NCBI GenBank assembly: GCA_902540235.1
Contig: CACBLI010000002.1
Location: 1-64,000 of the forward strand
DNA: 64,000 bases
Source of the DNA: an uncultured Pelagibacteraceae bacterium
GTDB lineage: Bacteria > Pseudomonadota > Alphaproteobacteria > Pelagibacterales > Pelagibacteraceae
Direction: 5' to 3'
Both the position numbers and the translations under genes were made by a program. Positions 1 through 64,000 of the stretch are shown here, in pieces. Below the pieces are notes generated by a model, which ran no database searches, had not been told where the DNA came from, and was given only the letters and a program-made list of their open reading frames with translations. Position 1 is the stretch's first letter. Each line of letters opens with the position of its first letter.

Positions 1-28
1 CCCCCTTTTGCAAGGGGACTTTTTTTTA
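1..28 (+). terminator. Rho-independent terminator of a gene left of the window
   Basis: A CCCCTT / AAGGGG stem with a short TTGC loop is followed by AC and eight T residues on the plus strand. This is the classic intrinsic terminator layout for a plus-strand gene ending before the window. The same stem could also serve the minus-strand amt transcript, but the T-run that would prove this lies outside the window. Confidence 0.75.
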
Positions 29-49
29 ACTAACTAGAGAGAGATTTAA

Positions 50-97
50 GGGGTCCTCCGATGAGTAATCGCGGAGATACAGAGAGCGAAGAACCCC
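50..97. other. Compact nested hairpin element downstream of amt
   Basis: GGGGT (50-54) can pair with ACCCC (93-97), and inside it CTCCG (56-60) pairs with CGGAG (72-76). The element is more G+C-rich than anything around it. It sits about 20 bases past the amt stop codon and before the leftward terminator. No T-run follows it on either strand, so it is not a plain terminator. It could be a 3'-UTR structure of amt or a small RNA; the function is unknown. Confidence 0.4.
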
Positions 98-117
98 ATA
101 ATTGTTATTGTTAACAA

Positions 118-1416
118 TTAGTCACGAATTGAGTAAGCTATAACTCCAGTCTCTGATACATCAGTTCCTTTAGTCTCAGCTTCTTTACTCAATCTGATAC
201 CCATTGTAGCTTTCATCAATGACCAAACTATAAACGCAGTAACAAACACAAATGCATTTATTGAAATTACACCTAGTAACTGAGTGCCGAAATTCGCACC
301 CGAGTTTGTAGCAGGAACTATTAAAGTTCCCCAGATACCTGCAAACAAGTGAGCAGGTACGGCTCCGACTACGTCATCGATTTTTAAAGCAAACAACATC
401 TTCGTACCATAAACAACTATTATACCTCCTACAGCACCAATTAAAATTGAAGCAAAAGGTGAAGGCATTAACGGTTCTGCTGTGATAGCAACTAAGCCAC
501 CAATACATCCATTAAGCATTTGCACTACGTCTGTTTTACCAGATAATCTAGTGACAGCTGCAGCGGCCATTACACCACCTGCACCAGCTAATAGAGTGTT
601 TATAAATATTTTTGAAACAGCAATTGCATCAGGTGCAGTACCAATTGCTAACTGTGAACCACCATTAAATCCAAACCAACCTAACCAAAGGATGAATACA
701 CCAAGTGTAACTAATGGAATTGATGATGCTGCAAAAGGTTTAAGTGGTGCCGGAGCTCCAGACTTAGTAAATCTTCCTAATCTAGGGCCAATAATTATAG
801 CACCAGCTAAAGCAGCTGCTCCACCTGTTGAGTGAACTAATGTTGAACCAGCAAAGTCTGAGAAACCAGCTTTAGCTAACCAGCCGCCTCCCCATTGCCA
901 ACCCATTACAATTGGATAAATAACACCAGCTAAAATTGCTGCGAATAAAAAGAATGGCCATAATTTAATTCTTTCAGCCATTGTTCCAGAAACAATTGAA
1001 ACTGTTGTTACACAAAATACCATTTGGAAATACCAATCTGATCCATCTGCATAACCAGTATCTATTTTACTAGCGTCGCTCCATGGGATGAATTTTCCAA
1101 TGTATCCTCCTTCTGGAATACCATATGCTAGGTTGTATCCAACTAACCAGAACATAATTGCTCCAATAGATACCAAACCTATATTTTTTGCACAGATTAC
1201 AGATACACTTTTCGATGTAACCATACCTGACTCTAACATTGCAAATCCACAAGCCATAAAAAAGACCAGGAACCCACACATTAAAAATAGTAGAGTATTA
1301 AAAATAAACCCTACTTCTGCAGAAACAGTTGAATCTGCATATCCTGCACTACTCATGTTTAATAAAAAAATTAAACTAATAAGTGGCACACTTATCTTAT
1401 TTAAAAATTTAGTCAT
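118..1416 (-). CDS. amt: Ammonium transporter, Amt/MEP/Rh family
   Basis: Imports ammonium/ammonia across the inner membrane, a main nitrogen source for oligotrophic marine bacteria. The 432-residue protein begins with a signal-like hydrophobic stretch ending near residue 28 (SAGYAD), then has about eleven membrane spans. The Amt core MACGFAMLESG lies near residue 55. The twin pore histidines appear in STLVHSTGG and in AHLFAGIWGT. The length is normal for the family. No glnK/glnB gene lies beside it; the neighbours are HU upstream and the window edge downstream. A 19-bp perfect palindrome lies about 70 bases upstream of the start and may be an operator. Family assignment is secure; substrate is by family. 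Confidence 0.95.
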   Translation of the reverse strand: MTKFLNKISVPLISLIFLLNMSSAGYADSTVSAEVGFIFNTLLFLMCGFLVFFMACGFAMLESGMVTSKSVSVICAKNIGLVSIGAIMFWLVGYNLAYGIPEGGYIGKFIPWSDASKIDTGYADGSDWYFQMVFCVTTVSIVSGTMAERIKLWPFFLFAAILAGVIYPIVMGWQWGGGWLAKAGFSDFAGSTLVHSTGGAAALAGAIIIGPRLGRFTKSGAPAPLKPFAASSIPLVTLGVFILWLGWFGFNGGSQLAIGTAPDAIAVSKIFINTLLAGAGGVMAAAAVTRLSGKTDVVQMLNGCIGGLVAITAEPLMPSPFASILIGAVGGIIVVYGTKMLFALKIDDVVGAVPAHLFAGIWGTLIVPATNSGANFGTQLLGVISINAFVFVTAFIVWSLMKATMGIRLSKEAETKGTDVSETGVIAYSIRD

Positions 1417-1488
1417 TAAGACCTCCCTGTTAAATTTGATGTATATTTTTTAAAATTAGGAAAAACTAACGTTGATTATGAGGATTGG

Positions 1489-1507
1489 ATATGCAGATTC
1501 TGCATAT
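1489..1507. promoter_or_regulatory. Perfect palindrome upstream of amt, candidate operator
   Basis: ATATGCAGA and TCTGCATAT flank a single T, a perfect inverted repeat with 9-base arms, 73 bases upstream of the amt start. Its core TGCA-N5-TGCA recalls half of the NtrC consensus, but the inner bases do not match well. It lies just outside the HU terminator hairpin, so an RNA role is also possible. Confidence 0.4.
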
Positions 1508-1511
1508 AGAA

Positions 1512-1542
1512 ACAGCCTCAACGAGAAAATCGTTAAGGCTGT
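1512..1542 (-). terminator. Terminator hairpin after the HU gene
   Basis: A 10-bp stem AGCCTTAACG / CGTTGAGGCT (minus strand, one G-U pair) with a short A/T loop starts soon after the HU stop codon. It is followed by GTTTCT on the minus strand and by a mixed T-rich stretch on the plus strand, so it may end transcription in both directions. The T-tract is weak. Confidence 0.55.
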
Positions 1543-1551
1543 TATTTAGAA

Positions 1552-1827
1552 TTATTTATTAAATACTTCTTTTAGAGCTTTTGCAGGCAAGAATTTTACC
1601 TTTTGAGATGCAGCAATTTGTATTTGCTCACCTGTTCTAGGGTTTCTTCCAACTCTTGCTTTTCTCTTGGCCACTTTATAAGTACCAAATCCTGCAATTT
1701 TTACAGGATCATCACCTTTTAAAGCATCTAAAATAGTGTTGGTAATTGTGTCAAAAGTTCTTTCAGCATCAGCTTTACTTAAATTTAAAGCTCCTGAAAG
1801 CTTGACTATTAGTTGTTTTTTATTCAT
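1552..1827 (-). CDS. hup: HU-family DNA-binding protein
   Basis: A small nucleoid-associated protein that bends and compacts DNA. At 91 residues it has the usual HU length. The signature region GFGTYKVAKRKARVGRNP, with the arm proline in RNPRTGE (near residue 62), is intact. The N-terminal MNKKQLIVKLSG is typical of HU rather than of IHF subunits, and no paired subunit lies beside it. The gene is monocistronic: about 150 bases of non-coding DNA precede it and a hairpin terminator follows. IHF-type specificity cannot be excluded from sequence alone, but the HU call is strong. Confidence 0.93.
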   Translation of the reverse strand: MNKKQLIVKLSGALNLSKADAERTFDTITNTILDALKGDDPVKIAGFGTYKVAKRKARVGRNPRTGEQIQIAASQKVKFLPAKALKEVFNK

Positions 1828-1980
1828 TTTAGCTCCGGTTTATGGTTAGGTACATTCTTATCAAAAGTGTTGATAAATCAAGCTTTTTTTTAGTGTTATT
1901 TTTAAAATTATACACAACATATAGTAAAATAGCTAAAAAGTATTGATTTTATTGGGTTTTAAATCAATTAATAAATTTAA

Positions 1981-3093
1981 TTAACTCAACAAACCTAAGT
2001 CTTTTAAGTCATTAAATGTTGTGAAAAACATCAAAGATAGCAGTAAAAATAGGCCGATTCGAAAAAAACCCTCCTGAGTTTTTTGTGATAAAGGGCGGCC
2101 TAAAATCTTTTCGAAAGCGTACAACATCAAATGACCACCATCTAACATTGGTATTGGAAATAAATTTACCAAGCCAAGACTTATGGAAATATATGCCATC
2201 ATACTTATAAATGCCAAGATACCAAACTCAGCAACCTGACCAGAAATTTTTGCTATTCTAATTGGGCCACCTAGTTGAGAAGTATCAGCCTTACCCATAA
2301 TCATTCCACCAACATATTTTAAAGATGAAATGCTCACGTAATACACTTCATTTACAGCGTGATATATAGCCTGGGCTGGACCTAACTTAACGTGATTTAT
2401 TTCATTATTATAAGCACCAAGCTTTATACCAACTATACGTTTATTAATTTTATTTCCAAGATTGTCCTCACTTAAAATCACTTTTGGTTTAATTTTAAGC
2501 AATAATTCATCATAAGATCGCTTTACCTTAAAATCTATAAGATCTGCAGTGGACATTGTAATGAACTTAGAAACATCCATGATGCTCTCAACTTTATTAC
2601 CGTCTATCTCTAAAATGATATCATTTTGCTTTAATCCACCTACCATTGCTGGACTATCTTTTTGGACTTCGTTTATTACCGCTGGAGTAAAATCTTTTCC
2701 TACAAAAGTATAAATTGAAAAAAAAATAACTAAAGCAAGTAAAAAATTAGCTAATGGTCCACCGAAAACAATTAATGCCCTTTGGTACAATGGTTTTAAA
2801 ACAAATAACTTTTGGCGATCATTTTCATTGTATTTTTCAAGAATTTTCTCCTGATCAGCTTGAGAAAAAACATTTCTATCTCCAAAAAATTTTACATAAC
2901 CACCTAAAGGTATCCAACAAATTTTCCATCTCGTACCAGATTTATCATTCCAACCGAAAATTTCTTTTCCAAAACCAATTGAAAAATCTGTCACTCCTAC
3001 TCCATATTTTCTTGCAAAATAATAATGTCCATATTCATGAATAAACACAACGACTAAAATCAAAAATAGAAAAGGTAATATATAACTAAGCAT
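1981..3093 (-). CDS. rseP: Site-2 intramembrane protease RseP (M50)
   Basis: An inner-membrane zinc metalloprotease that cleaves membrane-embedded substrates, in model bacteria the anti-sigma factor RseA and remnant signal peptides. The 370-residue protein has the HEYGH zinc motif at residues 19-23 in the first membrane span. A single PDZ domain lies at about residues 125-200 (GGLKQNDIILEIDG), and the second active-site motif MLDGGH lies in a late span (about residue 320). E. coli RseP has two PDZ domains and is longer, so this is the shorter one-PDZ form. In many bacteria rseP sits between dxr and bamA; here it follows a regulator and a small membrane protein instead. No sigma-E-type gene is visible nearby. 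Confidence 0.92.
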   Translation of the reverse strand: MLSYILPFLFLILVVVFIHEYGHYYFARKYGVGVTDFSIGFGKEIFGWNDKSGTRWKICWIPLGGYVKFFGDRNVFSQADQEKILEKYNENDRQKLFVLKPLYQRALIVFGGPLANFLLALVIFFSIYTFVGKDFTPAVINEVQKDSPAMVGGLKQNDIILEIDGNKVESIMDVSKFITMSTADLIDFKVKRSYDELLLKIKPKVILSEDNLGNKINKRIVGIKLGAYNNEINHVKLGPAQAIYHAVNEVYYVSISSLKYVGGMIMGKADTSQLGGPIRIAKISGQVAEFGILAFISMMAYISISLGLVNLFPIPMLDGGHLMLYAFEKILGRPLSQKTQEGFFRIGLFLLLSLMFFTTFNDLKDLGLLS

Positions 3094-3127
3094 AATTTTT
3101 TCTAATTAAATTTATAAACATAATAGA

Positions 3128-3292
3128 TCAAAAATATAACAATGCAAAAATGACTCCTAAAATTAATATTGATAATATTAAAATTATATAATTGATTTTT
3201 ATATTGAATTTTTTATAAATTACTTCGTTTATTTTTTCCCAAAATAAAACAACAAGAAAAATAACTACTGCTGGAACAATAAACTTAACCAT
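3128..3292 (-). CDS. Small membrane protein, 54 residues, unknown function
   Basis: An ATG-started ORF on the minus strand fits in the gap between the RamB-like regulator and rseP. It encodes 54 residues: a hydrophobic segment from about residue 4 to 17 (IVPAVVIFLVVLFW), a short charged linker (EKINEVIYKKFNIK), and a second hydrophobic segment to the C terminus. That gives two membrane spans with a cytoplasmic basic loop. It starts 5 bases after the stop codon of the regulator and ends about 34 bases before rseP, which suggests co-transcription. No clear Shine-Dalgarno sequence is visible. The hydrophobic pattern and exact fit in the gap support a real gene, but no family is recognised. Confidence 0.6.
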   Translation of the reverse strand: MVKFIVPAVVIFLVVLFWEKINEVIYKKFNIKINYIILILSILILGVIFALLYF

Positions 3293-3297
3293 TATTA

Positions 3298-4737
3298 TTA
3301 ACTTTTATCTCCAACATAGACTGATACACCTCTCGAATTAATATCAACATCAAATTTTTTATGTAAAGGAGGAAAAGCTCTTTGGGAACAGTCTAATCTA
3401 TCGCATGTTCTACATGATACACCTATTGGTATTTCGGTAGATTTATCGTTAATGTTTATATTTTCAGTGTAAATAAAATCTTTTGCATATTTTGCTTCAC
3501 ATCCAAGGCCAATTGATAGAATACTTTTTGATTGACCAAATCTACCGATACCTTTTTCGACGGTCCTGGCAATACAAACGTATTTTTCCCCATTACTCAT
3601 TTTACTAACAGCTGCTTGAATTACACCAGGTCTAGTTAATGCTGAATAAACATTCCATCTAGGACACGCTCCACCATACCTTGGAATTTCAATTCCTGAT
3701 AAAGAGAATCTTTTAGAAATATTTCCAGCCATATCTACCCTCAGAAAATGAAATGGAATACCAGGTAATTTTGGATCCTGTAAACACGTTACTCTGTGAG
3801 CCACTTGCTCAAAGGAAGTTGCAAAAGTATTTTGTAATAGCTCTAAATCATATTTAAGTTTTTTACATTGAGAATGGAACTGTTTATATGGCATCAGAAT
3901 TGCTGCACCACAATAGTTTAGTAAAGCTACTTTAGTCAATTTTTTTGATTCTTCAGATGGAAAAGTAAATTTTTTTAAGTATTCCTCTATTTCTTTAATT
4001 GCACCCTCTTGAGCTATCTGAGCAGCTGCATGAAGTTTTTTTGTCTCTAAAGAACTATAATCACTTAACAAAAGCTCTTTTTTATTTTTGTTAAAAATCT
4101 TAGAAAACGGTTTATTTTCCTCAGGTATAACGTCTTTCACTTTTATATTATATTCTGAGTTTAAGTACTCACAAAGTGCTATATATCTTGTTCGATTGTT
4201 TTTTTGAACTTTATCAAAAACCTTATTCGCAAAATCTTCTAGTTTTGGGAAATAATTTTTATTTTCTTGTAAAAAATCTGATATAACCTCTCCAGGGAAA
4301 GAATTTTTTCTATTATCTACAATCTTCCCAGATATTTTCTCTATTTTGTTTACAAGTTCGTGATCTTTCTTTTTAAGGATATCCCCCAATCTAACTATTG
4401 CCTTTCCTATTTTTGGATTTGTACCAACAAGATCTTTTACCTCTGGTCCTAAAATGTCTAAATCCTCAAATAATTCATCATCTAGAATTTCAGACAAAGT
4501 GTTTTCTAAATTTAAGTCAGTTTTTGTGGTAAGCTGAGAAAGCTCAATATTTAGTTTTTCACAAATTTTTAATAGTAAATCTCCATCTATTTTCCTTTTT
4601 CCCCCCTCGATCAAATTTAAATAACTAGGGGAAATATTTAATTCTTCAGCTAATTTGTTGGCCTGAAGACCAAGTTGTCTTCTAAAAGCCTTAATTTTTG
4701 GACCAATTTTTAAATTAATTTGACTCATATTTACCAT
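3298..4737 (-). CDS. RamB/ScfR-like XRE regulator of acetate or short-chain acyl metabolism
   Basis: A 479-residue DNA-binding regulator with an N-terminal HTH_3 domain (about residues 10-70, with LAEELNISPSYLNLIEGG as the recognition unit). A middle region at the place of the IrrE/M78 domain follows, and a C-terminal short-chain-fatty-acid-regulator domain ends in a cysteine cluster (SCRTCDRLDCSQRAFPP). RamB, MccR and ScfR relatives control glyoxylate-shunt and acyl-CoA genes. The isocitrate lyase gene directly across the divergent promoter fits that role. The M78 zinc motif HExxH appears to be replaced by LHAAAQ, so protease activity is unlikely. A start at 4728 (ATG, MSQIN) is equally possible. 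Repeated TTTGTAAA sites reach the start codon, which suggests autoregulation. Confidence 0.85.
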   Translation of the reverse strand: MVNMSQINLKIGPKIKAFRRQLGLQANKLAEELNISPSYLNLIEGGKRKIDGDLLLKICEKLNIELSQLTTKTDLNLENTLSEILDDELFEDLDILGPEVKDLVGTNPKIGKAIVRLGDILKKKDHELVNKIEKISGKIVDNRKNSFPGEVISDFLQENKNYFPKLEDFANKVFDKVQKNNRTRYIALCEYLNSEYNIKVKDVIPEENKPFSKIFNKNKKELLLSDYSSLETKKLHAAAQIAQEGAIKEIEEYLKKFTFPSEESKKLTKVALLNYCGAAILMPYKQFHSQCKKLKYDLELLQNTFATSFEQVAHRVTCLQDPKLPGIPFHFLRVDMAGNISKRFSLSGIEIPRYGGACPRWNVYSALTRPGVIQAAVSKMSNGEKYVCIARTVEKGIGRFGQSKSILSIGLGCEAKYAKDFIYTENININDKSTEIPIGVSCRTCDRLDCSQRAFPPLHKKFDVDINSRGVSVYVGDKS

Positions 4738-4827
4738 TTGTAAATTTTGTAAATTTATTTTTACAATTTTTTTCTATCATTTACAATACTTTTACACTTT
4801 TTTGTAGATTTTGTAAATCCTGTAAAT
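4737..4827. promoter_or_regulatory. Cluster of TTTGTAAA/TTTACAA sites between regulator and aceA
   Basis: TTTGTAAA occurs at 4737-4744 and 4746-4753 and as TTTGTAAAT at 4810-4818, with TGTAAAT at 4821-4827. The reverse form TTTACAA occurs near 4759 and 4780. RamB-type regulators are known to bind AAAGTTTGCAAA-like motifs, so these are plausible operators of the divergent regulator/aceA region. Confidence 0.6.
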
Positions 4828-4839
4828 TATAAGATTTAC

Positions 4840-5001
4840 ATGGACGAAAAACTAAAAAACACTGAAAATGAAGCTCAAATTATAAGACATGAGGATCTTG
4901 CTCGACATAATAGAAGAGGGATTTACATGAGAGATGATCATTGTGATTGGGGTTCTAGTGGAATGAACGATTTAAACGACTCTACAAGAGACTCGAATTA
5001 A
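4840..5001 (+). CDS. Small polar protein, 53 residues, upstream of isocitrate lyase
   Basis: An ATG ORF of 53 codons lies between the TTTGTAAA site cluster and aceA, in the same direction as aceA with a 60-base gap. The product is very polar and charged, with the segment IIRHEDLARHNRRGIYMRDDHCDWGSSGMNDLND. It has no hydrophobic segment and one cysteine. No Shine-Dalgarno sequence is visible, and the start lies only 13 bases after the last operator-like site, so the mRNA may be nearly leaderless. Codon use looks coding rather than random. No known family is recognised. It may instead be a leader ORF involved in aceA expression. Confidence 0.5.
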   Translation: MDEKLKNTENEAQIIRHEDLARHNRRGIYMRDDHCDWGSSGMNDLNDSTRDSN

Positions 5002-5061
5002 ATCTTTAAGTTTCACTAAATTCATTTCTTAAAATAACTTTAACATCAAAGGATTCCTCTA

Positions 5062-6336
5062 ATGAGTGCAGAAAATATTTCGTATGACTTAAAAAGATTT
5101 GCAGGAATAAAAAGGGACTACACTCCACAAGAAGTTGAAAGGCTGAGGGGCTCAATTAAAATAGAATACTCTTTATGCAGACAACAATCTGTTAAATTAT
5201 GGAAGCTTCTAAATACAGAAAATTATGTTAACACTTTAGGATCTTTGTCAGGTAACCACGCTGTTCAACATGCTAAGGCAGGTTTAAAGGCAATCTATTT
5301 AAGTGGATGGCAAGTTGCTGCCGATGCAAACAGTGCTGGGGAAATGTACCCAGATCAATCATTATATCCTTACGATAGTGCTCCAAAATTAGTTGAATCA
5401 ATGAACAATGCTTTGATTAGAGCTGATCAAATTCAACATATGGAACTTCTAGATGGAGATATGAAAAAAGAAAAAAGAATAGATTATATGCTTCCAATTA
5501 TAGCTGATGGTGAGGCAGGTTTTGGAGGACCTTTAAATGTATTTGAATTAGCAAAAAAATTTATTAAAGCTGGAGCTGCGGGTGTTCACTTTGAAGATCA
5601 GTTGGCAAGTGAAAAAAAATGTGGTCATATGGGTGGAAAAGTACTTGTACCAACAAGCACTATGATTAAAAATTTGAAAGCTGCTAGATTAGCTGCAGAT
5701 ATTGCTGATGTTCCTCTTATTATATTAGCAAGAACAGACGCTAATGCTGCAAAACTTATTACTAATGATCATGATAATAATGATAAACCTTTTATGACCG
5801 GTGAAAGATCACCAGAAGGATTTTATTATGTTAAAGCCGGAATTGAACAAGCAATTTCTCGAGGATTAGCTTATGCGCCATATTCGGATTTAATCTGGTG
5901 TGAAACTGCTACCCCAAATTTGCAAGAAGCAAAAAAATTTGCAGATGCCATACATGAAAAGTTTCCTGGTAAACTTTTAGCATATAATTGTTCACCATCG
6001 TTTAATTGGAAAAAGCACTTGTCAGATTCAGAAATTGCTTCTTTTCAAAAAGAAATTAGTGCTATGGGTTATAAATTCCAATTTATTACTCTTGCTGGAT
6101 TTCACACTCAAAATATTGCAATTTTTGAGCTTGCAGAAAAATATAAAAAAGAGGGTATGTCTGCTTATTCAAAAATTCAAGAACAAGAATTTGCTCGTGA
6201 AAAAGATGGTTACACAAGCGTAAAACATCAAAGAGAAGTTGGCACTTCTTACTTTGATGCTGTTTCTAATACGATTAGCAGTGGAAAGAGCTCAACAACG
6301 GCAATGGCTGGTTCTACTGAGTCTGAGCAATTTTAA
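5062..6336 (+). CDS. aceA: Isocitrate lyase
   Basis: Cleaves isocitrate to glyoxylate and succinate, the first step of the glyoxylate shunt, allowing growth on C2 compounds. The 424-residue protein carries the catalytic motif KKCGHMGGK (about residue 190), the metal-binding region DGEAGFGG and the ARTDANAA segment, all typical of the bacterial subclass near 430 residues. The start follows AAAGGATTCCTCT, an acceptable ribosome site. Malate synthase is not beside it. The RamB-like regulator transcribed the other way, and the site cluster in between, suggest local control. Confidence 0.97.
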
Positions 6337-6391
6337 AAACAGTCTTATTCATTTAAAAAAATTGTTATTATGTTCCTCTATTAGTTTCTTT

Positions 6392-7012
6392 TTATTGATT
6401 AATTTTTTTTGCTAAAATGTTTTCTTTATCAACTTTGATAATTTCAAATCCATGTAATGTTAATTTTTCTTTAACAAACTTAAGTTTTGTTCCTTCAAAA
6501 AAAGTTCCATCAAAATGCTTGGCCTCAAATTCTAATGTTTTAATGTCTATTTTAGTAAAATCAATTGTCTTTAAAATTTCAAACTCAGCTCCTTCAACAT
6601 CTATTTGTAGATGTTTAATAGATTTAATTTGATATTTTTCAATTAATTTATCAAAATCAATGAATTCTATTTCTATATCCTCAATATCTTCGTCAGTGAT
6701 TAAAAATCTTTTATTTCTGTGATTTAAAATATGTTGTTTATCAAAAGAGCCTATACCGCTTGCCCAATGTTTTCCTAATCTATGAATTGAGTTTTCTTTA
6801 ACAAAAAAAAATCTTCTAATTTTGTTTTCTGAAAAAATTGCGTTTTCACAAATAAAAATATTTTTTTTTTCCGAAAAATTTTTTTTTAAAATTCTATTAT
6901 TATAAGGAACAGGTTCTACTAAAAGTATGTTGTCATTTCCACATTCATTTATCTTATCTTCTAGCCAAACACCAAAATGTGCCCCAATAACTACTAATCC
7001 AAAATCTTTCAC
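6392..7012 (-). CDS. FkbM-family methyltransferase
   Basis: A 206-residue SAM-dependent methyltransferase of the FkbM type, a family that often O-methylates sugars of polysaccharides or natural products. The N-terminal GAHFGVWLED and the LLVEPVPYN region match the SAM site. The FkbM signature LQIDVEGAEFEILK is present at about residue 137. It starts 9 bases after the nrdB stop codon, so it is probably co-transcribed with nrdAB, although no functional link is evident. The protein is shorter at the N terminus than many FkbM proteins but has the complete core. The substrate is unknown. Confidence 0.8.
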   Translation of the reverse strand: MKDFGLVVIGAHFGVWLEDKINECGNDNILLVEPVPYNNRILKKNFSEKKNIFICENAIFSENKIRRFFFVKENSIHRLGKHWASGIGSFDKQHILNHRNKRFLITDEDIEDIEIEFIDFDKLIEKYQIKSIKHLQIDVEGAEFEILKTIDFTKIDIKTLEFEAKHFDGTFFEGTKLKFVKEKLTLHGFEIIKVDKENILAKKINQ

Positions 7013-7020
7013 TTAGGAAA

Positions 7021-8037
7021 TTAACTAAATGCTTCTACCCAAGTCCCTTGTGTTGATGCTTTAGAATATTCAGTCGCACGACCTTCAAAGAAATTCATAT
7101 GCTCAACTGCATTTAACATAGTATCAAGCCATCCAAGAGGATTTTTCTGTACATCATAAATTGGTTCTAAACCTAATTGGACTAATCTTCTGTTGCCAAT
7201 GAATCTAATATAATCTTTAACCTCTTGCGCTGTTAGACCTTCCATAGGACCCATTTCAAAAGCTAAATCTATAAAAGCATCTTCATGCTCAATAATAGTT
7301 CTACAAGCCTCATAAAGTTCTTTTTTTAATTTAGGAGTCCAAATCTCTGGATTTTCTTTTATGAATTCTTTAAAAATTCTTATCATTGAATTACAGTGAA
7401 GAGTTTCATCCCTTACAGACCAGGTGACTATCTGACCCATACCTTTCATTTTATTATGTCTTGGGAAATTTAAAAGAATTGCAAAACTTGCAAATAATTG
7501 TAAGCCCTCTGTAAATGCACTAAAGACAGCAACTGTTTTTGCGATGTCTTCCTTGGAGTTTACATTAAATCCCTGCATATAATCATATTTGTCTTTCATC
7601 TCTTTATACTTCATAAACGCTGAGTATTCAGACTCTGGCATACCAATTGTATCTAATAAATGAGAATAGGCTGCAACATGAACTGTTTCCATCGCAGCAA
7701 AAGCTGTCATCATCATAAGAACTTCCGTAGGTTTAAATACAGTTGTGTAATGTCTTAGATAACAATTATTAACTTCTACATCAGCTTGAGTAAAAAATCT
7801 GAAAATTTGAGTAAGAAGATTTTTTTCCGGTTGTGATAAATTTTTTTGCCAGTCTCTCACGTCATCGCCAAGAGGTACTTCCTCTGGTAACCAATGAATT
7901 CTTTGTTGAGTTAACCAGGCATCATAACACCATGGATATCTAAATGGTTTGTACACTGGGTTCTCAACTAGTAATCCCATTTTCTTTGGTTGAATAATCT
8001 CTTTCTTTTTATCTCCTATTTTTTCTATTACTGACAT
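7021..8037 (-). CDS. nrdB: Class I ribonucleotide reductase, beta (radical) subunit
   Basis: Houses the di-iron tyrosyl radical cofactor used by NrdA to reduce ribonucleotides. The metal ligands are visible: Asp in TQADVEV, Glu and His in METVHVAAYSH, Glu in FTEGLQL, and Glu/His in RDETLHC. The radical Tyr sits four residues after the first His, so this is a tyrosine-type subunit. A longer frame opens with GTG at 8046, but AGGAG (8047-8051) is ideally spaced 8-9 bases from the ATG at 8035-8037, so I choose 338 residues. The start lies inside the last codons of nrdA, giving a 10-base overlap and likely translational coupling. Confidence 0.95.
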   Translation of the reverse strand: MSVIEKIGDKKKEIIQPKKMGLLVENPVYKPFRYPWCYDAWLTQQRIHWLPEEVPLGDDVRDWQKNLSQPEKNLLTQIFRFFTQADVEVNNCYLRHYTTVFKPTEVLMMMTAFAAMETVHVAAYSHLLDTIGMPESEYSAFMKYKEMKDKYDYMQGFNVNSKEDIAKTVAVFSAFTEGLQLFASFAILLNFPRHNKMKGMGQIVTWSVRDETLHCNSMIRIFKEFIKENPEIWTPKLKKELYEACRTIIEHEDAFIDLAFEMGPMEGLTAQEVKDYIRFIGNRRLVQLGLEPIYDVQKNPLGWLDTMLNAVEHMNFFEGRATEYSKASTQGTWVEAFS

Positions 8038-9968
8038 GATAGACACTCCTCGTATTCTGGTTGTTCATTGGTTTGTTGATTTTTTGATTTATATACATTA
8101 GCTGTTATGTCAGTTGATTGAGCATTATTGACATTTTCAGCTCTTTGAATTGATTTTGATCTGCAATAATAAAGGCTTTTTAGGCCTTTTTTCCATGCAT
8201 CAAAATGAATCCTATGTAATTCTTTTTTGTGAACGTCTGCTGGTAAAAACAAATTAACTGATTGTGCTTGTGAAATAAAAGGCGTTCTATCTCCGCTTAA
8301 TTCAATTATCCATTTTTGATTTAATTCAAAAGCAGTCTTGAATACATCTTTTTCAAGATCTGATAAAAAATCTAAGTGTGAAACCGAACCCTGGTTAGTT
8401 GTTATTGTAGACCAAGTCTCGTCATCATTTTTATTGTGACCTTCTAAGATTTCTTCCAAATATCTATTTCTAACATTAAAAGATCCAGACAAGGTTTTGT
8501 GAGTATAGCTATTAGCTGCAACTGGCTCAACTCCTGGCGAAGCACCTCCGCAAATAATTGAAATAGAAGCGGTTGGAGCTATAGCTGTTTTATTTGAAAA
8601 TCTCTCTTTATATCCATATTCGGCTGCATCAGGACATGCACCTCTTTCTTCAGCCAGATCTTTTGATGCTTGATCAACTTTTTCATGGATATTTTTAAAT
8701 ATTTTTTTATTCCAAGCTTTCGCCATCACCGACTCTAGAGGGATTCTATTTTTTTGTAAAAACGAATGGAAACCCATTACTCCCAAACCAACACTTCTTT
8801 CTCTTTCAGCAGAATATTTTGCATCTTTAAATTGATCAGGAGCTTTATTAATAAAATCAGACAAAACATTATCTAAAAATCTCATAACATCATTAATCAT
8901 ATTTGGATCATCTTTCCATTCATCATATTTTTCTAAGTTTAAAGACGATAAACAACAAACAGCAGTTCTGTCTCTACCATCTTTGTCAATTCCTGTTGGT
9001 AAAGTAATTTCACTACATAAGTTAGAAGTTTTTACAGTTAAATTTGCTAATTTATGATGTTGAGGTATTTGCCTGTTAACAGTATCGATATAAATTATAT
9101 AAGGTTCGCCTGTCTCAATTCTTGCAGTTAATAGTCTTATCCACAAATTCCTTGCAGATATAGTTTGTTGAATAGAGCCGTCAGCAGGGCTTTTTAGTGC
9201 CCATTGGTCATCATTTTCAACAGCTCTCATAAATGCGTCAGAAACTAAAACACCATGATGTAAATTTAAAGCTTTTCTATTAGGATCACCGCCTGTAGGT
9301 CGTCTCATTTCCATAAATTCCTCGATTTCAGGGTGATCAACCGGCAAGTAACAAGCTGCAGAGCCTCTTCTTAATGAACCCTGACTGATTGCCATTGTTA
9401 AAGAGTCCATTACTTTTATAAATGGAATTATTCCAGAAGTTTTTCCTACTTTACCAATTTTCTCACCTATTGATCTCAAGTTTCCCCAATAACTTCCTAT
9501 TCCTCCGCCCTTAGCCGCTAACCAAACATTTTCACTCCACAAATCTAAGATTCCCCCTAGACTATCAGATGCTTCATTCAGAAAACATGATATAGGCAAA
9601 CCTCTTTTCGTTCCTCCATTAGACAAAACCGGAGTTGCCGGCATAAACCAAAGATTACTAATATAATTATAAATTCTTTGTGCATGTAAGTTATCATCAG
9701 AATAGGTGCTTGCTACTCTAGCAAACAAATCTTGAAAGGATTCGTTATGACCCAAGTATCGGTCTTTTAAGGTTGCTTTACCAAAATCTGTTAAATTTTT
9801 GTCTCTAGATCGGTCTATTTTGATAATTATGCCTTTATTATTTTGATATAATTCAGTTTCATTATTTAATGAAAAAAGATCAGGTCTTTTATCGTTGGTT
9901 GTTTCTTTTATTTCTGGGCTATATTCAGAGACAGCTTTCTTTAATGCCTGCGATAGTATTTTATTCAT
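8028..9968 (-). CDS. nrdA: Class I ribonucleotide reductase, alpha (catalytic) subunit
   Basis: Reduces ribonucleoside diphosphates to deoxyribonucleotides for DNA synthesis. The catalytic segment NLCSEI carries the thiyl cysteine. The redox pair is in LPISCFLN and AVCCLSSLN, and the C-terminal ECLSCQ provides the mobile re-reducing cysteines. At 646 residues it is about 115 shorter than E. coli NrdA, and no ATP-cone is visible at the N terminus, so overall-activity regulation by dATP may be missing. It is the first gene of an nrdA-nrdB-(fkbM) operon, with a long divergent intergenic region containing NrdR-box-like sites upstream. Confidence 0.95.
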   Translation of the reverse strand: MNKILSQALKKAVSEYSPEIKETTNDKRPDLFSLNNETELYQNNKGIIIKIDRSRDKNLTDFGKATLKDRYLGHNESFQDLFARVASTYSDDNLHAQRIYNYISNLWFMPATPVLSNGGTKRGLPISCFLNEASDSLGGILDLWSENVWLAAKGGGIGSYWGNLRSIGEKIGKVGKTSGIIPFIKVMDSLTMAISQGSLRRGSAACYLPVDHPEIEEFMEMRRPTGGDPNRKALNLHHGVLVSDAFMRAVENDDQWALKSPADGSIQQTISARNLWIRLLTARIETGEPYIIYIDTVNRQIPQHHKLANLTVKTSNLCSEITLPTGIDKDGRDRTAVCCLSSLNLEKYDEWKDDPNMINDVMRFLDNVLSDFINKAPDQFKDAKYSAERERSVGLGVMGFHSFLQKNRIPLESVMAKAWNKKIFKNIHEKVDQASKDLAEERGACPDAAEYGYKERFSNKTAIAPTASISIICGGASPGVEPVAANSYTHKTLSGSFNVRNRYLEEILEGHNKNDDETWSTITTNQGSVSHLDFLSDLEKDVFKTAFELNQKWIIELSGDRTPFISQAQSVNLFLPADVHKKELHRIHFDAWKKGLKSLYYCRSKSIQRAENVNNAQSTDITANVYKSKNQQTNEQPEYEECLSCQ

Positions 9969-10002
9969 AAATTATTTAATATAATTTGTTATTTTGGCTA
10001 AA

Positions 10003-10050
10003 ACAACTAGATGTTGTATGCGCAAATTATTAATATACTATATAATCAGT
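10003..10050 (-). promoter_or_regulatory. Candidate tandem NrdR boxes upstream of nrdA
   Basis: ACAACTAGATGTTGT (10003-10017) is a perfect inverted repeat with 5-base arms. ACTATATAATCAGT (10037-10050) is a second imperfect dyad centred about 33 bases away. NrdR sites are A/T-centred dyads that usually occur in pairs about three helical turns apart in front of nrd genes, and this arrangement resembles that. Confidence 0.45.
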
Positions 10051-10183
10051 AAATCAATAGAACATTTATAGAACAAATAAAAAAAATATCAACAATTAAA
10101 TTACATAAAATGAACAAATTAAAGTGTGGCTTAATAAAAGCTAGCATCCTAAACAACTATTAAGCGATAATTTAAATTAATAA

Positions 10184-11077
10184 ATGAAGATTTTTGACTG
10201 CACAACTTTCTATTCAGAGCATCTGATGATGGATTTAAGGTTCAATATATTAAATGAATATGTTGAAAAATTTATTGTTTGCGAATCAACAATTTCTCAT
10301 AGTGGAAAAAAGAAAAAACTTAATTTTGACATTAATAATTATCCTAAATTTAAAGATAAAATTAATTACATAGTTATTGACGAAGAACCAAAAGGAATTA
10401 TTGGGTTCAAAAATGGTCTAGCTGAACCACATGAAAAAAGATCAGATAGTTTAAAAAGAATAAATCTTTCATATAATTATATGCTAAGAGCTATTTCAGA
10501 GGCTTCCGATAATGACTTAATAATTTTAAGCGATAATGATGAGATACCTAATTTAAACTCACAGCAATTTAAAAATTCAAAAAAAGATATTATTATCTTT
10601 AAACAACTTTTTTTCTATTACAAATTAAATTTGTTTTATGATTTAGTTCCATGGTATGGATCCAAAGCTGCGAAGAAAAAAAATCTTCTTTCAATGTCTT
10701 GGCTTAGAAATCTAAAGAACAAGGAATATCCTTTTTGGAGAATTGATACACTTTTTTCAAATACAAGATATATTAATTTGGAAATAATAAAAGATGGTGG
10801 TTGGCACTTCACTAATCTAATGACTGCTAAGAAACTTTATGAAAAATTAAAAAATTTTGGACATCATGACGAATTCGAAATAAGTGGTATGACTGTAGAT
10901 GATCTTCAAAAAAAGATGGATAAAAAAGAAGTTTTTTTTAATCATTTTGTCGATAAAGAAAAATACAAAGAAAGATGGAATTATAATTATAAATTAAAAA
11001 AAATTGGTTTAGAAAAATTGCCAAAATATTTACAATTGAATCATAACCATTTAAAGTTAAAAAATTGGTTTGATTAG
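10184..11077 (+). CDS. Glycosyltransferase family 17-like protein
   Basis: The 297-residue protein matches the GT17 pattern (N-acetylglucosaminyltransferase-like). It opens with KIFDCTTFYSEHLMMDLR, continues with FIVCESTISHSGKKK, and has an acidic DNDEIPNLN motif near residue 117, probably the metal/nucleotide-sugar site. GGWHFTNL and HHDEFE follow, as in family members. In bacteria such proteins occur in surface polysaccharide clusters. The next two genes, a Gfo/Idh/MocA oxidoreductase 5 bases downstream and a phosphohexomutase, support sugar or envelope metabolism. Donor and acceptor are unknown. Confidence 0.78.
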   Translation: MKIFDCTTFYSEHLMMDLRFNILNEYVEKFIVCESTISHSGKKKKLNFDINNYPKFKDKINYIVIDEEPKGIIGFKNGLAEPHEKRSDSLKRINLSYNYMLRAISEASDNDLIILSDNDEIPNLNSQQFKNSKKDIIIFKQLFFYYKLNLFYDLVPWYGSKAAKKKNLLSMSWLRNLKNKEYPFWRIDTLFSNTRYINLEIIKDGGWHFTNLMTAKKLYEKLKNFGHHDEFEISGMTVDDLQKKMDKKEVFFNHFVDKEKYKERWNYNYKLKKIGLEKLPKYLQLNHNHLKLKNWFD

Positions 11078-11082
11078 AAGAT

Positions 11083-12066
11083 ATGATTAAGTGGGGAATA
11101 ATCGGACTTGGTAATATGGCTCGTAAGTTTGCAAGTTCAATTGAGGAAACTAATAATTCTAAATTAATTGGAATTGCTAGCTTAAACAATCAAAGACTTA
11201 GATCTTTTAAAGAAGAATTTAAGATTAATGAAAAGAATACTCACTCAAGTTACGAAAATTTAATTAACTCAAAAGATATTGATGCAATTTATATTGCAAC
11301 CTTAAACAATACTCATTTAGATATCATAAAAAAATGTTCTGAAAATAAAAAAGATGTATTGTGCGAAAAACCTTTTACTCTGAATGATGATGAGGCAGTA
11401 GTTGCTAGTAATTTTATTAAAAAAAATAGCATTAATTTTTACGAAGGGATTGCCTATAGAACTCATGATCAAACAAAAGTAATTAAAAAAATTTTGGATC
11501 AAAAAGAGATTGGAGAAATTATTTCTATTGACTCTAGTTTTGGATTTGAAGTAAAGAGAATCAAACCCGAGTCTAGATTGTTCAGCAAAAAATTAGGGGG
11601 AGGGAGTATTTTAGATATTGGTTGTTATCCGTTTAGCTTTTTAAACTTATTATTTAATGATAATAATGACTATAAAATTTTAAATGCCAGAGGTGGTTTC
11701 ACATCTACAGGTGTCGATAATCATGCAGAAGCAGAAATTATAATTAATGACACTATAAACTGCTCCATAAAAGTTAGTATTAAAAATAACCTTGAAAATA
11801 AAATAAAGATAAAAGGTTCTAATGGAGAAATAATTGTAAATAACCCCTGGTTGCCTGATAAAAGATCTACATTAGATATTAAATCAGGCAATTCATTTCA
11901 TAAAAAATTCATAAATTCTCAATTAAATATTTATGCAAATCAAATACAAAAAATTTCTGATAATTTTGAAAAAAAAATAAATAATGATAGATTTGCAGTC
12001 GATATTTCAGATTCTTTGAAGATTATGAAAAATCTTTCTTTATGGTCAAATTTAATTAAACAATAA
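11083..12066 (+). CDS. Gfo/Idh/MocA-family oxidoreductase
   Basis: A 327-residue NAD(P)-dependent sugar or inositol dehydrogenase-like enzyme. The N-terminal Rossmann motif GIIGLGNMARKFA lies at residues 5-17. IYIATLNNTHLD and the family motif LCEKPFTLN (Lys as catalytic residue, about residue 96) follow, and GGGSILDIGCYPF, about residue 172, is the C-terminal domain hallmark. It lies 5 bases after the GT17 gene and 2 bases before the phosphohexomutase, so the three form an operon. The likely role is to oxidise or epimerise a sugar or nucleotide sugar for surface glycans. Substrate not inferable. Confidence 0.85.
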   Translation: MIKWGIIGLGNMARKFASSIEETNNSKLIGIASLNNQRLRSFKEEFKINEKNTHSSYENLINSKDIDAIYIATLNNTHLDIIKKCSENKKDVLCEKPFTLNDDEAVVASNFIKKNSINFYEGIAYRTHDQTKVIKKILDQKEIGEIISIDSSFGFEVKRIKPESRLFSKKLGGGSILDIGCYPFSFLNLLFNDNNDYKILNARGGFTSTGVDNHAEAEIIINDTINCSIKVSIKNNLENKIKIKGSNGEIIVNNPWLPDKRSTLDIKSGNSFHKKFINSQLNIYANQIQKISDNFEKKINNDRFAVDISDSLKIMKNLSLWSNLIKQ

Positions 12067-12068
12067 TT

Positions 12069-13520
12069 ATGTCTGATGTAATTATAGATAAGTTTGGATT
12101 CCGTGAATACGATGCCAGATGGATATATAACAAAAATATCAATAAAGCAGGTATCAAAAATTTAGGAAAGGGTTTAGGTACCCAGATAATTAATCATACC
12201 AAAAAAAATAATCCAAGGGTTGTTGTCGGGCATGATTACAGATCCTATAGTGAAGAAATTAAATCTGCTCTAAAGGATGGTCTTAAATCAACAGGATGTA
12301 ACGTAGAAGATGTTGGATTATCATTATCTCCAATGGTTTATTTTGCTCAATTTGAATTAGATTCTGATGCCGTTGCAATGGTAACAGCTAGTCATAATGA
12401 AAATGGTTGGACTGGGGTAAAAATGGGAATCAAAAAAGGTTTAACCCATGCTCCAGATGAGATGAAAGAATTAAAAGAAATTACTCTAAATGAAAAATTT
12501 CTAAGTGGAAATGGAAACGAAAAACAAATTAAAGATTTTGATAAAATCTATAAACAAGATTTAATTGAAAAAAATCAAATAAAAAAAAAGATTAAAGCTG
12601 TTGTTGCGTGTGGAAATGGCACGGCTGGAATTTTTGCTCCTGATATTTTAAGAGGTATTGGTTGTGAAGTTATAGAACTTGATTGTAAATTAGATTGGAC
12701 ATTTCCAAAATACAATCCAAATCCAGAAGATTTAGAAATGTTACATGCTATAGCAAAAGCAGTTAAAAATAATAATGCTGATATTGGATTTGGTTTTGAT
12801 GGAGATGGTGACAGGGTTGGGGTAATTGATGATCAAGGAAATGAGATTTTTTCAGATAAAATAGGTTTATTAATAGCAAGAAATTTAGCAACCAAACATA
12901 AAAATTCTAAATTTATAGTCGATGTAAAATCAACTGGTCTTTATTCGACAGATGAAGTTTTAAAAGATAACAATTGTAAGACAATATATTGGAAAACAGG
13001 ACATTCGCACATTAAAAGAAAAGTAAATAATGAAAAAGCTCTTGCTGGATTTGAAAAAAGCGGTCATTTCTTTTTTAATCAACCTTTAGGATATGGTTAT
13101 GATGATGGGATAAATTCTGCGATTCAAGTCTGTCATTTGTTAAATAATCAAAATAAAAAGATGAATGAAATCATAAGTGAATTACCAAAAACTTACCAAA
13201 CACCTACAATGGCTCCTTTCTGTAAAGATGAAGAAAAATATAAAGTTGTAGAGGATCTGGTGAAGGAAGTTCAGAAAATTAAATTAGATAAAATTCTTGT
13301 TGATAATCAAGAAATTAATGAAGTATTAACAGTTAATGGAGTAAGGTTTTCTTTTTCAGATGGCTCATGGGGTTTAATAAGAGCATCATCAAATAAACCT
13401 TCATTAGTAGTTGTTACAGAAAGCCCTACATCTGACAATAGAAAGAAAAAAATTTTTGAATTTATTGATAAACTACTCCAGAAAACAGGGAAAATCGGTG
13501 AATATGATCAAAAGATATAG
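12069..13520 (+). CDS. Phosphomannomutase/phosphoglucomutase
   Basis: Interconverts hexose 1- and 6-phosphates, feeding nucleotide-sugar synthesis. Four conserved regions of the alpha-D-phosphohexomutase superfamily are present. The active-site serine loop TASHNENGWTGVK lies at about residue 103. The metal loop GFDGDGDRVGV, the sugar loop GFEKSGHFFF and the C-terminal phosphate-binding RASSNKPSLV follow. The loop has TASHNEN where most family members have TASHNP, a mild variation. At 483 residues the length is normal. It ends the GT17-oxidoreductase-mutase operon, with a strong terminator about 70 bases downstream. Confidence 0.9.
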   Translation: MSDVIIDKFGFREYDARWIYNKNINKAGIKNLGKGLGTQIINHTKKNNPRVVVGHDYRSYSEEIKSALKDGLKSTGCNVEDVGLSLSPMVYFAQFELDSDAVAMVTASHNENGWTGVKMGIKKGLTHAPDEMKELKEITLNEKFLSGNGNEKQIKDFDKIYKQDLIEKNQIKKKIKAVVACGNGTAGIFAPDILRGIGCEVIELDCKLDWTFPKYNPNPEDLEMLHAIAKAVKNNNADIGFGFDGDGDRVGVIDDQGNEIFSDKIGLLIARNLATKHKNSKFIVDVKSTGLYSTDEVLKDNNCKTIYWKTGHSHIKRKVNNEKALAGFEKSGHFFFNQPLGYGYDDGINSAIQVCHLLNNQNKKMNEIISELPKTYQTPTMAPFCKDEEKYKVVEDLVKEVQKIKLDKILVDNQEINEVLTVNGVRFSFSDGSWGLIRASSNKPSLVVVTESPTSDNRKKKIFEFIDKLLQKTGKIGEYDQKI

Positions 13521-13587
13521 ATGTTAATAAAATTAATATACAACTTAAAAGTGTTTCTTAAAATATTAAGAATCAATTAATATTATT

Positions 13588-13630
13588 TTGAGGTGATGGA
13601 GGGAGACTGAAGTCACCTCTTTTTTTTTGG
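13588..13630 (+). terminator. Intrinsic terminator after the phosphohexomutase gene
   Basis: GAGGTGA pairs with TCACCTC around the loop TGGAGGGAGACTGAAG, followed by a run of nine or ten T residues. The purine-rich 16-base loop is larger than usual for a terminator. It closes the 10.2-13.5 kb operon and precedes the DUF2061 gene. Confidence 0.8.
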
Positions 13631-13658
13631 TTAGATTTTACTTACTAAAAACTTTTTA

Positions 13659-13871
13659 ATGACCGATAAAAAAATTAGATCAGTAGCAAAAACTTTTTCC
13701 TGGAGATTTTTAATATTTATTTACTGGATGATATTTGGATATATCTTTACCGGTTCAATAAAAGTTGCGGGAATTCTTGGAGTTGGATCAATTATTCCTT
13801 TATTTTTTTATTATTTTCATGAAAGAGTTTGGAATAAAATAGCATGGGGTAAAGAAATAGATAGAAATTAA
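13659..13871 (+). CDS. DUF2061 small membrane protein
   Basis: A 70-residue protein matching the DUF2061 pattern: an N-terminal KTFSWR motif, two hydrophobic spans (about residues 17-33 and 36-53), and a C-terminal HERVWNKIAWG motif. It is predicted to sit in the inner membrane with both ends cytoplasmic. Family members in other bacteria are sometimes fused to or placed near APS kinase and sulfate-assimilation genes, but no such genes are seen here. It lies alone between a terminator and the convergent malonyl-CoA decarboxylase gene, whose stop codon is 3 bases away. Function unknown. Confidence 0.8.
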   Translation: MTDKKIRSVAKTFSWRFLIFIYWMIFGYIFTGSIKVAGILGVGSIIPLFFYYFHERVWNKIAWGKEIDRN

Positions 13872-13874
13872 AAA

Positions 13875-15179
13875 TTATAATTTTTTCTTAAGTTTATCAG
13901 AAATAATTATCTGTTTATTATTAATGTAATCCTCATGATTTTTTTCTATATTTTTGAGTTCATAAAGATAGTTAACCATAACTCCAAAAGATCTGTTAAA
14001 ACCAACATCTGATACATTTGCATTAATAACAATGTCGTCAATTATGGCTCCATTCCCTAAATGAAACCTACATACATCATTTATAGGAAGGTTTTTTTTA
14101 TTTTTTTCATTCATTAAATAATGAGCTACTAATTTTATAATAGCATCTTTATTATCTACAATTCTTTTATCACCAATTCTTAAATCAGATGATCTTAAAA
14201 AGGCTAATTTTTTAAAAAATTTTTCACCCACAATATTTTTAATTTTATTGTCATCTAAATATGAAAACCAATTCCTAAATCCAATTATCGGTGAAAGAGT
14301 GCCAAAATTTTTGATATTTGGTAATTCTTCCTGAATTTCAAAAACAACTCTTTTAATCAAAAAATTTCCAAGGGTTACTCTTTCAAGACCCTGTTGACAA
14401 TTACTTATTGAGTAAAAAGTTGCTGTGTCATATTTTTTTTCTCCTTCAGTTCTTGGTTTCATTATTTCTTGAATAGATTTACCTAATCCATTAGTTAGTG
14501 CTACTTGTACAAATATTATTGGCTCATCCTCTAGCGCTGGATGAAAATAAGAAAAGAATCTTCTATCCTCACCTAGTCTTCGCTTAAGTTCATCCATATT
14601 CTTTATTTCATGAACTCTTTCATATTTCATAATTTTTTCTAAAACTGCAGCTTTTGTATTCCATGTCACTTTATGCAACTTAAGGAAGCCTGGGTTAAAC
14701 CAGGATTTAAATAACTCGCGTAAATCGTCATCTAAGGGTTTTAATTCTTGGTTTTCTTTTAAGATTTTTAACAAATCTTCCCTCAAGGAGACAATTGTTG
14801 AAATCCCATTAGGTGACATATTCATTCGTCTAAAAAGTTCTCTCCTTCTACCCTCAGTAATAACAAATAAATTAAAAAGATTCTTATCATCTTGTTTTTC
14901 TTTATATGCATTTATGGCTTCAGTCACTTTACTATGATTGGGTTTATATTTTTCATTTATCTTTTTAAAAAATAATAATTTATTTTCAGGAGTTAGAGTG
15001 TGGTACAAATCAGTAATATCTCTTGCTACGGTAATCCCAAACGCTGCGCCTTTATTCGAAATTAAATCATCACACAGTGAAATTATCGAGTCTAAATTAT
15101 TTTTTTTTACTACACTTTTTTTGAATAATTTCTGACCTACATCCGCAATTGACGAAAATATTTCTTTTAAATTGAACAT
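13875..15179 (-). CDS. Malonyl-CoA decarboxylase
   Basis: Converts malonyl-CoA to acetyl-CoA and CO2. The 434-residue protein has the MCD helical N-terminal domain (RRRELFRRMNMSPNG) and the catalytic GNAT-fold half. That half includes the substrate segment FYSISNCQQGL, LSPIIGFRNW with its active-site neighbourhood, and RFHLGNGA near residue 380, which holds the conserved His of the family. Bacterial MCD often sits in matABC-type malonate clusters. Here the TauE exporter, Dus, a DctPQM TRAP transporter and a CoA-transferase follow within 6 kb, which may make up a malonate or related C3-acid utilisation region. No malonyl-CoA synthetase (matB) is present. Confidence 0.9.
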   Translation of the reverse strand: MFNLKEIFSSIADVGQKLFKKSVVKKNNLDSIISLCDDLISNKGAAFGITVARDITDLYHTLTPENKLLFFKKINEKYKPNHSKVTEAINAYKEKQDDKNLFNLFVITEGRRRELFRRMNMSPNGISTIVSLREDLLKILKENQELKPLDDDLRELFKSWFNPGFLKLHKVTWNTKAAVLEKIMKYERVHEIKNMDELKRRLGEDRRFFSYFHPALEDEPIIFVQVALTNGLGKSIQEIMKPRTEGEKKYDTATFYSISNCQQGLERVTLGNFLIKRVVFEIQEELPNIKNFGTLSPIIGFRNWFSYLDDNKIKNIVGEKFFKKLAFLRSSDLRIGDKRIVDNKDAIIKLVAHYLMNEKNKKNLPINDVCRFHLGNGAIIDDIVINANVSDVGFNRSFGVMVNYLYELKNIEKNHEDYINNKQIIISDKLKKKL

Positions 15180-15211
15180 GATGCACTCAAATATGTAATT
15201 GTTTTATATCT

Positions 15212-16048
15212 TTAGTTTATTGTTAAATACTCCACGAATGATCTAATAGAGACAATTATTAAAAACGTTCCAAAGATTTTACTTAACAAACCTTTATTGA
15301 TTTTATATACTGCTTTTGCTCCAATTCTAGCCATAATCATCGTCACAGGAACAAATACAATAAAACCTAATATATTTATATATCCTAAACTAAATGGAGT
15401 ATTAACATTATCAATTATATTTCCACCTATTATCATTGTAATAGTCCCACATAAAGCAATTAAAAAACCTACTGCGGCTGCTGTGCCTATAGATTTTCTT
15501 ATATCATAACCAAAAGTTCTCATAAAAGGTACCATCAAAGATCCTCCCCCAATTCCGAGTGGTACAGATATGAAGCCAATTATTATGCCAGATATATTTT
15601 TTACAAAATTTGAAATTTTTTTTGGATTTTCCATAATTTTTTCTCTAATAAAAATAAAGAATAATCCTACAATAAATGCAAATATTGAGAAAAACAAAAC
15701 TAAAGCTGGGGTTTTTAAATTTACAGCTAAAAATGTTCCAGCGATGACACCTAAAAGAATAAAAATTCCAAATGATTTTACCATTTTAAAGTCAACAGCA
15801 TTATATTCCATATGGGTTCTAGTGGATATTATAGATGTTGGAATAATTATTGCTAAAGATGTTCCAACAGATAAATGCATTCTTGTAACAATATCAAAGT
15901 CTAAAACTGTGAAAGCATAATATAAAGCTGGAACCATAATGATACCACCACCAACACCTAGCAAACCTGCCATAAATCCTGCAACAGCTGCAGCTCCAGA
16001 TAAGACTATCAAAAGATTTAGTAATTCTCCTGAATTGATATATTCCAT
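15212..16048 (-). CDS. TauE/SafE-family sulfite or organic-anion permease
   Basis: A 278-residue inner-membrane protein with about eight spans and the two TauE/SafE repeats, GLLGVGGGIIMVPALYY near residue 29 and IGFISVPLGIGGGSLMVPFM near residue 155. Members export sulfite or sulfoacetate, or transport other organic anions. The start codon overlaps the Dus stop codon by one base, so the two genes are coupled. The taurine/sulfonate cluster 32 kb away would release sulfite, but the position downstream of the TRAP transporter fits a carboxylate just as well. The substrate cannot be chosen from the sequence. Confidence 0.85.
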   Translation of the reverse strand: MEYINSGELLNLLIVLSGAAAVAGFMAGLLGVGGGIIMVPALYYAFTVLDFDIVTRMHLSVGTSLAIIIPTSIISTRTHMEYNAVDFKMVKSFGIFILLGVIAGTFLAVNLKTPALVLFFSIFAFIVGLFFIFIREKIMENPKKISNFVKNISGIIIGFISVPLGIGGGSLMVPFMRTFGYDIRKSIGTAAAVGFLIALCGTITMIIGGNIIDNVNTPFSLGYINILGFIVFVPVTMIMARIGAKAVYKINKGLLSKIFGTFLIIVSIRSFVEYLTIN

Positions 16049-17052
16049 TATGAACTTATTTGATTAGCTTTTTCATTATTCTGAACAATAGTCATAATAT
16101 GCTTAGCTTTTTGAAAATCAGAGTCTCTTGCCATCATATTATCACTTAAATATCTTTTCCAATTTTTTGAACCAATTTGTCCATGATATAGTCCTACGGT
16201 ATGTCTCATAATATGATTCACTTTAGTACCTAATTTTACTTCCTTATTTACATACTCTAAAAGTTTTTCTACAACTTGTTCTCTTGTAGGATTTTTTTCT
16301 GTATTAAAAATTTCTTTTTCAATTTCTATTAAAGAATACGGATTTTGATAAATTGATCTTCCAATCATTACGCCATCACAATAATTTAGATGACTTTTAA
16401 TTTCCTCAATTTTTGTAACCCCGCCATTTATAATAATTTCTAAGTTAGAATTTACTTTTTTTATATCATAAACCATTTTGTAATTTAATTTTGGAATATT
16501 CAAATTTTGTTTTGGGGACAAACCTGTTAATACTGCTTTTCTAGCATGTAATATAAAAGTTTTTGCACCGGCATCTCTCATCTTATGAATAAAACTATTT
16601 AGATAGTCGAACTCTTCGGTGTCATCAAAACCAATTCGAGTTTTAGCTGTGACAGGTATTTTACAAGCATTGACCATTGAATTGATGCATTCTGCAACTA
16701 AATCTGGTTCCTTCATTAAACATGCTCCAAACTTATTTTTTTGAACTTTTTTACTTGGACAACCCAAATTAATATTTATTTCGTCATAGCCCATATCCTC
16801 AGCAATTTTTGCCACTTCTGCCAATTCTTCTTTATTAGATCCACCAACTTGTAAAGCTAAAGGTTTTTCCTCGGGACTATAAGATAAAATTTTTTTTCTA
16901 TCTCCGTGAATTGCTGATTTTGTAGCAACCATCTCGGTATAGAGCATTACGTTTTTACTCATCAATCTTAAAAAGAAACGATCATGTCTATCTGTGCAAT
17001 CCATCATTGGAGCAACAGATATTTTTCTATTTATTTTTTTTTTAAAATCCAA
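16048..17052 (-). CDS. dusA: tRNA-dihydrouridine synthase, DusA type
   Basis: Reduces uridines in the D-loop of tRNAs using FMN and NADPH. The 334-residue TIM-barrel protein shows the DusA opening SVAPMMDCTDRHDRFFLRL, the catalytic cysteine in NINLGCPSKKVQ (about residue 97), the FMN-binding INGGVTK, and the C-terminal RHTVGLYHGQ(I)GSK segment that distinguishes DusA from DusB and DusC. It overlaps the TRAP large permease gene by 11 bases and touches the TauE gene. It therefore appears to have been absorbed into a transport operon through genome compaction rather than by function. Confidence 0.9.
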   Translation of the reverse strand: MDFKKKINRKISVAPMMDCTDRHDRFFLRLMSKNVMLYTEMVATKSAIHGDRKKILSYSPEEKPLALQVGGSNKEELAEVAKIAEDMGYDEININLGCPSKKVQKNKFGACLMKEPDLVAECINSMVNACKIPVTAKTRIGFDDTEEFDYLNSFIHKMRDAGAKTFILHARKAVLTGLSPKQNLNIPKLNYKMVYDIKKVNSNLEIIINGGVTKIEEIKSHLNYCDGVMIGRSIYQNPYSLIEIEKEIFNTEKNPTREQVVEKLLEYVNKEVKLGTKVNHIMRHTVGLYHGQIGSKNWKRYLSDNMMARDSDFQKAKHIMTIVQNNEKANQISS

Positions 17053-18373
17053 GGTCTTTACCCATTATCTTATCAGGTAACCATGTTACAATCTCAGGAA
17101 AAATACATAGGATTACTATAGCTAAAGCCATTATTATCATAAATGGTATAGATCCTTTTAAAATTTCTGACAAACTAACGTCTGGGGTAATTCCTTTTAT
17201 AATATAAAGATTTAATCCAACTGGCGGTGTTATTAAACCAATCTCCATGTTAATTGTAAATACGATTGCAAACCAGTATGGGTCAAAACCTAAAGTAGTA
17301 ATAACTGGCAATAATATAGCTGAAGTCATTACAATAACTGCAACTGGAGGTAAAAAGAAACCAGCGATCAAAAGAAATATATTTATTAAAATAAATACAA
17401 CCCATTTATTTGAACTCAGTTCAACCATGCTTTGAGCCAAAGATTGAGTTATATAAAGTTGTGAAAGAGTAAAAGCAAAAAGATATGATGCAGCAATAAT
17501 GAACATTATCATTACGCTTTCTTTCATTGAAACTTTAACAATGTTCCAAATTTTACTTGGCTGATAAATTTTATAAACAACGGCAATCAATACAAAAACT
17601 AAGAACGCTCCCACTCCGGATGCCTCAGACGGTGTAGCAACGCCTCCATAGAGCACATATAAAACACCAGCTATAATCGCCAAGAAAGGAAGTATTCTTG
17701 GTAATACCTCAAGTTTTTCTTTTAGGGTTGGTCTAACTCTGTTTTTTAAAGCTTTTGCTGCATCTTTATCAATGAAATAACTATGAATAAGTGCCCAAAT
17801 TGCGAACATTCCTGCCAACATGAAGCCTGGTACAAGACCACATAAAAATAATCTACCAATTGAAGTCCCTGTTGCTATTCCGTAAACTATTAAGACAATA
17901 CTTGGAGGAATTAAAACTCCTAAAGTTCCACCAGCTGCAATAGTTCCTGTTGCGATCTGGTCAGAGTAACCTCTTTTCCTCATTTCTGGTATTCCCATTG
18001 TACCAATTGCTGCACAAGTTGCTGGACTAGATCCACTTAATGCTGCAAAGATTGAACAAGCACCAATATTAGAAATTACTAATCCACCTGGTACTCTCCA
18101 AAGCCATCTATCTAATCCTGTATATAAATCTTTACCCGCAGGTGAGTTAGCAACAGCCATACCCATTAAAATAAACATTGGTATAGAAAGTAAAACAAAT
18201 GAGTTTAATCCAGCAAAAAATGTTTCAGCAAATACATCGAGCATTTGAAAACCCTCAAATGTTACTAACAAAGCTATCGAAACAAAACTCAAACCAAAAG
18301 CGATTGGAATTCCTGAAAAAAGTACCAATAAAGTAAAAACTGCAACAATTAACGCTATAATAAGTGGATCCAT
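17042..18373 (-). CDS. dctM: TRAP transporter large permease (DctM)
   Basis: The 443-residue ion-coupled membrane subunit of a tripartite ATP-independent periplasmic transporter. It has about twelve hydrophobic spans. DctM landmarks include LFSGIPIAFGL, GMAVANSPAGKDLY, ALSGSSPATCAAIGTMGIPEM and GLITPPVGLNLY, the last forming part of the Na+/substrate site. It follows dctQ directly (start next to the dctQ stop) and dctP is upstream. TRAP systems import organic acids driven by sodium or proton gradients; the neighbouring MCD and CoA-transferase suggest a dicarboxylate or C3-C5 acid. Confidence 0.93.
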   Translation of the reverse strand: MDPLIIALIVAVFTLLVLFSGIPIAFGLSFVSIALLVTFEGFQMLDVFAETFFAGLNSFVLLSIPMFILMGMAVANSPAGKDLYTGLDRWLWRVPGGLVISNIGACSIFAALSGSSPATCAAIGTMGIPEMRKRGYSDQIATGTIAAGGTLGVLIPPSIVLIVYGIATGTSIGRLFLCGLVPGFMLAGMFAIWALIHSYFIDKDAAKALKNRVRPTLKEKLEVLPRILPFLAIIAGVLYVLYGGVATPSEASGVGAFLVFVLIAVVYKIYQPSKIWNIVKVSMKESVMIMFIIAASYLFAFTLSQLYITQSLAQSMVELSSNKWVVFILINIFLLIAGFFLPPVAVIVMTSAILLPVITTLGFDPYWFAIVFTINMEIGLITPPVGLNLYIIKGITPDVSLSEILKGSIPFMIIMALAIVILCIFPEIVTWLPDKIMGKDLGF

Positions 18374-18868
18374 TTATTTAAAATCCTTTTCATCAGTTAA
18401 TTTTATAATTTCTGCAATATATTGTAGTATCATTAATAAAGCTCCCAACATCATCGACGAATATGGTATCCATAGAGGTGGATCCCAAACAGTTCCTGTT
18501 GAATAATTTTTGGTAAATGCTTCCTCGAACATTAAAAATCCAAAATAAAACAAAATTAAGAAAAAAAGTAAACTTATTGATGATGTAAAAATTTTTAATC
18601 TAATTATATTTTTTTTTGACAAAAAATCGTAAATCCACTCCATGCTAACATGAGCTTTTTCACTTAAAACGTATACACTTCCTATAAAAGTTGAGGCAAC
18701 TAATAACATTGTGACAAGTTCTGTTTGCCATGTAATTGCTCTTTGAAAAAAATATCTTTCAAATACCAGCTCAACGATCACTAAGATTGATAAAAGTAAT
18801 GCCAGCACTGCAAAAGCACCGCATGCTTTAGCTATATAATCACAAAGTTGTAGATATTTTTTTTTCAT
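18374..18868 (-). CDS. dctQ: TRAP transporter small permease (DctQ)
   Basis: A 164-residue protein with four membrane spans, the usual size for the small TRAP subunit that helps dock the binding protein to DctM. The central motif FFQRAITWQTELVTMLLVASTFIGS matches the DctQ consensus (W..E.......W..F.G). The start codon lies only 2 bases after the T-run of a strong hairpin, and no Shine-Dalgarno sequence is visible, so expression of the permeases is probably lower than that of dctP. Confidence 0.9.
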   Translation of the reverse strand: MKKKYLQLCDYIAKACGAFAVLALLLSILVIVELVFERYFFQRAITWQTELVTMLLVASTFIGSVYVLSEKAHVSMEWIYDFLSKKNIIRLKIFTSSISLLFFLILFYFGFLMFEEAFTKNYSTGTVWDPPLWIPYSSMMLGALLMILQYIAEIIKLTDEKDFK

Positions 18869-18870
18869 TA

Positions 18871-18904
18871 AAAAAACCCCTATTTAAAAAAATAAATAGG
18901 GGTT
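18871..18904 (-). terminator. Hairpin with T-run between dctP and dctQ
   Basis: On the minus strand AACCCCTATTTA pairs with TAAATAGGGGTT (12 bp, A/T loop of six) and is followed by T residues and then AATG, the dctQ start. This is a full intrinsic-terminator shape inside the operon and probably attenuates transcription after the binding-protein gene. Confidence 0.8.
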
Positions 18905-18918
18905 CTTTATATATTATT

Positions 18919-19929
18919 TTATTTAACTGCCAAAGCCATTTCCATCAGCTTATCGCCACCTGGAACTTTATCAGCAAATGCTTTATGAGAAGATTTTTTA
19001 GCAATCTCTACCCATGCAGCATGGTCTTTTGCATCCATGTATACTAATTTTACACCTGCAGCTTTATAAGCATCTTCAAACTTTTTGTCTAAGTTTTCTA
19101 CTTGAGCTGTCATGTATTTCTCAGCAACTTTACCAGCTTTCATCAAAGCTTTTTGTTGCTTAGAACTTAAAGCATCATAAGACTTTTTCGACATTAAGAT
19201 TGGTTCATACATAAACCATAGTCCAAATTTTCCTGGAGGAGTTGCACATGAGACTTGTTCATAAATTTTGTAACTTACAAAACTTCCTGAACTAGTGTTA
19301 GCACCCGTTAATACACCAGTTTGTAGACCTGTGTAAATTTCAGATGATGGCATACTCTGTATACCAGCTCCTGCTGCTTCTAACATTTGGTTAAACGCTT
19401 TACCTGCAGCTCTCATAACTTGACCTTTTGCATCACTAGGATTTTTTATACATTTTGTTTTTGAAGCAAAACCACCTCCTAACCAAGCATCAGATAAAAC
19501 TACAACACCAGCATCATTAATGATTTTTTTAATCTCAGTCATCATTGGACCTTTGTTAAATCTTAACGCATGGTCATGATTTTTCACTGTTCCTGGCATT
19601 AAAGTTGCGTCAAATTCTGGATGGAATTTCGATGCATATGCTAATGGGAAAGCAGAAATATCTAACTGACCTGTTGTCATTGGTTTCCACTGTTCTTTTG
19701 GTTTGTATAATGATTTAGCTGGATAAATTCTAATATCTATTCCAACATTTGCTTTTTTGACCTCATCAGCAATGATTTGCACCATTTCATGACGTGGGTC
19801 GAAAGATCCATCAGCTCTTGGTGTTCCAGGCCACTGGTGACTTGCTTTTAGCGTAACCGCATAAGCAGAACCAATAGTAGTAAATACAAAAACTAATGAA
19901 GTTAAATATAAAGATATTTTTTTTAACAT
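18919..19929 (-). CDS. dctP: TRAP transporter periplasmic binding protein (DctP)
   Basis: A 336-residue periplasmic receptor. The signal peptide ends near residue 24 (GSAYA). The mature part starts VTLKASHQWP, with the DctP features IYPAKSLYKP, TTGQLDISAFPLAY, and the ligand arginine region GQVMRAAGKAFNQ near residue 170. The ligand is probably a carboxylate because of that conserved arginine. It is the first gene of dctPQM, separated from dctQ by an attenuating hairpin, and is transcribed divergently from the CaiB-type CoA-transferase. Exact ligand unknown; malonate or a related acid is my inference from context. Confidence 0.9.
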   Translation of the reverse strand: MLKKISLYLTSLVFVFTTIGSAYAVTLKASHQWPGTPRADGSFDPRHEMVQIIADEVKKANVGIDIRIYPAKSLYKPKEQWKPMTTGQLDISAFPLAYASKFHPEFDATLMPGTVKNHDHALRFNKGPMMTEIKKIINDAGVVVLSDAWLGGGFASKTKCIKNPSDAKGQVMRAAGKAFNQMLEAAGAGIQSMPSSEIYTGLQTGVLTGANTSSGSFVSYKIYEQVSCATPPGKFGLWFMYEPILMSKKSYDALSSKQQKALMKAGKVAEKYMTAQVENLDKKFEDAYKAAGVKLVYMDAKDHAAWVEIAKKSSHKAFADKVPGGDKLMEMALAVK

Positions 19930-20029
19930 TATTTTTTCCTTCTATTGTTATTTTTAATATTTCAATTAAAGTGAACTTATTAATAAGAGTCAAGTCATCA
20001 AAAACTCATGAGAGATTGTACAACAAATT

Positions 20030-21175
20030 ATGGATGGACCATTAAAAAACCTACTTGTAGTTGATTTAACAAGGGTATTAGTAGGCCCCTACTGCACAAT
20101 GATACTATCAGACTTAGGGGCAAGAGTAATTAAAGTTGAAGCTCCAGAAATTGGAGATGATTCTAGAAAATTTGGGCCATTTATTAAAGATTATTCTGCT
20201 TACTTCATGTCTTTGAATAGAGGGAAAGAAAGTATAGCTTTAAATTTAAAAAATAACGAAGATAAAAAAATTTTTGACAAAATTTTATCGAAAGCGGATA
20301 TTTTAGTTGAAAATTTTAAGCCTGGTACCTTGGAAAAATGGGGATACGGCTGGAAAGATGTGTGTAAAAAATATCCTAAACTGATCTATGCATCTGCCTC
20401 AGGTTTTGGTCAGACAGGTCCATTAAGAGAATTACCAGCTTACGACATGGTAGTTCAAGGTATGGGTGGGTTAATGAGTGTTACTGGTCAACCAGACTCC
20501 GAACCGACCAGAGTTGGTACATCAATTGGAGATATAACTGCTGGACTTTTTACAGCAATTGGAATTAATGCTGCTCTTTATGATAGACAAAAAACAGGTA
20601 AAGGAATGTTTATAGATGTTTCAATGCTTGATTGTCAAATTGCTATTTTAGAAAATGCTATAGCTCGATATCTATCTAAAAATGAAATTCCAAAACCAAT
20701 GGGATCACGTCATCCATCGATTGCACCGTTTGAAGCTTTTAAAACACAAGATAGCTATATAATAATTGCAGCTGGAAATGATAAACTTTTTGAAAAACTT
20801 TGTAATCTCTTAAAAATCCCACAGGTAATTAACGATCTAAAATTTTCAAACAATTCATCTAGAGCAAAAAATATGGATGAACTTAAAAAAATTTTAGAGG
20901 AAAAATTATCAACTAAAAAAACAAGTGATTGGGTAAATGAAATGGAAAAAGATAGAATTCCATGTGGCCCAATTTTTAATATTAAAGAAGCTGTTGAAAA
21001 CCCTCAAGTAGTATCTAGAAACATGATTGTTAAATCGTTTCACAAAGTTGTTGGGGACTTTAAATTAGCAGGTAACCCAATTAAGATGTCTTCTTATAAG
21101 GATGAAAAAACAAGGGGCGACATACCTGATCTAGATGAACATCGACAAAAAATTATAGAAGAGTTTAGTAATTAG
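20030..21175 (+). CDS. CaiB/BaiF-family (class III) CoA-transferase
   Basis: Moves CoA between carboxylic acids without acyl-phosphate intermediates. The 381-residue protein opens with the family signature GPLKNLLVVDLTRVLVGPYCTMILSD split across residues 3-28, then has KVEAPEIGDDSR. The catalytic aspartate is expected in TSIGDITAGL (about residue 167). DRIPCGPIFNIKEA is the C-terminal hallmark. It is divergent from the TRAP operon with a 100-base shared promoter region, so it could activate the imported acid. Members act on formyl/oxalyl, succinyl, mesaconyl and other groups; the substrate cannot be read from the sequence. Confidence 0.88.
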   Translation: MDGPLKNLLVVDLTRVLVGPYCTMILSDLGARVIKVEAPEIGDDSRKFGPFIKDYSAYFMSLNRGKESIALNLKNNEDKKIFDKILSKADILVENFKPGTLEKWGYGWKDVCKKYPKLIYASASGFGQTGPLRELPAYDMVVQGMGGLMSVTGQPDSEPTRVGTSIGDITAGLFTAIGINAALYDRQKTGKGMFIDVSMLDCQIAILENAIARYLSKNEIPKPMGSRHPSIAPFEAFKTQDSYIIIAAGNDKLFEKLCNLLKIPQVINDLKFSNNSSRAKNMDELKKILEEKLSTKKTSDWVNEMEKDRIPCGPIFNIKEAVENPQVVSRNMIVKSFHKVVGDFKLAGNPIKMSSYKDEKTRGDIPDLDEHRQKIIEEFSN

Positions 21176-21180
21176 TTGTT

Positions 21181-21708
21181 CTAGGAATTTGAAGTATCAG
21201 TATCGTCAACTACTTTATCTTCGCTTTCAGAAACTTGTTCTAATGATACATCTGCTTGATCTGTCTCTGGATCATCAGATAATGTCTCATCTAGCACCTC
21301 AGGTTTAGCTGTCTCTGATAATTCTGCTAAGTCGTCTTTTGATACTTGAATTTTTTCAGGAGTCTTCCTTGCTCGTTTAGATGGTAAAATTGGAGCACCA
21401 CTTTTTGAAATTTCACCTTTGTATAAACTTTCAAAATCATCACCAATATCCTCATCATCATCTGTACCTTCGTCAATTTGCTCTACATGTTTACGTAGTT
21501 TATATACTGCAGCTTCTGTCAGATCTTGAACTTTAACATTTTCACTAGCTATTTCTCTTAAAGCAATCACAGTATTTTTGTCATTGTCTTTATCAAGAGT
21601 TGGCTCAACACCGGAACTTAGTTGTGCAGCTCTTTCCTTTGCAACTAAAACCAATTCATAGGGACTATCAACTTTATCAACACAATCTTCAACAGTAACT
21701 CTAGCCAT
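21181..21708 (-). CDS. rpoZ: RNA polymerase omega subunit with long acidic tail
   Basis: Helps assemble and stabilise RNA polymerase through the beta' subunit. The first 65 residues match omega closely: [26 protein letters not shown], and [12 protein letters not shown]. The remaining 110 residues form a low-complexity tail rich in Asp, Glu and Ser with a short basic patch ([11 protein letters not shown]). E. coli omega has 91 residues, so this one is nearly twice as long. It stands alone, convergent with the CoA-transferase gene; spoT, gmk and other common neighbours are not present. Confidence 0.92.
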
Positions 21709-21751
21709 GCGAGATATCTATACAGTGAACATTAAAAAATCAAGGACAATT

Positions 21752-22957
21752 TTATAAATATTTTGGAATTAGCTTATTTCTTATTAGAAATAACATTATC
21801 GTAGCTAATGAAATATAGATTAGTGAAACTAAAGCAACCTGCTCTATTGAAAATCCTGTATCTATTAAAAGACCAAACAATGCAGTGCCAAAAGCTGTTG
21901 AAAAAACCATTAATGCTGTAGTTAGAGCTTTTATGGAACCAATGTATCTGACACCATAAATTTCTGCCCATGTAGAGGAACCTAATACGTTTGCAAGTCC
22001 ATTGGATATCCCAATTAAACCTAAAAATAAGAAAGCTGAGAATGGAATATCAAAATACATCAAAACTATAGTTGAAATTAATAATGGTAAATTCATAAAA
22101 ATTAGTAATTTTCTGCTTGTAAATTTATCAATCAAAAACCCTGCAACTAATAAAGTTATTACTGATAAAACAGAATAAACCATAAAAGATTGGGCAATTA
22201 CATAAGTGCCCCACCCTTTAGATTCACTTATAAAAGACTGGTAAACAAATACGCCTGTTGCAATCCACGGCATTGCTAACATATTTAAACAAACGATATA
22301 AAATCGATAATCTTTTAGAACTTCAATTCTTTTCCATTGTTTTATTTTTTGATCAAATTCTTTTTTATATGTCTCCTCTCTAGACTCAAAGTTTAAATTT
22401 TTTACTAAAATAAAAGAAGTAATTGGAAGAAATATCAAAACTAAAATTGAGATATATATCCATAAATTTTGCCAAGAAGTGAAGGTAAGTAAATAGACGA
22501 TCAAAACAGGTAATATAAATTCAGCAGAAGAGAGACCAAACCAGCTTGTACTTAAAGCTTTACCTCTAGATTTTGTAAAATATCTTGAAATTGTTGTAGT
22601 TGCAGTGTGAGACATCATACCTTGACCTGAAAATCTCATGAGAAAAATTGAAATAAATAAAAAAGTTATTGAAGAAATTTTTGAAAAGAAAAAACATGAA
22701 AAAGATAAAAGTAATGTAACAAAAAATGCAAATTTAAATATATTGATATCATCTATTTTTTTTCCAACCCAAATTAATAAAAAACTGCTCATTAAAGTTG
22801 CAGATGCATAAATTGTTCCAAATTGTCCCTGGGTGATAGATAATGCTTCTCGTATGCTAGAATTAAAAAGACCAAGAAAAAAACTCTGTCCAAAGCTAGA
22901 AAAAAATGTAAATATAAATCCAAATATAATTACTTTTAAACTTAAACTTTTGAACAT
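21752..22957 (-). CDS. Major facilitator superfamily transporter
   Basis: A 401-residue inner-membrane protein with twelve hydrophobic spans and the MFS layout, including the loop 2-3 motif WVGKKIDDIN (variant of G-x-L-a-D-r) and LVAGFLIDKFTSRK in the second half. The first span carries FFSSFGQSFFLGLFN. It is transcribed divergently from a beta-hydroxyacid dehydrogenase with only 11 bases between the start codons, so promoters must overlap coding sequence or messages are nearly leaderless. Nothing in the sequence fixes the substrate; organic acid uptake is plausible from the neighbour. Confidence 0.85.
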   Translation of the reverse strand: MFKSLSLKVIIFGFIFTFFSSFGQSFFLGLFNSSIREALSITQGQFGTIYASATLMSSFLLIWVGKKIDDINIFKFAFFVTLLLSFSCFFFSKISSITFLFISIFLMRFSGQGMMSHTATTTISRYFTKSRGKALSTSWFGLSSAEFILPVLIVYLLTFTSWQNLWIYISILVLIFLPITSFILVKNLNFESREETYKKEFDQKIKQWKRIEVLKDYRFYIVCLNMLAMPWIATGVFVYQSFISESKGWGTYVIAQSFMVYSVLSVITLLVAGFLIDKFTSRKLLIFMNLPLLISTIVLMYFDIPFSAFLFLGLIGISNGLANVLGSSTWAEIYGVRYIGSIKALTTALMVFSTAFGTALFGLLIDTGFSIEQVALVSLIYISLATIMLFLIRNKLIPKYL

Positions 22958-22968
22958 ATTAAAAAATT

Positions 22969-23838
22969 ATGAGTTGTAATGTTGCTTTTATAGGTCTTGG
23001 TGTCATGGGTTATCCAATGGCTGGTTATATATCAAAAGGCGGTCACAATGTAACTGTTTTTAACAGAACAAAATCCAAAGCTGAGAAATGGATTAAAGAA
23101 TACAAAGGTAAAATGGCAGATACTCCAGCTGAGGCCGCAAAAGATGCTGAATACATTTTTACCTGTGTTGGAAATGATAATGACTTAAGAGAAGTAACTT
23201 TCGGAGACAACGGTGCATTTAAAAATATTAAAAAAGGTGCTGTTTATATTGATAACACAACTGCATCTGCAACAATTGCAAGAGAAATACATGCTTATGC
23301 AAAAAAAAATGGATTTGGAGCATTAGATGCGCCAGTCTCAGGAGGACAAGCTGGTGCAGAAAATGGAGCACTAACAGTGATGATTGGTGGTGATCAAGCT
23401 GACTTTGATAAAGCAAAAGATAAAATTGATTGTTATAGTAAGAAAATGAAATTACTTGGCGGTCCAGGGAACGGGCAGCTTGCAAAAATGGTTAATCAAA
23501 TTTGTATCGCAGGTTTAGTTCAGGGTTTATCTGAAGCTATCAATTTTGGAATGAAAGCTGGATTAAACATGGAAGATGTAATTGAAGTTATCTCAAAAGG
23601 CGCAGCTCAATCTTGGCAAATGGAAAATAGATATAAAACAATGATTGATGATAAGTTTGATTTTGGTTTTGCAGTTGATTGGATGAGAAAAGATTTAAAA
23701 ATTGCGATGGAAGAGGCAAAAAATAATGGTTCATTGTTACCTGTAACTGAGCTTGTTGATAAGTACTATGGGGAAGTTCAAGGAATGGGTGGTAATCGTT
23801 GGGATACTTCAAGCTTAATAAAAAGATTTAGAAAGTAA
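22969..23838 (+). CDS. 3-hydroxyisobutyrate dehydrogenase-family oxidoreductase
   Basis: The 289-residue enzyme belongs to the beta-hydroxyacid dehydrogenase family, which oxidises 3-hydroxyisobutyrate, tartronate, glycerate-type or related acids with NAD(P). The nucleotide motif FIGLGVMGYPMAGYI lies at residues 6-20. The substrate motif DAPVSGGQAGAENGAL is near residue 122, and the catalytic lysine is in GNGQLAKMVNQI (about residue 170). NRTKSKAEKW after the second strand favours NADP. It is followed after 3 bases by a flavin-binding oxidase-like gene. If the tautomerase 1.5 kb downstream makes malonate semialdehyde, this enzyme could reduce it to 3-hydroxypropionate, but that is speculation. 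Confidence 0.88.
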   Translation: MSCNVAFIGLGVMGYPMAGYISKGGHNVTVFNRTKSKAEKWIKEYKGKMADTPAEAAKDAEYIFTCVGNDNDLREVTFGDNGAFKNIKKGAVYIDNTTASATIAREIHAYAKKNGFGALDAPVSGGQAGAENGALTVMIGGDQADFDKAKDKIDCYSKKMKLLGGPGNGQLAKMVNQICIAGLVQGLSEAINFGMKAGLNMEDVIEVISKGAAQSWQMENRYKTMIDDKFDFGFAVDWMRKDLKIAMEEAKNNGSLLPVTELVDKYYGEVQGMGGNRWDTSSLIKRFRK

Positions 23839-23841
23839 AGT

Positions 23842-24441
23842 ATGCAACCAGCATACTATGAAGATTTAATAGAAATTCAAAATAAGTATTGGTCTATGTT
23901 AGATGATGCTGTAACCAACAGAAGTTCACCATTTAGAATTCCTGTTTTTATATGTACTCACCAAGATGAAGTTGATGGCAGAATTGTTGTTCTTAGAAAA
24001 TCAGATAGAGCAAATAATTTGTTACAATTTCATACTGATTTAAGATCACCAAAAGTAGATATTCTAAAAAAAAATAATAAAGCTTCACTAGTTTTTTATG
24101 ATAAAGAGGAAAAGATACAATTGAGAGTAAAAGTTGAATGTGAAGTAAATAATCAAAATTCCACAACAGAAGAGTCTTGGAAAAAAACCCAACATATAAG
24201 TCGAAGATGTTATTTAACTGATAGTCCCCCTGGGACTACATCGGAAAATCCAACATCTGGAATGATATCTAAATTAGAGGATTTCGATTTCACAATGGAG
24301 CAAAGTGAGGAAGGTTATAAAAACTTTACAGTGATTAAATGTAAAATAAAATCTATTGAATGGCTATATCTTGCTGCAAAAGGACATCGCAGAGCAAAAT
24401 TTGACTTAATCACAAAAAAAAATTTTTGGCTAGTTCCTTAA
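23842..24441 (+). CDS. Pyridoxamine 5'-phosphate oxidase-like flavin-binding protein
   Basis: A 199-residue protein with a split-barrel FMN-binding fold. GRIVVLRKSDRANNLLQFHTDLRSPKV at about residues 49-76 is the FMN phosphate-binding strand pair. LVFYDKEEKIQLRVKVEC and the C-terminal RRAKFDL resemble PdxH relatives of the Alr4036 type. It is not a certain PdxH, because the full PdxH C-terminal domain is shorter here. It lies 3 bases after the dehydrogenase gene and ends 1 base from the convergent tautomerase stop codon. Role in pyridoxal phosphate supply or in some other FMN-dependent oxidation is undecided. Confidence 0.78.
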   Translation: MQPAYYEDLIEIQNKYWSMLDDAVTNRSSPFRIPVFICTHQDEVDGRIVVLRKSDRANNLLQFHTDLRSPKVDILKKNNKASLVFYDKEEKIQLRVKVECEVNNQNSTTEESWKKTQHISRRCYLTDSPPGTTSENPTSGMISKLEDFDFTMEQSEEGYKNFTVIKCKIKSIEWLYLAAKGHRRAKFDLITKKNFWLVP

Positions 24442-24442
24442 A

Positions 24443-24883
24443 TTAACTTTCGATAGCTGATAATTTTTTCTTTAATTTTGATGGTAAGCTCGTAAACCAC
24501 TCATTTTCTTTTCCAGATTCTGGTAAAACAGCACCGTACTCGATCATCTGAGATGGAGGTAGGTCATTAATATAAACCCAAACTTGAGTTTCATCTAATT
24601 TTGAATTTTTTACTAATATATCCTTTAAATCTGAAATTAATTTGTCTTTCACTGCTTTTGATCTCCCAGCTCTTATTTGACCAAACAAAAAAATCGATGG
24701 TTCTTTAACTTTTTTTCCACCCATGAAATGATTATTCTTTTTTGTTTTGTTGAATATCACTTGGGCAAAATATGTATTAGCACCTGTTACAACATTATGA
24801 ACTTTAGTGATACCTTCAGCTAATTTTTTTTGTTGTTTTGATGAAATACTAAAGTTTGAGTTTGTAACTGTATAAGTTGGCAT
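24443..24883 (-). CDS. cis-3-chloroacrylate dehalogenase (cis-CaaD)-like tautomerase
   Basis: A 146-residue member of the tautomerase superfamily. After removal of Met the N terminus is the catalytic Pro1. All six residues that define cis-CaaD fall at the same numbers: Pro1, His28 (KVHNV), Arg70 and Arg73 (QIRAGRS), Tyr103 (WVYIN) and Glu114 (MIEYG). Known cis-CaaD hydrolyses cis-3-chloroacrylate to malonate semialdehyde. The related Cg10062 has the same six residues but hydrates propiolate better, so the natural substrate here is open. Downstream, on the same strand after a 23-base gap from its upstream neighbour, it follows the FecR gene's 3' side; the plus-strand dehydrogenase and flavoprotein genes converge on it. 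Confidence 0.85.
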   Translation of the reverse strand: MPTYTVTNSNFSISSKQQKKLAEGITKVHNVVTGANTYFAQVIFNKTKKNNHFMGGKKVKEPSIFLFGQIRAGRSKAVKDKLISDLKDILVKNSKLDETQVWVYINDLPPSQMIEYGAVLPESGKENEWFTSLPSKLKKKLSAIES

Positions 24884-24905
24884 AATTATTAATTAATATA
24901 TCATA

Positions 24906-26444
24906 TTATTCTAATGCTTTACCAATTACTACTGTTGAGCCTTCTAATCTTTCTATAGATTGAACATAAGCAGCTTCTCCTGCAGGAGCTGCACTTGCAT
25001 CATGAGCTCCTTCAAAGACAAAAGTCCCTAAACCTGTTAATCCAGACCCATCAACAGTAGTGAATTTACCATATTGAAATACCTCTTTAGCTGCATCTGA
25101 ATTGCTAGTGTCGTGGTTATACTTATCCATTAATTGCTCTGTTGTTCCAGAATTTAATGTTAAAGCACTGCTCTGCAGAGTATTTGCAACTCTAACTAAA
25201 GATGTACAAGAGTCGGCTGGGCATTCACCACCACCACTATCAATTAATTCATCTAAACTCGTTGTTCCATCTGTAACTAGTGCCTTAGGCACAGAAGCAA
25301 CAACTGGTATTGTGGTTAAAGTAACTGTAGGCGTTGTAAAGCTATAGTCTACTGTAGATGCTCCTTTTAATGTTAATTTTGAAAATACATCTGCACTTAT
25401 TTCTTTTTTATTAAAATTTACATATACTTTAGCACGACCCTGTTGAGTTGCTCCATCCTCAAAAACATTTTTATCAGAGCTATACGTTAGTCCATTTGAT
25501 CCAGTTGTAACTTTTGTCAGATCAAACCAACCAGAGTCGTATAAAATTGTATCTTGATCTAAAGTTCTCACGTAATTCTCATTATCTGTTACTATTATAT
25601 TTTCTTGCAACTGGTTCATGGCTACTGATATTTCTTTAGTATCAGATTCATTTGATAAGCTTGATAATATTTCTGAAGCACTTTCATCTGATTTTAAATC
25701 AAATTTTTCAGCAGTAATTATAATGTTATTTTTCAAATCTGCTGAATTTATTAAGTTTGTTGTTAAATTTTTAGAATCATCAACAATACTGCTAGAATTT
25801 ACAACTGAATGACTCAATGAACTAGATATTTCAGATATTATTTCTACATTAGTTGGTGATGATAATGAAACGACATTCGTAATTATTGCTTGGAAACCCG
25901 GATTACTTATTTTCGTAATATTTGAGCCATCTGTAATTTGAATATTACCAGGTATCATACCTAAAGTATTTTTTGGACCTGGGCCTAAAAGTACTACAGT
26001 GCTCTCATTTTTATCAGAATCTGATGAAACTAAAAATTCCGTACCTCTTACACCTAATGATCCATTAGGTATTTTTATTTCAAGATTATCAGGATTTTTT
26101 TCACTGATTTTTCCTGAGATAGTTTTTACAATCCCAGATTTAATATTTGTTACAAAATTTCCATTATTGGTTTCTTGATCATAAACAAAATCGTCTATTG
26201 TAAGCTCTGTATTCTCCCCGACTGTCATTACGGTTTCATCTAAAAATAAAATTTGAGCATTTGACTTAGTTTTTACATTTATTGTATCTCCATAATATAT
26301 TTTAGAGCCATTAGATAATTTTTCATTTTTTTGATTAGTAATCTCACCGACTGCAGCTCCAATTACACCAATGAATTCAAATCCTAAAGATTTAGAAGTT
26401 AAAAGTAATAAAAAGAATGAAGTTGTTAGAAATTTTTTAATCAT
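24906..26444 (-). CDS. Secreted FecR-domain protein
   Basis: The 512-residue product (from ATG at 26442-26444, MIKKFL) has a signal peptide ending near SLGFEF. A FecR domain follows at about residues 35-150, with IYYGDTINVKTKSNAQILFLDET and PNGSLGVRGTEFLVS. The middle is Ser/Asn-rich and probably helical. The C-terminal third is rich in beta strands and glycine, with a CPADSC pair and an end segment GTFVFEGAHDASAAPAG. A longer frame to 26471 exists, but this start overlaps the upstream gene's stop by 8 bases, as in a coupled operon. It pairs with the TPR/barrel gene upstream and may be its exported substrate. Confidence 0.8.
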   Translation of the reverse strand: MIKKFLTTSFFLLLLTSKSLGFEFIGVIGAAVGEITNQKNEKLSNGSKIYYGDTINVKTKSNAQILFLDETVMTVGENTELTIDDFVYDQETNNGNFVTNIKSGIVKTISGKISEKNPDNLEIKIPNGSLGVRGTEFLVSSDSDKNESTVVLLGPGPKNTLGMIPGNIQITDGSNITKISNPGFQAIITNVVSLSSPTNVEIISEISSSLSHSVVNSSSIVDDSKNLTTNLINSADLKNNIIITAEKFDLKSDESASEILSSLSNESDTKEISVAMNQLQENIIVTDNENYVRTLDQDTILYDSGWFDLTKVTTGSNGLTYSSDKNVFEDGATQQGRAKVYVNFNKKEISADVFSKLTLKGASTVDYSFTTPTVTLTTIPVVASVPKALVTDGTTSLDELIDSGGGECPADSCTSLVRVANTLQSSALTLNSGTTEQLMDKYNHDTSNSDAAKEVFQYGKFTTVDGSGLTGLGTFVFEGAHDASAAPAGEAAYVQSIERLEGSTVVIGKALE

Positions 26445-27801
26445 TAAAATTAATTCTTTTTGATATACCAATTGTTTTAAAGGATCTTTTTATTTCATAA
26501 CTTGATATGTTAGAATTTACATTAGATTCCTTGAAACTTAAAGTGTAAAAGAAATTGTTGTCTTTATTTATATTTTTTAAAAAAGGAAACAACTGGTTTA
26601 TATCCCCTGTTAGAGTTAAACTGGTAACTAAACTTTTGTCTTTTCTATCTTTTAAAGTTGAAACGGTAAATTTTTTTGCATCATAAATATTTGTTAAATG
26701 TGTGGCTGATGCCTTTAAAGTTCCAAATGGCAGGATTCTTGCAAACATTATATTTATTCCCCCTGAATTATAACTGTCGTATTTTTTTGAGTGGTCAATA
26801 TTACTATAAATAAGTTTGGAACTTACTTGGGTTTTGTTAGAAATATTATAATTTAATCTTGAACTAAAAGCATAAACTTCATTATTATTTAAATCACCTG
26901 CATCAACAAAAATTTGGTTTCCTTGAGCATCTAGTGGAGAAGGTTCAGAGTGATATTTACTGTTGGTATAACTAATTGCGTAATTTAAATTAAATTTATC
27001 ATTAAACAAATATGTGTTATTTAAACCAAAACCTTTACTTTGGTAATCTTCCTGCATTCTATAATTAAATTTATTATAATAAATATAAGGTGAGACATAA
27101 TGATTTTTAAATGCTTTAAAATAACTTAATGATCCAGAATGAATATCATTCTCACCTTTTAATTTTTTGTTATTTGTATTTAAATTTGATCCAAGATTCA
27201 TAAAAATTGAAGAACTATCACTAAGTATTTTCCCTAGCGTTAAAGAAGTACTTCTAGCAAAGGTTTTATCGTATCCTAATGTAAGTCTACTATCATTAGT
27301 TGGAAAAGGAACCTCAGAGTCAGTTGTGCCATTACTTTTAGCCAATTTGCCCGATTTAGTTCTGCCGCTGATATTGTTTTCTTCTGTTTGAGAATATTTA
27401 AGATCTACGTATGCTATCCACCTCGTTTTTTTTTTGTCTTCAAATTTTTTATCTGACAATAGTTCGGCTATTAAATTTTTTGTCTCATCGGATGTATTTG
27501 GATCGTTAAGCATTGTTTTGACCATAAAATCAACTTTAATTTTTGAATCCATCTTTAATAAAATTGATAACAAATATAATTTTATATCGGAGTTTTTTGG
27601 GTATAGAATACTAAGTCTTTCTAAAGTTGAAATTGTGGATTTAATATTTCCTGCTCTTTCTTGTTGTTTTGCGTAGTTTAAATTTAGCTCTAGGTCAGTC
27701 GGATTATCTAAAATTTCATTGTAAGTAACATTTGCATAGACTGATTTATTAAAAAAAGTAAGAAAAAAAAAAATTATAAAAAAATTTAATGATGTTTTCA
27801 T
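26437..27801 (-). CDS. TPR plus outer-membrane beta-barrel protein, Slam-like architecture
   Basis: A 454-residue protein with a signal peptide ending near SVYANV. A TPR-like helical region covers about residues 25-120 (NLNYAKQQERAGNIKS, ISTLERLSILYPKNSDIK). From about residue 130 to the end there are alternating amphipathic strands rich in Tyr, Asn and Ser, typical of an outer-membrane barrel (WIAYVDLKYSQTEEN, VSPYIYYNKFNY, LNYAISYTNSKYH). This N-TPR/C-barrel order resembles the DUF560/Slam translocators that move surface lipoproteins outward. It overlaps the FecR-domain gene by 8 bases, suggesting an exporter-substrate or scaffold pair. The Slam assignment is architectural inference, not a sequence match I can verify. 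Confidence 0.72.
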   Translation of the reverse strand: MKTSLNFFIIFFFLTFFNKSVYANVTYNEILDNPTDLELNLNYAKQQERAGNIKSTISTLERLSILYPKNSDIKLYLLSILLKMDSKIKVDFMVKTMLNDPNTSDETKNLIAELLSDKKFEDKKKTRWIAYVDLKYSQTEENNISGRTKSGKLAKSNGTTDSEVPFPTNDSRLTLGYDKTFARSTSLTLGKILSDSSSIFMNLGSNLNTNNKKLKGENDIHSGSLSYFKAFKNHYVSPYIYYNKFNYRMQEDYQSKGFGLNNTYLFNDKFNLNYAISYTNSKYHSEPSPLDAQGNQIFVDAGDLNNNEVYAFSSRLNYNISNKTQVSSKLIYSNIDHSKKYDSYNSGGINIMFARILPFGTLKASATHLTNIYDAKKFTVSTLKDRKDKSLVTSLTLTGDINQLFPFLKNINKDNNFFYTLSFKESNVNSNISSYEIKRSFKTIGISKRINFND

Positions 27802-27810
27802 TTTCAGGTA

Positions 27811-28323
27811 TTAAAAAATTGACTTAGAGTATTTTTTCCAATTATCCTGATAATGTTTTGTATTTTCCCAAACTGCTTTTTTTTCTTCCTCGGTCACTTC
27901 TCTCACTACTTTTCCTGGAGAGCCAACAACCAATGAATTATCTGGGATTACTTTATTTTCTGTAATTAAAGCTTTTGCACCAATAATACAATTTTTACCA
28001 ATTTTTGCATTATTCAGAATTACTGCACCTATGCCAATTAAACTATTATCTCCTACTGTGCATCCATGAAGCATAGCAAGATGTCCAACGGTTACATCTT
28101 TTCCAACTTTTAAAGGGCAGCCTGGGTCTGTATGCAAAACACATCCATCTTGTACGTTTGAACCTTCCCCAATATGAATATTTTCAATATCTCCTCTTAA
28201 CGTTGCATTAAACCAAATGCTAGTATTTTTTTCTAAAGTAACATCGCCGATTACTACTGCGTTTGGGGCAACCCAATTTTCCCCTGAGTTATTTGGTTTT
28301 TTATCTTTCAAATCGTAAAACAT
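27811..28323 (-). CDS. Gamma-carbonic anhydrase-family protein
   Basis: A 170-residue left-handed beta-helix protein with hexapeptide repeats. The three zinc-ligand histidines are visible in GCVLHTDPG and [36 protein letters not shown] is the family hallmark near residues 37-60. Relatives (YrdA, PaaY, CaiE) hydrate CO2 or act as thioesterases; many are of unknown activity. It is divergent from a thioredoxin-like gene with only 20 bases between start codons. The carbonic anhydrase activity is plausible but not guaranteed. Confidence 0.88.
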
Positions 28324-28343
28324 AATTTATATATTATTACATT

Positions 28344-28898
28344 ATGCCAATACAAACTCCAATATGTGATTTCGGTCAAAAGGCTTATGACTTCAGGCTT
28401 AAATCTACTGAAAATAAAATAATTTCTCTAAATGATATTAAAGGCGACAATGGAACTTTGATAATGTTCATTTGTAACCACTGTCCATATGTAAAAGCTG
28501 TAACTAAAGATATAGTTGAAGATTGTGATAAATTGAAAAAAATTGGTATTAATTCAGTTGCAATATGCTCGAATGATGCAGAAAATTATCCAGAAGATTC
28601 TTTTGAAAACATGATTAAATTTGCAAAAAAAAATCAATTTAGCTTTCCATATTTAATTGATGAGTCTCAGAAGATTGCTAAAACCTATGATGCAGTATGT
28701 ACCCCTGATTTTTTTGGTTATAATAAAAACTTAGAGCTTCAATATAGAGGTAGGCTAAGAGAATTGAAAAATTTAATTCCACAAAGAGATGGTGATAGTG
28801 ACTTATTAAGAGCAATGAGACAAATAGCTGAAACTGGTAAAGGACCAGAGAATCAAGTCCCGAGTGCTGGTTGTGGTATCAAGTGGAAAAATAATTAA
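28344..28898 (+). CDS. Thioredoxin-fold redoxin with a CNHC motif
   Basis: A 184-residue protein of the AhpC/TSA-redoxin superfamily. The CxxC centre is C44-N-H-C47 in FICNHCPYVKAV, an unusual dipeptide compared with the CGPC of thioredoxin. YLIDESQKIAKTYDAVCTPDFFGY contains a further cysteine and the cis-proline region. The C-terminal PSAGCGIKWK, a conserved end in this subgroup, holds another cysteine. No signal peptide is seen, so it acts in the cytoplasm. It overlaps the GT4 gene by one base (TAATG). Probably a disulfide or peroxide reductase; substrate unknown. Confidence 0.85.
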   Translation: MPIQTPICDFGQKAYDFRLKSTENKIISLNDIKGDNGTLIMFICNHCPYVKAVTKDIVEDCDKLKKIGINSVAICSNDAENYPEDSFENMIKFAKKNQFSFPYLIDESQKIAKTYDAVCTPDFFGYNKNLELQYRGRLRELKNLIPQRDGDSDLLRAMRQIAETGKGPENQVPSAGCGIKWKNN

Positions 28899-29980
28899 TG
28901 TATATAATCGCTACAAGATCTTTTCCACCAGAAGTAGGGGGTATGCAAAGTTTAATGTGGGGTCTATCAAAAGAGATGTCAAAAAACTTTATGATTAAAG
29001 TCTTTGCTGATTATCATGAAAATCACAAAGAATTTGACAGCAATGTAAATTTTTCTATTGAAAGAGTGGGTGGAGTTAAATTTTTAAGAAAAATAAGAAA
29101 AGCTCAATTAATTAATGAGTTTCTCAAAAATAGTAAAGTTCAAGGAATTATCGCTGATCATTGGAAAAGTTTAGAATTGATCAAATCTAGTAGAAAGAAA
29201 TATTGTCTTATTCATGGTAAAGAAATTAATCATCCAAAAGATAGCCCACAGAATAAAAGGATTATAAAAGTATTAGACAAAGTTGATAAAGTAATTGCGA
29301 ATTCTGAGTATACCAAGGACCTAGCTATTAGTATTGGTATTAATCCTGCTAAAGTTGTGGTTATTAACCCTGGAGTAAACCCTCCTAAAGAACTTGATAA
29401 AAAATCTTTAGATAAAGTTGAAAGTTTATTAAAGATAAAAACACCACGTCTCATTACTGTTTCGAGATTTGACAAAAGAAAAAATCATGAAAAAATATTA
29501 ATGGCTTTAAGAAACTTAAAGCAAATTTATTCAAATATAGTTTATATTTGTATAGGTTATGGTGAAGAGGAAAAAAATATTAAGAACTTAGTAAAAGAAC
29601 TCGATTTAGGTTCACAGGTAATGTTTTTTAAAGAAATTAGCGATGATTTAAAAAATGCTTTAATAGCAAAGTCAAATATATTTGTAATGCCTTCGATTGT
29701 TCACAAAAAATCTGTCGAGGGTTTTGGAATAGCATATATAGAAGCTGGTCAATACGGTGTTGCTTCGTTAGGAGGTAAAGATGGAGGTGCATCTGATGCT
29801 ATCAAACATAATACAACGGGATTAATTTGTGATGGAAATGAGCTTGAAGATATTTATTCATCTTTAAGTTTGATGTTAGAGAATAAAAAATATTCAGAGT
29901 TAGGTAAAAATGCTAAAGAATATTCTTCTAAATTTAGTTGGTCTAAAATTATAGAAAGCTACAAAAAAATATTACAATAA
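28898..29980 (+). CDS. Glycosyltransferase family 4 protein
   Basis: A 360-residue GT-B glycosyltransferase. The N-terminal RSFPPEVGGMQSLMWGLSKEM is typical of GT4 acceptor domains. VIANSEYTKDLAISIG, PRLITVSRFDKRKNHEK and the donor-site motif SVEGFGIAYIEAGQYG (with the conserved E-x7-E pattern) follow. No signal or membrane segment. It belongs to an envelope cluster with the convergent GT9 gene, which it overlaps by 9 bases, and DUF6165. It likely adds a sugar from a nucleotide-sugar donor during LPS or glycolipid synthesis. Substrates unknown. Confidence 0.88.
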   Translation: MYIIATRSFPPEVGGMQSLMWGLSKEMSKNFMIKVFADYHENHKEFDSNVNFSIERVGGVKFLRKIRKAQLINEFLKNSKVQGIIADHWKSLELIKSSRKKYCLIHGKEINHPKDSPQNKRIIKVLDKVDKVIANSEYTKDLAISIGINPAKVVVINPGVNPPKELDKKSLDKVESLLKIKTPRLITVSRFDKRKNHEKILMALRNLKQIYSNIVYICIGYGEEEKNIKNLVKELDLGSQVMFFKEISDDLKNALIAKSNIFVMPSIVHKKSVEGFGIAYIEAGQYGVASLGGKDGGASDAIKHNTTGLICDGNELEDIYSSLSLMLENKKYSELGKNAKEYSSKFSWSKIIESYKKILQ

Positions 29981-30910
29981 ATCTAATAACCTTTCAAAAA
30001 CTTTATTTGCACTTAGATTGTTCAAATCTGTCACTTGTATTGATTTGAAATTTTCTCTTTCAATACTTACTTTATGAGCAGTAGTGTGTTTTCCAAATAA
30101 AGTTAAGCCTTTTGCTGCAACATGCGCGGCTATGTGCGCTGGACCAGTATCGTTAGCTACGACGAAAGAGCTCTCTTTGATTAGAGATGTTAATTGAGAC
30201 ACGTTTAAGGCTTTATTGTTGTCTAAAATTATTTTTGCATCAAATTTTTTAGCTTCATCTATTTCTTTGGGACCGGGTGCTATAATAACTTTATAATCTG
30301 TTTCAAACTTGTCTTTAATCAATTTAATAAGCTCATCGAAGTAAGGCCATTTTTTAACTGATAGATGTGGGGAACAAAAAGGAAATAATATTATATATTT
30401 TTGTAAATTATATTTTCTTTTTATTTCATCAATTTCTGAGCAAGCCCAACTAAAATTAGGTTTAAGTGTATTAATTGTATTTAATCCAGAATCTTTTAAT
30501 TGATGGTTAAATCTATCTAGTACTGAGCCTTTATCAAATTTTTCTTTATCCGTGTTCTCTGGTAAAGTTGTTTTGGTACTAGACCAAATATCTTTATTGG
30601 CTTTTGGGAAAAGTATATTTTTATAAAAAGAGGTCCTTGAGGAGTTTTGAAGATCAAAAACTTTTGAAAAATTACACTTCTTAAGGTCTCGCATTAAAAA
30701 ATATAAGTAGATCAAATTATATTTTGGTAATCTTTTGTCTAAGATCACCTCATTTACGTAAGGATTTTTCTTGAATAATTCAAAGTAAGGTTTTGTTGTC
30801 ATTAAATATATTTTACTATTTTTGTGATTCTCAGATATGTCTTGAATAGCACCACTTGCTTGAGCTATATCACCTAATGATCCGTGTTTTATAATTAAAA
30901 TATTAGACAT
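29972..30910 (-). CDS. Glycosyltransferase family 9 (heptosyltransferase-like)
   Basis: A 312-residue GT9 enzyme. The N-terminal ILIIKHGSLGDIAQASGAI is the classic heptosyltransferase acceptor motif, and the donor site VVANDTGPAHIAAHVAAKGLTLFGK lies near residue 255. It probably transfers a heptose or other sugar to lipid A-core in the inner LPS. It overlaps the convergent GT4 gene by 9 bases and is divergent, with a 32-base gap, from DUF6165, a family often found next to LPS genes. Confidence 0.88.
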   Translation of the reverse strand: MSNILIIKHGSLGDIAQASGAIQDISENHKNSKIYLMTTKPYFELFKKNPYVNEVILDKRLPKYNLIYLYFLMRDLKKCNFSKVFDLQNSSRTSFYKNILFPKANKDIWSSTKTTLPENTDKEKFDKGSVLDRFNHQLKDSGLNTINTLKPNFSWACSEIDEIKRKYNLQKYIILFPFCSPHLSVKKWPYFDELIKLIKDKFETDYKVIIAPGPKEIDEAKKFDAKIILDNNKALNVSQLTSLIKESSFVVANDTGPAHIAAHVAAKGLTLFGKHTTAHKVSIERENFKSIQVTDLNNLSANKVFERLLDLL

Positions 30911-30942
30911 ATTTATAACAAGATAGCACAGTATTAAATTTT

Positions 30943-31332
30943 ATGAATAAAATTATAGTAGAAGTTTCAATTGGAGAACTTTTAGATAAGATTTCAATTT
31001 TAGAGATTAAAAAGGAAAAGATAAAAGATGCTGAAAAATTAAAATTTATTAATAACGAGCATTCTATTTTAAAAGATCAATTAGAGAATAATATAAAGTA
31101 TGATGATAAACTTAAAAAACTTTACCAATCACTTAAAGAAATAAACTCTAAACTTTGGTTAATTGAAGATGAAAAAAGGTTATGTGAAAAAGAAAAAGAT
31201 TTTGGAGAAAAATTCATTAAACTATCAAGAGATGTTCATTTTTTAAATGACGACCGTGCAAAAATAAAATTAGAAATCAATAATCATACTGGTTCAAAAA
31301 TAAAAGAAATTAAAGAATATACAAAATATTAA
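30943..31332 (+). CDS. DUF6165-family protein
   Basis: A 129-residue, highly charged, mostly helical protein. It begins with the family opening IIVEVSIGELLDKISILEIKKEKI and has a middle coiled-coil-like helix (EHSILKDQLENNIKYDDKLKKLYQSLKEI). The C-terminal segment KDVHFLNDDRAKIKLEIN is similar in composition to other family members: it is FIKLSRDVHFLNDDRAKIK in this sequence. Family members occur in LPS and glycan clusters, and here it sits beside GT9 and GT4 genes. Its molecular role is unknown. It overlaps the convergent ABC permease by 4 bases. Confidence 0.78.
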   Translation: MNKIIVEVSIGELLDKISILEIKKEKIKDAEKLKFINNEHSILKDQLENNIKYDDKLKKLYQSLKEINSKLWLIEDEKRLCEKEKDFGEKFIKLSRDVHFLNDDRAKIKLEINNHTGSKIKEIKEYTKY

Positions 31333-32000
31333 TAACTATATTTTTTTTCCAAGAACTTTATTAAATTATGAATTATAAAAGTCATAAATAGGTAAATGCC
31401 CCCAGCAACTATAAAAACTTCAATTGGTTTAAAAGTAGTTGATATTATATATTTTGCAACACCTGTAAGATCCATTATTGTGACTGTGCTGGCTAAAGAA
31501 GTTCCTTTCATCATTAGAATAATTTCATTTCCATAGGCTGGTAAAGATTGTCTGATTGCGATAGGTATCTGAATTTTAAAAAAGATTACTTTATTTGAGA
31601 TACCTAAACTTTTACCTGCCTCTATCATTCCAGGTTTAATTGTTTGAAATGCTGATCTTAATATCTCTGAAGTGTAAGCACCTGTGTTTAGAGCAAAAGC
31701 AATAATTGCACACCAATATGGTTCTTTCAAGATTACCCATAAAACTGTCGATCTTAAATATTCAATCTGACCTAATCCAAAATAAATTATAAAAATTTGT
31801 ACTAAAAGTGGTGTGCCTCTAAAAACATAGGAATATCCATATGCAAATTTACTTATAAATATATTCTTATTTATTCTAAGAATTGCAAAAAATAGTCCAA
31901 TGAATAATCCAATTATTAAAGAAACTGAAAGAAGTTTTAAAGTTATAGCTGCTGCACTTAATAATTTAGGAAAACTATTAATCATTAATTCAAGATCCAT
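31329..32000 (-). CDS. Polar amino acid ABC transporter permease (HisM type)
   Basis: A 223-residue inner-membrane permease with five spans. It has the EAA loop IEAGKSLGISNKVIFFKIQIPIAIRQSLP near residues 138-166 and the FRGTPLLVQIFIIYFG segment typical of the His/Glu/Gln/Arg permease family. Its start overlaps the stop of the partner permease by one base. Together with the partner and the binding protein upstream it forms a polar amino acid uptake system. No ATPase gene is present in the window for this set, so the ATP-binding subunit must be encoded elsewhere. Confidence 0.88.
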   Translation of the reverse strand: MDLELMINSFPKLLSAAAITLKLLSVSLIIGLFIGLFFAILRINKNIFISKFAYGYSYVFRGTPLLVQIFIIYFGLGQIEYLRSTVLWVILKEPYWCAIIAFALNTGAYTSEILRSAFQTIKPGMIEAGKSLGISNKVIFFKIQIPIAIRQSLPAYGNEIILMMKGTSLASTVTIMDLTGVAKYIISTTFKPIEVFIVAGGIYLFMTFIIHNLIKFLEKKYSY

Positions 32001-32692
32001 TAATACCCCCTACTATATCTAACTTCTAATCTATTAATTAATTTCATGCTCACAAAGGTAAGTAATAAATATAAAACTGCAGCAAATGAATAAAAGAATA
32101 ATGGATCTCTTGTTGATCCAGCAGCAATATAAGATTGTCTCATTATTTCAACTAAACCAGTAACTGAAATTAATGAGGTATCTTTAAGAGTTATTTGCCA
32201 AACATTACTAAGATTTGGAATAGCTAATCTTAATGTTTGAGGTAAAATAATTTTAAAAAATTTTCTAAATTTATTAAGACCCAAAACATTGGCAGCTTCG
32301 AACTGGCCTTTATCAATTGATTGAATTGCTCCTCTGAAAACTTCAGTTGAATAAGCACCAGAGATTATTCCAATAGCAAATGCTCCTGTAATAAATGCAT
32401 TTATCTCAATGTATTCATTATATCCAAATATTGAAGCAACAAACATAACTGCGCCAGTTCCACCAAAAAAGAAAAGGTAAATTACTAATAGCTCCGGGAC
32501 CCCTCTTATTATAGTCGTGTAGGAATTTGCTATAAAATTTAAAAACTTGTTTTTAGATAATTTTAATGGAGTAAAGATTAATGCAAAAAGAAAACCTATA
32601 AACATTGCTGTTATCGAAACAGCTATTGTCATCAGGGTTGCATAAAATAATTCATCACCCCAACCAGTATCTCCAAATGCTAGAATTTCCAT
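32000..32692 (-). CDS. Polar amino acid ABC transporter permease (HisQ type)
   Basis: A 230-residue permease, with FIGFLFALIFTPLKLS, TIIRGVPELLVIYLFFFGG and the EAA loop FEAANVLGLNKFRKFFKIILPQ (about residue 140). It resembles HisQ/ArtQ-type subunits of arginine, lysine, ornithine or histidine systems. The ATG is only 5 bases after a 12-bp hairpin and lacks a visible Shine-Dalgarno sequence, so translation or transcript stability is probably lower than for the binding protein gene upstream. Confidence 0.88.
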   Translation of the reverse strand: MEILAFGDTGWGDELFYATLMTIAVSITAMFIGFLFALIFTPLKLSKNKFLNFIANSYTTIIRGVPELLVIYLFFFGGTGAVMFVASIFGYNEYIEINAFITGAFAIGIISGAYSTEVFRGAIQSIDKGQFEAANVLGLNKFRKFFKIILPQTLRLAIPNLSNVWQITLKDTSLISVTGLVEIMRQSYIAAGSTRDPLFFYSFAAVLYLLLTFVSMKLINRLEVRYSRGY

Positions 32693-32697
32693 ACAGA

Positions 32698-32724
32698 TTG
32701 GCGACTATACATTATAGTCGCCAA
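32698..32724 (-). promoter_or_regulatory. Strong hairpin between amino acid-binding protein and permease genes
   Basis: TTGGCGACTATA and TATAGTCGCCAA form a perfect 12-bp stem with a 3-base loop. It lies 5 bases in front of the permease start codon and about 13 bases after the binding-protein stop. No T-run follows, so it is more likely an mRNA-stabilising or translation-blocking structure than a terminator. Confidence 0.75.
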
Positions 32725-32737
32725 ATCTAAAATTTAA

Positions 32738-33565
32738 TTACATAGAAGCGTCGAAACCAAACCACTTAGTAGCTATTCTACTAATGTCTCCGTTTTTTCT
32801 TGCTTTATTGATAGCGGCATTAAACTTTTTCAAAAGTTCAGTATCATCTTTTCTAATACCTACTCCAACACCGTTTCCAAATGCACCACCTGAGAAAGTT
32901 GGTCCAGTTAAAACAACTGGCTTACCAGATTTTTCTGCATAATCACTGAATGCAACAGCAGCAGCTAATGCAGCATCACATCTTCCTGATGCTAAATCTA
33001 GGTTAACTTCGTCTTGTGTTTTGTAAGTTCTTACATTTACTTTTCCTACGTCACCAGAATCTAAAAAGTTTTGGTGAATAGTAGCAGTTTGCACGCAAAC
33101 AGTTTTACCTGCTAATGCAGCTGTAAGTGTTTTAAGATCTTTTTTAGCTGCAGCATTTGGTTTAGTAAGATTTATTCCAGCAGATGTGTCTAAACCTTCT
33201 AGGCTAGATCCTTTCATGACTGCTAAAGATGCAACTTCATCTGCGTATCCTTGAGAAAAGCTAATAGCTTTTTGTCTTTCTGCAGTAATTGACATACCTG
33301 CCATTATTGCATCAAACTTTCTCATGATTAACGCAGGTATCATTCCATCCCAATCTTGCTCAACTATTACACATTGTTGTCCAATGTATCTGCATAGCGT
33401 GTAAGCTAACTCAACTTCGAAACCTATTAACTTGCCTGCTTCATTTTTTGAGTTCCATGGAGGATAAGCACCCTCTGTTCCAATTCTTATTTTATCAGCA
33501 TTAACGTTTCCTATTACTAATAGAGAGAGTAAAACTGAAAAAATAGTTTTTTTGAATATATTCAT
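32738..33565 (-). CDS. Periplasmic polar amino acid-binding protein (SBP family 3)
   Basis: A 275-residue receptor with a signal peptide ending near residue 23 (GNVNADK). The mature start KIRIGTEGAYPPWNSKNEAGKLIGFEVELA is the classic family 3 ligand-site opening. QDWDGMIPALIMRKFDAIMAGMSIT, then DLASGRCDAALAA, follow. It resembles lysine/arginine/ornithine or histidine-binding proteins by the aromatic and acidic residues of the N-terminal lobe. A strong ribosome site (AAAGGAGATAACA) precedes the start. It lies 61 bases downstream of the SpeD-SpeE gene, so it may be co-transcribed with the polyamine/MTA genes. An ornithine or arginine ligand would fit, but this is inference. Confidence 0.88.
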   Translation of the reverse strand: MNIFKKTIFSVLLSLLVIGNVNADKIRIGTEGAYPPWNSKNEAGKLIGFEVELAYTLCRYIGQQCVIVEQDWDGMIPALIMRKFDAIMAGMSITAERQKAISFSQGYADEVASLAVMKGSSLEGLDTSAGINLTKPNAAAKKDLKTLTAALAGKTVCVQTATIHQNFLDSGDVGKVNVRTYKTQDEVNLDLASGRCDAALAAAVAFSDYAEKSGKPVVLTGPTFSGGAFGNGVGVGIRKDDTELLKKFNAAINKARKNGDISRIATKWFGFDASM

Positions 33566-33626
33566 TGTTATCTCCTTTAATAAAAAAAATAGTATTTCAC
33601 AGATTATGGATATTAAAAAGAAAAAA

Positions 33627-34667
33627 TTAGTGATTTATCGATGATGAGAAATTCCAGGAACAATCAAAACTAGGTATGTAAACTCTAGATAAACTAGTAT
33701 TTCCAAAATGATGATTAAATACATTTAACCAATTTTCAACTTGAAGAGGTTTTTTATCTTGGCTGCCAACTTGAGCGGTAATAACTCCTTTAGGTTTGAG
33801 TATTCTAACTAAAGAGTCCATATTTTTTGCAGCGAGATCAATGCAAAACTGGTCATCATTTAAATCTACAAAAATATGATCATATGTATCTTCATTCACT
33901 GTTTTTATGCTTTCAAAAGCATCACCCCAGACACATTTTACAGAATTTTTTTCTGTAGCTTTTTTTCCTATATCACCAAGATGTTTGTTACAAACTTCAA
34001 CAACTTCTGGATCTAATTCATACCAATCTATAAAGTTAAACTTTTTTGAAATACATTCTCTTGCAACACCGCCATCCCCACCACCAATTATTGCAGCTCT
34101 CTCTTTTTTTTTGTTTAATTTTAAACCAGCACCAACAAAAGTTGAGCTATACAAATGTTCATCTGAAGCAGCTACTTGAATTTCACCATCAATAAATAAA
34201 GATTTTCCAAACTGCTCCAATTCTAAAATTTCTATATGTTGACCAACTTTTGATTTAAAGTCTTCTAAAACTTCATTTACAACATACGATTTTTGTAATC
34301 CTGGTGAACTATAGATATCGTGGTAAAGAGATCTTGTATCTCTATTAAATTCTTTTTTAACTACACGTCTATGTTCAAATTCTTTTTTAACAATATCTAT
34401 TGCCACTGATGGACTTATTTTTCCACAGGTAAAAAAATCAAAACTAATTATTCCTTTTTCTGGAAATGTATGAAAGCTGATGTGACTTTCAGCTAATAAA
34501 GCTAAAATTGTAAAGCCCTGAGGTTCAAATTTATATTTAGAAATATTAAGAATAGTTACATCTGCTGCTTTAGCAATTTTATTTATGACTTTTTCAAAAA
34601 CTGAAGGATCGTACTCTTTTGTAGTACCTATAATATCTAAAGTAATATGCTCCCCAACTTTAATCAT
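33627..34667 (-). CDS. Fused S-adenosylmethionine decarboxylase-spermidine synthase
   Basis: A 346-residue two-domain enzyme. The N-terminal part, residues 1-115, is a class 1 AdoMetDC: the self-cleaving pair Glu60-Ser61 lies in LLAESHISFHTFPEKG, with His66 and Cys81 (FFTCG) also in place. The C-terminal part, residues 125-346, is spermidine synthase, with EIQVAASDEHLYS, the decarboxy-SAM site IIGGGDGGVAREC, GDAFESI and the catalytic Asp in FVDLNDD. Together they convert SAM plus putrescine (or another diamine) to a polyamine and release methylthioadenosine. Normally these are separate genes. Downstream of the MTA salvage genes with a 1-base gap, it closes the cycle. No ornithine decarboxylase is in the window. 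Confidence 0.92.
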   Translation of the reverse strand: MIKVGEHITLDIIGTTKEYDPSVFEKVINKIAKAADVTILNISKYKFEPQGFTILALLAESHISFHTFPEKGIISFDFFTCGKISPSVAIDIVKKEFEHRRVVKKEFNRDTRSLYHDIYSSPGLQKSYVVNEVLEDFKSKVGQHIEILELEQFGKSLFIDGEIQVAASDEHLYSSTFVGAGLKLNKKKERAAIIGGGDGGVARECISKKFNFIDWYELDPEVVEVCNKHLGDIGKKATEKNSVKCVWGDAFESIKTVNEDTYDHIFVDLNDDQFCIDLAAKNMDSLVRILKPKGVITAQVGSQDKKPLQVENWLNVFNHHFGNTSLSRVYIPSFDCSWNFSSSINH

Positions 34668-34668
34668 C

Positions 34669-35325
34669 TTACCCTTTTTTATAGTTTTTAGCTTTATCTA
34701 AAACTTTTTTCATTTCTTCAAATGATAGAATTTTAGGTTGTCCTAATCTTAAAGCAATAGTGTATTGATGACAAATATTTTCTATCTCTTGTGCAAGTTC
34801 AAAGGCTTGCTCTAAATTTTTTCCAAAAGCAACCTGGCCGTGATTAGACATTAGACATGCAGATCTATTTTCTAAAGCTTTGATAACATTTTTAGATAAC
34901 TCTTCTGTTCCAAAAGTAGCGTATTCTGCACATTTAATGTCATCTCCGCCTGCTAGAGCAACCATATAATGAAATGGTGGAATTGGTTTTCCATGTGAGG
35001 ATACAGCTGTTGCGTGTGGAGAGTGAGCATGAACAATAGCCTGTGCTTCTTTTTTATTTACATAAATATCTCGATGAAATCTCCATTCTGATGATGGCTT
35101 GTTGATTGAATCATTTTTCTCCTCTAATTCATTTAAACCCATGAAAACGATATCATTAGCTTTTAGAGTTTCATATTTTTTTCCTGAAGGAGTAATTAAA
35201 TATCCCTCTATATCATCTTCTATTCCCCTTAATGATATATTGCCCGACCTAAGAGGTGAGAGATTTGTAGAATTTAATTTTAATGAATATTCAATAATCT
35301 GATTTCTTTTATCTAAGTTCTTCAT
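34669..35325 (-). CDS. Class II aldolase, probable 5-methylthioribulose-1-phosphate aldolase
   Basis: A 218-residue class II aldolase/adducin-fold protein. Zinc ligands appear in IVHAHSPHATAV (two His) and MSNHGQVAFG (third His). The catalytic acid is in PSSEWRFHRDIY. The opening RSGNISLRG and TPSGKKYE bind phosphate. L-fuculose-phosphate aldolase relatives of this size form the DHAP shunt, cleaving methylthioribulose-1-P to DHAP and methylthioacetaldehyde after MtnP and MtnA. MtnB, a dehydratase of the same fold, would be the alternative, but mtnC, mtnD and mtnK are missing here. It overlaps mtnA by 4 bases and lies 1 base before the speD-speE gene. Confidence 0.82.
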   Translation of the reverse strand: MKNLDKRNQIIEYSLKLNSTNLSPLRSGNISLRGIEDDIEGYLITPSGKKYETLKANDIVFMGLNELEEKNDSINKPSSEWRFHRDIYVNKKEAQAIVHAHSPHATAVSSHGKPIPPFHYMVALAGGDDIKCAEYATFGTEELSKNVIKALENRSACLMSNHGQVAFGKNLEQAFELAQEIENICHQYTIALRLGQPKILSFEEMKKVLDKAKNYKKG

Positions 35326-36392
35326 TTGAACAATTCTTTAAGTCCTTTTTCTGAAGCTTCACATACCCCTTTTTCGGTAATTAATCCCGTAACATATTTT
35401 GCTGGGGTCACATCAAAAGCTAAATTCATAGCTTTACTTTTTTTTGGATAAATTTGTATTTTTTTTATATCTCCTTTTTCATCTAAACCTTCAACATGAG
35501 ATAATTCATCTGAATTTCTCTCCTCTATTGGAATATCTTTATGATTTTTTATATTCCAATCAATAGTTGAACTTGGTAGTGCAACATAAAAAGGAATATT
35601 ATTATCATGAGCTGCCAGTGCTTTAAGATAAGTTCCAACTTTATTACAAACATCTCCATTGGCTAGAGTTCTATCTGTTCCAACAATACACATATCAACT
35701 TCACCTCTTTGCATTAATATGCCACCTGTATTATCTGCAATGATTGTGTTCTTAATTCCTTCCTCATTTAACTCATAAGAAGTTAGATTTGCTCCTTGAT
35801 TTCTTGGCCTAGTTTCATCTGCCCAAACATGAACTGGAATTCCTTTTTTATGAGCATGATAAATTGGAGAAGTTGCTGTTCCCCAATTAATTGTTGCAAG
35901 CCATCCTGCATTACAATGAGTTAATATATTAACTGTATCTTTTTTTTTATTATAAATTTCCTCTATAATTTTAAGACCATTTAATCCTATATTTTCACAA
36001 AATTTTATGTCCTCCTCACAAATATCTTTTGCTTCATTCAAAGCTATTTCTAAGATTTTATCACTATTAAAGCCTGATAATTTTTTCATCATTCTATCAA
36101 CAGACCACTTTAAATTTATTGCTGTTGGTCTTGAACTAATTAAATCTTCTGCAGATTTCTTTAAAAATGATTGATCATTATTTTCAATAATTGCTAAAAC
36201 CAAGCCATAAGCAGCAGTTGCTCCTATTAGTGGTGCGCCTCTTACTTCCATTACTTTAATTGCATTTATTGCATTCTTAACGGTTTTAAGATCTTTAATT
36301 ATAAATTGGTGAGGAAGTTTTGTTTGATCAATGATTTTTACAATATTATTTTCAAACCAGATAGTACGATATTCTTTTCCTTCTATTCTCAT
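35322..36392 (-). CDS. mtnA: S-methyl-5-thioribose-1-phosphate isomerase
   Basis: Isomerises methylthioribose-1-P to methylthioribulose-1-P in methionine/MTA salvage. The 356-residue protein has the MtnA pattern. MEVRGAPLIGATAAYG lies at about residue 48, and the catalytic cysteine is in THCNAGWLATINWGTA (about residue 160). The catalytic Asp is in IVGTDRTLANGDVCNKVGTY (about residue 240) and the C-terminal FDVTPAKYVTGLITEKG ends the core. Confusion with eIF2B-like sugar isomerases is unlikely because of these residues and the genes around it. Overlaps of 4 bases with both mtnP and the aldolase gene indicate coupled translation. Confidence 0.95.
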   Translation of the reverse strand: MRIEGKEYRTIWFENNIVKIIDQTKLPHQFIIKDLKTVKNAINAIKVMEVRGAPLIGATAAYGLVLAIIENNDQSFLKKSAEDLISSRPTAINLKWSVDRMMKKLSGFNSDKILEIALNEAKDICEEDIKFCENIGLNGLKIIEEIYNKKKDTVNILTHCNAGWLATINWGTATSPIYHAHKKGIPVHVWADETRPRNQGANLTSYELNEEGIKNTIIADNTGGILMQRGEVDMCIVGTDRTLANGDVCNKVGTYLKALAAHDNNIPFYVALPSSTIDWNIKNHKDIPIEERNSDELSHVEGLDEKGDIKKIQIYPKKSKAMNLAFDVTPAKYVTGLITEKGVCEASEKGLKELFK

Positions 36393-37261
36393 TTATTTAA
36401 AACTCTACCAGCGACTGTTTTGAGCTTATCTATCGTTTTTTTAGTTCTTTTTTCAGGAGAGGTTATTATTGCTACATCTAAACAATTGTTAGTTGGATCG
36501 TTTGGATCAATATGATTTTCAAAATTTTTTATTAAATTTTTTATCATGTTTTTAGCTTTTGCTGCATTTCCTAAAAGAACTTTTATTACTTGTTGAACAT
36601 CAACATTTGCATGATCTGGATGCCAACAATCATAATCCGTAACCATTGAAACAGACGCGTATCTTATCTCTGCTTCTCTTGCCAGTTTTGCTTCAGGCAT
36701 GTTAGTCATACCAATTACATCTGCCTTCCACGATCTATATAAATTTGACTCTGCTAATGTTGAAAATTGTGGTCCTTCCATAACGACATATGTTCCATTT
36801 CTTTGATATTCAATTTTTTCTTTTTTAATTGCCTCCTCACAAGCATTCATTAAACCATTAGATGTTGGATGTGCCATCGAGACATGTGCAACAATTTCAT
36901 TATCGAAAAATGTTTTCTCTCTGGCAAAAGTACGATCAATAAACTGATCAACAATAACAAATTTTCCTGGCGGTAAATTCTCTTTTAAAGAGCCAACAGC
37001 AGAAACTGATACAATATCTGTGACGCCTAATTGTTTAAGAGCATCTATATTAGCTCTAAAATTAATTCTTGAAGGAGATATATAGTGTCCTCTTCCATGC
37101 CTTGGTAAAAAATACACCTCTTTATTGTTATAATTAGTTTTTAAAATTTGGTCTGACGGTTTCCCCCAAGGTGTATTTAAATCTAATAATTCTCTTTTTT
37201 TAAACTCCTCAACATCATAAAGTCCACTACCACCTATGATTGCTAATTTATTTATTGTCAT
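36389..37261 (-). CDS. mtnP: 5'-methylthioadenosine phosphorylase
   Basis: Splits MTA with phosphate into adenine and methylthioribose-1-P. The 290-residue protein begins LAIIGGSGLYDVE (phosphate loop). It continues with FLPRHGRGHYISPSRINFRANIDALK, MEGPQFSTLAESNLYRSW (substrate base/ribose), GMTNMPEAKLAREAE and TDYDCWH, all as in MtnP. The segment MTNMPEA with TDYD favours methylthioadenosine and adenine rather than guanosine. It is the first gene of the MTA module and is divergent from apt with 42 bases between starts. Confidence 0.94.
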   Translation of the reverse strand: MTINKLAIIGGSGLYDVEEFKKRELLDLNTPWGKPSDQILKTNYNNKEVYFLPRHGRGHYISPSRINFRANIDALKQLGVTDIVSVSAVGSLKENLPPGKFVIVDQFIDRTFAREKTFFDNEIVAHVSMAHPTSNGLMNACEEAIKKEKIEYQRNGTYVVMEGPQFSTLAESNLYRSWKADVIGMTNMPEAKLAREAEIRYASVSMVTDYDCWHPDHANVDVQQVIKVLLGNAAKAKNMIKNLIKNFENHIDPNDPTNNCLDVAIITSPEKRTKKTIDKLKTVAGRVLNK

Positions 37262-37303
37262 GTCAAAAAATTAACTTATTTATACTTTTTATAAATAACA
37301 ATT

Positions 37304-37831
37304 ATGAATTTAAAAGATTTTATCAGATCAATCCCAGATTATCCAAAAAAAGGTATATTATTTAGGGATATCACCACACTAATAAAGGATGAGAATGCAT
37401 TTTCAGAAACTATAAATCAAATTGTAGATAGATCAAAAAAAATTGAATTTAACAAAATTGCAGCGGTAGAGTCTAGAGGCTTTGTTTTTGCCTCAGCTAT
37501 TTCTTACATTTTAAAAAAACCTTTTATTATGCTTCGAAAAAAAAATAAATTACCCGCAGATGTTCATTCTGTTGATTTTGAATTAGAGTATGGGACTGCA
37601 ACAATCGAAGTTCATAGAGACTCTATTGAAAAAAGTGATAGGATTTTGATTATAGACGATTTGATAGCAACTGGAGGAACCGCTGAGGCTGCGGCTAAGT
37701 TAGTTTCAATATCAGGAGGAAAAGTTGCTGGTTTTATATTTGTGATAAATTTATTTGATTTAAATGGTTCAGACAATTTAATAAAAAAAGGATATACAGT
37801 GGAAAACTTAATCGAGTTTCCAGGTCATTAA
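37304..37831 (+). CDS. apt: Adenine phosphoribosyltransferase
   Basis: Converts adenine and PRPP to AMP, recovering the base set free by MtnP. The 175-residue protein shows DFIRSIPDYPKKGILFRDITTLI at residues 4-26. The flexible-loop segment FIMLRKKNKLPADV and the PRPP-binding motif ILIIDDLIATGGTAEAA (near residue 122) follow. The length and all family regions are complete. It is divergent from mtnP and 7 bases before rfbB. The pairing with MTA phosphorylase makes metabolic sense, since no other adenine-releasing step is visible here. Confidence 0.94.
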   Translation: MNLKDFIRSIPDYPKKGILFRDITTLIKDENAFSETINQIVDRSKKIEFNKIAAVESRGFVFASAISYILKKPFIMLRKKNKLPADVHSVDFELEYGTATIEVHRDSIEKSDRILIIDDLIATGGTAEAAAKLVSISGGKVAGFIFVINLFDLNGSDNLIKKGYTVENLIEFPGH

Positions 37832-37838
37832 AAAATAA

Positions 37839-38852
37839 ATGAAAAAAGTAATTGTTACTGGAGGACTGGGATTTATTGGTAGTAATTTAATTGATATGTT
37901 AATTAGCAAAAATTACCATGTTATTAATATTGATAAAATTACTTATTCTTCCAATTTTTACAACACTAGAGAACATCGAAATTCTAGAAAATATAAATTT
38001 ATTAAATGTGATATTAAAGAAAAGAAAATAAAAAAAATTTTATTTAATTATAAACCTATCGCAATTTTCAACCTTGCTGCAGAAACACATGTAGATAGAT
38101 CAATTGACAATCCTGAAAATTTTATTCAAAGTAATATAGTTGGGATTTATAATTTATTAGAATGTTTCAAAGAATTTTCAAAAAAATATAAATCTAAACT
38201 AATTCATATTTCTACAGATGAAGTATATGGTGATATTTTGACTGGAAGATCAGCTGAGAATTATCCTTATCAACCAAGCTCGCCTTATGCTGCGAGCAAA
38301 GCAGCTTCGGATCATTTGGTAAGTTCTTATGTAAGAACTTATAAAATCCCTGCAATAATTACAAATTGTTCAAATAATTATGGGCCTAAACAACATCCAG
38401 AAAAATTAATCCCAAAGCTTATTTATAATATTTTAAATAACAAACCTTTGCCAATATACGGCAAGGGAACAAACTCAAGAGAATGGATATACGTTAAAGA
38501 TCACTGTGAGGCTCTATTAAAAGTTTTTACAAAAGGAAGAATTGGACAATTTTATAATATTGGGTCCAATAAAAATTTGAATAATTTACAAGTGTCACAA
38601 AAATTAATTAAAATTTCTAAAAATTCAATTAAATTAAAAGATAAAGTTAAGATTATTTTTGTTAAAGATCGTCCAGGACATGACATTAGGTATGCTTTAA
38701 ATAGTAACAAAATAAAGAATGAATTGGGCTGGTCCCCAAAAATAAATTTTGAACAAGGTATAAAGTTAACTTTTGATTGGTACAATAAAAATAAAAATTA
38801 TTATAAATCTTTATCAAAAAAAGATATTGTAACAAGATTAGGAAAAGGATGA
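37839..38852 (+). CDS. rfbB: dTDP-glucose 4,6-dehydratase
   Basis: The second step of dTDP-deoxysugar synthesis. The 337-residue short-chain dehydrogenase/reductase has the NAD motif TGGLGFIGSNLID at residues 7-19, NLAAETHVDRSIDNP, the catalytic region STDEVYGDI, and the Tyr/Lys pair in SPYAASKAASDH (YxxxK). NCSNNYGPKQHPEKLIP is typical of RfbB. It overlaps rfbA by 4 bases (ATGA). The genes for later steps (rfbC, rfbD) are not here, so the final sugar is not defined; rhamnose or an amino-deoxysugar is likely for LPS. Confidence 0.95.
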   Translation: MKKVIVTGGLGFIGSNLIDMLISKNYHVINIDKITYSSNFYNTREHRNSRKYKFIKCDIKEKKIKKILFNYKPIAIFNLAAETHVDRSIDNPENFIQSNIVGIYNLLECFKEFSKKYKSKLIHISTDEVYGDILTGRSAENYPYQPSSPYAASKAASDHLVSSYVRTYKIPAIITNCSNNYGPKQHPEKLIPKLIYNILNNKPLPIYGKGTNSREWIYVKDHCEALLKVFTKGRIGQFYNIGSNKNLNNLQVSQKLIKISKNSIKLKDKVKIIFVKDRPGHDIRYALNSNKIKNELGWSPKINFEQGIKLTFDWYNKNKNYYKSLSKKDIVTRLGKG

Positions 38853-39718
38853 TCAAAAAAGGGATTATTTTAGCTGGGGGAAAAGGGACAAGAATGAGTC
38901 CACTTACGAAAGCTGTAAATAAACAACTTCTACCAATTTATGATAAACCACTTATATTTTATCCATTATCAATTTTGATGCTTGCAAATATCAAAGATAT
39001 ACTAATTATCGTTAATAAAGGCCAATTAAACCAATACAAAAAAATTATCCCAAATGGAAAAAACCTGGGTATTAAAATTAGTTATTTAGAACAAGATAAA
39101 CCGCGAGGACTACCTGATGCTTTTGTAATAGGAGAAAAGTTTATCGGTAAAGAGAATGTAGCAATGATTTTAGGTGATAATTTCTTCTACGGTCAAAATT
39201 TAACTAGTAAACTTATCAAAAATACAAAACTAAAAAAAGGAGCTAGGGTCGTTTTACATAAAGTGACTAAACCAGATGTTTTTGGAGTTGCTAAAATCAA
39301 TAAAAATAACAAAATTATTTCGATTAAAGAAAAACCCAAAAAATTTTTATCAGATCTTGCTATAACAGGTTTGTACTTTTTTGATAATAGAGTAGTTAAA
39401 TTTGCAAAAAAACTGAAACCATCTAAAAGAGGTGAAGTTGAGATAGTTGATTTACTAAATATTTATAGATTAAAAAATCAATTAACAGCAGACTTAATCG
39501 GAAGAGGTGGTGCCTGGCTTGATACTGGTTCAATAGAGGATTTTTATAAGACATCTGCTTTTGTGTCAGCAATAGAAAATAGACAGGGTTTTAAAATTGC
39601 TTGTCTTGAAGAGGTTTCATTAAATAAAAGATGGATTTCTAAAAAAGAAATTAACGCATCAATAAGATTCTATGGAAATTGTGAATATTCAAATTATTTG
39701 AAGAAACTAATTAATTGA
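38849..39718 (+). CDS. rfbA: Glucose-1-phosphate thymidylyltransferase
   Basis: Makes dTDP-glucose from glucose-1-P and dTTP. The 289-residue protein begins GIILAGGKGTRMSPLTKAVNKQLLP split over residues 5-29, with the nucleotide-binding G-G-x-G-T-R core. QDKPRGLPDAFVIG, ILGDNFFYG (metal Asp), IKEKPKKFLSDLAITGLYFFD and GGAWLDTGSIEDFYKTSAFV follow, as in RfbA/RmlA. The start overlaps the rfbB stop. It is the last gene of apt-rfbB-rfbA before the opposite-strand tRNA, 4 bases away. Confidence 0.95.
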   Translation: MIKKGIILAGGKGTRMSPLTKAVNKQLLPIYDKPLIFYPLSILMLANIKDILIIVNKGQLNQYKKIIPNGKNLGIKISYLEQDKPRGLPDAFVIGEKFIGKENVAMILGDNFFYGQNLTSKLIKNTKLKKGARVVLHKVTKPDVFGVAKINKNNKIISIKEKPKKFLSDLAITGLYFFDNRVVKFAKKLKPSKRGEVEIVDLLNIYRLKNQLTADLIGRGGAWLDTGSIEDFYKTSAFVSAIENRQGFKIACLEEVSLNKRWISKKEINASIRFYGNCEYSNYLKKLIN

Positions 39719-39722
39719 ATTT

Positions 39723-39799
39723 TGGTAGCGGGAAGTGGGATCGAACCACTGACCTCGGGCTTATGAGTCCCGCGCTCTAACCAACTGAGCTACCCCGCC
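39723..39799 (-). tRNA. tRNA-Met (anticodon CAT), elongator type
   Basis: On the minus strand a 77-base cloverleaf begins GGCGGGGTAGCTCAGTTGG and ends with CCA encoded in the genome. The D-arm is GCTC/GAGC. The anticodon stem CGGGA/GCCCG encloses CTCATAA (CAT), with one A-G mismatch at its top. The T-arm is AGTGG TTCGATC CCACT, and the discriminator is A. The opening G-U pair and GGCGGGG are like elongator tRNA-Met in alphaproteobacteria. An Ile2 (lysidine-modified CAT) identity cannot be fully excluded. Confidence 0.92.
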
Positions 39800-39893
39800 A
39801 ATTCGAATTAATTTATAATAGATTTTTTATATGAAAAAATCAATTTTTTTAACGTTTTAATAATTTTTATTATATCATAAAAAAATTAGTATA

Positions 39894-40886
39894 ATGAAAA
39901 TTTTATATATTCACTCAAACGATAACAATCATCAATTTTATAATGATTATATGAATGACTTACTTCTTCATGGCTTAAGAGAACTTTATGGAAATGATGT
40001 TATAGACTATCCAGGTTGTTGGTACCTTTACAATGATGAAATTAAAAAAAGAAAATATGATGAAAAAAGATTTTGGGGTAAAGGTTTTACAATTAAAAAT
40101 ATCTTAGAAAACTTTAATTTAATAGATAGAGAAAATATTAGGCAAAAAATAAGAAATAGATATTTTGATCTTGTAATTTATGGTTCTATTAGAAGATCAG
40201 ATTTATTTTTGGACGAAGTAGTAAAATATAATAATAAATTTTTATTTATTGATGGGGAGGATGATAGTTATATTCAAACTAAGTATTCAAATCTAGGTTT
40301 ATACTTCAAAAGAGAGTTGCTAGCAGAAAATACTAAGATACAACCTATAAGTTTTGCAATACCTAAATCTAAGATTTTAGAGGAAATCGATTATCATCCA
40401 AAAAATATATTAGCTCCGCTCATACCTGGAAAATTAAATACTTATATTTACAATGATGAAAGTTCGTACTACGAAATGTACAAAAAAAGTATTTTTGCCT
40501 TAACTTACAAAAAAGCTGGATGGGACTGTCTTAGACATTATGAGATTCTTATGAATGGTTGTATACCCTTATTTTTAGATATAAAAAATTGTCCAACTAA
40601 TACTTTATCTACTCTCCCAAAGGAGCAGTTAATCTATTTTCTTAACAATTTTAATAAAATATTTTCTTTTTATAATCCATTTAAAATCTTTAAAAAAAAA
40701 TATCTCACATTTCAAAGAATTATTTTATTTTTAAAATTTAATTATAAGAATAAGGACTTAGAAAGATTTATTGAGGAAAATGAGGAAATTTTTGAAATAA
40801 AGAATAAACTTTTAGATTTTACGAAAAAAAATTTAACAACAGAAACACTTGCGAAATATACTTTAGATTGTTTCAAAGAGCGCTAA
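39894..40886 (+). CDS. Unrecognised glycosyltransferase-like protein
   Basis: A 330-residue soluble protein. The beginning ILYIHSNDNNHQFYNDYMN and VIYGSIRRSDLFLDEV look like an N-terminal Rossmann half. The segment FALTYKKAGWDCLRHYEILMNGCIPLFLD (about residues 200-230) resembles the C-terminal donor-site pattern of GT-B enzymes of the exostosin/GT1 type, where a conserved Arg/Glu pair binds the nucleotide sugar. The rest is Lys, Asn and Phe-rich. It follows rfbA and the tRNA, so a role in surface glycans is plausible. No family name can be given. Its last 14 bases overlap the small membrane protein gene on the other strand. Confidence 0.6.
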   Translation: MKILYIHSNDNNHQFYNDYMNDLLLHGLRELYGNDVIDYPGCWYLYNDEIKKRKYDEKRFWGKGFTIKNILENFNLIDRENIRQKIRNRYFDLVIYGSIRRSDLFLDEVVKYNNKFLFIDGEDDSYIQTKYSNLGLYFKRELLAENTKIQPISFAIPKSKILEEIDYHPKNILAPLIPGKLNTYIYNDESSYYEMYKKSIFALTYKKAGWDCLRHYEILMNGCIPLFLDIKNCPTNTLSTLPKEQLIYFLNNFNKIFSFYNPFKIFKKKYLTFQRIILFLKFNYKNKDLERFIEENEEIFEIKNKLLDFTKKNLTTETLAKYTLDCFKER

Positions 40887-41076
40887 TCAGCCCAGTAATT
40901 AATAGAGAGCCTGCAACACCAAATGTAATAATAAAGTTTCTCTTGATCACATTTTTTTCTTCGTTTTTAACTCTGTTTAAAAGAATATTTATATCTACTT
41001 TTTTTTCATTACTTAGCTCGTTATGATTTGAATTATTGTTGTTAACTTTTTGTTTTGTAGAGCTCTTAATTTGCAT
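40873..41076 (-). CDS. Small C-tail-anchored membrane protein, paralogue 1
   Basis: A 67-residue protein. It has a polar Asn/Ser/Lys-rich N terminus starting MQIKSSTKQK, the conserved stretch VDINILLNRVKNEEKNVIKRN, and a single C-terminal membrane span (FIITFGVAGSLLITGLISAL). The gene 46 bases upstream on the same strand has the same architecture: MQIK start, VDIN-x-L-x-x-R motif, Glu-x-x-x-x-x-K-x-N before the span. The two are therefore paralogues from a tandem duplication that has diverged. The shared motif across two frames shows that both are genuine proteins. Function unknown; divergent to a two-winged-helix regulator. Confidence 0.72.
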   Translation of the reverse strand: MQIKSSTKQKVNNNNSNHNELSNEKKVDINILLNRVKNEEKNVIKRNFIITFGVAGSLLITGLISAL

Positions 41077-41122
41077 ATTTTATTAAACCATATATTCTTT
41101 AATCATACAACCCAAATGAGAA

Positions 41123-41356
41123 TTACAAATACGTAACACTGATACCAGCAGCGATTATTAGCGTTAAACAACTTATTAGAATAAGGATATTTTTTTTTAA
41201 AATAATATTCTCTTTTTCTCTCAATCTTGATTTAAGAACGTTGATATCTACCCGTTGGGATGCTTGATTTGAATTTTTTAAAGACTTATTAGTATCTATA
41301 CTACTATTCGGGGTATCAATAGTGCTAGATTTATTCTCAAAGTCTTTAATTTGCAT
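41123..41356 (-). CDS. Small C-tail-anchored membrane protein, paralogue 2
   Basis: A 77-residue protein related to its downstream neighbour. It begins MQIKDFENKSS, has a disordered Ser/Thr/Asn segment, then VDINVLKSRLREKENIILKKN, then a C-terminal span (ILILISCLTLIIAAGISVTYL). The conserved pieces are the MQIK start, VDI(N)(I/V)L--R, an Asn before the span, and a GI-S pattern near the end. The N terminus should be cytoplasmic and basic, with the C terminus outside. It is divergent from the regulator gene by about 113 bases when that gene starts at 41470, so the pair may be its target or partner. Confidence 0.72.
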   Translation of the reverse strand: MQIKDFENKSSTIDTPNSSIDTNKSLKNSNQASQRVDINVLKSRLREKENIILKKNILILISCLTLIIAAGISVTYL

Positions 41357-41425
41357 TTGTAATATTTAATTTCATAATCTTAAAAAAAACAAATAAATCA
41401 AAGTTCAAAATGGGTCACTATTTTA

Positions 41426-41454
41426 TTGACACATGTTCATTTTGGGTTTCAAAT
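41426..41454 (+). promoter_or_regulatory. Sigma-70-type promoter for the two-winged-helix gene
   Basis: A perfect TTGACA (41426-41431) is followed after 17 bases by TCAAAT (41449-41454, four of six consensus matches). Transcription would begin near 41461, so the ATG at 41470 becomes the sensible start and the upstream ATG at 41410 is excluded. Confidence 0.55.
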
Positions 41455-41469
41455 ACAACAAATTATATT

Positions 41470-42489
41470 ATGTCACTTCAACTAATTGATTTTACAAAAG
41501 TTGTCAATGATGAGCAGGTATATGAGCATGTGATGGCTAATTATGACCAATTAGGAAAAGATTGGATCGCACATCAATGGAAATGGATGAATGCAGTTTA
41601 TCAAGCATTTAAAGATCATTATAAATATTTGATTATTATTTCTTTGGTCGAAAAAACCTTACAGTTTTACGATCAAATGAATATAAAATTAACCTATGAT
41701 CAATTTTACTCAAAATCTTATCTCCAGATTGATAAATTTAACATCTCGGAATTATGTGAAAAACTTCAATTACCAAAAGAGACGGTTAGACGTAAAGTTT
41801 TAGAACTAGAAAAAATTGGAGTTCTAAAAAGATTAAAAAAACAAATAATAATTGATCGAAATACTTTTTCTTTTATTAAGCCTGAAAATCAAATGAAATA
41901 TACATCTAAATATATTCTTTTAGTGTCAGAAATTCTTAGTAAACAAAAACTTTACTCAAAGAAACTCGACACCAAATATATTGAAAATATTCTTAAAAAA
42001 AACTTTTCTTTAACCTGGCGATGGTTTTATAAAATGCAAATACCCACTGTAATAGGGTACCACGAAATGTTTGAGGATTTGACGACGTTTCATATTTGGG
42101 GAACTGTTTGCATGAATCAGGCTTTTAACTACAGTAAAATTTTTGAAGATAAAAATAAAAGTAAAAAAAATTCACTTAATTATATAAATTTTCATAAAGA
42201 AGTTGCTAAAAATTATTTAGATTATAACACTCAATTAATTAAAGGAAAAAAAATTATTTCAAATGGGGTTAGTGCTATGTCTATCTCCGATATGACTAAT
42301 ATTCCAAGAGCAACGGTAATTAGAAAATGTAAATTTTTAATTAAAACAAATTATTTAAAATTAAATGATAAAAAACATTATGTTCTTTCTGCATTTAATA
42401 TTAAAAGAGTTCTTCCTCATCAAAAAGTTATCTTCAAAGATAAAGCCAAATTTTTAAGAAAAATCCTTAATCTCTGTATGATCTCATAA
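41470..42489 (+). CDS. Regulator with two winged-helix segments
   Basis: A 339-residue protein from the ATG at 41470 (MSLQLIDFTK); an upstream ATG at 41410 would add 20 residues but lies before a good promoter. The first helix-turn-helix is FNISELCEKLQLPKETVRRKVLELEKIGVLKRL (about residues 90-122). A second similar unit near the C terminus is AMSISDMTNIPRATVIRKCKFLIKTNYLKL. Between them is a Lys/Phe/Trp-rich helical region (SLTWRWFYKMQIPTVIGYHEMF). Two MarR/IclR-like winged helices in one chain suggest a DNA-binding regulator that contacts two sites. No known family is recognised. It faces the two small membrane protein genes. Confidence 0.68.
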   Translation: MSLQLIDFTKVVNDEQVYEHVMANYDQLGKDWIAHQWKWMNAVYQAFKDHYKYLIIISLVEKTLQFYDQMNIKLTYDQFYSKSYLQIDKFNISELCEKLQLPKETVRRKVLELEKIGVLKRLKKQIIIDRNTFSFIKPENQMKYTSKYILLVSEILSKQKLYSKKLDTKYIENILKKNFSLTWRWFYKMQIPTVIGYHEMFEDLTTFHIWGTVCMNQAFNYSKIFEDKNKSKKNSLNYINFHKEVAKNYLDYNTQLIKGKKIISNGVSAMSISDMTNIPRATVIRKCKFLIKTNYLKLNDKKHYVLSAFNIKRVLPHQKVIFKDKAKFLRKILNLCMIS

Positions 42490-42535
42490 TTTACTTTAAT
42501 TAGAAAAAATTTTATATAAACTATTCAAGAGATAC

Positions 42536-43384
42536 ATGGAGATAGTAACTAAAATAGCGCCAATAGCGCTTGCACTGATAATGTTAGGTCTTGGATTAGG
42601 GCTTACTATTAAAGATTTTACGAGAGTGCTTACTAATCCTAAAGATTTTTCGGTTGGTATCGTTTGTCAATTAATTCTTTTACCAATTGTTGCTTATATC
42701 ATAATTATGGTTTTAAGAATTCCAACTGACATAGCCTTGGGTTTAATGATCATAGCTTCAGCTCCGGGAGGTGTAACTTCAAACGTTTTAACAAAATTTG
42801 CAAATGGAGATGTAGCATTATCAATATCACTCACAGCAGTTGGAAGTTTAATTAGTATAATTTCGGTACCATTCATTGTTTTCACTTCTGCTGATTTGCT
42901 AAATGTTACCGAAATGTCCAAAGAAATTACAATGACGGGAATAGCAATTAAGATGGCATTAGTGGTAACAGTTCCCGTAATTTTTGGAATGATTATTAGA
43001 TCCTTTGCAAATAATTTCATTTTTTCAAATTTAAAAATGATTAATAAGATTACTGGATTATTATTTTTAATAGTTTTTATTGCGGTTTGGGTCGAAGAAA
43101 GAGAAAATATCTTTAGTTATTTGGCACAAGCTGGCACTGCAGTCTTGACCCTAAATATAATAATGATGATTTTAGCGTTTTATATTGCTAAATTTTTTGC
43201 ATCAGGAATACCACAAAAGAAGTGTATATCCTTAGAATGTGGTTTACAAAATGGAACATTAGCTGTTTTTGTTGCTACGCAAATTTTTGATAATACAGCC
43301 TATGTTGTGCCGACAGCTGCTTATGCACTTATTATGTATATAACTGGTTTTATCTTTATTTATCTATTGAGAGATAAAAATTAA
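42536..43384 (+). CDS. Bile acid:sodium symporter (BASS)-family transporter
   Basis: A 282-residue inner-membrane protein with nine or ten spans. LALIMLGLGLGLTIKDF at the start and the sodium-site segment MIIASAPGGVTSNVLTKFANGDVALSISLTAVGS (about residues 72-105) are typical. LECGLQNGTLAVFVATQIF, the second crossover motif, lies near residue 235. Bacterial members carry bile acids, pyruvate-like acids or other organic anions with sodium. It converges with the DMGDH-like gene, overlapping by 4 bases. The substrate is unknown. Confidence 0.87.
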   Translation: MEIVTKIAPIALALIMLGLGLGLTIKDFTRVLTNPKDFSVGIVCQLILLPIVAYIIIMVLRIPTDIALGLMIIASAPGGVTSNVLTKFANGDVALSISLTAVGSLISIISVPFIVFTSADLLNVTEMSKEITMTGIAIKMALVVTVPVIFGMIIRSFANNFIFSNLKMINKITGLLFLIVFIAVWVEERENIFSYLAQAGTAVLTLNIIMMILAFYIAKFFASGIPQKKCISLECGLQNGTLAVFVATQIFDNTAYVVPTAAYALIMYITGFIFIYLLRDKN

Positions 43385-45825
43385 TTACTCTTAAAATTAG
43401 TCTGCTTTAATGGCTCGTTAATCATTTCAATTTCATATTTCTTTTTTTCAACTTCAATAAATAATTCACTATTTTTTAGTTGCTCATTAGAAAAATCATT
43501 ACTTATGTAACCGAAGGTAAGATTTTTTTTAAAGTTAAATGAATAATTACCTGAAGTTGATTTACCAATTATTTGATCTTTTAAATAAATGGGTTCGTCA
43601 TGAAGTAATAATGGCTCACCAGGTTTACTATCTTTTAAAGTAAACATAGCAAATCTTGTTTTAATCTTTTTTTTATCAATTTTTTCTATAGCTCTTTTAC
43701 CTATAAAATCTACATTTTTTTTATTGCTTATTGTAAAAGAAAGGCCTGCTTGATATTGATTTTCCTCAGGTGAAATATCATGACCCCAATGTAAAAAACC
43801 ACTTTCCATTCGCATAATATCCATCGCGTGCATACCACAATTAGAAAGATTAAAATCTTTACCTTTATTAACTATTAATTCATAAATTTTTTTTGCGTCT
43901 TTAACTTCCACATATAGTTCATAGCCAAGCTCTCCAACATAAGATAATCTCTGTATCCAAATTTTAGTATCTTCGATTGAAATAAATTTTGCAGTACTAA
44001 ATCTAAAATTTTCATTGTTAAAATTATCAGTGCTTAATGAATTCATTAAATCTCTGCTTTTAGGTCCAAATAAACCAAAAACACAATAATCATCAGTCAC
44101 ATCCTCTAATTCTATATCTTTATTTAAATGCTTTTTTATGTGATGTTTATCTCTTTCCCTTGTTGCTGCAGAGCTAATTATTCTAAAATGATTTTCATCT
44201 ACCGATACTACTGTTAAATCAGCTTCAATACCTCCATCTGAATTTAACATATGAGTATAGGTACATTTACCAGCATCTTTTTTAATATTTGCAGTACATA
44301 TTTTTTGTAATTCTTGATGTGCTTTATCAGATTTAATTTCAAATTTTGAAAAAGGAGTTAAATCAAATAGCCCAACATTTTTCAGGGTGTTATGTGTTTC
44401 ATATTCTGCTGAGGGATACCAGCTTTGATAATTATAACTGTATTTGTATTCAGCCTTTTCACCATCTAAGGCGAACCACATAGGTCTTTCATATCCACCA
44501 GAAACTCCAAAACAAGCTCCAAAACTTTTTAAATTTTCATGATGAGGGAGCTGTTTTACATTTCTTGAAGTCCGATGTTGTTTAAATGGCCAGTGCATAC
44601 CATACAAATCACCCAAAGACTCAGTAATTCTATTTTTGATAAATCCTAGATCTGAATGAAATTTTTGAAATCTTTTTATATCATAACTAAAAATATCCTC
44701 ATTGATATGTCCTGTCATAAGCCATTCTGCCGTTACTTTACCGACACCTCCTCCACTACCAATTCCGATACTGTTTAATCCACAGCAAACAAAAAAATTT
44801 TTAATCTCTGGAACTTCTCCTAATAACGTATTTGTATCAGGTGTAAAAGATTCCGGACCTGAAAAAAATTTTCTAATACCTGCTTTTTCTAAAATGGGAA
44901 ATCTTTCAATTGCAGAAGCTAAATAGGGTTCAAAATGTTCAAAATTTTCTTGAAACTCACCAAAAGAGAAATCCTCCGGAACTTTATTTGTATCATTCCA
45001 AGCAGGTATGGAATTTCCCTCAAAAATTCCAACTAATATTTTACCGGCATCTTCTTTAATATAAGTTCGATTATCAAAATCTCTAATAACTGGTAAAGTT
45101 TTAGAAAGATTTTCTATTGGCTCCGTAATAATGTAAAAATGCTCAGCAGGATAAAGTGGAATACTTACTCCAGCTTTTTCCCCTATTTGTCTTGACCACA
45201 TGCCTGAGGCTAAAACAATATATTCACAATCAATTTTTTGACCATTAACTTTAACACCTGAGATTTTTCTATCTTTAGTCAAAATTTCCTCTACTGGAGA
45301 TTTTTCAAAAATTTGAGCACCTTCCATTCTTGCACCTTTTGCAAGCATATGAGTAACACCTGATGGATCTGCAGATCCATCATCTGGCATTAAAATTCCA
45401 CCAATTACTTCGTCTGTGTTTATTATTGGATAATCTTTTTTTATTTGATTTTTATCTAAAATTCTTACATCAACATCATAAAGTTGTGCGGTTGTTGCTT
45501 GTCTCTGGAGTTCTTGCCATCTTCCTTTATTTTGTGCTATTGAAAGAGCACCGTTTAGTCTTAAACCTGCAGAATGATCAACTTCTTTCTCAAGTTTTTT
45601 ATATAAGTCTAAAGTGTATTTTCTTATTTTTGTAACTGCAGCTGTTGGACCTAATTGGCTTACAAGACCCGCTGCATGCCAAGTTGTTCCCGACGTTAAC
45701 TGATCTCTTTCTAAAAGAATTGTATCTTTACAACCAAATTTAGCTAAATGATAAGTAACAGAGCAACCTACTACTCCACCTCCTATAACAACTACTTTAG
45801 TGCTACTTGGAAGTTTTTTTTCCAT
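43381..45825 (-). CDS. FAD-dependent dimethylglycine/sarcosine dehydrogenase-like protein with GcvT domain
   Basis: An 814-residue enzyme. The N-terminal DAO-type FAD domain has VVVIGGGVVGCSVTYHLA at residues 11-28 and SGTTWHAAGLVS, whose His is the covalent FAD site in DMGDH/SARDH. The C-terminal half, from about residue 430, is a GcvT/folate-binding domain (ERPMWFALDG, MHAMDIMRMESGFLHWGHD, VDFIGKRAIEK). Such enzymes demethylate dimethylglycine or sarcosine and pass the carbon to tetrahydrofolate, a known SAR11 route for one-carbon supply. It lies 4 bases after alanine dehydrogenase in a minus-strand operon with the aminotransferase, so it may instead act on another N-methyl amine. Confidence 0.9.
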   Translation of the reverse strand: MEKKLPSSTKVVVIGGGVVGCSVTYHLAKFGCKDTILLERDQLTSGTTWHAAGLVSQLGPTAAVTKIRKYTLDLYKKLEKEVDHSAGLRLNGALSIAQNKGRWQELQRQATTAQLYDVDVRILDKNQIKKDYPIINTDEVIGGILMPDDGSADPSGVTHMLAKGARMEGAQIFEKSPVEEILTKDRKISGVKVNGQKIDCEYIVLASGMWSRQIGEKAGVSIPLYPAEHFYIITEPIENLSKTLPVIRDFDNRTYIKEDAGKILVGIFEGNSIPAWNDTNKVPEDFSFGEFQENFEHFEPYLASAIERFPILEKAGIRKFFSGPESFTPDTNTLLGEVPEIKNFFVCCGLNSIGIGSGGGVGKVTAEWLMTGHINEDIFSYDIKRFQKFHSDLGFIKNRITESLGDLYGMHWPFKQHRTSRNVKQLPHHENLKSFGACFGVSGGYERPMWFALDGEKAEYKYSYNYQSWYPSAEYETHNTLKNVGLFDLTPFSKFEIKSDKAHQELQKICTANIKKDAGKCTYTHMLNSDGGIEADLTVVSVDENHFRIISSAATRERDKHHIKKHLNKDIELEDVTDDYCVFGLFGPKSRDLMNSLSTDNFNNENFRFSTAKFISIEDTKIWIQRLSYVGELGYELYVEVKDAKKIYELIVNKGKDFNLSNCGMHAMDIMRMESGFLHWGHDISPEENQYQAGLSFTISNKKNVDFIGKRAIEKIDKKKIKTRFAMFTLKDSKPGEPLLLHDEPIYLKDQIIGKSTSGNYSFNFKKNLTFGYISNDFSNEQLKNSELFIEVEKKKYEIEMINEPLKQTNFKSN

Positions 45826-45829
45826 TTAA

Positions 45830-46948
45830 TTAATTTTTGATTGCTTCTCCTGGTTCAACATATTGATGTCCAAACACATCTGCAACTGCTTTATAGGTCA
45901 CATGTCCCTTATGAACATTTAAGCCAGCTAAAAAATTTTTATCTTCACTTAAAACTTTTTGATAACCTTTGTTTGCTAATTTCACTAGATATGGAAGAGT
46001 AGCTTTGTTTAATGCAAAAGTAGAAGTCCTTGGTACTCCACCAGGCATATTAGCGACACAGTAATGAACAACATCATCTACTATAAATGTTGGGTCACCA
46101 TGAGTAGTTGGTTTACTAGTTTCAACGCATCCCCCTTGATCAATAGCCACATCAACAATTACTGATCCCCTTTTCATTAATTTTAGCATGTCTTTAGTCA
46201 CTAATTTTGGTGCTTCGGCACCTGGAATTAAAACACCGCCAACTAATAAATCTGCCTCTGCTACTAATTTGTTTAAGTCTATTTTATCACTTTGTTCTGG
46301 AATAATTTTATCTCCAAAGATTTGAACTAATTGTTTTAATCTTGCTTCAGATTTATCTACTATATGAACTTTAGCTCTCATACCAGTTGCGATTATTGCA
46401 GCATTTTCACCCACAACGCCTCCACCAAGAATTAACACATTGGCTGGTTCACCACCAGGTGCTCCACCCAATAGTACCCCTCTACCTTTTTGATTTTTTT
46501 CTAAACAATGTGCTCCAGCTTGAACAGACATACGACCCGCAACCGCACTCATTGGTGCTAGTAAAGGCAGTCTTCCATTATCATCCGTTACAGTTTCATA
46601 TGCAATACTAATACTTTTAGATTTAATTAAACCCTCTGTAAGCTCTTTTGCAGCAGCTAAATGAAGATAAGTATATACAATTTGATTTTCTCTAATCATA
46701 TCTACTTCAACTTTTTGGGGCTCTTTAACTTTAACAATTATGTCTGCATCATTAAAAATATCTGATGCTGTATTTGTAATTTTTGCACCTGCTTTTACAT
46801 ATTGATCATTATCAAAACCAGCTTCAAACCCTCCATTATTTTCGACTAAAACTTGATGGCCTTCAGACACAAGAGTTTTCACACTATCAGGAGTTAAACC
46901 AATTCTATTTTCTTGAGGTTTTATTTCTTTAGGTACGCCAATTCTCAT
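45830..46948 (-). CDS. ald: Alanine dehydrogenase
   Basis: Deaminates L-alanine to pyruvate and ammonium with NAD. The 372-residue protein shows MRIGVPKEIKPQENRIGLTP at the start, the active-site lysine/His region (TYLHLAAAKELTEGL), the NAD motif ILGGGVVGENAAIIA and VIVDVAIDQGGCVETSKPTTH. Next to a taurine-pyruvate-type aminotransferase it regenerates pyruvate from the alanine formed and frees ammonium, the standard pairing in bacterial taurine degradation. It lies between the aminotransferase gene (9 bases) and the DMGDH-like gene (4 bases). Confidence 0.95.
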   Translation of the reverse strand: MRIGVPKEIKPQENRIGLTPDSVKTLVSEGHQVLVENNGGFEAGFDNDQYVKAGAKITNTASDIFNDADIIVKVKEPQKVEVDMIRENQIVYTYLHLAAAKELTEGLIKSKSISIAYETVTDDNGRLPLLAPMSAVAGRMSVQAGAHCLEKNQKGRGVLLGGAPGGEPANVLILGGGVVGENAAIIATGMRAKVHIVDKSEARLKQLVQIFGDKIIPEQSDKIDLNKLVAEADLLVGGVLIPGAEAPKLVTKDMLKLMKRGSVIVDVAIDQGGCVETSKPTTHGDPTFIVDDVVHYCVANMPGGVPRTSTFALNKATLPYLVKLANKGYQKVLSEDKNFLAGLNVHKGHVTYKAVADVFGHQYVEPGEAIKN

Positions 46949-46957
46949 TAACGAATT

Positions 46958-48304
46958 TTAATTTTTTTTACTTTTCGAGTAATTAGTAATCCCAGTTCGA
47001 AGTTTTTCAATAATTTCGTCTATATGTTTTTTTTCACAAATAAACATTGGTGCAATAATCAAACAATCTCCTGTAGCTTTAAAATTTACACCTGCGTCGT
47101 AGCAATGTTTAAAAGTTGCCAAACCTGCTTTACCAGGTCGCCCATCGGTTTTTATATCTATTCCACCCATCATTCCATATCCTCTTATATTGTCCACTAC
47201 ATCAATATCTTGCAGAGAAAATAAACCTTCCTGAAAATATGGAGCTAGTTCTTTAGCTCTATTAAAAATGTCTTCTTTTTCAAAAATATCTTGTACAGCT
47301 AATGCTGCTGCTACTGAAACAGGTATTCCTGAATAAGTATATCCATGGAATAATTCTATTGCACCTTTTGGAGAATTATCCATCACTGCATCATAAATTT
47401 CCTCTTTACAAGCAACCACACCAAATGGAACAATACCATTAGTCGTTGCTTTAGCCATTGTCATTATATCTGGTGTTACACCAAATTCTTGAGCTCCAAA
47501 TGCTGAACCAGTTCTTCCCCAGCCGGTAATTACCTCATCAAAAATTAAAAGTATTTTATGTTTATCACAAAGTTCTCTTAATCTTTGTAAATATCCAACT
47601 GGCGGAACCAAAGTTCCTGTTGAACCAGCGATAGGTTCAACAATACAAGCTGCAATATTTTCTGAACCGAAATTTGTACAAATTCTTTCTAAATCGTCTG
47701 CGATCTCAGCTCCTGTTTCAGGTTGGCCAGATATAAATTTATGTTCATCTAAATGTGTGTGTCTCATGTGAACAACGCCTGGCATTAGAACGCTTGCGTA
47801 AGCTTTAACATTATTGATCATTCCACCAACAGACGTAGCTCCTATATTCATCCCATGATAAGCACGTTCTCTTCCAACAAACCTAAATCTTTGTCCCTCA
47901 CCTCTAGCCTTATGATATGCAATACTGATCTTAATCGCCGTTTCAACTGCAGTTGAGCCACAAATTGTATAAAAAATTTTATTTAAATTTCCTGGAGTAT
48001 GTTTTGAAATTCTTGTTGCTAATTCAAATGAACCACCAAATCCTTGTTGAAATGGTTGGCAATAATCCAGGGTATTTAATTGATTTGTTATTGCCTCTAT
48101 AATTTCTTTTCTACCATGTCCTAATGGATTACAAAATAATCCAGAGCTCGCATCAATTTGTGTTTTGCCATGATGATTTTTTAGATAAACTCCTTTAGCT
48201 TCAACTATCAACTTTGGATTTTCCTTAAAATCTTTGTTAGAGGTAAAAGGCATCCAATGCTCGTTTAGTGAGTTAGGGACTGCTGTTCTTTTTTCTGAGC
48301 TCAT
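46958..48304 (-). CDS. Class III aminotransferase, probable taurine-pyruvate type
   Basis: A 448-residue PLP enzyme. The internal-aldimine lysine is in TMAKATTNGIVPFG (about residue 279), the cofactor Asp in LLIFDEVITGWGRTG, and CGSTAVETAIKIS and YHGMNIGATSVGG are class III markers. The start NEHWMPFT and the active-site LFCNPLGHGR occur in beta-alanine, taurine and omega-amino acid:pyruvate transaminases. Taurine (to sulfoacetaldehyde) is the likely amine donor because the tauABC-type genes lie divergently next door and alanine dehydrogenase follows. Beta-alanine or GABA is possible from sequence alone. No sulfoacetaldehyde acetyltransferase gene (xsc) is in the window. Confidence 0.85.
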   Translation of the reverse strand: MSSEKRTAVPNSLNEHWMPFTSNKDFKENPKLIVEAKGVYLKNHHGKTQIDASSGLFCNPLGHGRKEIIEAITNQLNTLDYCQPFQQGFGGSFELATRISKHTPGNLNKIFYTICGSTAVETAIKISIAYHKARGEGQRFRFVGRERAYHGMNIGATSVGGMINNVKAYASVLMPGVVHMRHTHLDEHKFISGQPETGAEIADDLERICTNFGSENIAACIVEPIAGSTGTLVPPVGYLQRLRELCDKHKILLIFDEVITGWGRTGSAFGAQEFGVTPDIMTMAKATTNGIVPFGVVACKEEIYDAVMDNSPKGAIELFHGYTYSGIPVSVAAALAVQDIFEKEDIFNRAKELAPYFQEGLFSLQDIDVVDNIRGYGMMGGIDIKTDGRPGKAGLATFKHCYDAGVNFKATGDCLIIAPMFICEKKHIDEIIEKLRTGITNYSKSKKN

Positions 48305-48377
48305 AAATAAATTTTAAAAATGTTTAATATCAAATCCTTAGACTAATTAAGTAAAATTAACCACCAAAATAATTGTC

Positions 48378-48392
48378 ACAACTTAAAGTTGT
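48378..48392. promoter_or_regulatory. Palindrome in the taurine-cluster divergent promoter region
   Basis: ACAACTT-A-AAGTTGT is a perfect inverted repeat with 7-base arms between the aminotransferase and tauA start codons (176-base gap). Its position 73 bases before one start and 88 before the other suits an operator for a dimeric regulator controlling both directions. The regulator is not in the window. Confidence 0.45.
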
Positions 48393-48480
48393 AAGACTAT
48401 TATGACCATTTTTTTGTTTTACATCTAGGTAAAATTCATCTTAAATTTGAAACATATAAATAAACAAGGAAGAGGAATAA

Positions 48481-49422
48481 ATGAAAAAAATAATAAGTTT
48501 TATTCTTGGATGTTTTGTAGCTCTTAATCTTTCAATGTCAGTTGCTAATTCAGCAGCTAATGAAGTAAGGGTTGCTTACTTTCTAGAATGGCCAAGTCCA
48601 AACTTAGAGGATATGCAAAAAAAAGCATTTGCTAAAGCACTTGGTGTTCCGGTTAAATGGACAAATTTCACAAATGGTGGTGCAATGACTGATGCAATGT
48701 TAGCAGGAGATATAGATATTTCTTACTCACAAGGATTAGTCCCATTTATTAATGCGGTTAAATCTAAAGCGCCAATTAAATTAGTTGATATTGCTATGGA
48801 ATACGGAATGGGAGGAACAACTTGTGTTACTTCTAACGCTTCTGGAATTACAAAAGCGAATGCAACAGAATTAGAGGGTAAAAAAGTTGCTGTTCCACTA
48901 GGTACAATGGCTGAATACGTTTTTGATGAAAGTATGAAAGTTGTTGGAGCAGACAGAAAAAAAATGGATATCATTCAAATGGACCCAGAAGAAGGAGCTG
49001 CTGCATTAGTTAGTGGTGATGTTGTAATGGCATGTTTGTTTGGTGGTAACTCTATCAAAGCTGCAACTGCTGTAGGATCAAGATTACTTACAGTTCAAGA
49101 AGCAAGAGATGCTGGTATCCTAGGTATTGATATTACTTCAGTGACTACAAAATTTATGAAGGAAAACCCTGGAATGCTTAGAACTTTTATAGAAGTAACT
49201 CATGAGGCTAATGCTAGATATAAAGCTGGTAAATCTGACATGAATGCAATGTCAAAAGCTTCTGAAATGAAAGTTGCTGATATGAAAGAAACTTTAAGTG
49301 GCTTTAAATTTCTATCACCAGAGGAGACTAAACAGTCTATGGAAAGTGGAAATCTTAAGGCGTTCCTAGATGGTATGGGAACTCCAAGAGGAAATGTAGA
49401 CACTAGTTTCTTACCTTTATAA
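48481..49422 (+). CDS. tauA: Taurine-type ABC transporter substrate-binding protein
   Basis: A 313-residue periplasmic protein. The signal peptide ends near residue 25 (ANSAANE). The mature part begins VRVAYFLEWPSPNLEDMQ, with MLAGDIDISYSQGLVPFINAV and KVAVPLGTMAEYVFDESM (about residue 140), matching the NMT1/TauA family. The following ATPase and permease and the divergent taurine-type aminotransferase support taurine or a close sulfonate as ligand. GGAAGAGGAATAA precedes the ATG, a strong ribosome site. A terminator-like hairpin directly after the gene should raise its level relative to tauB and tauC. Confidence 0.88.
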   Translation: MKKIISFILGCFVALNLSMSVANSAANEVRVAYFLEWPSPNLEDMQKKAFAKALGVPVKWTNFTNGGAMTDAMLAGDIDISYSQGLVPFINAVKSKAPIKLVDIAMEYGMGGTTCVTSNASGITKANATELEGKKVAVPLGTMAEYVFDESMKVVGADRKKMDIIQMDPEEGAAALVSGDVVMACLFGGNSIKAATAVGSRLLTVQEARDAGILGIDITSVTTKFMKENPGMLRTFIEVTHEANARYKAGKSDMNAMSKASEMKVADMKETLSGFKFLSPEETKQSMESGNLKAFLDGMGTPRGNVDTSFLPL

Positions 49423-49444
49423 TTTAAAGGTAATTTAAATTTTA

Positions 49445-49482
49445 ATAGGCGCCAATTGTAATAAATTGGTGCCTATTTTTTT
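49445..49482 (+). terminator. Attenuator hairpin between tauA and tauB
   Basis: ATAGGCGCCAATT pairs with AATTGGTGCCTAT (13 bp with one G-U pair, 6-base loop) and runs into seven T residues. It is a complete intrinsic terminator located about 28 bases before the tauB start, so read-through sets the dose of the membrane components. Confidence 0.85.
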
Positions 49483-49509
49483 ACAAAAAATTCAAATATA
49501 AAGAATTTT

Positions 49510-50307
49510 ATGAGTGATTTAGTTTCTCAAAATCTCAATATGATTTTTAAAACTCCTAAAGGAGAAACAGTTCACGCTTTAAAAGATTTAAATTTTACTC
49601 TTAAAAAAGGAGAATTGCTTACTGTTCTTGGTCCTTCTGGTTGTGGAAAAACAACTTTATTAAACATAACTGCAGGATTTATAAGACCAACTTCCGGAAA
49701 TATAACTCTTAATAATAAAGAAATAGATGGCCCTGGAGTTGAAAGAGGAATGGTTTTTCAACAAGGAGCTTTATTCGAATGGTTGACTGTCGCTGAAAAT
49801 GTCAACTTTGGATTAAGAATGAAAAATGAAGATCCAATTAAAACTCAAAAAAAAGTTGATGAATGGTTAGAAATAGTTGGATTAAAAGGATTTGGTAACA
49901 CTCCAACTTATCAATTATCTGGAGGTATGCAACAAAGGGTAGCTCTTGCAAGATGTTTAATTAATGATCCAGATTTAATTTTAATGGATGAGCCTCTTGG
50001 TGCACTAGATGCATTAACAAGAGAGAAAATGCAATCTTTAGTATTAAAAATTTGGAAAGAGACAGGAAAAACAATTATCTTAATTACTCACTCTGTTGAA
50101 GAGGCTTTGTTGCTGGGTGAAAGATTATATGTAATGGCTCCAAGACCAGGAAGAATACATAAAGAATACAATCTCCCATTTGCATCGATGGGATTAAAAG
50201 AGGATTTACGAGAGATTAAAAAAAATAAAGAATTTTCTGAAAAAAGAGAAGAGATACTGGAAATGATCTGGAATATGGAAGAAGAAATCATGGGGAAAGA
50301 TAATTAA
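49510..50307 (+). CDS. tauB: Taurine-type ABC transporter ATP-binding protein
   Basis: A 265-residue ABC ATPase. Walker A GPSGCGKTT lies at about residue 42, the Q-loop is in FQQGALFEWLTV, the signature YQLSGGMQQRVALARCL near residue 137, and Walker B LILMDEPLGALD. The H-loop His is in LITHSVEEALLLG. The segment VMAPRPGRI is typical of the nitrate/sulfonate/taurine subfamily. It overlaps nothing and abuts tauC without a gap (stop to start). Drives uptake through the oversized permease downstream. Confidence 0.93.
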   Translation: MSDLVSQNLNMIFKTPKGETVHALKDLNFTLKKGELLTVLGPSGCGKTTLLNITAGFIRPTSGNITLNNKEIDGPGVERGMVFQQGALFEWLTVAENVNFGLRMKNEDPIKTQKKVDEWLEIVGLKGFGNTPTYQLSGGMQQRVALARCLINDPDLILMDEPLGALDALTREKMQSLVLKIWKETGKTIILITHSVEEALLLGERLYVMAPRPGRIHKEYNLPFASMGLKEDLREIKKNKEFSEKREEILEMIWNMEEEIMGKDN

Positions 50308-52230
50308 ATGTTAACTCAAATAGTAACATTCTTAATTTTTTTTGCTGTTATTGGCTGTATTCTTTATGGGCGAAGACTAATTAGAACTGAAAAAGTTGAT
50401 GCAGTATTTGGAAACCCAGAAAGAGCCAGGGGCGGCACACATTGGGTAATAGTTGGTAGCAGTTTTCTACTTTTAATTTGGCTATATTATTCATGGGATA
50501 TTGCTAAAGGATTTTATCCTAAATCAGCTAACGAACTTTGCCAAGTTGCAAAAGTAAATGACTCATTATTGGGATTAAAATATCAGTTTCCAATTGAAGA
50601 AAGGGAATTTAAAAGCACTTCACAAATAAAAAAAGAAAATAAAAATCTTCAGCAAATCCTCGAGGAAATACAAGGTTCTAATGAATTAAATGCTCAACAA
50701 AAAACAGATCTTTCAAACTTTATAGGTAAAACTAATCAACTAATTCCTCTTTTAACAAATGAAGATTTACTTGAAATTGAAACTAAACAAAAAATAAATG
50801 ATATTACCGGGAAAATTAACTTGCTCACTGAAAATTTTCAAAAGCCTAACTATCCTTTCGAGACTGAGCAAGAGTATAACGAAAGAAAAAAAGCAGTAGA
50901 TGAAGAAGGTGGATGGGGTATTGTTAAAGTAAGTGCAGGAACAGGATCGATAGAAAATACAATTGAAGTTCCTCTAATTCCTGCTACTAAAAGAGGTTTA
51001 AAATTTGACGCTGCAGCACAAGAATTAAATTTGATAAGTGATGAATTTTTCAAATTAAGAAATCATAATCCACAATTTAAATTCAAGATTAAAGAACTTA
51101 AAGATGAAATAAAATCTTACAGAAAAGAATTAGACAGTGAAGATTTAGCATCAACATATGCAAAAAACATTGCAAAAATTGCAAGAAGAATTGAATTTGC
51201 AAGCATCTATCCACCTAATGCATTAGATAAAATGCAAGATGCAATAATAAAATTTGATGATGCTCAAAAAGTTGCTCAAGGTGGATTAAGATTAATTGAC
51301 ATCTTTTTATTTCCAGCAGGGACAATTGTTGCAAGCGGACCAAGTTGTTCAGAACAAGGTTCTGGTAGATGGCTGCCAAAACCTTCAGATACTTTTAACA
51401 AATTTGCGCTGATGTTAAAACCAAGTGTTGGTTATAAAGACATTCCTCTTTTATGGATAGATATGGTCGATGTCAGTAAAATGATTGGTTTTATATTGCC
51501 TGATTGGATAGCTGATATTTTACCGGGTGAATATCCTGTTCATACTAAAGAAGGAATTGTTAAACAAAATTTTAAAGGATATGTATTAAAAATAGTAACT
51601 GGAGATTTTGAATTATTTAAAGTTCCTGTTCCATACGGTCATATATGGGACTCTTTTTTGAGAGTATTTTTAGGACTAGTTTTTGGAATTATCATAGGTG
51701 TCCCTCTTGGTTTGTTTATGGGATTAAATAGATTTGCCAAAGGTTTTTTTGATCCACTGATAGAATTATATAGACCAGTTCCCCCACTAGCTTGGGCTCC
51801 TTTAATTATTTCAGTTTTAGGAATTGATAATACTGGAAAAGTATTTTTATTATTTATGGTCTCTCTATCAATAATGATTATTTCAGCAAGAGCTGGTGCA
51901 TCTGGAACTCAGCTATCAAAAATCCATGCAGCTCATTCCTTAGGAGCATCAAAAAAACAAATTTTAAGATATGTAATTTTTCCAAATTCGTTACCAGAAA
52001 TTTTAACAGGAATTAGAGTTGCAGTTGGTATGTGTTGGGGAACTCTTGTAGCAGCTGAATTCTTAGCTGGTACCACAGGAATTGGATTTGTTGAAAATGT
52101 CGCTAAAAAATATTTTCAATACGAAGTGATTTGGATCACAATTTTTATAATGGGAATGTTGGGTCTTTTATTTGATGTCACTTTAAGAAAAATAATTGAC
52201 AAAACAATACCTTGGCGCGGAAAAGGTTAA
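50308..52230 (+). CDS. tauC: Oversized TauC-like ABC permease with a large N-terminal extension
   Basis: A 640-residue protein, whereas typical TauC/SsuC permeases have about 275. Residues 1-20 and 48-65 are two membrane spans. About 70-410 form a hydrophilic region with coiled-coil-like segments (SQIKKENKNLQQILEEIQG, DALDKMQDAIIKFDDAQKV) and a CSEQGSGRW piece. The normal permease domain starts near residue 440 (HIWDSFLRVFLGLVFGIIIG) with the EAA loop GASKKQILRYVIFPNSLPE near residue 550. The extension probably faces the periplasm and may contact TauA. It fits directly after tauB. The reading frame is continuous and the reverse join shows no frameshift. Confidence 0.85.
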   Translation: MLTQIVTFLIFFAVIGCILYGRRLIRTEKVDAVFGNPERARGGTHWVIVGSSFLLLIWLYYSWDIAKGFYPKSANELCQVAKVNDSLLGLKYQFPIEEREFKSTSQIKKENKNLQQILEEIQGSNELNAQQKTDLSNFIGKTNQLIPLLTNEDLLEIETKQKINDITGKINLLTENFQKPNYPFETEQEYNERKKAVDEEGGWGIVKVSAGTGSIENTIEVPLIPATKRGLKFDAAAQELNLISDEFFKLRNHNPQFKFKIKELKDEIKSYRKELDSEDLASTYAKNIAKIARRIEFASIYPPNALDKMQDAIIKFDDAQKVAQGGLRLIDIFLFPAGTIVASGPSCSEQGSGRWLPKPSDTFNKFALMLKPSVGYKDIPLLWIDMVDVSKMIGFILPDWIADILPGEYPVHTKEGIVKQNFKGYVLKIVTGDFELFKVPVPYGHIWDSFLRVFLGLVFGIIIGVPLGLFMGLNRFAKGFFDPLIELYRPVPPLAWAPLIISVLGIDNTGKVFLLFMVSLSIMIISARAGASGTQLSKIHAAHSLGASKKQILRYVIFPNSLPEILTGIRVAVGMCWGTLVAAEFLAGTTGIGFVENVAKKYFQYEVIWITIFIMGMLGLLFDVTLRKIIDKTIPWRGKG

Positions 52231-52231
52231 T

Positions 52232-53236
52232 TTGAAAACAGAAAATCTTAAAAAAGAAGTAATAAAAATTTTAAAAAAACATGGATTAAGTAGTTCCCAT
52301 GCTGTCATTTCAGCTAATGCCTTAATCAATGCAGAATTAGTTAGTGCTTACGGGCACGGTCTTTCAAGATTAAAGATGTACTGTGAACGACTATCTAAAA
52401 AAGTTATTAATCCAAAGCCAAGAATAAAAATAAAAAAGATATCTCAATCAATTTCACATGTTGATGCTGATAATTGTATTGGATTTGTTGCAGCAGACAT
52501 AGCAATAAAAAAAGCAATTCAAAATGCTAAAAAAACTGGGATAGGTTTGGTAGCAGTTAAAAATAGTGGTCATTATGGCTTATCCGGTTACTATGCAGAA
52601 CAAGCCGTAAAAAAAAATTTAATCACGATGATTTATACTAACGCACCTCCTGCAATCGCTCCTCATGGTGCTAAAAAAAGTTTGTTTGGAACAAATCCTG
52701 TTTGTTTTGGCTCTCCTACAGGTTCGAAAGTACCATTTATATTAGACACTTCTATGTCAATGATCAATAGAGGTAAAGTAAGGTTTGCAGCAAAGAATAA
52801 TCAAAAATTACCTAAAGGTGTTGCATTGGACAAATTTGGTAAACCAACAACAGATGCAAAAAAAGCGCTCTATGGAGTTCAATTGCCTATTGCGAGTTTT
52901 AGAGGTTCAGGTTTAGCATGGATGGTTGATATTTTAAGTGGCGTATTAACAGGTGGAAATCATGCTGGAAAAGTAAAAGATCCTTTTGATGACTTTTCAG
53001 GTCCCCAAAACGTTGGACATTTATTTATCACATTTAAAACAAACTTATTTGTCAAAAATTACAACTCCAGAATTAAAGATAATATTAGAACAATAAAAAG
53101 GTTGCCTAAAATTAAAGGAGTAAAAGAAATAATGTATCCTGGCCAAAATAAATATAAAAGGTTTAAAATGAACTTAAAAAAAGAAATTAAAATATCAAAA
53201 ATTCTAGAAAAAGATTTAAAAATATTAAAAAATTGA
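52232..53236 (+). CDS. Malate/L-lactate dehydrogenase-family enzyme, ComC-like
   Basis: A 334-residue NAD(P)-dependent dehydrogenase of the Ldh_2 fold. SAYGHGLSRLKMYCERL is the active-site opening; KNSGHYGLSGYYAEQAVKKN and SLFGTNPVCFGSPT bind cofactor; AWMVDILSGVLTGG closes the site. Sulfolactate dehydrogenase ComC and ureidoglycolate dehydrogenase belong here. With the HpsN-like gene downstream, oxidation of sulfolactate to sulfopyruvate is likely. An ATG at 52196 would overlap tauC by 35 bases; I prefer the TTG at 52232, one base after the tauC stop, with GGAAAAGG upstream. The N terminus then begins LKTENLKK, which fits family alignments better. Confidence 0.8.
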   Translation: MKTENLKKEVIKILKKHGLSSSHAVISANALINAELVSAYGHGLSRLKMYCERLSKKVINPKPRIKIKKISQSISHVDADNCIGFVAADIAIKKAIQNAKKTGIGLVAVKNSGHYGLSGYYAEQAVKKNLITMIYTNAPPAIAPHGAKKSLFGTNPVCFGSPTGSKVPFILDTSMSMINRGKVRFAAKNNQKLPKGVALDKFGKPTTDAKKALYGVQLPIASFRGSGLAWMVDILSGVLTGGNHAGKVKDPFDDFSGPQNVGHLFITFKTNLFVKNYNSRIKDNIRTIKRLPKIKGVKEIMYPGQNKYKRFKMNLKKEIKISKILEKDLKILKN

Positions 53237-53238
53237 AA

Positions 53239-54150
53239 ATGCTTTCGAATAAAGAAATTATTTGTCCAGATAACTTGCTAAATGTTGCTCACAAAAAGAA
53301 AGGTATTAAAGCTGGTATTGTGAATGCAGGAAAACCTTTGCCTATGCAGTCAATACAGGATGCAGTTAAAGAAAATCTTATTGAACCAATATTTATTGGT
53401 GACGAGAAAGAAATAGTAAAATGTGCACAGGATCTTAAATGGGATATTTCAAATTACGAAATCATTCATGAACCTGTTGAAAATAACACTGCAACGATTG
53501 CCGCAAAATTAGCTAGTGAGCAAAAAATTAGAATTATTGTAAAAGGGCATATACATACTGATGTTCTTATGAAAGAAGTTTTGAAGAGAGAATATAATTT
53601 ACTAGGAAAAACCAGATTAAGTCACATTTGGCACATGACTTTGGAAAAAGACGACAAGCCTTTGATAATTACAGATGGAGCATTAAATGTTTTACCTAAT
53701 GTGAAAACCAAGTTACACATTCTTAAAAATGTTGTTAATTTTTCTCAAAGGATTGGTATCGAAAGACCTAAAGTAGCAATATTGTCTGCAACAGAGGAAG
53801 TTTTAGATAGCGTGCCAAGTTCCAAAGAAGCTGAGGAATTAACTAAAATTGCAAAAAAAGAAAATTTAAATGCTGATGTCTTTGGTCCACTTGCATTTGA
53901 CAATAGTATCTCCAAAAAATCCGCAGCTATTAAAGGAATACAAAATACTGTAGCTGGTATGGCAGATGTGCTACTGGTACCAAGTGTCGAAACAGGAAAT
54001 GGTTTAGTAAAAATGCTAATCTACTTTTGTGGTGCCTGTGCAGCTGGTGTTGTTGTTGGGGGTAAAGTACCAGTTGTTATTACAAGTAGATCTGATGAAG
54101 CCCCGGCAAGATTAGCATCAATTGCTGCAGCTGTTGTTGCATTAGATTAA
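53239..54150 (+). CDS. Phosphate acetyl/butyryltransferase-like protein
   Basis: A 303-residue protein of the Pta/Ptb family, which swaps CoA and phosphate on acyl groups. ILSATEEVLDSVPSSKEAEEL and DVFGPLAFDNSISKKSAAIKGI, then ADVLLVPSVETGNGLVKML and VPVVITSRSDEAPARLASI are the conserved substrate-pocket regions. In taurine degradation Pta turns the acetyl phosphate made by Xsc into acetyl-CoA; Xsc itself would have to lie elsewhere. A TTG at 53233 is also in frame, but the ATG at 53239, 2 bases after the ComC-like stop, is more natural. Not the long Pta form: the N-terminal BioD-like domain is absent. Confidence 0.85.
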   Translation: MLSNKEIICPDNLLNVAHKKKGIKAGIVNAGKPLPMQSIQDAVKENLIEPIFIGDEKEIVKCAQDLKWDISNYEIIHEPVENNTATIAAKLASEQKIRIIVKGHIHTDVLMKEVLKREYNLLGKTRLSHIWHMTLEKDDKPLIITDGALNVLPNVKTKLHILKNVVNFSQRIGIERPKVAILSATEEVLDSVPSSKEAEELTKIAKKENLNADVFGPLAFDNSISKKSAAIKGIQNTVAGMADVLLVPSVETGNGLVKMLIYFCGACAAGVVVGGKVPVVITSRSDEAPARLASIAAAVVALD

Positions 54151-54172
54151 TAAAACAATATAAATTTAAAAT

Positions 54173-55462
54173 ATGACAATTAAATATCTAAAAAAAGCTT
54201 CCAAAACAGCATCCACAGATGACACTAAAACAAAAGATATAGTACAAAATCTTTTAAAAGAACTTGAAAAATCTAAAGAAGATGGATGTAAAGAATTAAC
54301 AAAAAAATTTGATAAATATGATGGTGAAATAGTTGTTTCAAAAGAAAAAATAGAAGAAATAAATAAAAACTTAGACCAAAAAACTAAAGATGATATTAAA
54401 TTTTCATACGATAGGGTTCGAAAATTTGCAGAAGCTCAACTTGCAAATTATGGAAAAGATTTTGAAGTTGAATTATCAGATGGTTTATATGCGGGTCAAA
54501 AATTAGTCCCTGTAAATACTGCTGGTTGTTACATACCAGGTGGAAGATACGCTCACATCGCATCTGCGGTAATGAGTGTTACAACTGCAAAAGTTGCAGG
54601 TGTTAAAAATATTATTGCATGTAGTCCGCCGAAAGAGGGAGTTGGTGCCCACCCTTCTATTATTTATACAGCGAATTTATGTGGAGCGGATATAATTTTA
54701 AATCTTGGTGGTGTACCAGCTATTGCTGCAATGACATATGGAATGTTTGGAAACGCTCCAGCTGATATTTTAGTTGGTCCTGGAAATCAATTTGTAGCTG
54801 AAGCTAAAAGAATTTTATTTGGAAAAGTAGGTATAGATTTATTCGCGGGCCCAACAGAAATTGGAATTATTGCAGATGAAACAGCAGATCCAGAGATTGT
54901 TGCTGTAGATTTAGTTGGTCAGGCTGAACATGGTTATAATTCACCATGTTGGCTATACACCACTAGCCAAAAACTTGCAGAAGAAGTAATGAAACGAGTT
55001 CCAGAATTAATAGAAAAACTTCCAGAGGTTCCAAGATTAAGTGCTGAGGCTGCTTGGAGAGATTACGGTGAAGTTATTTTGTGTGATACAGATGAAGAAA
55101 TTGTTAAGGTAAGTGATGACTATGCACCTGAGCATTTAGAAATTCAAACAAAAAATCTTGAATGGTTTCATAAGAGATTAAAAAATTACGGTTCATTGTT
55201 TATTGGAGAAGAAACAACTGTTGCTTATGGTGATAAATGTTCAGGAACCAATCATATTTTACCAACTAAAGGTGCAGGAAAATATACAGGTGGGTTGTTT
55301 GTTGGTAAGTTTATTAAAACATTGAGTTTTCAAAGAATGACAAAAGAGTCAACGAAAGAAGTTGGCTCTGCTGCTGCAAGGATTTCAAGATACGAAGGCA
55401 TGGAAGCTCATGCAAGAACTGGTGATGCCAGGTTGCGTAAGTACGGATATTCAAACGAATAA
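54173..55462 (+). CDS. HisD-fold dehydrogenase, HpsN-like (sulfopropanediol 3-dehydrogenase)
   Basis: A 429-residue member of the histidinol dehydrogenase fold. The zinc/catalytic positions are present in DLVGQAEHGYNSP (Gln, His), DYAPEHLEI (Glu, His) and the C-terminal GMEAHA. HpsN, a HisD paralogue, oxidises R-dihydroxypropanesulfonate twice to sulfolactate. The segment CSGTNHILPTKGAGKYTGGLFVGKFIKT resembles HpsN more than true HisD, whose C-terminal substrate loop differs. Location next to tauABC-like and ComC-like genes, away from any his gene, supports HpsN. A true HisD role cannot be excluded without finding the his operon. Confidence 0.75.
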   Translation: MTIKYLKKASKTASTDDTKTKDIVQNLLKELEKSKEDGCKELTKKFDKYDGEIVVSKEKIEEINKNLDQKTKDDIKFSYDRVRKFAEAQLANYGKDFEVELSDGLYAGQKLVPVNTAGCYIPGGRYAHIASAVMSVTTAKVAGVKNIIACSPPKEGVGAHPSIIYTANLCGADIILNLGGVPAIAAMTYGMFGNAPADILVGPGNQFVAEAKRILFGKVGIDLFAGPTEIGIIADETADPEIVAVDLVGQAEHGYNSPCWLYTTSQKLAEEVMKRVPELIEKLPEVPRLSAEAAWRDYGEVILCDTDEEIVKVSDDYAPEHLEIQTKNLEWFHKRLKNYGSLFIGEETTVAYGDKCSGTNHILPTKGAGKYTGGLFVGKFIKTLSFQRMTKESTKEVGSAAARISRYEGMEAHARTGDARLRKYGYSNE

Positions 55463-55474
55463 TGTTTAAAAAGA

Positions 55475-55936
55475 TTAATTTTCAGGTTTAAAAATTAAAC
55501 ACAATCCATTATTGCAAAATCTTTTTCCAGTGGCACTTGGACCGTCTAAAAAAACATGACCATGATGCGCACCACAGTTTGCACAATGATATTCAACTCT
55601 TTTCATTCCATAAGAATAATCTATTTTAGTTTTAAAGGCACCAGGAAGAGCCTCTGAAAAGGAAGGCCAGCCTGTACCACTATCAAATTTAGCGGTTGAT
55701 GAAAATAATTTAGCCCCGCAATTAGCACAATGGTAAAAACCTTTTCTATTTTCCTTAAGAAGATCACTCGTAAAAGGTCTTTCTGTACCCTCATTAAACA
55801 TTATATCTTTTTGAACTTTTGAAAGATTTGGATTTATTATTTTTTTTGTTGCCGAATATAAAATTTTGTAAGGTAAAGATAAGAATAAGAGGTAAGAAAA
55901 ACCTAATAATTTTATCAAATTTCTTCGTGATACCAT
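55475..55936 (-). CDS. msrB: Exported peptide-methionine (R)-S-oxide reductase
   Basis: Reduces methionine R-sulfoxide in proteins. The 153-residue product starts MVSRRNLIKLLGFSYL, a twin-arginine (RR-N-L-I-K) signal with a hydrophobic core, so it is probably exported by the Tat route, anchored or released. The catalytic domain has FDSGTGWPSF, two zinc CxxC pairs (HCANCGAKL and HCANCGAHHGH) and the catalytic Cys in KRFCNNGLCLIF near the end. E. coli MsrB is cytoplasmic, so export points to periplasmic repair of oxidised proteins. It is just downstream of alternative oxidase, 12 bases apart. Confidence 0.9.
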   Translation of the reverse strand: MVSRRNLIKLLGFSYLLFLSLPYKILYSATKKIINPNLSKVQKDIMFNEGTERPFTSDLLKENRKGFYHCANCGAKLFSSTAKFDSGTGWPSFSEALPGAFKTKIDYSYGMKRVEYHCANCGAHHGHVFLDGPSATGKRFCNNGLCLIFKPEN

Positions 55937-55948
55937 TTCTACCAGAAT

Positions 55949-56623
55949 TTAGTTTAAAATTTCCTCAGTCTTTTTTTCTTTAATTCTTCTTTTCTTATAA
56001 TCTAGTTTTGATTTTTTTAAATTAATTAAATCAGCAAATTTATGGTTTACATCTCTATGTCCAGCTTCATCATCTCTAATCACTCTAACTACATCTTTTA
56101 AAGTTGCATGAAGAGGTAAATTCCAATAATTAATCGCAATCAAAGGAGCTGGTTGATCTGGAATAGTTCCAGCTTCAAGTTCATTTAGATATTCAGTATA
56201 GCTAATTACAGCTTCTTCCTCGAAATATCCGACGATTCTGTGAGCAGTTCTTTGAGAGGCCAGATATATAATTGCATAGGTTAAAATAAAAATAAATTGC
56301 GCAACCATTATTATAAATCTCTCTACAGCTGTTGGTTTAGCCACATGAATAAAAGTCATTAAGTGCATTCTTTCATTTTCAGCTTCATCCAAAAGGGTTT
56401 TTATCCATCCTTTATCATCTTCAATTTTTCTTAATGATTTTAAGTGTAATAACATTCCTGCTACCATACCTGGGACAGCAGCCACAGTCTCAAGTACAAC
56501 TGCTCTGTGACCATATCTTTTTTTAAAAAAAGTATCTGCTAACAACCTTAAAAATTTTGTAAAATATAAAGCGATCTTATCGCTTAAATTTTTTGGTTGA
56601 AAATGTGCATTTAAATTGTTCAT
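55949..56623 (-). CDS. aox: Alternative oxidase (AOX)
   Basis: A 224-residue di-iron quinol oxidase that reduces oxygen without pumping protons. The iron ligands are in [31 protein letters not shown] and [12 protein letters not shown], i.e. the full six-residue set. The membrane-interface helices are hydrophobic ([19 protein letters not shown]). No mitochondrial-type extension. Bacterial AOX is known mainly from marine alphaproteobacteria. Here it may relieve over-reduction under strong light or nutrient limitation. It is in a minus-strand pair with the Tat-exported MsrB, which suggests a shared link to oxidative conditions. Confidence 0.95.
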
Positions 56624-56692
56624 ATGAGATTAAGATAATTACTAATTATACTTTTTAAATGCGCTATAATTGTTAATGAAAATTGTTATTTT

Positions 56693-57307
56693 TTAAAGAA
56701 AACTTAAACTTTGTTTAACTACGTAAATTATTACCATCGACATAAAACCAATCACAAATATATTAATGTATTTCCAAGTATTTTTTCTTTGAGCAAATTT
56801 TGAGAAATAATTTGATAAATAACCAATTAAGAAGAAAAAAATTAAAGATGCTATTGAAGCACCAATACCAAAAAAAACTTTTTCTTTAATTAAAAAATTT
56901 TTTGAAAAATTACCTAGAAAAAAAACTGTATCTGAATAAACGTGAGCATTGAGATAGGTAAAACCTAGTGTCTTAAATAAAACCTCAGACAAGGAAGTTT
57001 CTTCTAAGGTGGTAGATAAATTTATATTTGTTCGAATAGTTCTGATTTTTGAATAAATAAAATAAATCAAAAAGATTATTAAAAGAACATTTAGTAATAA
57101 CTCTATAGATGCACTGAAATATTGTTGAAAATAATGAAATAATAAAATTCCGAGAAAAATCAATAAGAAGTCAGAAACTGAACAAACTAAACAAACTAGA
57201 AATACGTATTGTTTCTTTAATCCCTGTTCAATGACAAAAATATTTTGGGCGCCTATAGCGAGGATCAAACTTAATCCAGTAAAAAAGCCCAGAATTAAAA
57301 ATTCCAT
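56693..57307 (-). CDS. LysE/ArgO-family amino acid exporter
   Basis: A 204-residue inner-membrane protein with five or six spans. The LysE hallmark ILAIGAQNIFVIEQGLKKQYVF lies at residues 17-38, and LGFTYLNAHVYSDTVFFLG near residue 115 is the second conserved block (N-P-x-x in many relatives, here NAH). FFGIGASIASLIFFFLIGYLSNYF closes the core. ArgO/LysE export basic amino acids, but the substrate here is not known. Its start overlaps the preceding methyltransferase gene by 13 bases. Confidence 0.9.
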   Translation of the reverse strand: MEFLILGFFTGLSLILAIGAQNIFVIEQGLKKQYVFLVCLVCSVSDFLLIFLGILLFHYFQQYFSASIELLLNVLLIIFLIYFIYSKIRTIRTNINLSTTLEETSLSEVLFKTLGFTYLNAHVYSDTVFFLGNFSKNFLIKEKVFFGIGASIASLIFFFLIGYLSNYFSKFAQRKNTWKYINIFVIGFMSMVIIYVVKQSLSFL

Positions 57308-58023
57308 ATTCTTTTTTTTCTTTGAGTAACTACAAAAAGTTTTCTCGGAAAACTTCCTTCATGTAATTCAAAAATATCCTCAATTTCAAATCCTTTGGAA
57401 ATTTGATTTATTTTTTCTTTATTAAAAAAATGAACAATAAATCCATCACTTTCGTATAAATCTTCGCCAATATGTCTTCCTTTTTTATAATCACCGTCTC
57501 CAGTATGTCTAACAGTGAATATATTGATTCCACCAGGTTTCAAAATTCTATGAACTTCTTTATTTAATTTAATAATTTCTGAAGTAGTCAAGGCCATACA
57601 GTAAAGCATGTGTGAATAACATCCATCAAAAGAATTATCCTTATAAGGAATACCATTACGTACATCCCAAACTTTTGTAGTAATTTTATCTGCAGCAGAT
57701 CTACCATCAGCCATTATAGGATCAGAATAATTCTCTATTTTTTTTTTATTAATATTTTTTATTGCCTCAGAACTGTAATCTAATGCTGTAACTTGAATTA
57801 AATTTGAATTTGCCGCAAGATAAGTTGTGTCTCTACCTAAACCAGCACCTAACTCAAGAATGTCAATTTTTTTTCTTTTAAAAAAAATGTTTACTTTTTG
57901 ATTTTCAAATATTTCTTTTGCGTGTCTGGCAGACTCGCTAGGGTCTAAACCAAACATCTCAGGCTTACTTGAGAAGCTATTTTCCCAATGCTGAGATTGC
58001 TGGTCTAAATCTTTCTTATTCAA
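57295..58023 (-). CDS. Class I SAM-dependent methyltransferase
   Basis: A 242-residue enzyme. The SAM-binding motif IDILELGAGLGRDTTYLA (about residues 52-69), ALDYSSEAI and the DGCYSHMLYCMALTT segment, followed by EVHRILKPGGINIFTVRH, are the Rossmann methyltransferase landmarks. The opening HWENSFSSKPEMFGLDPS resembles tellurite-resistance TehB/thiopurine-like methyltransferases. Substrate unknown. It begins 1 base from the peroxiredoxin stop codon and overlaps the LysE gene, so all three are one operon. Confidence 0.85.
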   Translation of the reverse strand: MNKKDLDQQSQHWENSFSSKPEMFGLDPSESARHAKEIFENQKVNIFFKRKKIDILELGAGLGRDTTYLAANSNLIQVTALDYSSEAIKNINKKKIENYSDPIMADGRSAADKITTKVWDVRNGIPYKDNSFDGCYSHMLYCMALTTSEIIKLNKEVHRILKPGGINIFTVRHTGDGDYKKGRHIGEDLYESDGFIVHFFNKEKINQISKGFEIEDIFELHEGSFPRKLFVVTQRKKRIWNF

Positions 58024-58024
58024 T

Positions 58025-58687
58025 CTATTTTGAAGGATCTGGAACTTTTCTCAAGTACGGCTTAACTGCATTCCAACCATCTGGAAACAATTTCTTAGCC
58101 TCATCATCCTTCACTGCTGGAACAATAATTACTTCCTCGCCCTTTTTCCAATCTGCTGGTGTTGCAACTTTATGTTTTGCTGTTAATTGCATAGAGTCTA
58201 TTGTTCTTAAAAGCTCCATAAAGTTTCTTCCAGTTGCCATTGGGTAAGTTAAAAAAAGACCAATTCTTTTGTCAGGTCTAATTATAAAGACTGTTCGAAC
58301 TGTTTGATTATCAACTGCTGTTCTTCCCATTGAAGTAACTCCAGCGTCTCCCTCAAGCATATTATAAAGTTTTGCAACCTCTAAATTTTCATCTGCTATA
58401 ATTGGATAGCTAGGTTTGTTTCCTGTAACATCCTTTATATCCTCTAACCATTTAACATGGTCAGATACTGGATCAACACTCAAGCCGATAACTTTTACAT
58501 TTCTTTTATCAAATTCAGGTTTCATTTTTGCTAAAGAACCCAGTTCAGTTGTGCATACTGGAGTGAAATCTTTTGGATGCGAAAACAACACCCCCCAACT
58601 ATCTCCTAGCCACTCATGAAAAGATATATCACCAATTTGTGTCTTTGCTTTAAAATCTGGAGCCACACTATTTATTTTTAAACTCAT
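58025..58687 (-). CDS. 1-Cys peroxiredoxin (Prx6 family)
   Basis: A 220-residue thiol peroxidase. The peroxidatic Cys45 sits in HPKDFTPVCTTELG, with the Prx6 partner residues in PVSDHVKWLEDI and the C-terminal FIIRPDKRIGLFLTYPMATGRN. No resolving cysteine is visible, so it is a one-cysteine type needing an outside reductant. It reduces hydrogen peroxide and lipid hydroperoxides in the cytoplasm. First gene of a minus-strand operon with the methyltransferase and LysE genes, divergent from cysE with a 146-base gap. Confidence 0.93.
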   Translation of the reverse strand: MSLKINSVAPDFKAKTQIGDISFHEWLGDSWGVLFSHPKDFTPVCTTELGSLAKMKPEFDKRNVKVIGLSVDPVSDHVKWLEDIKDVTGNKPSYPIIADENLEVAKLYNMLEGDAGVTSMGRTAVDNQTVRTVFIIRPDKRIGLFLTYPMATGRNFMELLRTIDSMQLTAKHKVATPADWKKGEEVIIVPAVKDDEAKKLFPDGWNAVKPYLRKVPDPSK

Positions 58688-58833
58688 TAAACCTCCTATT
58701 TTAATTCAAAAATTATATGCAAGATTGATATGCTATGCAAACTTTTGTAATACCTTATAAATATCGAAAAGAGTGACATTACATCAAGTTAATAAGGTTT
58801 AAATTTAACAAAAAACAACTATATAGCCTCATT

Positions 58834-59418
58834 ATGAATGAATATTTACAATCCATAATTGATAGAGATCCTGCTGCAAAATCAAAGTTAAGTTTAATAC
58901 TTACTTATCCAGGAGTAAAAGCTATATTTTTTCATAAAATAGCTAATTTTTTTGCTAAGGCAAAATTTGATTTAGTAGCAAGAGTAATCTCTCAACTCTC
59001 TAGATTTTTAACTGGTATAGAAATCCATCCGAAAGCGCAAATTGGAAAAAATTTATTTATTGATCACGGTATGGGAGTGGTGATTGGGGAAACATCTGAG
59101 ATTGGAGATAACGTTACAATTTACCATATGGTTACTCTTGGTGGTATTTCACCAAGTATAAATTCAGATAGCCAAAGACAAATAAAAAGACACCCAACAC
59201 TTATGGATAATGTAGTAGTCGGATCAGGTGCGCAAATACTAGGACCTGTTGTTATTGGTGAAAATGCAAAGATTGGTGCTAATGCAGTAGTAACAAAAGA
59301 TGTTCCTAACAATGCAGTAATGATAGGTATACCGGCAAGAAATGTTGGTACATCATCAAATGAATTCAAACCTTATGCTGTAACAGAGGATACTAAAGAA
59401 ATTGATAATGAAAAATAA
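58834..59418 (+). CDS. cysE: Serine O-acetyltransferase
   Basis: Makes O-acetylserine from serine and acetyl-CoA, the carbon skeleton for cysteine. The 194-residue protein has a short N-terminal helical part and the left-handed beta-helix with [26 protein letters not shown] and [18 protein letters not shown], containing the catalytic His/Asp. It is shorter than E. coli CysE (273), missing part of the N-terminal oligomerisation domain, as in other short bacterial forms. Its end overlaps the cysK start, forming a cysE-cysK pair. Confidence 0.93.
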
Positions 59419-60409
59419 TCAAGAAGATTTTACCTCAGGTATTGGAAATACACCTTTAATTAAATTAAGAGCAGCCTCAGAAATAACTGGATGTAATATT
59501 TATGGTAAAGCTGAATTTTTAAATCCAGGTGGTTCTGTAAAAGATAGAGCTGCATTAGCTTTAATAAAAGATGCTCAAGAAAAAAAGTTAATATCAAAAG
59601 GTGGTATAATTGTTGAGGGAACTGCTGGTAATACTGGAATAGGTCTAGGACTATTAGGTAATTCTCTTGGCTACAAAACAATAATTGTAATGAATGATAA
59701 TCAAACTCAAGAAAAGAAAGATACATTGAGAAATCTTGGAGCAGAATTAAGACTGGTGCCTGCTAAACCTTACAAAGATGATAATAATTTTGTGAAAGTT
59801 GCAGCTAGACTTGCGGATGAATTGAGGCCAACAAATAATAACGGAGTAGTTTGGGCAAATCAATTTGATAATACTGCAAATGCTAAGGGACATTATGAAG
59901 GTACCGGAAAAGAGATATGGGAACAAACTGAGGGTAAAGTAGATGGCTTTGTATGTTCATCAGGAACGGGTGGAACTATTTCAGGTGTCAGCAATGCACT
60001 TAAAGAAAAAAATAAAGATGTCAAAATTTATTTATCAGATCCAAAAGGGTCCTCACTTTATAACTATGTTAAACACGGTGAATTAAAATCTGAGGGTAAT
60101 TCAATCACTGAAGGAATTGGATCAAGTAGAGTAACTAAAAATTTTGAAAATGCAAAAATTGATGGTGCTTACTCTATTGATGACCATGAGGCTTTACCTA
60201 TACTTTATGATTTAATTCAAAATGAGGGTTTAAGCTTAGGGACTAGTTGTGGAATAAATATTGCTGGAGCAATAAGACTTGGTAAAGAAATAGGTCCAGG
60301 AAAAACTATTGTAACTATTCTTTGTGATAGATCAGACAAATACAACTCTAAGATGTTTAATAAAACTTTTTTAAAAGAAAAAAACTTACCTTTTCCAAGC
60401 TGGTTATAA
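59408..60409 (+). CDS. cysK: Cysteine synthase (O-acetylserine sulfhydrylase)
   Basis: Makes cysteine from O-acetylserine and sulfide. The 333-residue PLP enzyme has the lysine in [15 protein letters not shown] (about residue 40), the phosphate-binding [27 protein letters not shown] and a C-terminal [19 protein letters not shown] at 59402 lengthens it by two residues; I use the ATG at 59408, overlapping the end of cysE by 11 bases. With cysE upstream the pair covers both last steps of cysteine synthesis. No sulfate-reduction genes are in the window, consistent with SAR11 dependence on reduced sulfur. CysK versus cystathionine synthase type is not certain. Confidence 0.92.
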
Positions 60410-60425
60410 TATCGCATACCAGGCA

Positions 60426-60458
60426 TGTGACAAAACAGTTACATTTTTGAGATATAAT
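60426..60458 (+). promoter_or_regulatory. Candidate promoter with dyad upstream of the small-protein operon
   Basis: TGTGAC (60426-60431), six bases, then GTTACA (60438-60443) forms an imperfect dyad. A TATAAT at 60453-60458 with TGAGA upstream resembles an extended -10, about 20 bases in front of the ATG at 60479. No good -35 at standard spacing, so a regulator may assist. Confidence 0.4.
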
Positions 60459-60478
60459 TTAATAACGTTAGGATATTT

Positions 60479-60850
60479 ATGAGAATGTTAATAACAACTC
60501 TAGTTTTTTTTATTTTTACCTCTGCTAATGCAGAAATGAGTAAAAGTGACAGATCAAAAGCTTTGGATTGTGTTGGAATTTATATGGCCAACTATTTTTT
60601 GCCATCAGGTGAAAAATTTGAATACGGGATGAAAGAAAAATCTATTTCAACTGTAAAAGTTTTAAAAACTTATGCATTAGAAATAGGTATACCAGAAAAA
60701 GAGTGGGATGATGAAGTGAATAAAGCAGTAGATAAACATTACGGTTCAAAATATGACAAAGCTAAAACTGACAAATGTCATACCTTTGTTGAGGCTTTAG
60801 TTCCTAATGGAGCTGAAAGAGTGAAAAAAGTGGTTCAAACTTTGTATTAA
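60479..60850 (+). CDS. Small secreted protein, first gene of the small-protein operon
   Basis: A 123-residue protein with a signal peptide ending at SANA (about residue 18). The mature part of about 105 residues is mostly helical and charged, with two cysteines (LDCVGIYM and DKCHTFVEAL) that could form a disulfide and a KHYGSKYDKAK segment. It resembles small periplasmic proteins of unknown function; no family is recognised. It begins a run of ten plus-strand genes with gaps of only 0 to 14 bases, each with an AGGA/GGAG ribosome site. Confidence 0.75.
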   Translation: MRMLITTLVFFIFTSANAEMSKSDRSKALDCVGIYMANYFLPSGEKFEYGMKEKSISTVKVLKTYALEIGIPEKEWDDEVNKAVDKHYGSKYDKAKTDKCHTFVEALVPNGAERVKKVVQTLY

Positions 60851-60860
60851 GGAGAAAAAT

Positions 60861-61145
60861 ATGGAAAAAGAAATGTTAGTGGTAGCTAAATTAAAAGAGG
60901 GTATGTTTGAAAAATTTATGGGTTTTATGCAATCACCTGAAGGTTTAGCAGAAAGAGCAAAGGTTGCAGTAGTGGAAAAAACAATTGGAACAGTAACACC
61001 AGATAAAAGCACTGTTATGTTTAAGATTTTTTGCACTGACGAAGCAGCTCTATATAAATTTATAGAGGGGACTGAAGTATCAAAACCTATTATGTCAGCA
61101 GTATTAGACAGTTACTCAGTTTATCACTTGACCAAAGCAAAATAA
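60861..61145 (+). CDS. Small alpha+beta (ferredoxin-like barrel) protein A
   Basis: A 94-residue protein with no signal or membrane segment. Pattern: strand (MLVVAKLKEG), helix (MFEKFMGFMQSPEGLAERAKV), strand (VVEKTIGTVTP), strand (KSTVMFKIFCTD), helix (EAALYKFIEGTEVSKPIM), strand (AVLDSYSVYHLTK). This beta-alpha-beta-beta-alpha-beta order is that of dimeric alpha/beta-barrel (ABM/stress-responsive) proteins. It has a good ribosome site AAGGAGAAAAAT. Function unknown; the next gene has the same kind of fold. Confidence 0.72.
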   Translation: MEKEMLVVAKLKEGMFEKFMGFMQSPEGLAERAKVAVVEKTIGTVTPDKSTVMFKIFCTDEAALYKFIEGTEVSKPIMSAVLDSYSVYHLTKAK

Positions 61146-61159
61146 TTGAAAGGAAAAAA

Positions 61160-61447
61160 ATGAAAAATTACATGGTAACTCACACTTTCAAATCGAAAGA
61201 AATGAAAGCAAAATTTAGTGAAACAGTAGCTTCAATGAAAATGGAAGATATTGTTAAATCAATGACAAGCGATAAGGCAGCATGTCAAATGACTTGGAAC
61301 ACTCCAGGTGATACAATGCAAATGTTTTGTTGGTGGAAAGCTAACAGTGAAGCGGATATCAATAATCAATTAGGTCAAATGAATGATTTCTTTGAGCCTC
61401 ATAAATTTACTGAGTGTACGGACCAGGTGATGGACTATAACGCTTAA
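61160..61447 (+). CDS. Small alpha+beta protein B
   Basis: A 95-residue protein starting MKNYMVTHTFKSKEMKAKFSE. Strand-helix-strand-strand-helix-strand can be read: YMVTHTF, KEMKAKFSETVASM, AACQMTWN, TMQMFCWWKAN, SEADINNQLGQMNDF, ECTDQVMDY. Three Cys (AACQM, FCWW, FTECTD) and a double Trp in the core. Like protein A it has the layout of ferredoxin-like dimeric barrels. AAAGGAAAAAA precedes the ATG at 14 bases from the previous stop. Unknown role; perhaps forms a hetero-barrel with A or with the next protein. Confidence 0.72.
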   Translation: MKNYMVTHTFKSKEMKAKFSETVASMKMEDIVKSMTSDKAACQMTWNTPGDTMQMFCWWKANSEADINNQLGQMNDFFEPHKFTECTDQVMDYNA

Positions 61448-61458
61448 GAGAAAAATTT

Positions 61459-61773
61459 ATGAAAGCAATCTATACAAGAACCATCGGCGTTTATGACGAT
61501 AAACTTAATGAGGCTATGGAAATTTCTAAAGGCTTTGCAAAAATTAGAAAAAAACATTATCCAGATCATGAAGTTTACTTTTCATTTCAAATTGGTGGAA
61601 ACCCAAGGACCGTAAGAGAAACACTTGTCGGAGAGCAGTTCACTGATAAGGCATTTGAAAATGATACAAATATGTCAGCCGATCCTGAATTTATTGAACT
61701 TCAAAAAAAAATGAAGGGTGTTTTTAAAGAAGGCACTATCCAGGATGAAATGAGAATGGTATTTAACGACTAG
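61459..61773 (+). CDS. Small alpha+beta protein C
   Basis: A 104-residue protein with MKAIYTRTIGVYDDKLNEAM at the start and a strand/helix pattern like NIPSNAP or ABM proteins: helix KLNEAMEISKGFAKIRKKHY, strand EVYFSFQIG, then a loop GGNPRTVRETLVGEQF and a second helical half (PEFIELQKKMKGVFKEG). No signal or membrane segment. It is 11 bases after B and 8 before the membrane protein gene, with GGAGATAAAATG feeding the next gene. Function unknown. Confidence 0.7.
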   Translation: MKAIYTRTIGVYDDKLNEAMEISKGFAKIRKKHYPDHEVYFSFQIGGNPRTVRETLVGEQFTDKAFENDTNMSADPEFIELQKKMKGVFKEGTIQDEMRMVFND

Positions 61774-61781
61774 GAGATAAA

Positions 61782-62198
61782 ATGATAGAAAAATTTAATG
61801 GAGTGTTTTATTTAATAATTTACTTAGTTCATTTTATTGGAGTTGGTGTTTACGCATTTCAAACCATTTTTGGTACTAAAAGCTTCATGGGAAGATTTGG
61901 TATAGATCCTAGTGGCGCAATAATGATTAGAATGGCAGGAGCATTTATGCTTGCTGTTTTTTTAATGTCTATCTATGTAGCTTTTATTAGGCCTGGAGGT
62001 TTAGAAAATACCTGGGGATTTTTAAATTTAGTTTTTATTAATAATTTATGTATTTTTCTATGTAATTTCTATTCGATTAAAATTAATAAAACAGGAGTGA
62101 ACGAGAAAACCACAAATGAAGGGATTATTGCACCCTTTGTATTTACAGTTATGAGTGCAATCCTAATTTATGGTCTATCTGATAGAATTTATACTTAA
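61782..62198 (+). CDS. Four-span membrane protein
   Basis: A 138-residue protein with four hydrophobic segments: about 8-27, 45-67, 78-94 and 115-132. Between the first and second is the loop FGTKSFMGRFGIDPSGAIMIRMAGAFM, where the Met/Arg/Gly pattern might be functional. Both ends should face the cytoplasm. It resembles small DUF4345-like marine membrane proteins but I cannot make that certain. Its stop overlaps the next ATG (TAATG), indicating coupled translation with the DUF1330-like protein. Confidence 0.7.
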   Translation: MIEKFNGVFYLIIYLVHFIGVGVYAFQTIFGTKSFMGRFGIDPSGAIMIRMAGAFMLAVFLMSIYVAFIRPGGLENTWGFLNLVFINNLCIFLCNFYSIKINKTGVNEKTTNEGIIAPFVFTVMSAILIYGLSDRIYT

Positions 62199-62485
62199 TG
62201 TCTGGATTTGCGATATTCAACATAGATATAAAAAAATCAGAGGAATATAAAGAATACGTAGAAAAAGTTAAGCCGATTGCTGAGAAATTTGGTGGTGAAT
62301 ATATTGTTAGAGGTGGTGAAACTAAAGTATTAGAGGGAACCTGGACATATCCTAGAACAGTGGTAATTAAGTTTCCAAGTTATGAAAAAGCTTTAGAATG
62401 GTATAACTCTGATGAGTATAAGCCAGTAAAACAAATCCGTTTAGAAAACTCAGTTGGTAACGGAATAATAATTAAAGGAGTATAA
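62198..62485 (+). CDS. DUF1330-family protein
   Basis: A 95-residue alpha+beta protein. The opening FAIFNIDIKKSEEYKEYVEKVKPIAEKFGGEYIVRGGETKVLEGTW is the DUF1330 pattern, with the Gly-Gly-x-Tyr and the E-G-x-W motif. It continues RTVVIKFPSYEKALEWYNSDEYKP, another strand-helix pair with the family-typical F-P-s-x-x-x-A-x-x-W/F-Y. It forms a dimeric ferredoxin-like barrel by family knowledge. Family members are not well studied biochemically. Ribosome site and position couple it with the membrane protein upstream and the SnoaL-like gene 1 base downstream. Confidence 0.87.
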   Translation: MSGFAIFNIDIKKSEEYKEYVEKVKPIAEKFGGEYIVRGGETKVLEGTWTYPRTVVIKFPSYEKALEWYNSDEYKPVKQIRLENSVGNGIIIKGV

Positions 62486-62486
62486 A

Positions 62487-62807
62487 ATGTCGATATTAAA
62501 AAGATATACTGATGCAATAGACAAGAAGGATGAAGCAACTATGAATGAGCTTTTACATGATGACTTCAAGTTCACAATGCATAAATCTGGAAACTCTTTA
62601 GGAAAAGCTGATGTTGTTAAATGGGCAATGAGTGGTGATATAAATCAAGAAAAAGTGAGAATTATTTATGAAAATAATGAAGTGGGTGTGCATCATTCAT
62701 TTGTTAAATTTAATGATGGAAACATTGAAGCGGTGATGGCAGTTTATAAATATAAAGATGGAAAAATTATAAGTTTAGAAACTGGTGCAACTCCTATGTC
62801 AAAATAA
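62487..62807 (+). CDS. SnoaL/NTF2-like protein
   Basis: A 106-residue protein of the NTF2-like fold. Helix ILKRYTDAIDKKDEATMNELLHDDFKFTM then the curved sheet strands (KVRIIYENNEVGVHHSF, IEAVMAVYKYKDGKIISLETG) match SnoaL-like small polyketide cyclase or ketosteroid isomerase relatives. Cone-shaped pocket proteins of this type often bind small hydrophobic ligands. It follows the DUF1330 gene by 1 base with a GGAGTATAAAATG ribosome site. Activity unknown. Confidence 0.82.
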   Translation: MSILKRYTDAIDKKDEATMNELLHDDFKFTMHKSGNSLGKADVVKWAMSGDINQEKVRIIYENNEVGVHHSFVKFNDGNIEAVMAVYKYKDGKIISLETGATPMSK

Positions 62808-62813
62808 GAGTAA

Positions 62814-63398
62814 ATGATTGATTTTTATTTTTCAATTGGAAGCACTTATACTTATTTAGCTGTCACTAGAATACTAGATGTCGAAAAAAAACATCAAGTT
62901 CATTTTAATTGGAAACCATTTAGTGTTCGGGCAATCATGAAAGAAATGAATAACATTCCATTTCCAAAGGAGAAGCTTAATAAGGTAAATTACATGTGGA
63001 GAGATATTGAAAGACGAGCTGAAGGTTATGGTTTTTTTGCAAAAACACCTGTACCTTACCCATTATCTGAATTTGATTTAGCAAATCAAATTGCGATTCT
63101 TGGATTGGATAAGGGATGGGGTATAAATTATGTTAGACTGACTTATAAAAAGTGGTTTCAAGAAGGAAAGGAACCAGCTATAGAACCAAGTATTTCTGAG
63201 ATATGTAAAGAATTAAAAATGAACAAAGATGATATAATTTCTGAGGCAAAAACAAAATTAATTGAAGATAAATACCTAGCTAATACAAATTCTGCAAGAG
63301 AGAATAAAATCTTTGGTAGTCCAACTTTCGTTATTAACAATGAAATATTTTGGGGTGATGATAGAATGGAAGATGCAATCAAGTTCTTTAAAAAATAA
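62814..63398 (+). CDS. DsbA-fold, 2-hydroxychromene-2-carboxylate isomerase-like
   Basis: A 194-residue cytoplasmic thioredoxin-superfamily protein. The opening DFYFSIGSTYTYLAVTRI holds the Ser that replaces Cys in the HCCA isomerase/kappa GST family, and FGSPTFVINNEIFWGDDRMED is the conserved C-terminal end with cis-proline. Middle helices are typical (NYMWRDIERRAEGYGF). HCCA isomerase uses glutathione in naphthalene breakdown; in marine bacteria without naphthalene genes the substrate is probably another glutathione adduct or cofactor. Stop overlaps the next start by one base (TAATG). Confidence 0.88.
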   Translation: MIDFYFSIGSTYTYLAVTRILDVEKKHQVHFNWKPFSVRAIMKEMNNIPFPKEKLNKVNYMWRDIERRAEGYGFFAKTPVPYPLSEFDLANQIAILGLDKGWGINYVRLTYKKWFQEGKEPAIEPSISEICKELKMNKDDIISEAKTKLIEDKYLANTNSARENKIFGSPTFVINNEIFWGDDRMEDAIKFFKK

Positions 63399-63619
63399 TG
63401 TTTCCTAAAAAATACTTTGATTTTATTTTTATTTTAATTATGGGTTTTGGTATGAGTTTATTAATGACTCTAATTATCACATATATTAATACTGGTATGG
63501 ATAAAGATTATATTAATAGATTCTTAAAAGCATGGGTGGTCAGTTTACCTATAGCTATAATTGCAGCATTAATACTTGGTCCACCAATTAAAAAATTGGT
63601 AGATAAAATTACTAAATAG
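63398..63619 (+). CDS. DUF2798-family small membrane protein
   Basis: A 73-residue protein with two membrane spans (about 9-30 and 46-62). MGFGMSLLMTLIITYINTGMDKDYINRFLKAWVVSLPIAI is the DUF2798 pattern: S-x-x-M-T at the first span, N-T-G loop, F-x-x-x-W before the second span, and a following P-P-I-K. The ends are cytoplasmic. Function unknown. It is in the run of small genes, with the SMR-like gene starting 8 bases later. Confidence 0.85.
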   Translation: MFPKKYFDFIFILIMGFGMSLLMTLIITYINTGMDKDYINRFLKAWVVSLPIAIIAALILGPPIKKLVDKITK

Positions 63620-63627
63620 TCATAGGT

Positions 63628-63969
63628 TTGATTGTGAGTAATTTATCGGGATATATATTTCTTCTATTGGCTATTATTCTTGGAATAACTTCTAATGGTT
63701 TTTTAAAATCTACAAATGGTTTTACTAATATTGGTCCAACTATTTTTTGTATAGTTTCTATAATTGTTTGTATATTTTGTTTATCTAGGGCTATGAATAT
63801 TATTCCAGTTGGTTTTTCCTATGCAACATATGGAGGATTAACAATCACGGCTGTTACGTTGTTTGGCATATTTAAATATAATCAAATCCCTAACCTATAT
63901 GGAATTATTGGAATAATTTTAATTATTATCGGTGTAGTATTGTTAAATACTCTTGGTAAGACTACTTAG
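63628..63969 (+). CDS. SMR-family-like four-span membrane protein lacking the key glutamate
   Basis: A 113-residue protein with four spans and SMR features: NGFLKSTNGFT, IIPVGFSYATYGGLTITAVTLFG and the last span LYGIIGIILIIIGVVLLN. Aligned with EmrE, the essential Glu14 (AILAE) is Gly here (AIILG) and Trp63 is Tyr (ATYGG). Without Glu14 classical proton-coupled drug export is not expected. It may be a lipid or sugar carrier like ArnE/ArnF, or pair with another SMR. A GTG at 63634 is an alternative start to the TTG at 63628. It is the last gene in the window; a downstream continuation is possible. Confidence 0.82.
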   Translation: MIVSNLSGYIFLLLAIILGITSNGFLKSTNGFTNIGPTIFCIVSIIVCIFCLSRAMNIIPVGFSYATYGGLTITAVTLFGIFKYNQIPNLYGIIGIILIIIGVVLLNTLGKTT

Positions 63970-64000
63970 AGATAGGCTTAAGAATTTTTAAAAATTTATT

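What the first reader, a model, noticed from the sequence alone, without database searches (positions are those of the whole stretch)
24443..24883. Tautomerase with all six cis-CaaD catalytic residues in a SAR11-type genome
Pro1, His28, Arg70, Arg73, Tyr103 and Glu114 fall at exactly the numbers known from cis-3-chloroacrylic acid dehalogenase. Halogenated C3 acids occur in seawater, and the product malonate semialdehyde could be used by a hydroxyacid dehydrogenase nearby. Cg10062, with the same six residues, is a poor dehalogenase but a propiolate hydratase, so the natural substrate is open.
Basis: partly seen in the sequence, partly recalled or inferred. Interest (0 to 1): 0.62.

Follow-up and report, generated by a model that had tools for sequence, protein, structure and literature searches.

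The report
Ocean relative of dehalogenase cis-CaaD
A small enzyme in an abundant ocean bacterium keeps all the catalytic residues of a pesticide-degrading dehalogenase but has different pocket residues, so it most likely adds water to a natural unsaturated acid rather than removing halogen, which can be tested directly.

Summary
Window 24443-24883 (-) encodes a 146-aa cis-CaaD-subgroup protein with Pro1, His28, Arg70, Arg73, Tyr103 and Glu114 at those exact numbers, invariant in 89 of 89 distinct SAR11 proteins compared and under purifying selection.

The dehalogenase reading is only partly supported. In 67 non-redundant rows (window included), position 34 is Ala and 38 is Phe in 67 of 67; T34 occurs only in cis-CaaD, L38 only in cis-CaaD and Cg10062. 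Arg117 of both is Ala here. An exclusive SAR11+Cg10062 clade is rejected (p 0.021).

The neighbouring dehydrogenase is convergent and occurs in 169 of 197 SAR11-family genomes, against 43 of 197 for this gene. Among 114 distinct SAR11 copies I count nine gene settings, one between mtnP and mtnA, at junctions that in other genomes take other genes. Context therefore names no substrate.

Best reading: a Pro1-dependent hydratase of a small unsaturated acid, substrate unknown. New member of a known kind.

The parts
24443..24883 (-). cis-CaaD-subgroup tautomerase-superfamily protein, 146 aa, P1/H28/R70/R73/Y103/E114; loop 32-38 T-G-A-N-T-Y-F; A117
23842..24441 (+). FMN/PPOX-like flavoprotein, convergent with the tautomerase (1 bp between the two)
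   Evidence: Pfam Pyridox_oxase_2
22969..23838 (+).
24906..27801 (-). FecR-domain protein and a second ORF without Pfam match (weak BcsC match in NCBIfam), lying between the gamma-carbonic-anhydrase-like gene and the tautomerase in only part of the relatives
27811..28323 (-). gamma-carbonic-anhydrase / hexapeptide family protein (below cut-off); its relative is the immediate upstream gene in 53 of 73 distinct copies of this setting, mostly 1-5 bp away
33627..37261 (-). mtnP - mtnA - class II aldolase (Ald2/FucA-like) - SpeD/SpeE fusion: methylthioadenosine salvage operon; in most tautomerase-bearing genomes seen of SAR11 genus g4 the tautomerase lies between mtnP and mtnA of this operon

Best explanation
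[quoted passage not shown] It adds water across a small alpha,beta-unsaturated (acetylenic, allenic or 3-substituted acrylic) C3-C4 carboxylate. Arg70, Arg73 and His28 would hold the carboxylate, Glu114 and Tyr103' of the neighbouring subunit would activate water for attack at C3, and Pro1 would be the acid that protonates C2. The product would be malonate semialdehyde or a related beta-oxo acid, possibly decarboxylated on to an aldehyde. It is not a specialised haloacrylate dehalogenase. It belongs to the natural Ala34/Phe38 stock near which cis-CaaD (Thr34/Leu38) branches. Shown here: family, residues, their conservation, loop differences, selection, tree. Inferred from the family: location, trimer, reaction chemistry. 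Unknown: natural substrate. Malonate semialdehyde, if made, could be used by the genome's MmsA-type dehydrogenase.
For: All six residues are kept in 89/89 distinct SAR11 proteins, the window's included (the script stopped on an error after printing these counts). H28, R70, R73, Y103 and E114 are kept in 60/60 non-redundant ingroup rows, and Pro1 in 58/60. Tyr103 is kept in 60/60 ingroup but 0/7 outgroup rows; the known homologue Linker 1, which lacks this Tyr, has no cis-CaaD activity (PMC5818174, passages). So the water-activating pair is being conserved. dN/dS is 0.02-0.24 in 17 pairs, though dS is above 1 in most. PDB entries of variants of both nearest characterised enzymes with covalent intermediates of acetylenecarboxylic acid hydration exist (titles). 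MmsA-type dehydrogenase in the genome, 702.9 bits against cut-off 448.5.
Against: No activity is measured for any member of this A34/F38 clade that I know of. The loop (N35, F38, H51, M53) matches neither characterised enzyme, so the substrate may lie outside the known set. Gene context does not fix a pathway. No MSAD-family (Tautomerase_2) match in the genome. Pfam's general Tautomerase model also scores above its cut-off (36 against 22 bits), so tautomerase activity is not excluded. The structure model was poor (pLDDT 64), so pocket geometry was not checked.
Confidence: 0.6

Rival explanations
1. A true cis-3-haloacrylic acid dehalogenase that feeds on halogenated C3 acids of marine algae.
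For: Six residues identical. Halogenated acrylic acids reported in Asparagopsis (PMC8948725, passages). A type II haloacid dehalogenase-family protein lies in the same genome, 203 bits against cut-off 125.4. An exclusive SAR11+cis-CaaD clade is not rejected (p 0.145), while SAR11+Cg10062 is (p 0.021).
Against: Thr34, found only in cis-CaaD, is Ala here and in 67/67 rows; L38 is F; R117 is A. Recalled, not from a call: T34A of cis-CaaD shifts it toward Cg10062-like behaviour. No MSAD-type match. Cg10062 (CgX) has the same six residues yet is described as an inefficient cis-CaaD (PMC5818174, passages).
Confidence: 0.1
2. Mainly a phenylpyruvate-type or other enol-keto tautomerase, with hydratase residues kept for another reason.
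For: Phenylenolpyruvate tautomerase activity was detected in every enzyme tested along the 4-OT to cis-CaaD path, including cis-CaaD and CgX/Cg10062 (PMC5818174, passages). Pfam Tautomerase (PF01361) scores 36 bits, over its cut-off of 22. The five NCBIfam matches are to 4-OT-type tautomerases.
Against: All five NCBIfam tautomerase matches fall below their curated cut-offs, best 31 against 56.9. Activity with phenylenolpyruvate falls along the path toward cis-CaaD. Conservation of Y103 and E114 is not needed for tautomerisation (inference).
Confidence: 0.15
3. A working part of methylthioadenosine/5'-deoxyadenosine salvage (DHAP shunt), as its place between mtnP and mtnA in SAR11 genus g4 suggests.
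For: mtnP-[4 to 6 bp]-tautomerase-[mostly 4-bp overlap]-mtnA, then ald2 and speDE, in 25 of 114 distinct SAR11 copies. The window has the same mtn operon about 9 kb away on the same strand.
Against: Association of tautomerase and mtnA across 197 genomes is not significant (37/43 against 113/154, Fisher p 0.106). Four tautomerase-bearing genomes at least 95% complete (G093, G143, G032, G048) lack mtnA. The same operon's junctions take other genes in other genomes. The other 89 of 114 copies are elsewhere. The listing for tautomerase + methylthioadenosine gave 6 papers, none on this by title (listing only).
Confidence: 0.07

Closest known systems
cis-CaaD, cis-3-chloroacrylic acid dehalogenase (PDB 2flt/2flz)
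   Same: Six catalytic residues; gap-free alignment over 1-119; T32, G33, A39-Q40-V41, G54, G55; an exclusive clade with SAR11 is not rejected (p 0.145)
   Different: 32.4% identity; A34 for T34, N35 for Q35, F38 for L38, H51 for V51, A117 for R117
Cg10062 (PDB 3n4g), poor cis-CaaD of unknown biological role
   Same: Six catalytic residues; A34; best PDB hit by sequence, 35.4% identity
   Different: Loop T-G-A-N-T-Y-F against A-H-A-P-K-Y-L; G54-G55 against A-A; A117 against R117; an exclusive SAR11+Cg10062 clade is rejected, p 0.021
N1 (PDB 7m58), cis-CaaD-family linker protein
   Same: Sequence hit E 1e-24; entry title names it a cis-CaaD family member
   Different: Residue-level comparison not made here, so whether it belongs to the A34/F38 clade is open
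Linker 1 (PDB 5uif)
   Same: His28, two Arg and Glu of the cis-CaaD set (PMC5818174, passages); sequence hit E 4.4e-14
   Different: Has Ala where Tyr103 stands, and no cis-CaaD activity; the SAR11 protein has Tyr103

Membership tests
cis-CaaD subgroup of the tautomerase superfamily | Pfam Tautomerase_3 over its cut-off; fused double beta-alpha-beta length | tested here: met
   46.5 bits against 25.7, residues 1-130 of 146
cis-CaaD subgroup of the tautomerase superfamily | Pro1, His28, Arg70, Arg73, Tyr103, Glu114 | tested here: met
cis-CaaD subgroup of the tautomerase superfamily | Homotrimer with Tyr103 supplied by a neighbouring subunit | not testable with these tools
   only a poor monomer model was obtained
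cis-CaaD proper (haloacrylate dehalogenase) | Loop of cis-CaaD (T34, L38) and R117 | tested here: not met
   A34, F38, A117
cis-CaaD proper (haloacrylate dehalogenase) | Pathway partner MSAD in the genome | tested here: not met
   0 matches to PF14552 in G000, which is rated 90% complete; that PF14552 covers MSAD is recalled
cis-CaaD proper (haloacrylate dehalogenase) | Efficient, cis-specific dehalogenation | not testable with these tools
   needs enzyme assay
Cg10062-type enzyme | Shares an exclusive clade with Cg10062 | tested here: not met
   AU test p 0.021 against a clade of 18 SAR11 rows, L162, L163 and Cg10062; long branches are a caveat
4-OT / 2-hydroxymuconate tautomerase | NCBIfam model over its curated cut-off | tested here: not met
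   best 31 bits against 56.9; Pfam's general Tautomerase model PF01361 is over its cut-off, 36 against 22
MSAD | Asp37 in the active site | tested here: not met
   residue 37 is Tyr; Asp37 as named in PMC11641302 (passages)

The most novel reading that the evidence does not exclude
The Ala34/Phe38 clade, spread over SAR11 and Burkholderiales plasmids, is a natural hydratase family for a non-halogenated unsaturated C3 acid (an acetylenic or allenic acid, or even 3-(methylthio)acrylate giving methanethiol plus malonate semialdehyde or acetaldehyde). cis-CaaD arose from this stock by a few pocket changes such as A34T. The SAR11 gene would then be both an unrecognised carbon or sulfur step in abundant ocean bacteria and a key to the origin of a textbook dehalogenase.
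Probability: 0.12. Interest if true: 0.72.

Novelty: new member of a known kind. Interest (0 to 1): 0.38.

Why it matters
cis-CaaD is a standard example of an enzyme adapted to a synthetic pesticide (recalled), and the natural activity it came from is not known to me. A conserved clade that keeps its whole catalytic set but carries a uniform different residue at position 34 (67 of 67 rows) gives a small, testable set of changes between a natural enzyme and the dehalogenase. If the SAR11 enzyme proves an efficient hydratase of a natural acid, it also names an unrecognised reaction in abundant marine bacteria.

Tried and rejected
Partner by neighbourhood: HIBADH/PPOX rejected (convergent; HIBADH is widespread without the tautomerase). 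mtnP/mtnA operon partner downgraded. An ExaC-type acetaldehyde dehydrogenase with DUF779 lies next to the gene in one SAR11 group (L078) and near it on a Cupriavidus plasmid (L112, ExaC 953.8 bits against 900), and GntG-type aldolases lie near it on two Burkholderiales plasmids (L112, L114). This suggested an aldehyde product. But in SAR11 the spot between the tautomerase and PPOX also takes methyltransferase-like and other genes, so I count it as weak evidence, not as nothing.

Viral carriage: no relative in viral contigs; 32 stretches matched a pattern, none confirmed.

Structure: the model was poor (pLDDT 64, pTM 0.58). Foldseek hits were led by cis-CaaD and Cg10062 entries, but with TM 0.54-0.58 to the query and rmsd 11-13 A in the top 28 rows, so no geometry was drawn from it.

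Co-occurrence with mtnA: not significant. The tests involve long branches (cis-CaaD 1.35) and are a caution, not proof. Rows dropped: one search used 41 of the 69 rows (SAR11 thinned; L109 and L170 left out).

Full report
OBSERVATION. The ORF at 24443-24883 on the minus strand is 146 aa from ATG. Counted without Met, P1, H28, R70, R73, Y103 and E114 are all present. Pfam Tautomerase_3 matches at 5.6e-12, above cut-off; the general Tautomerase model is also above its cut-off. The best solved structure is Cg10062 (3n4g, 6.3e-27); N1 (7m58, 1e-24) and cis-CaaD (2flt, 2.1e-23) follow. Identity is 35.4% to Cg10062 and 32.4% to cis-CaaD. The genome is SAR11: 99% identical proteins lie in records titled uncultured Pelagibacteraceae. 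It is the only Tautomerase_3 match in the window's genome.

CONSERVATION. A scan of genome contigs confirmed 149 relatives, of which the best 80 were kept. In a sample of 197 genomes of the same family, 43 have the gene; among the 78 of good quality, 20 do. From 101 loci, 89 distinct proteins (the window's included) were compared, and all six residues are invariant in 89 of 89 (that script stopped on an error after printing the counts). T32, A34, N35, F38, H51, M53, G54 and G55 are also invariant there, G33 in 88. Position 117, Arg in both cis-CaaD and Cg10062, is A in 64, E in 19, T in 4, S in 1 and V in 1. dN/dS against 17 relatives is 0.02-0.24; dS is above 1 in most pairs, so the values are rough, but the gene is under purifying selection.

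POCKET. Of 174 loci with a long enough protein, 67 non-redundant rows were aligned. Seven are a distant outgroup; 60 are ingroup, 44 of these from SAR11. H28, R70, R73, Y103 and E114 are kept in 60 of 60 and P1 in 58 of 60. Tyr103 is absent from all 7 outgroup rows. Position 34 is Ala and position 38 Phe in 67 of 67. T34 is thus found only in cis-CaaD, and L38 only in cis-CaaD and Cg10062, in this set. Arg117 is found in 4 of the 60 ingroup rows. Linker 1, a homologue with Ala in place of Tyr103, has no cis-CaaD activity (PMC5818174, passages). I recall, from no call, that the T34A variant of cis-CaaD becomes more Cg10062-like. A crystal entry of cis-CaaD T34A exists (title), and a simulation study calls T34 a key residue (PMC11641302, passages). 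The SAR11 enzyme is therefore expected to be a hydratase and a poor dehalogenase. This is inference.

TREE. With 69 rows, Cg10062 (with L115 and L167) falls outside the branch that holds SAR11, the Burkholderiales rows and cis-CaaD (97/82). In a thinned tree of 41 rows the same split has 91/79, and cis-CaaD is a long branch (1.35) with a group made mostly of Burkholderiales plasmid rows (87/93). Holding 18 SAR11 rows, L162, L163 and Cg10062 as one clade is rejected (p 0.021); holding the same rows and cis-CaaD is not (p 0.145). Long branches make this a guide only.

NEIGHBOURHOOD. Its close relatives (E up to 1e-90) occur in 169 of 197 family genomes, so it does not track the tautomerase (43 of 197). 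In the commonest setting the immediate upstream gene is a gamma-carbonic-anhydrase family gene in 53 of 73 distinct copies, mostly 1-5 bp away. In the window and part of the others, a FecR-domain gene and a second ORF lie between.

NINE SETTINGS. Of 143 SAR11 loci there are 114 distinct tautomerase DNA sequences. By a rule on the nearest genes I sort them into: gCA^PPOX 73, mtnP^mtnA 25, SBP^trmB 6, fabI 4, SDR-DUF1330 2, and four single cases. The sample leans to the window's genus, and copies within a genus are not independent. In genus g4 the gene mostly stands between mtnP and mtnA, 4-6 bp after the one and mostly overlapping the other by 4 bp, followed by a class II aldolase and a SpeD/SpeE fusion. 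This is the gene set of the DHAP shunt (PMC10986504, passages; the R. rubrum route in PMC6302742, passages). The window has the same operon at 33627-37261 without the tautomerase in it. Of 14 mtn stretches without the tautomerase between mtnP and mtnA, 12 have the two overlapping by 1 or 4 bp, one by 11, and one (L198) has a 360-aa ORF there with no match to the other inserts tested; four stretches have other ORFs between mtnA and ald2. mtnA occurs in 37 of 43 tautomerase-bearing genomes and 113 of 154 others (Fisher p 0.106). I conclude that the gene is an accessory one that settles at operon junctions, and that the mtn setting is no firm pointer to function.

OTHER GENOME PARTS. No Tautomerase_2 (MSAD-type) match. 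MmsA-type dehydrogenase above cut-off. ExaC-like aldehyde dehydrogenase at 861.6 bits, below its cut-off of 900. Halogenated acrylic acids are named for the alga Asparagopsis (PMC8948725, passages). The held library gave 3 papers with tautomerase and SAR11, none by title about this gene (listing only).

MECHANISM. Shown: family, residues, conservation, loop. Inferred: carboxylate held by R70, R73 and H28; water activated by E114 and Y103'; Pro1 as acid; product a beta-oxo acid. The roles rest on cis-CaaD and Cg10062 work (passages; PDB titles; further detail recalled).

VERDICT. A new member of a known kind, ordinary in chemistry type, of moderate interest because it lies in the natural stock near which cis-CaaD branches and because the decisive assay is simple.

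Noticed in passing
   Followed up: partly
window 33627-37261 (-): SAR11 operon mtnP-mtnA-class II aldolase-SpeD/SpeE fusion: a likely DHAP-shunt route from methylthioadenosine, with AdoMet decarboxylase and spermidine synthase in one 346-aa protein.
   Followed up: partly
L198 (G144), L183, L144, L184, L195: The mtn operon junctions in SAR11 genus g4 take different extra ORFs (such as 360, 288, 308 and 376 aa) besides the tautomerase.
   Followed up: partly
L119 6460-6747, L067 6463-6753: A DUF1330 protein next to the tautomerase in two different SAR11 settings.
   Followed up: no
L035 4917-5999 and relatives; L138 1789-2919 (-): A DLH-like alpha/beta hydrolase lies 1 bp upstream of the tautomerase in several same-genus loci, and a protein about 34% identical to it lies in the g4 mtn operon.
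   Followed up: no
window 24906-27801 (-): A FecR-domain protein and a second ORF without a Pfam match lie between gCA and the tautomerase in only part of the relatives.
   Followed up: no
L202 (G000:C6:28456-29034): A type II haloacid dehalogenase-family protein in the window's genome, 203 bits against cut-off 125.4.
   Followed up: no
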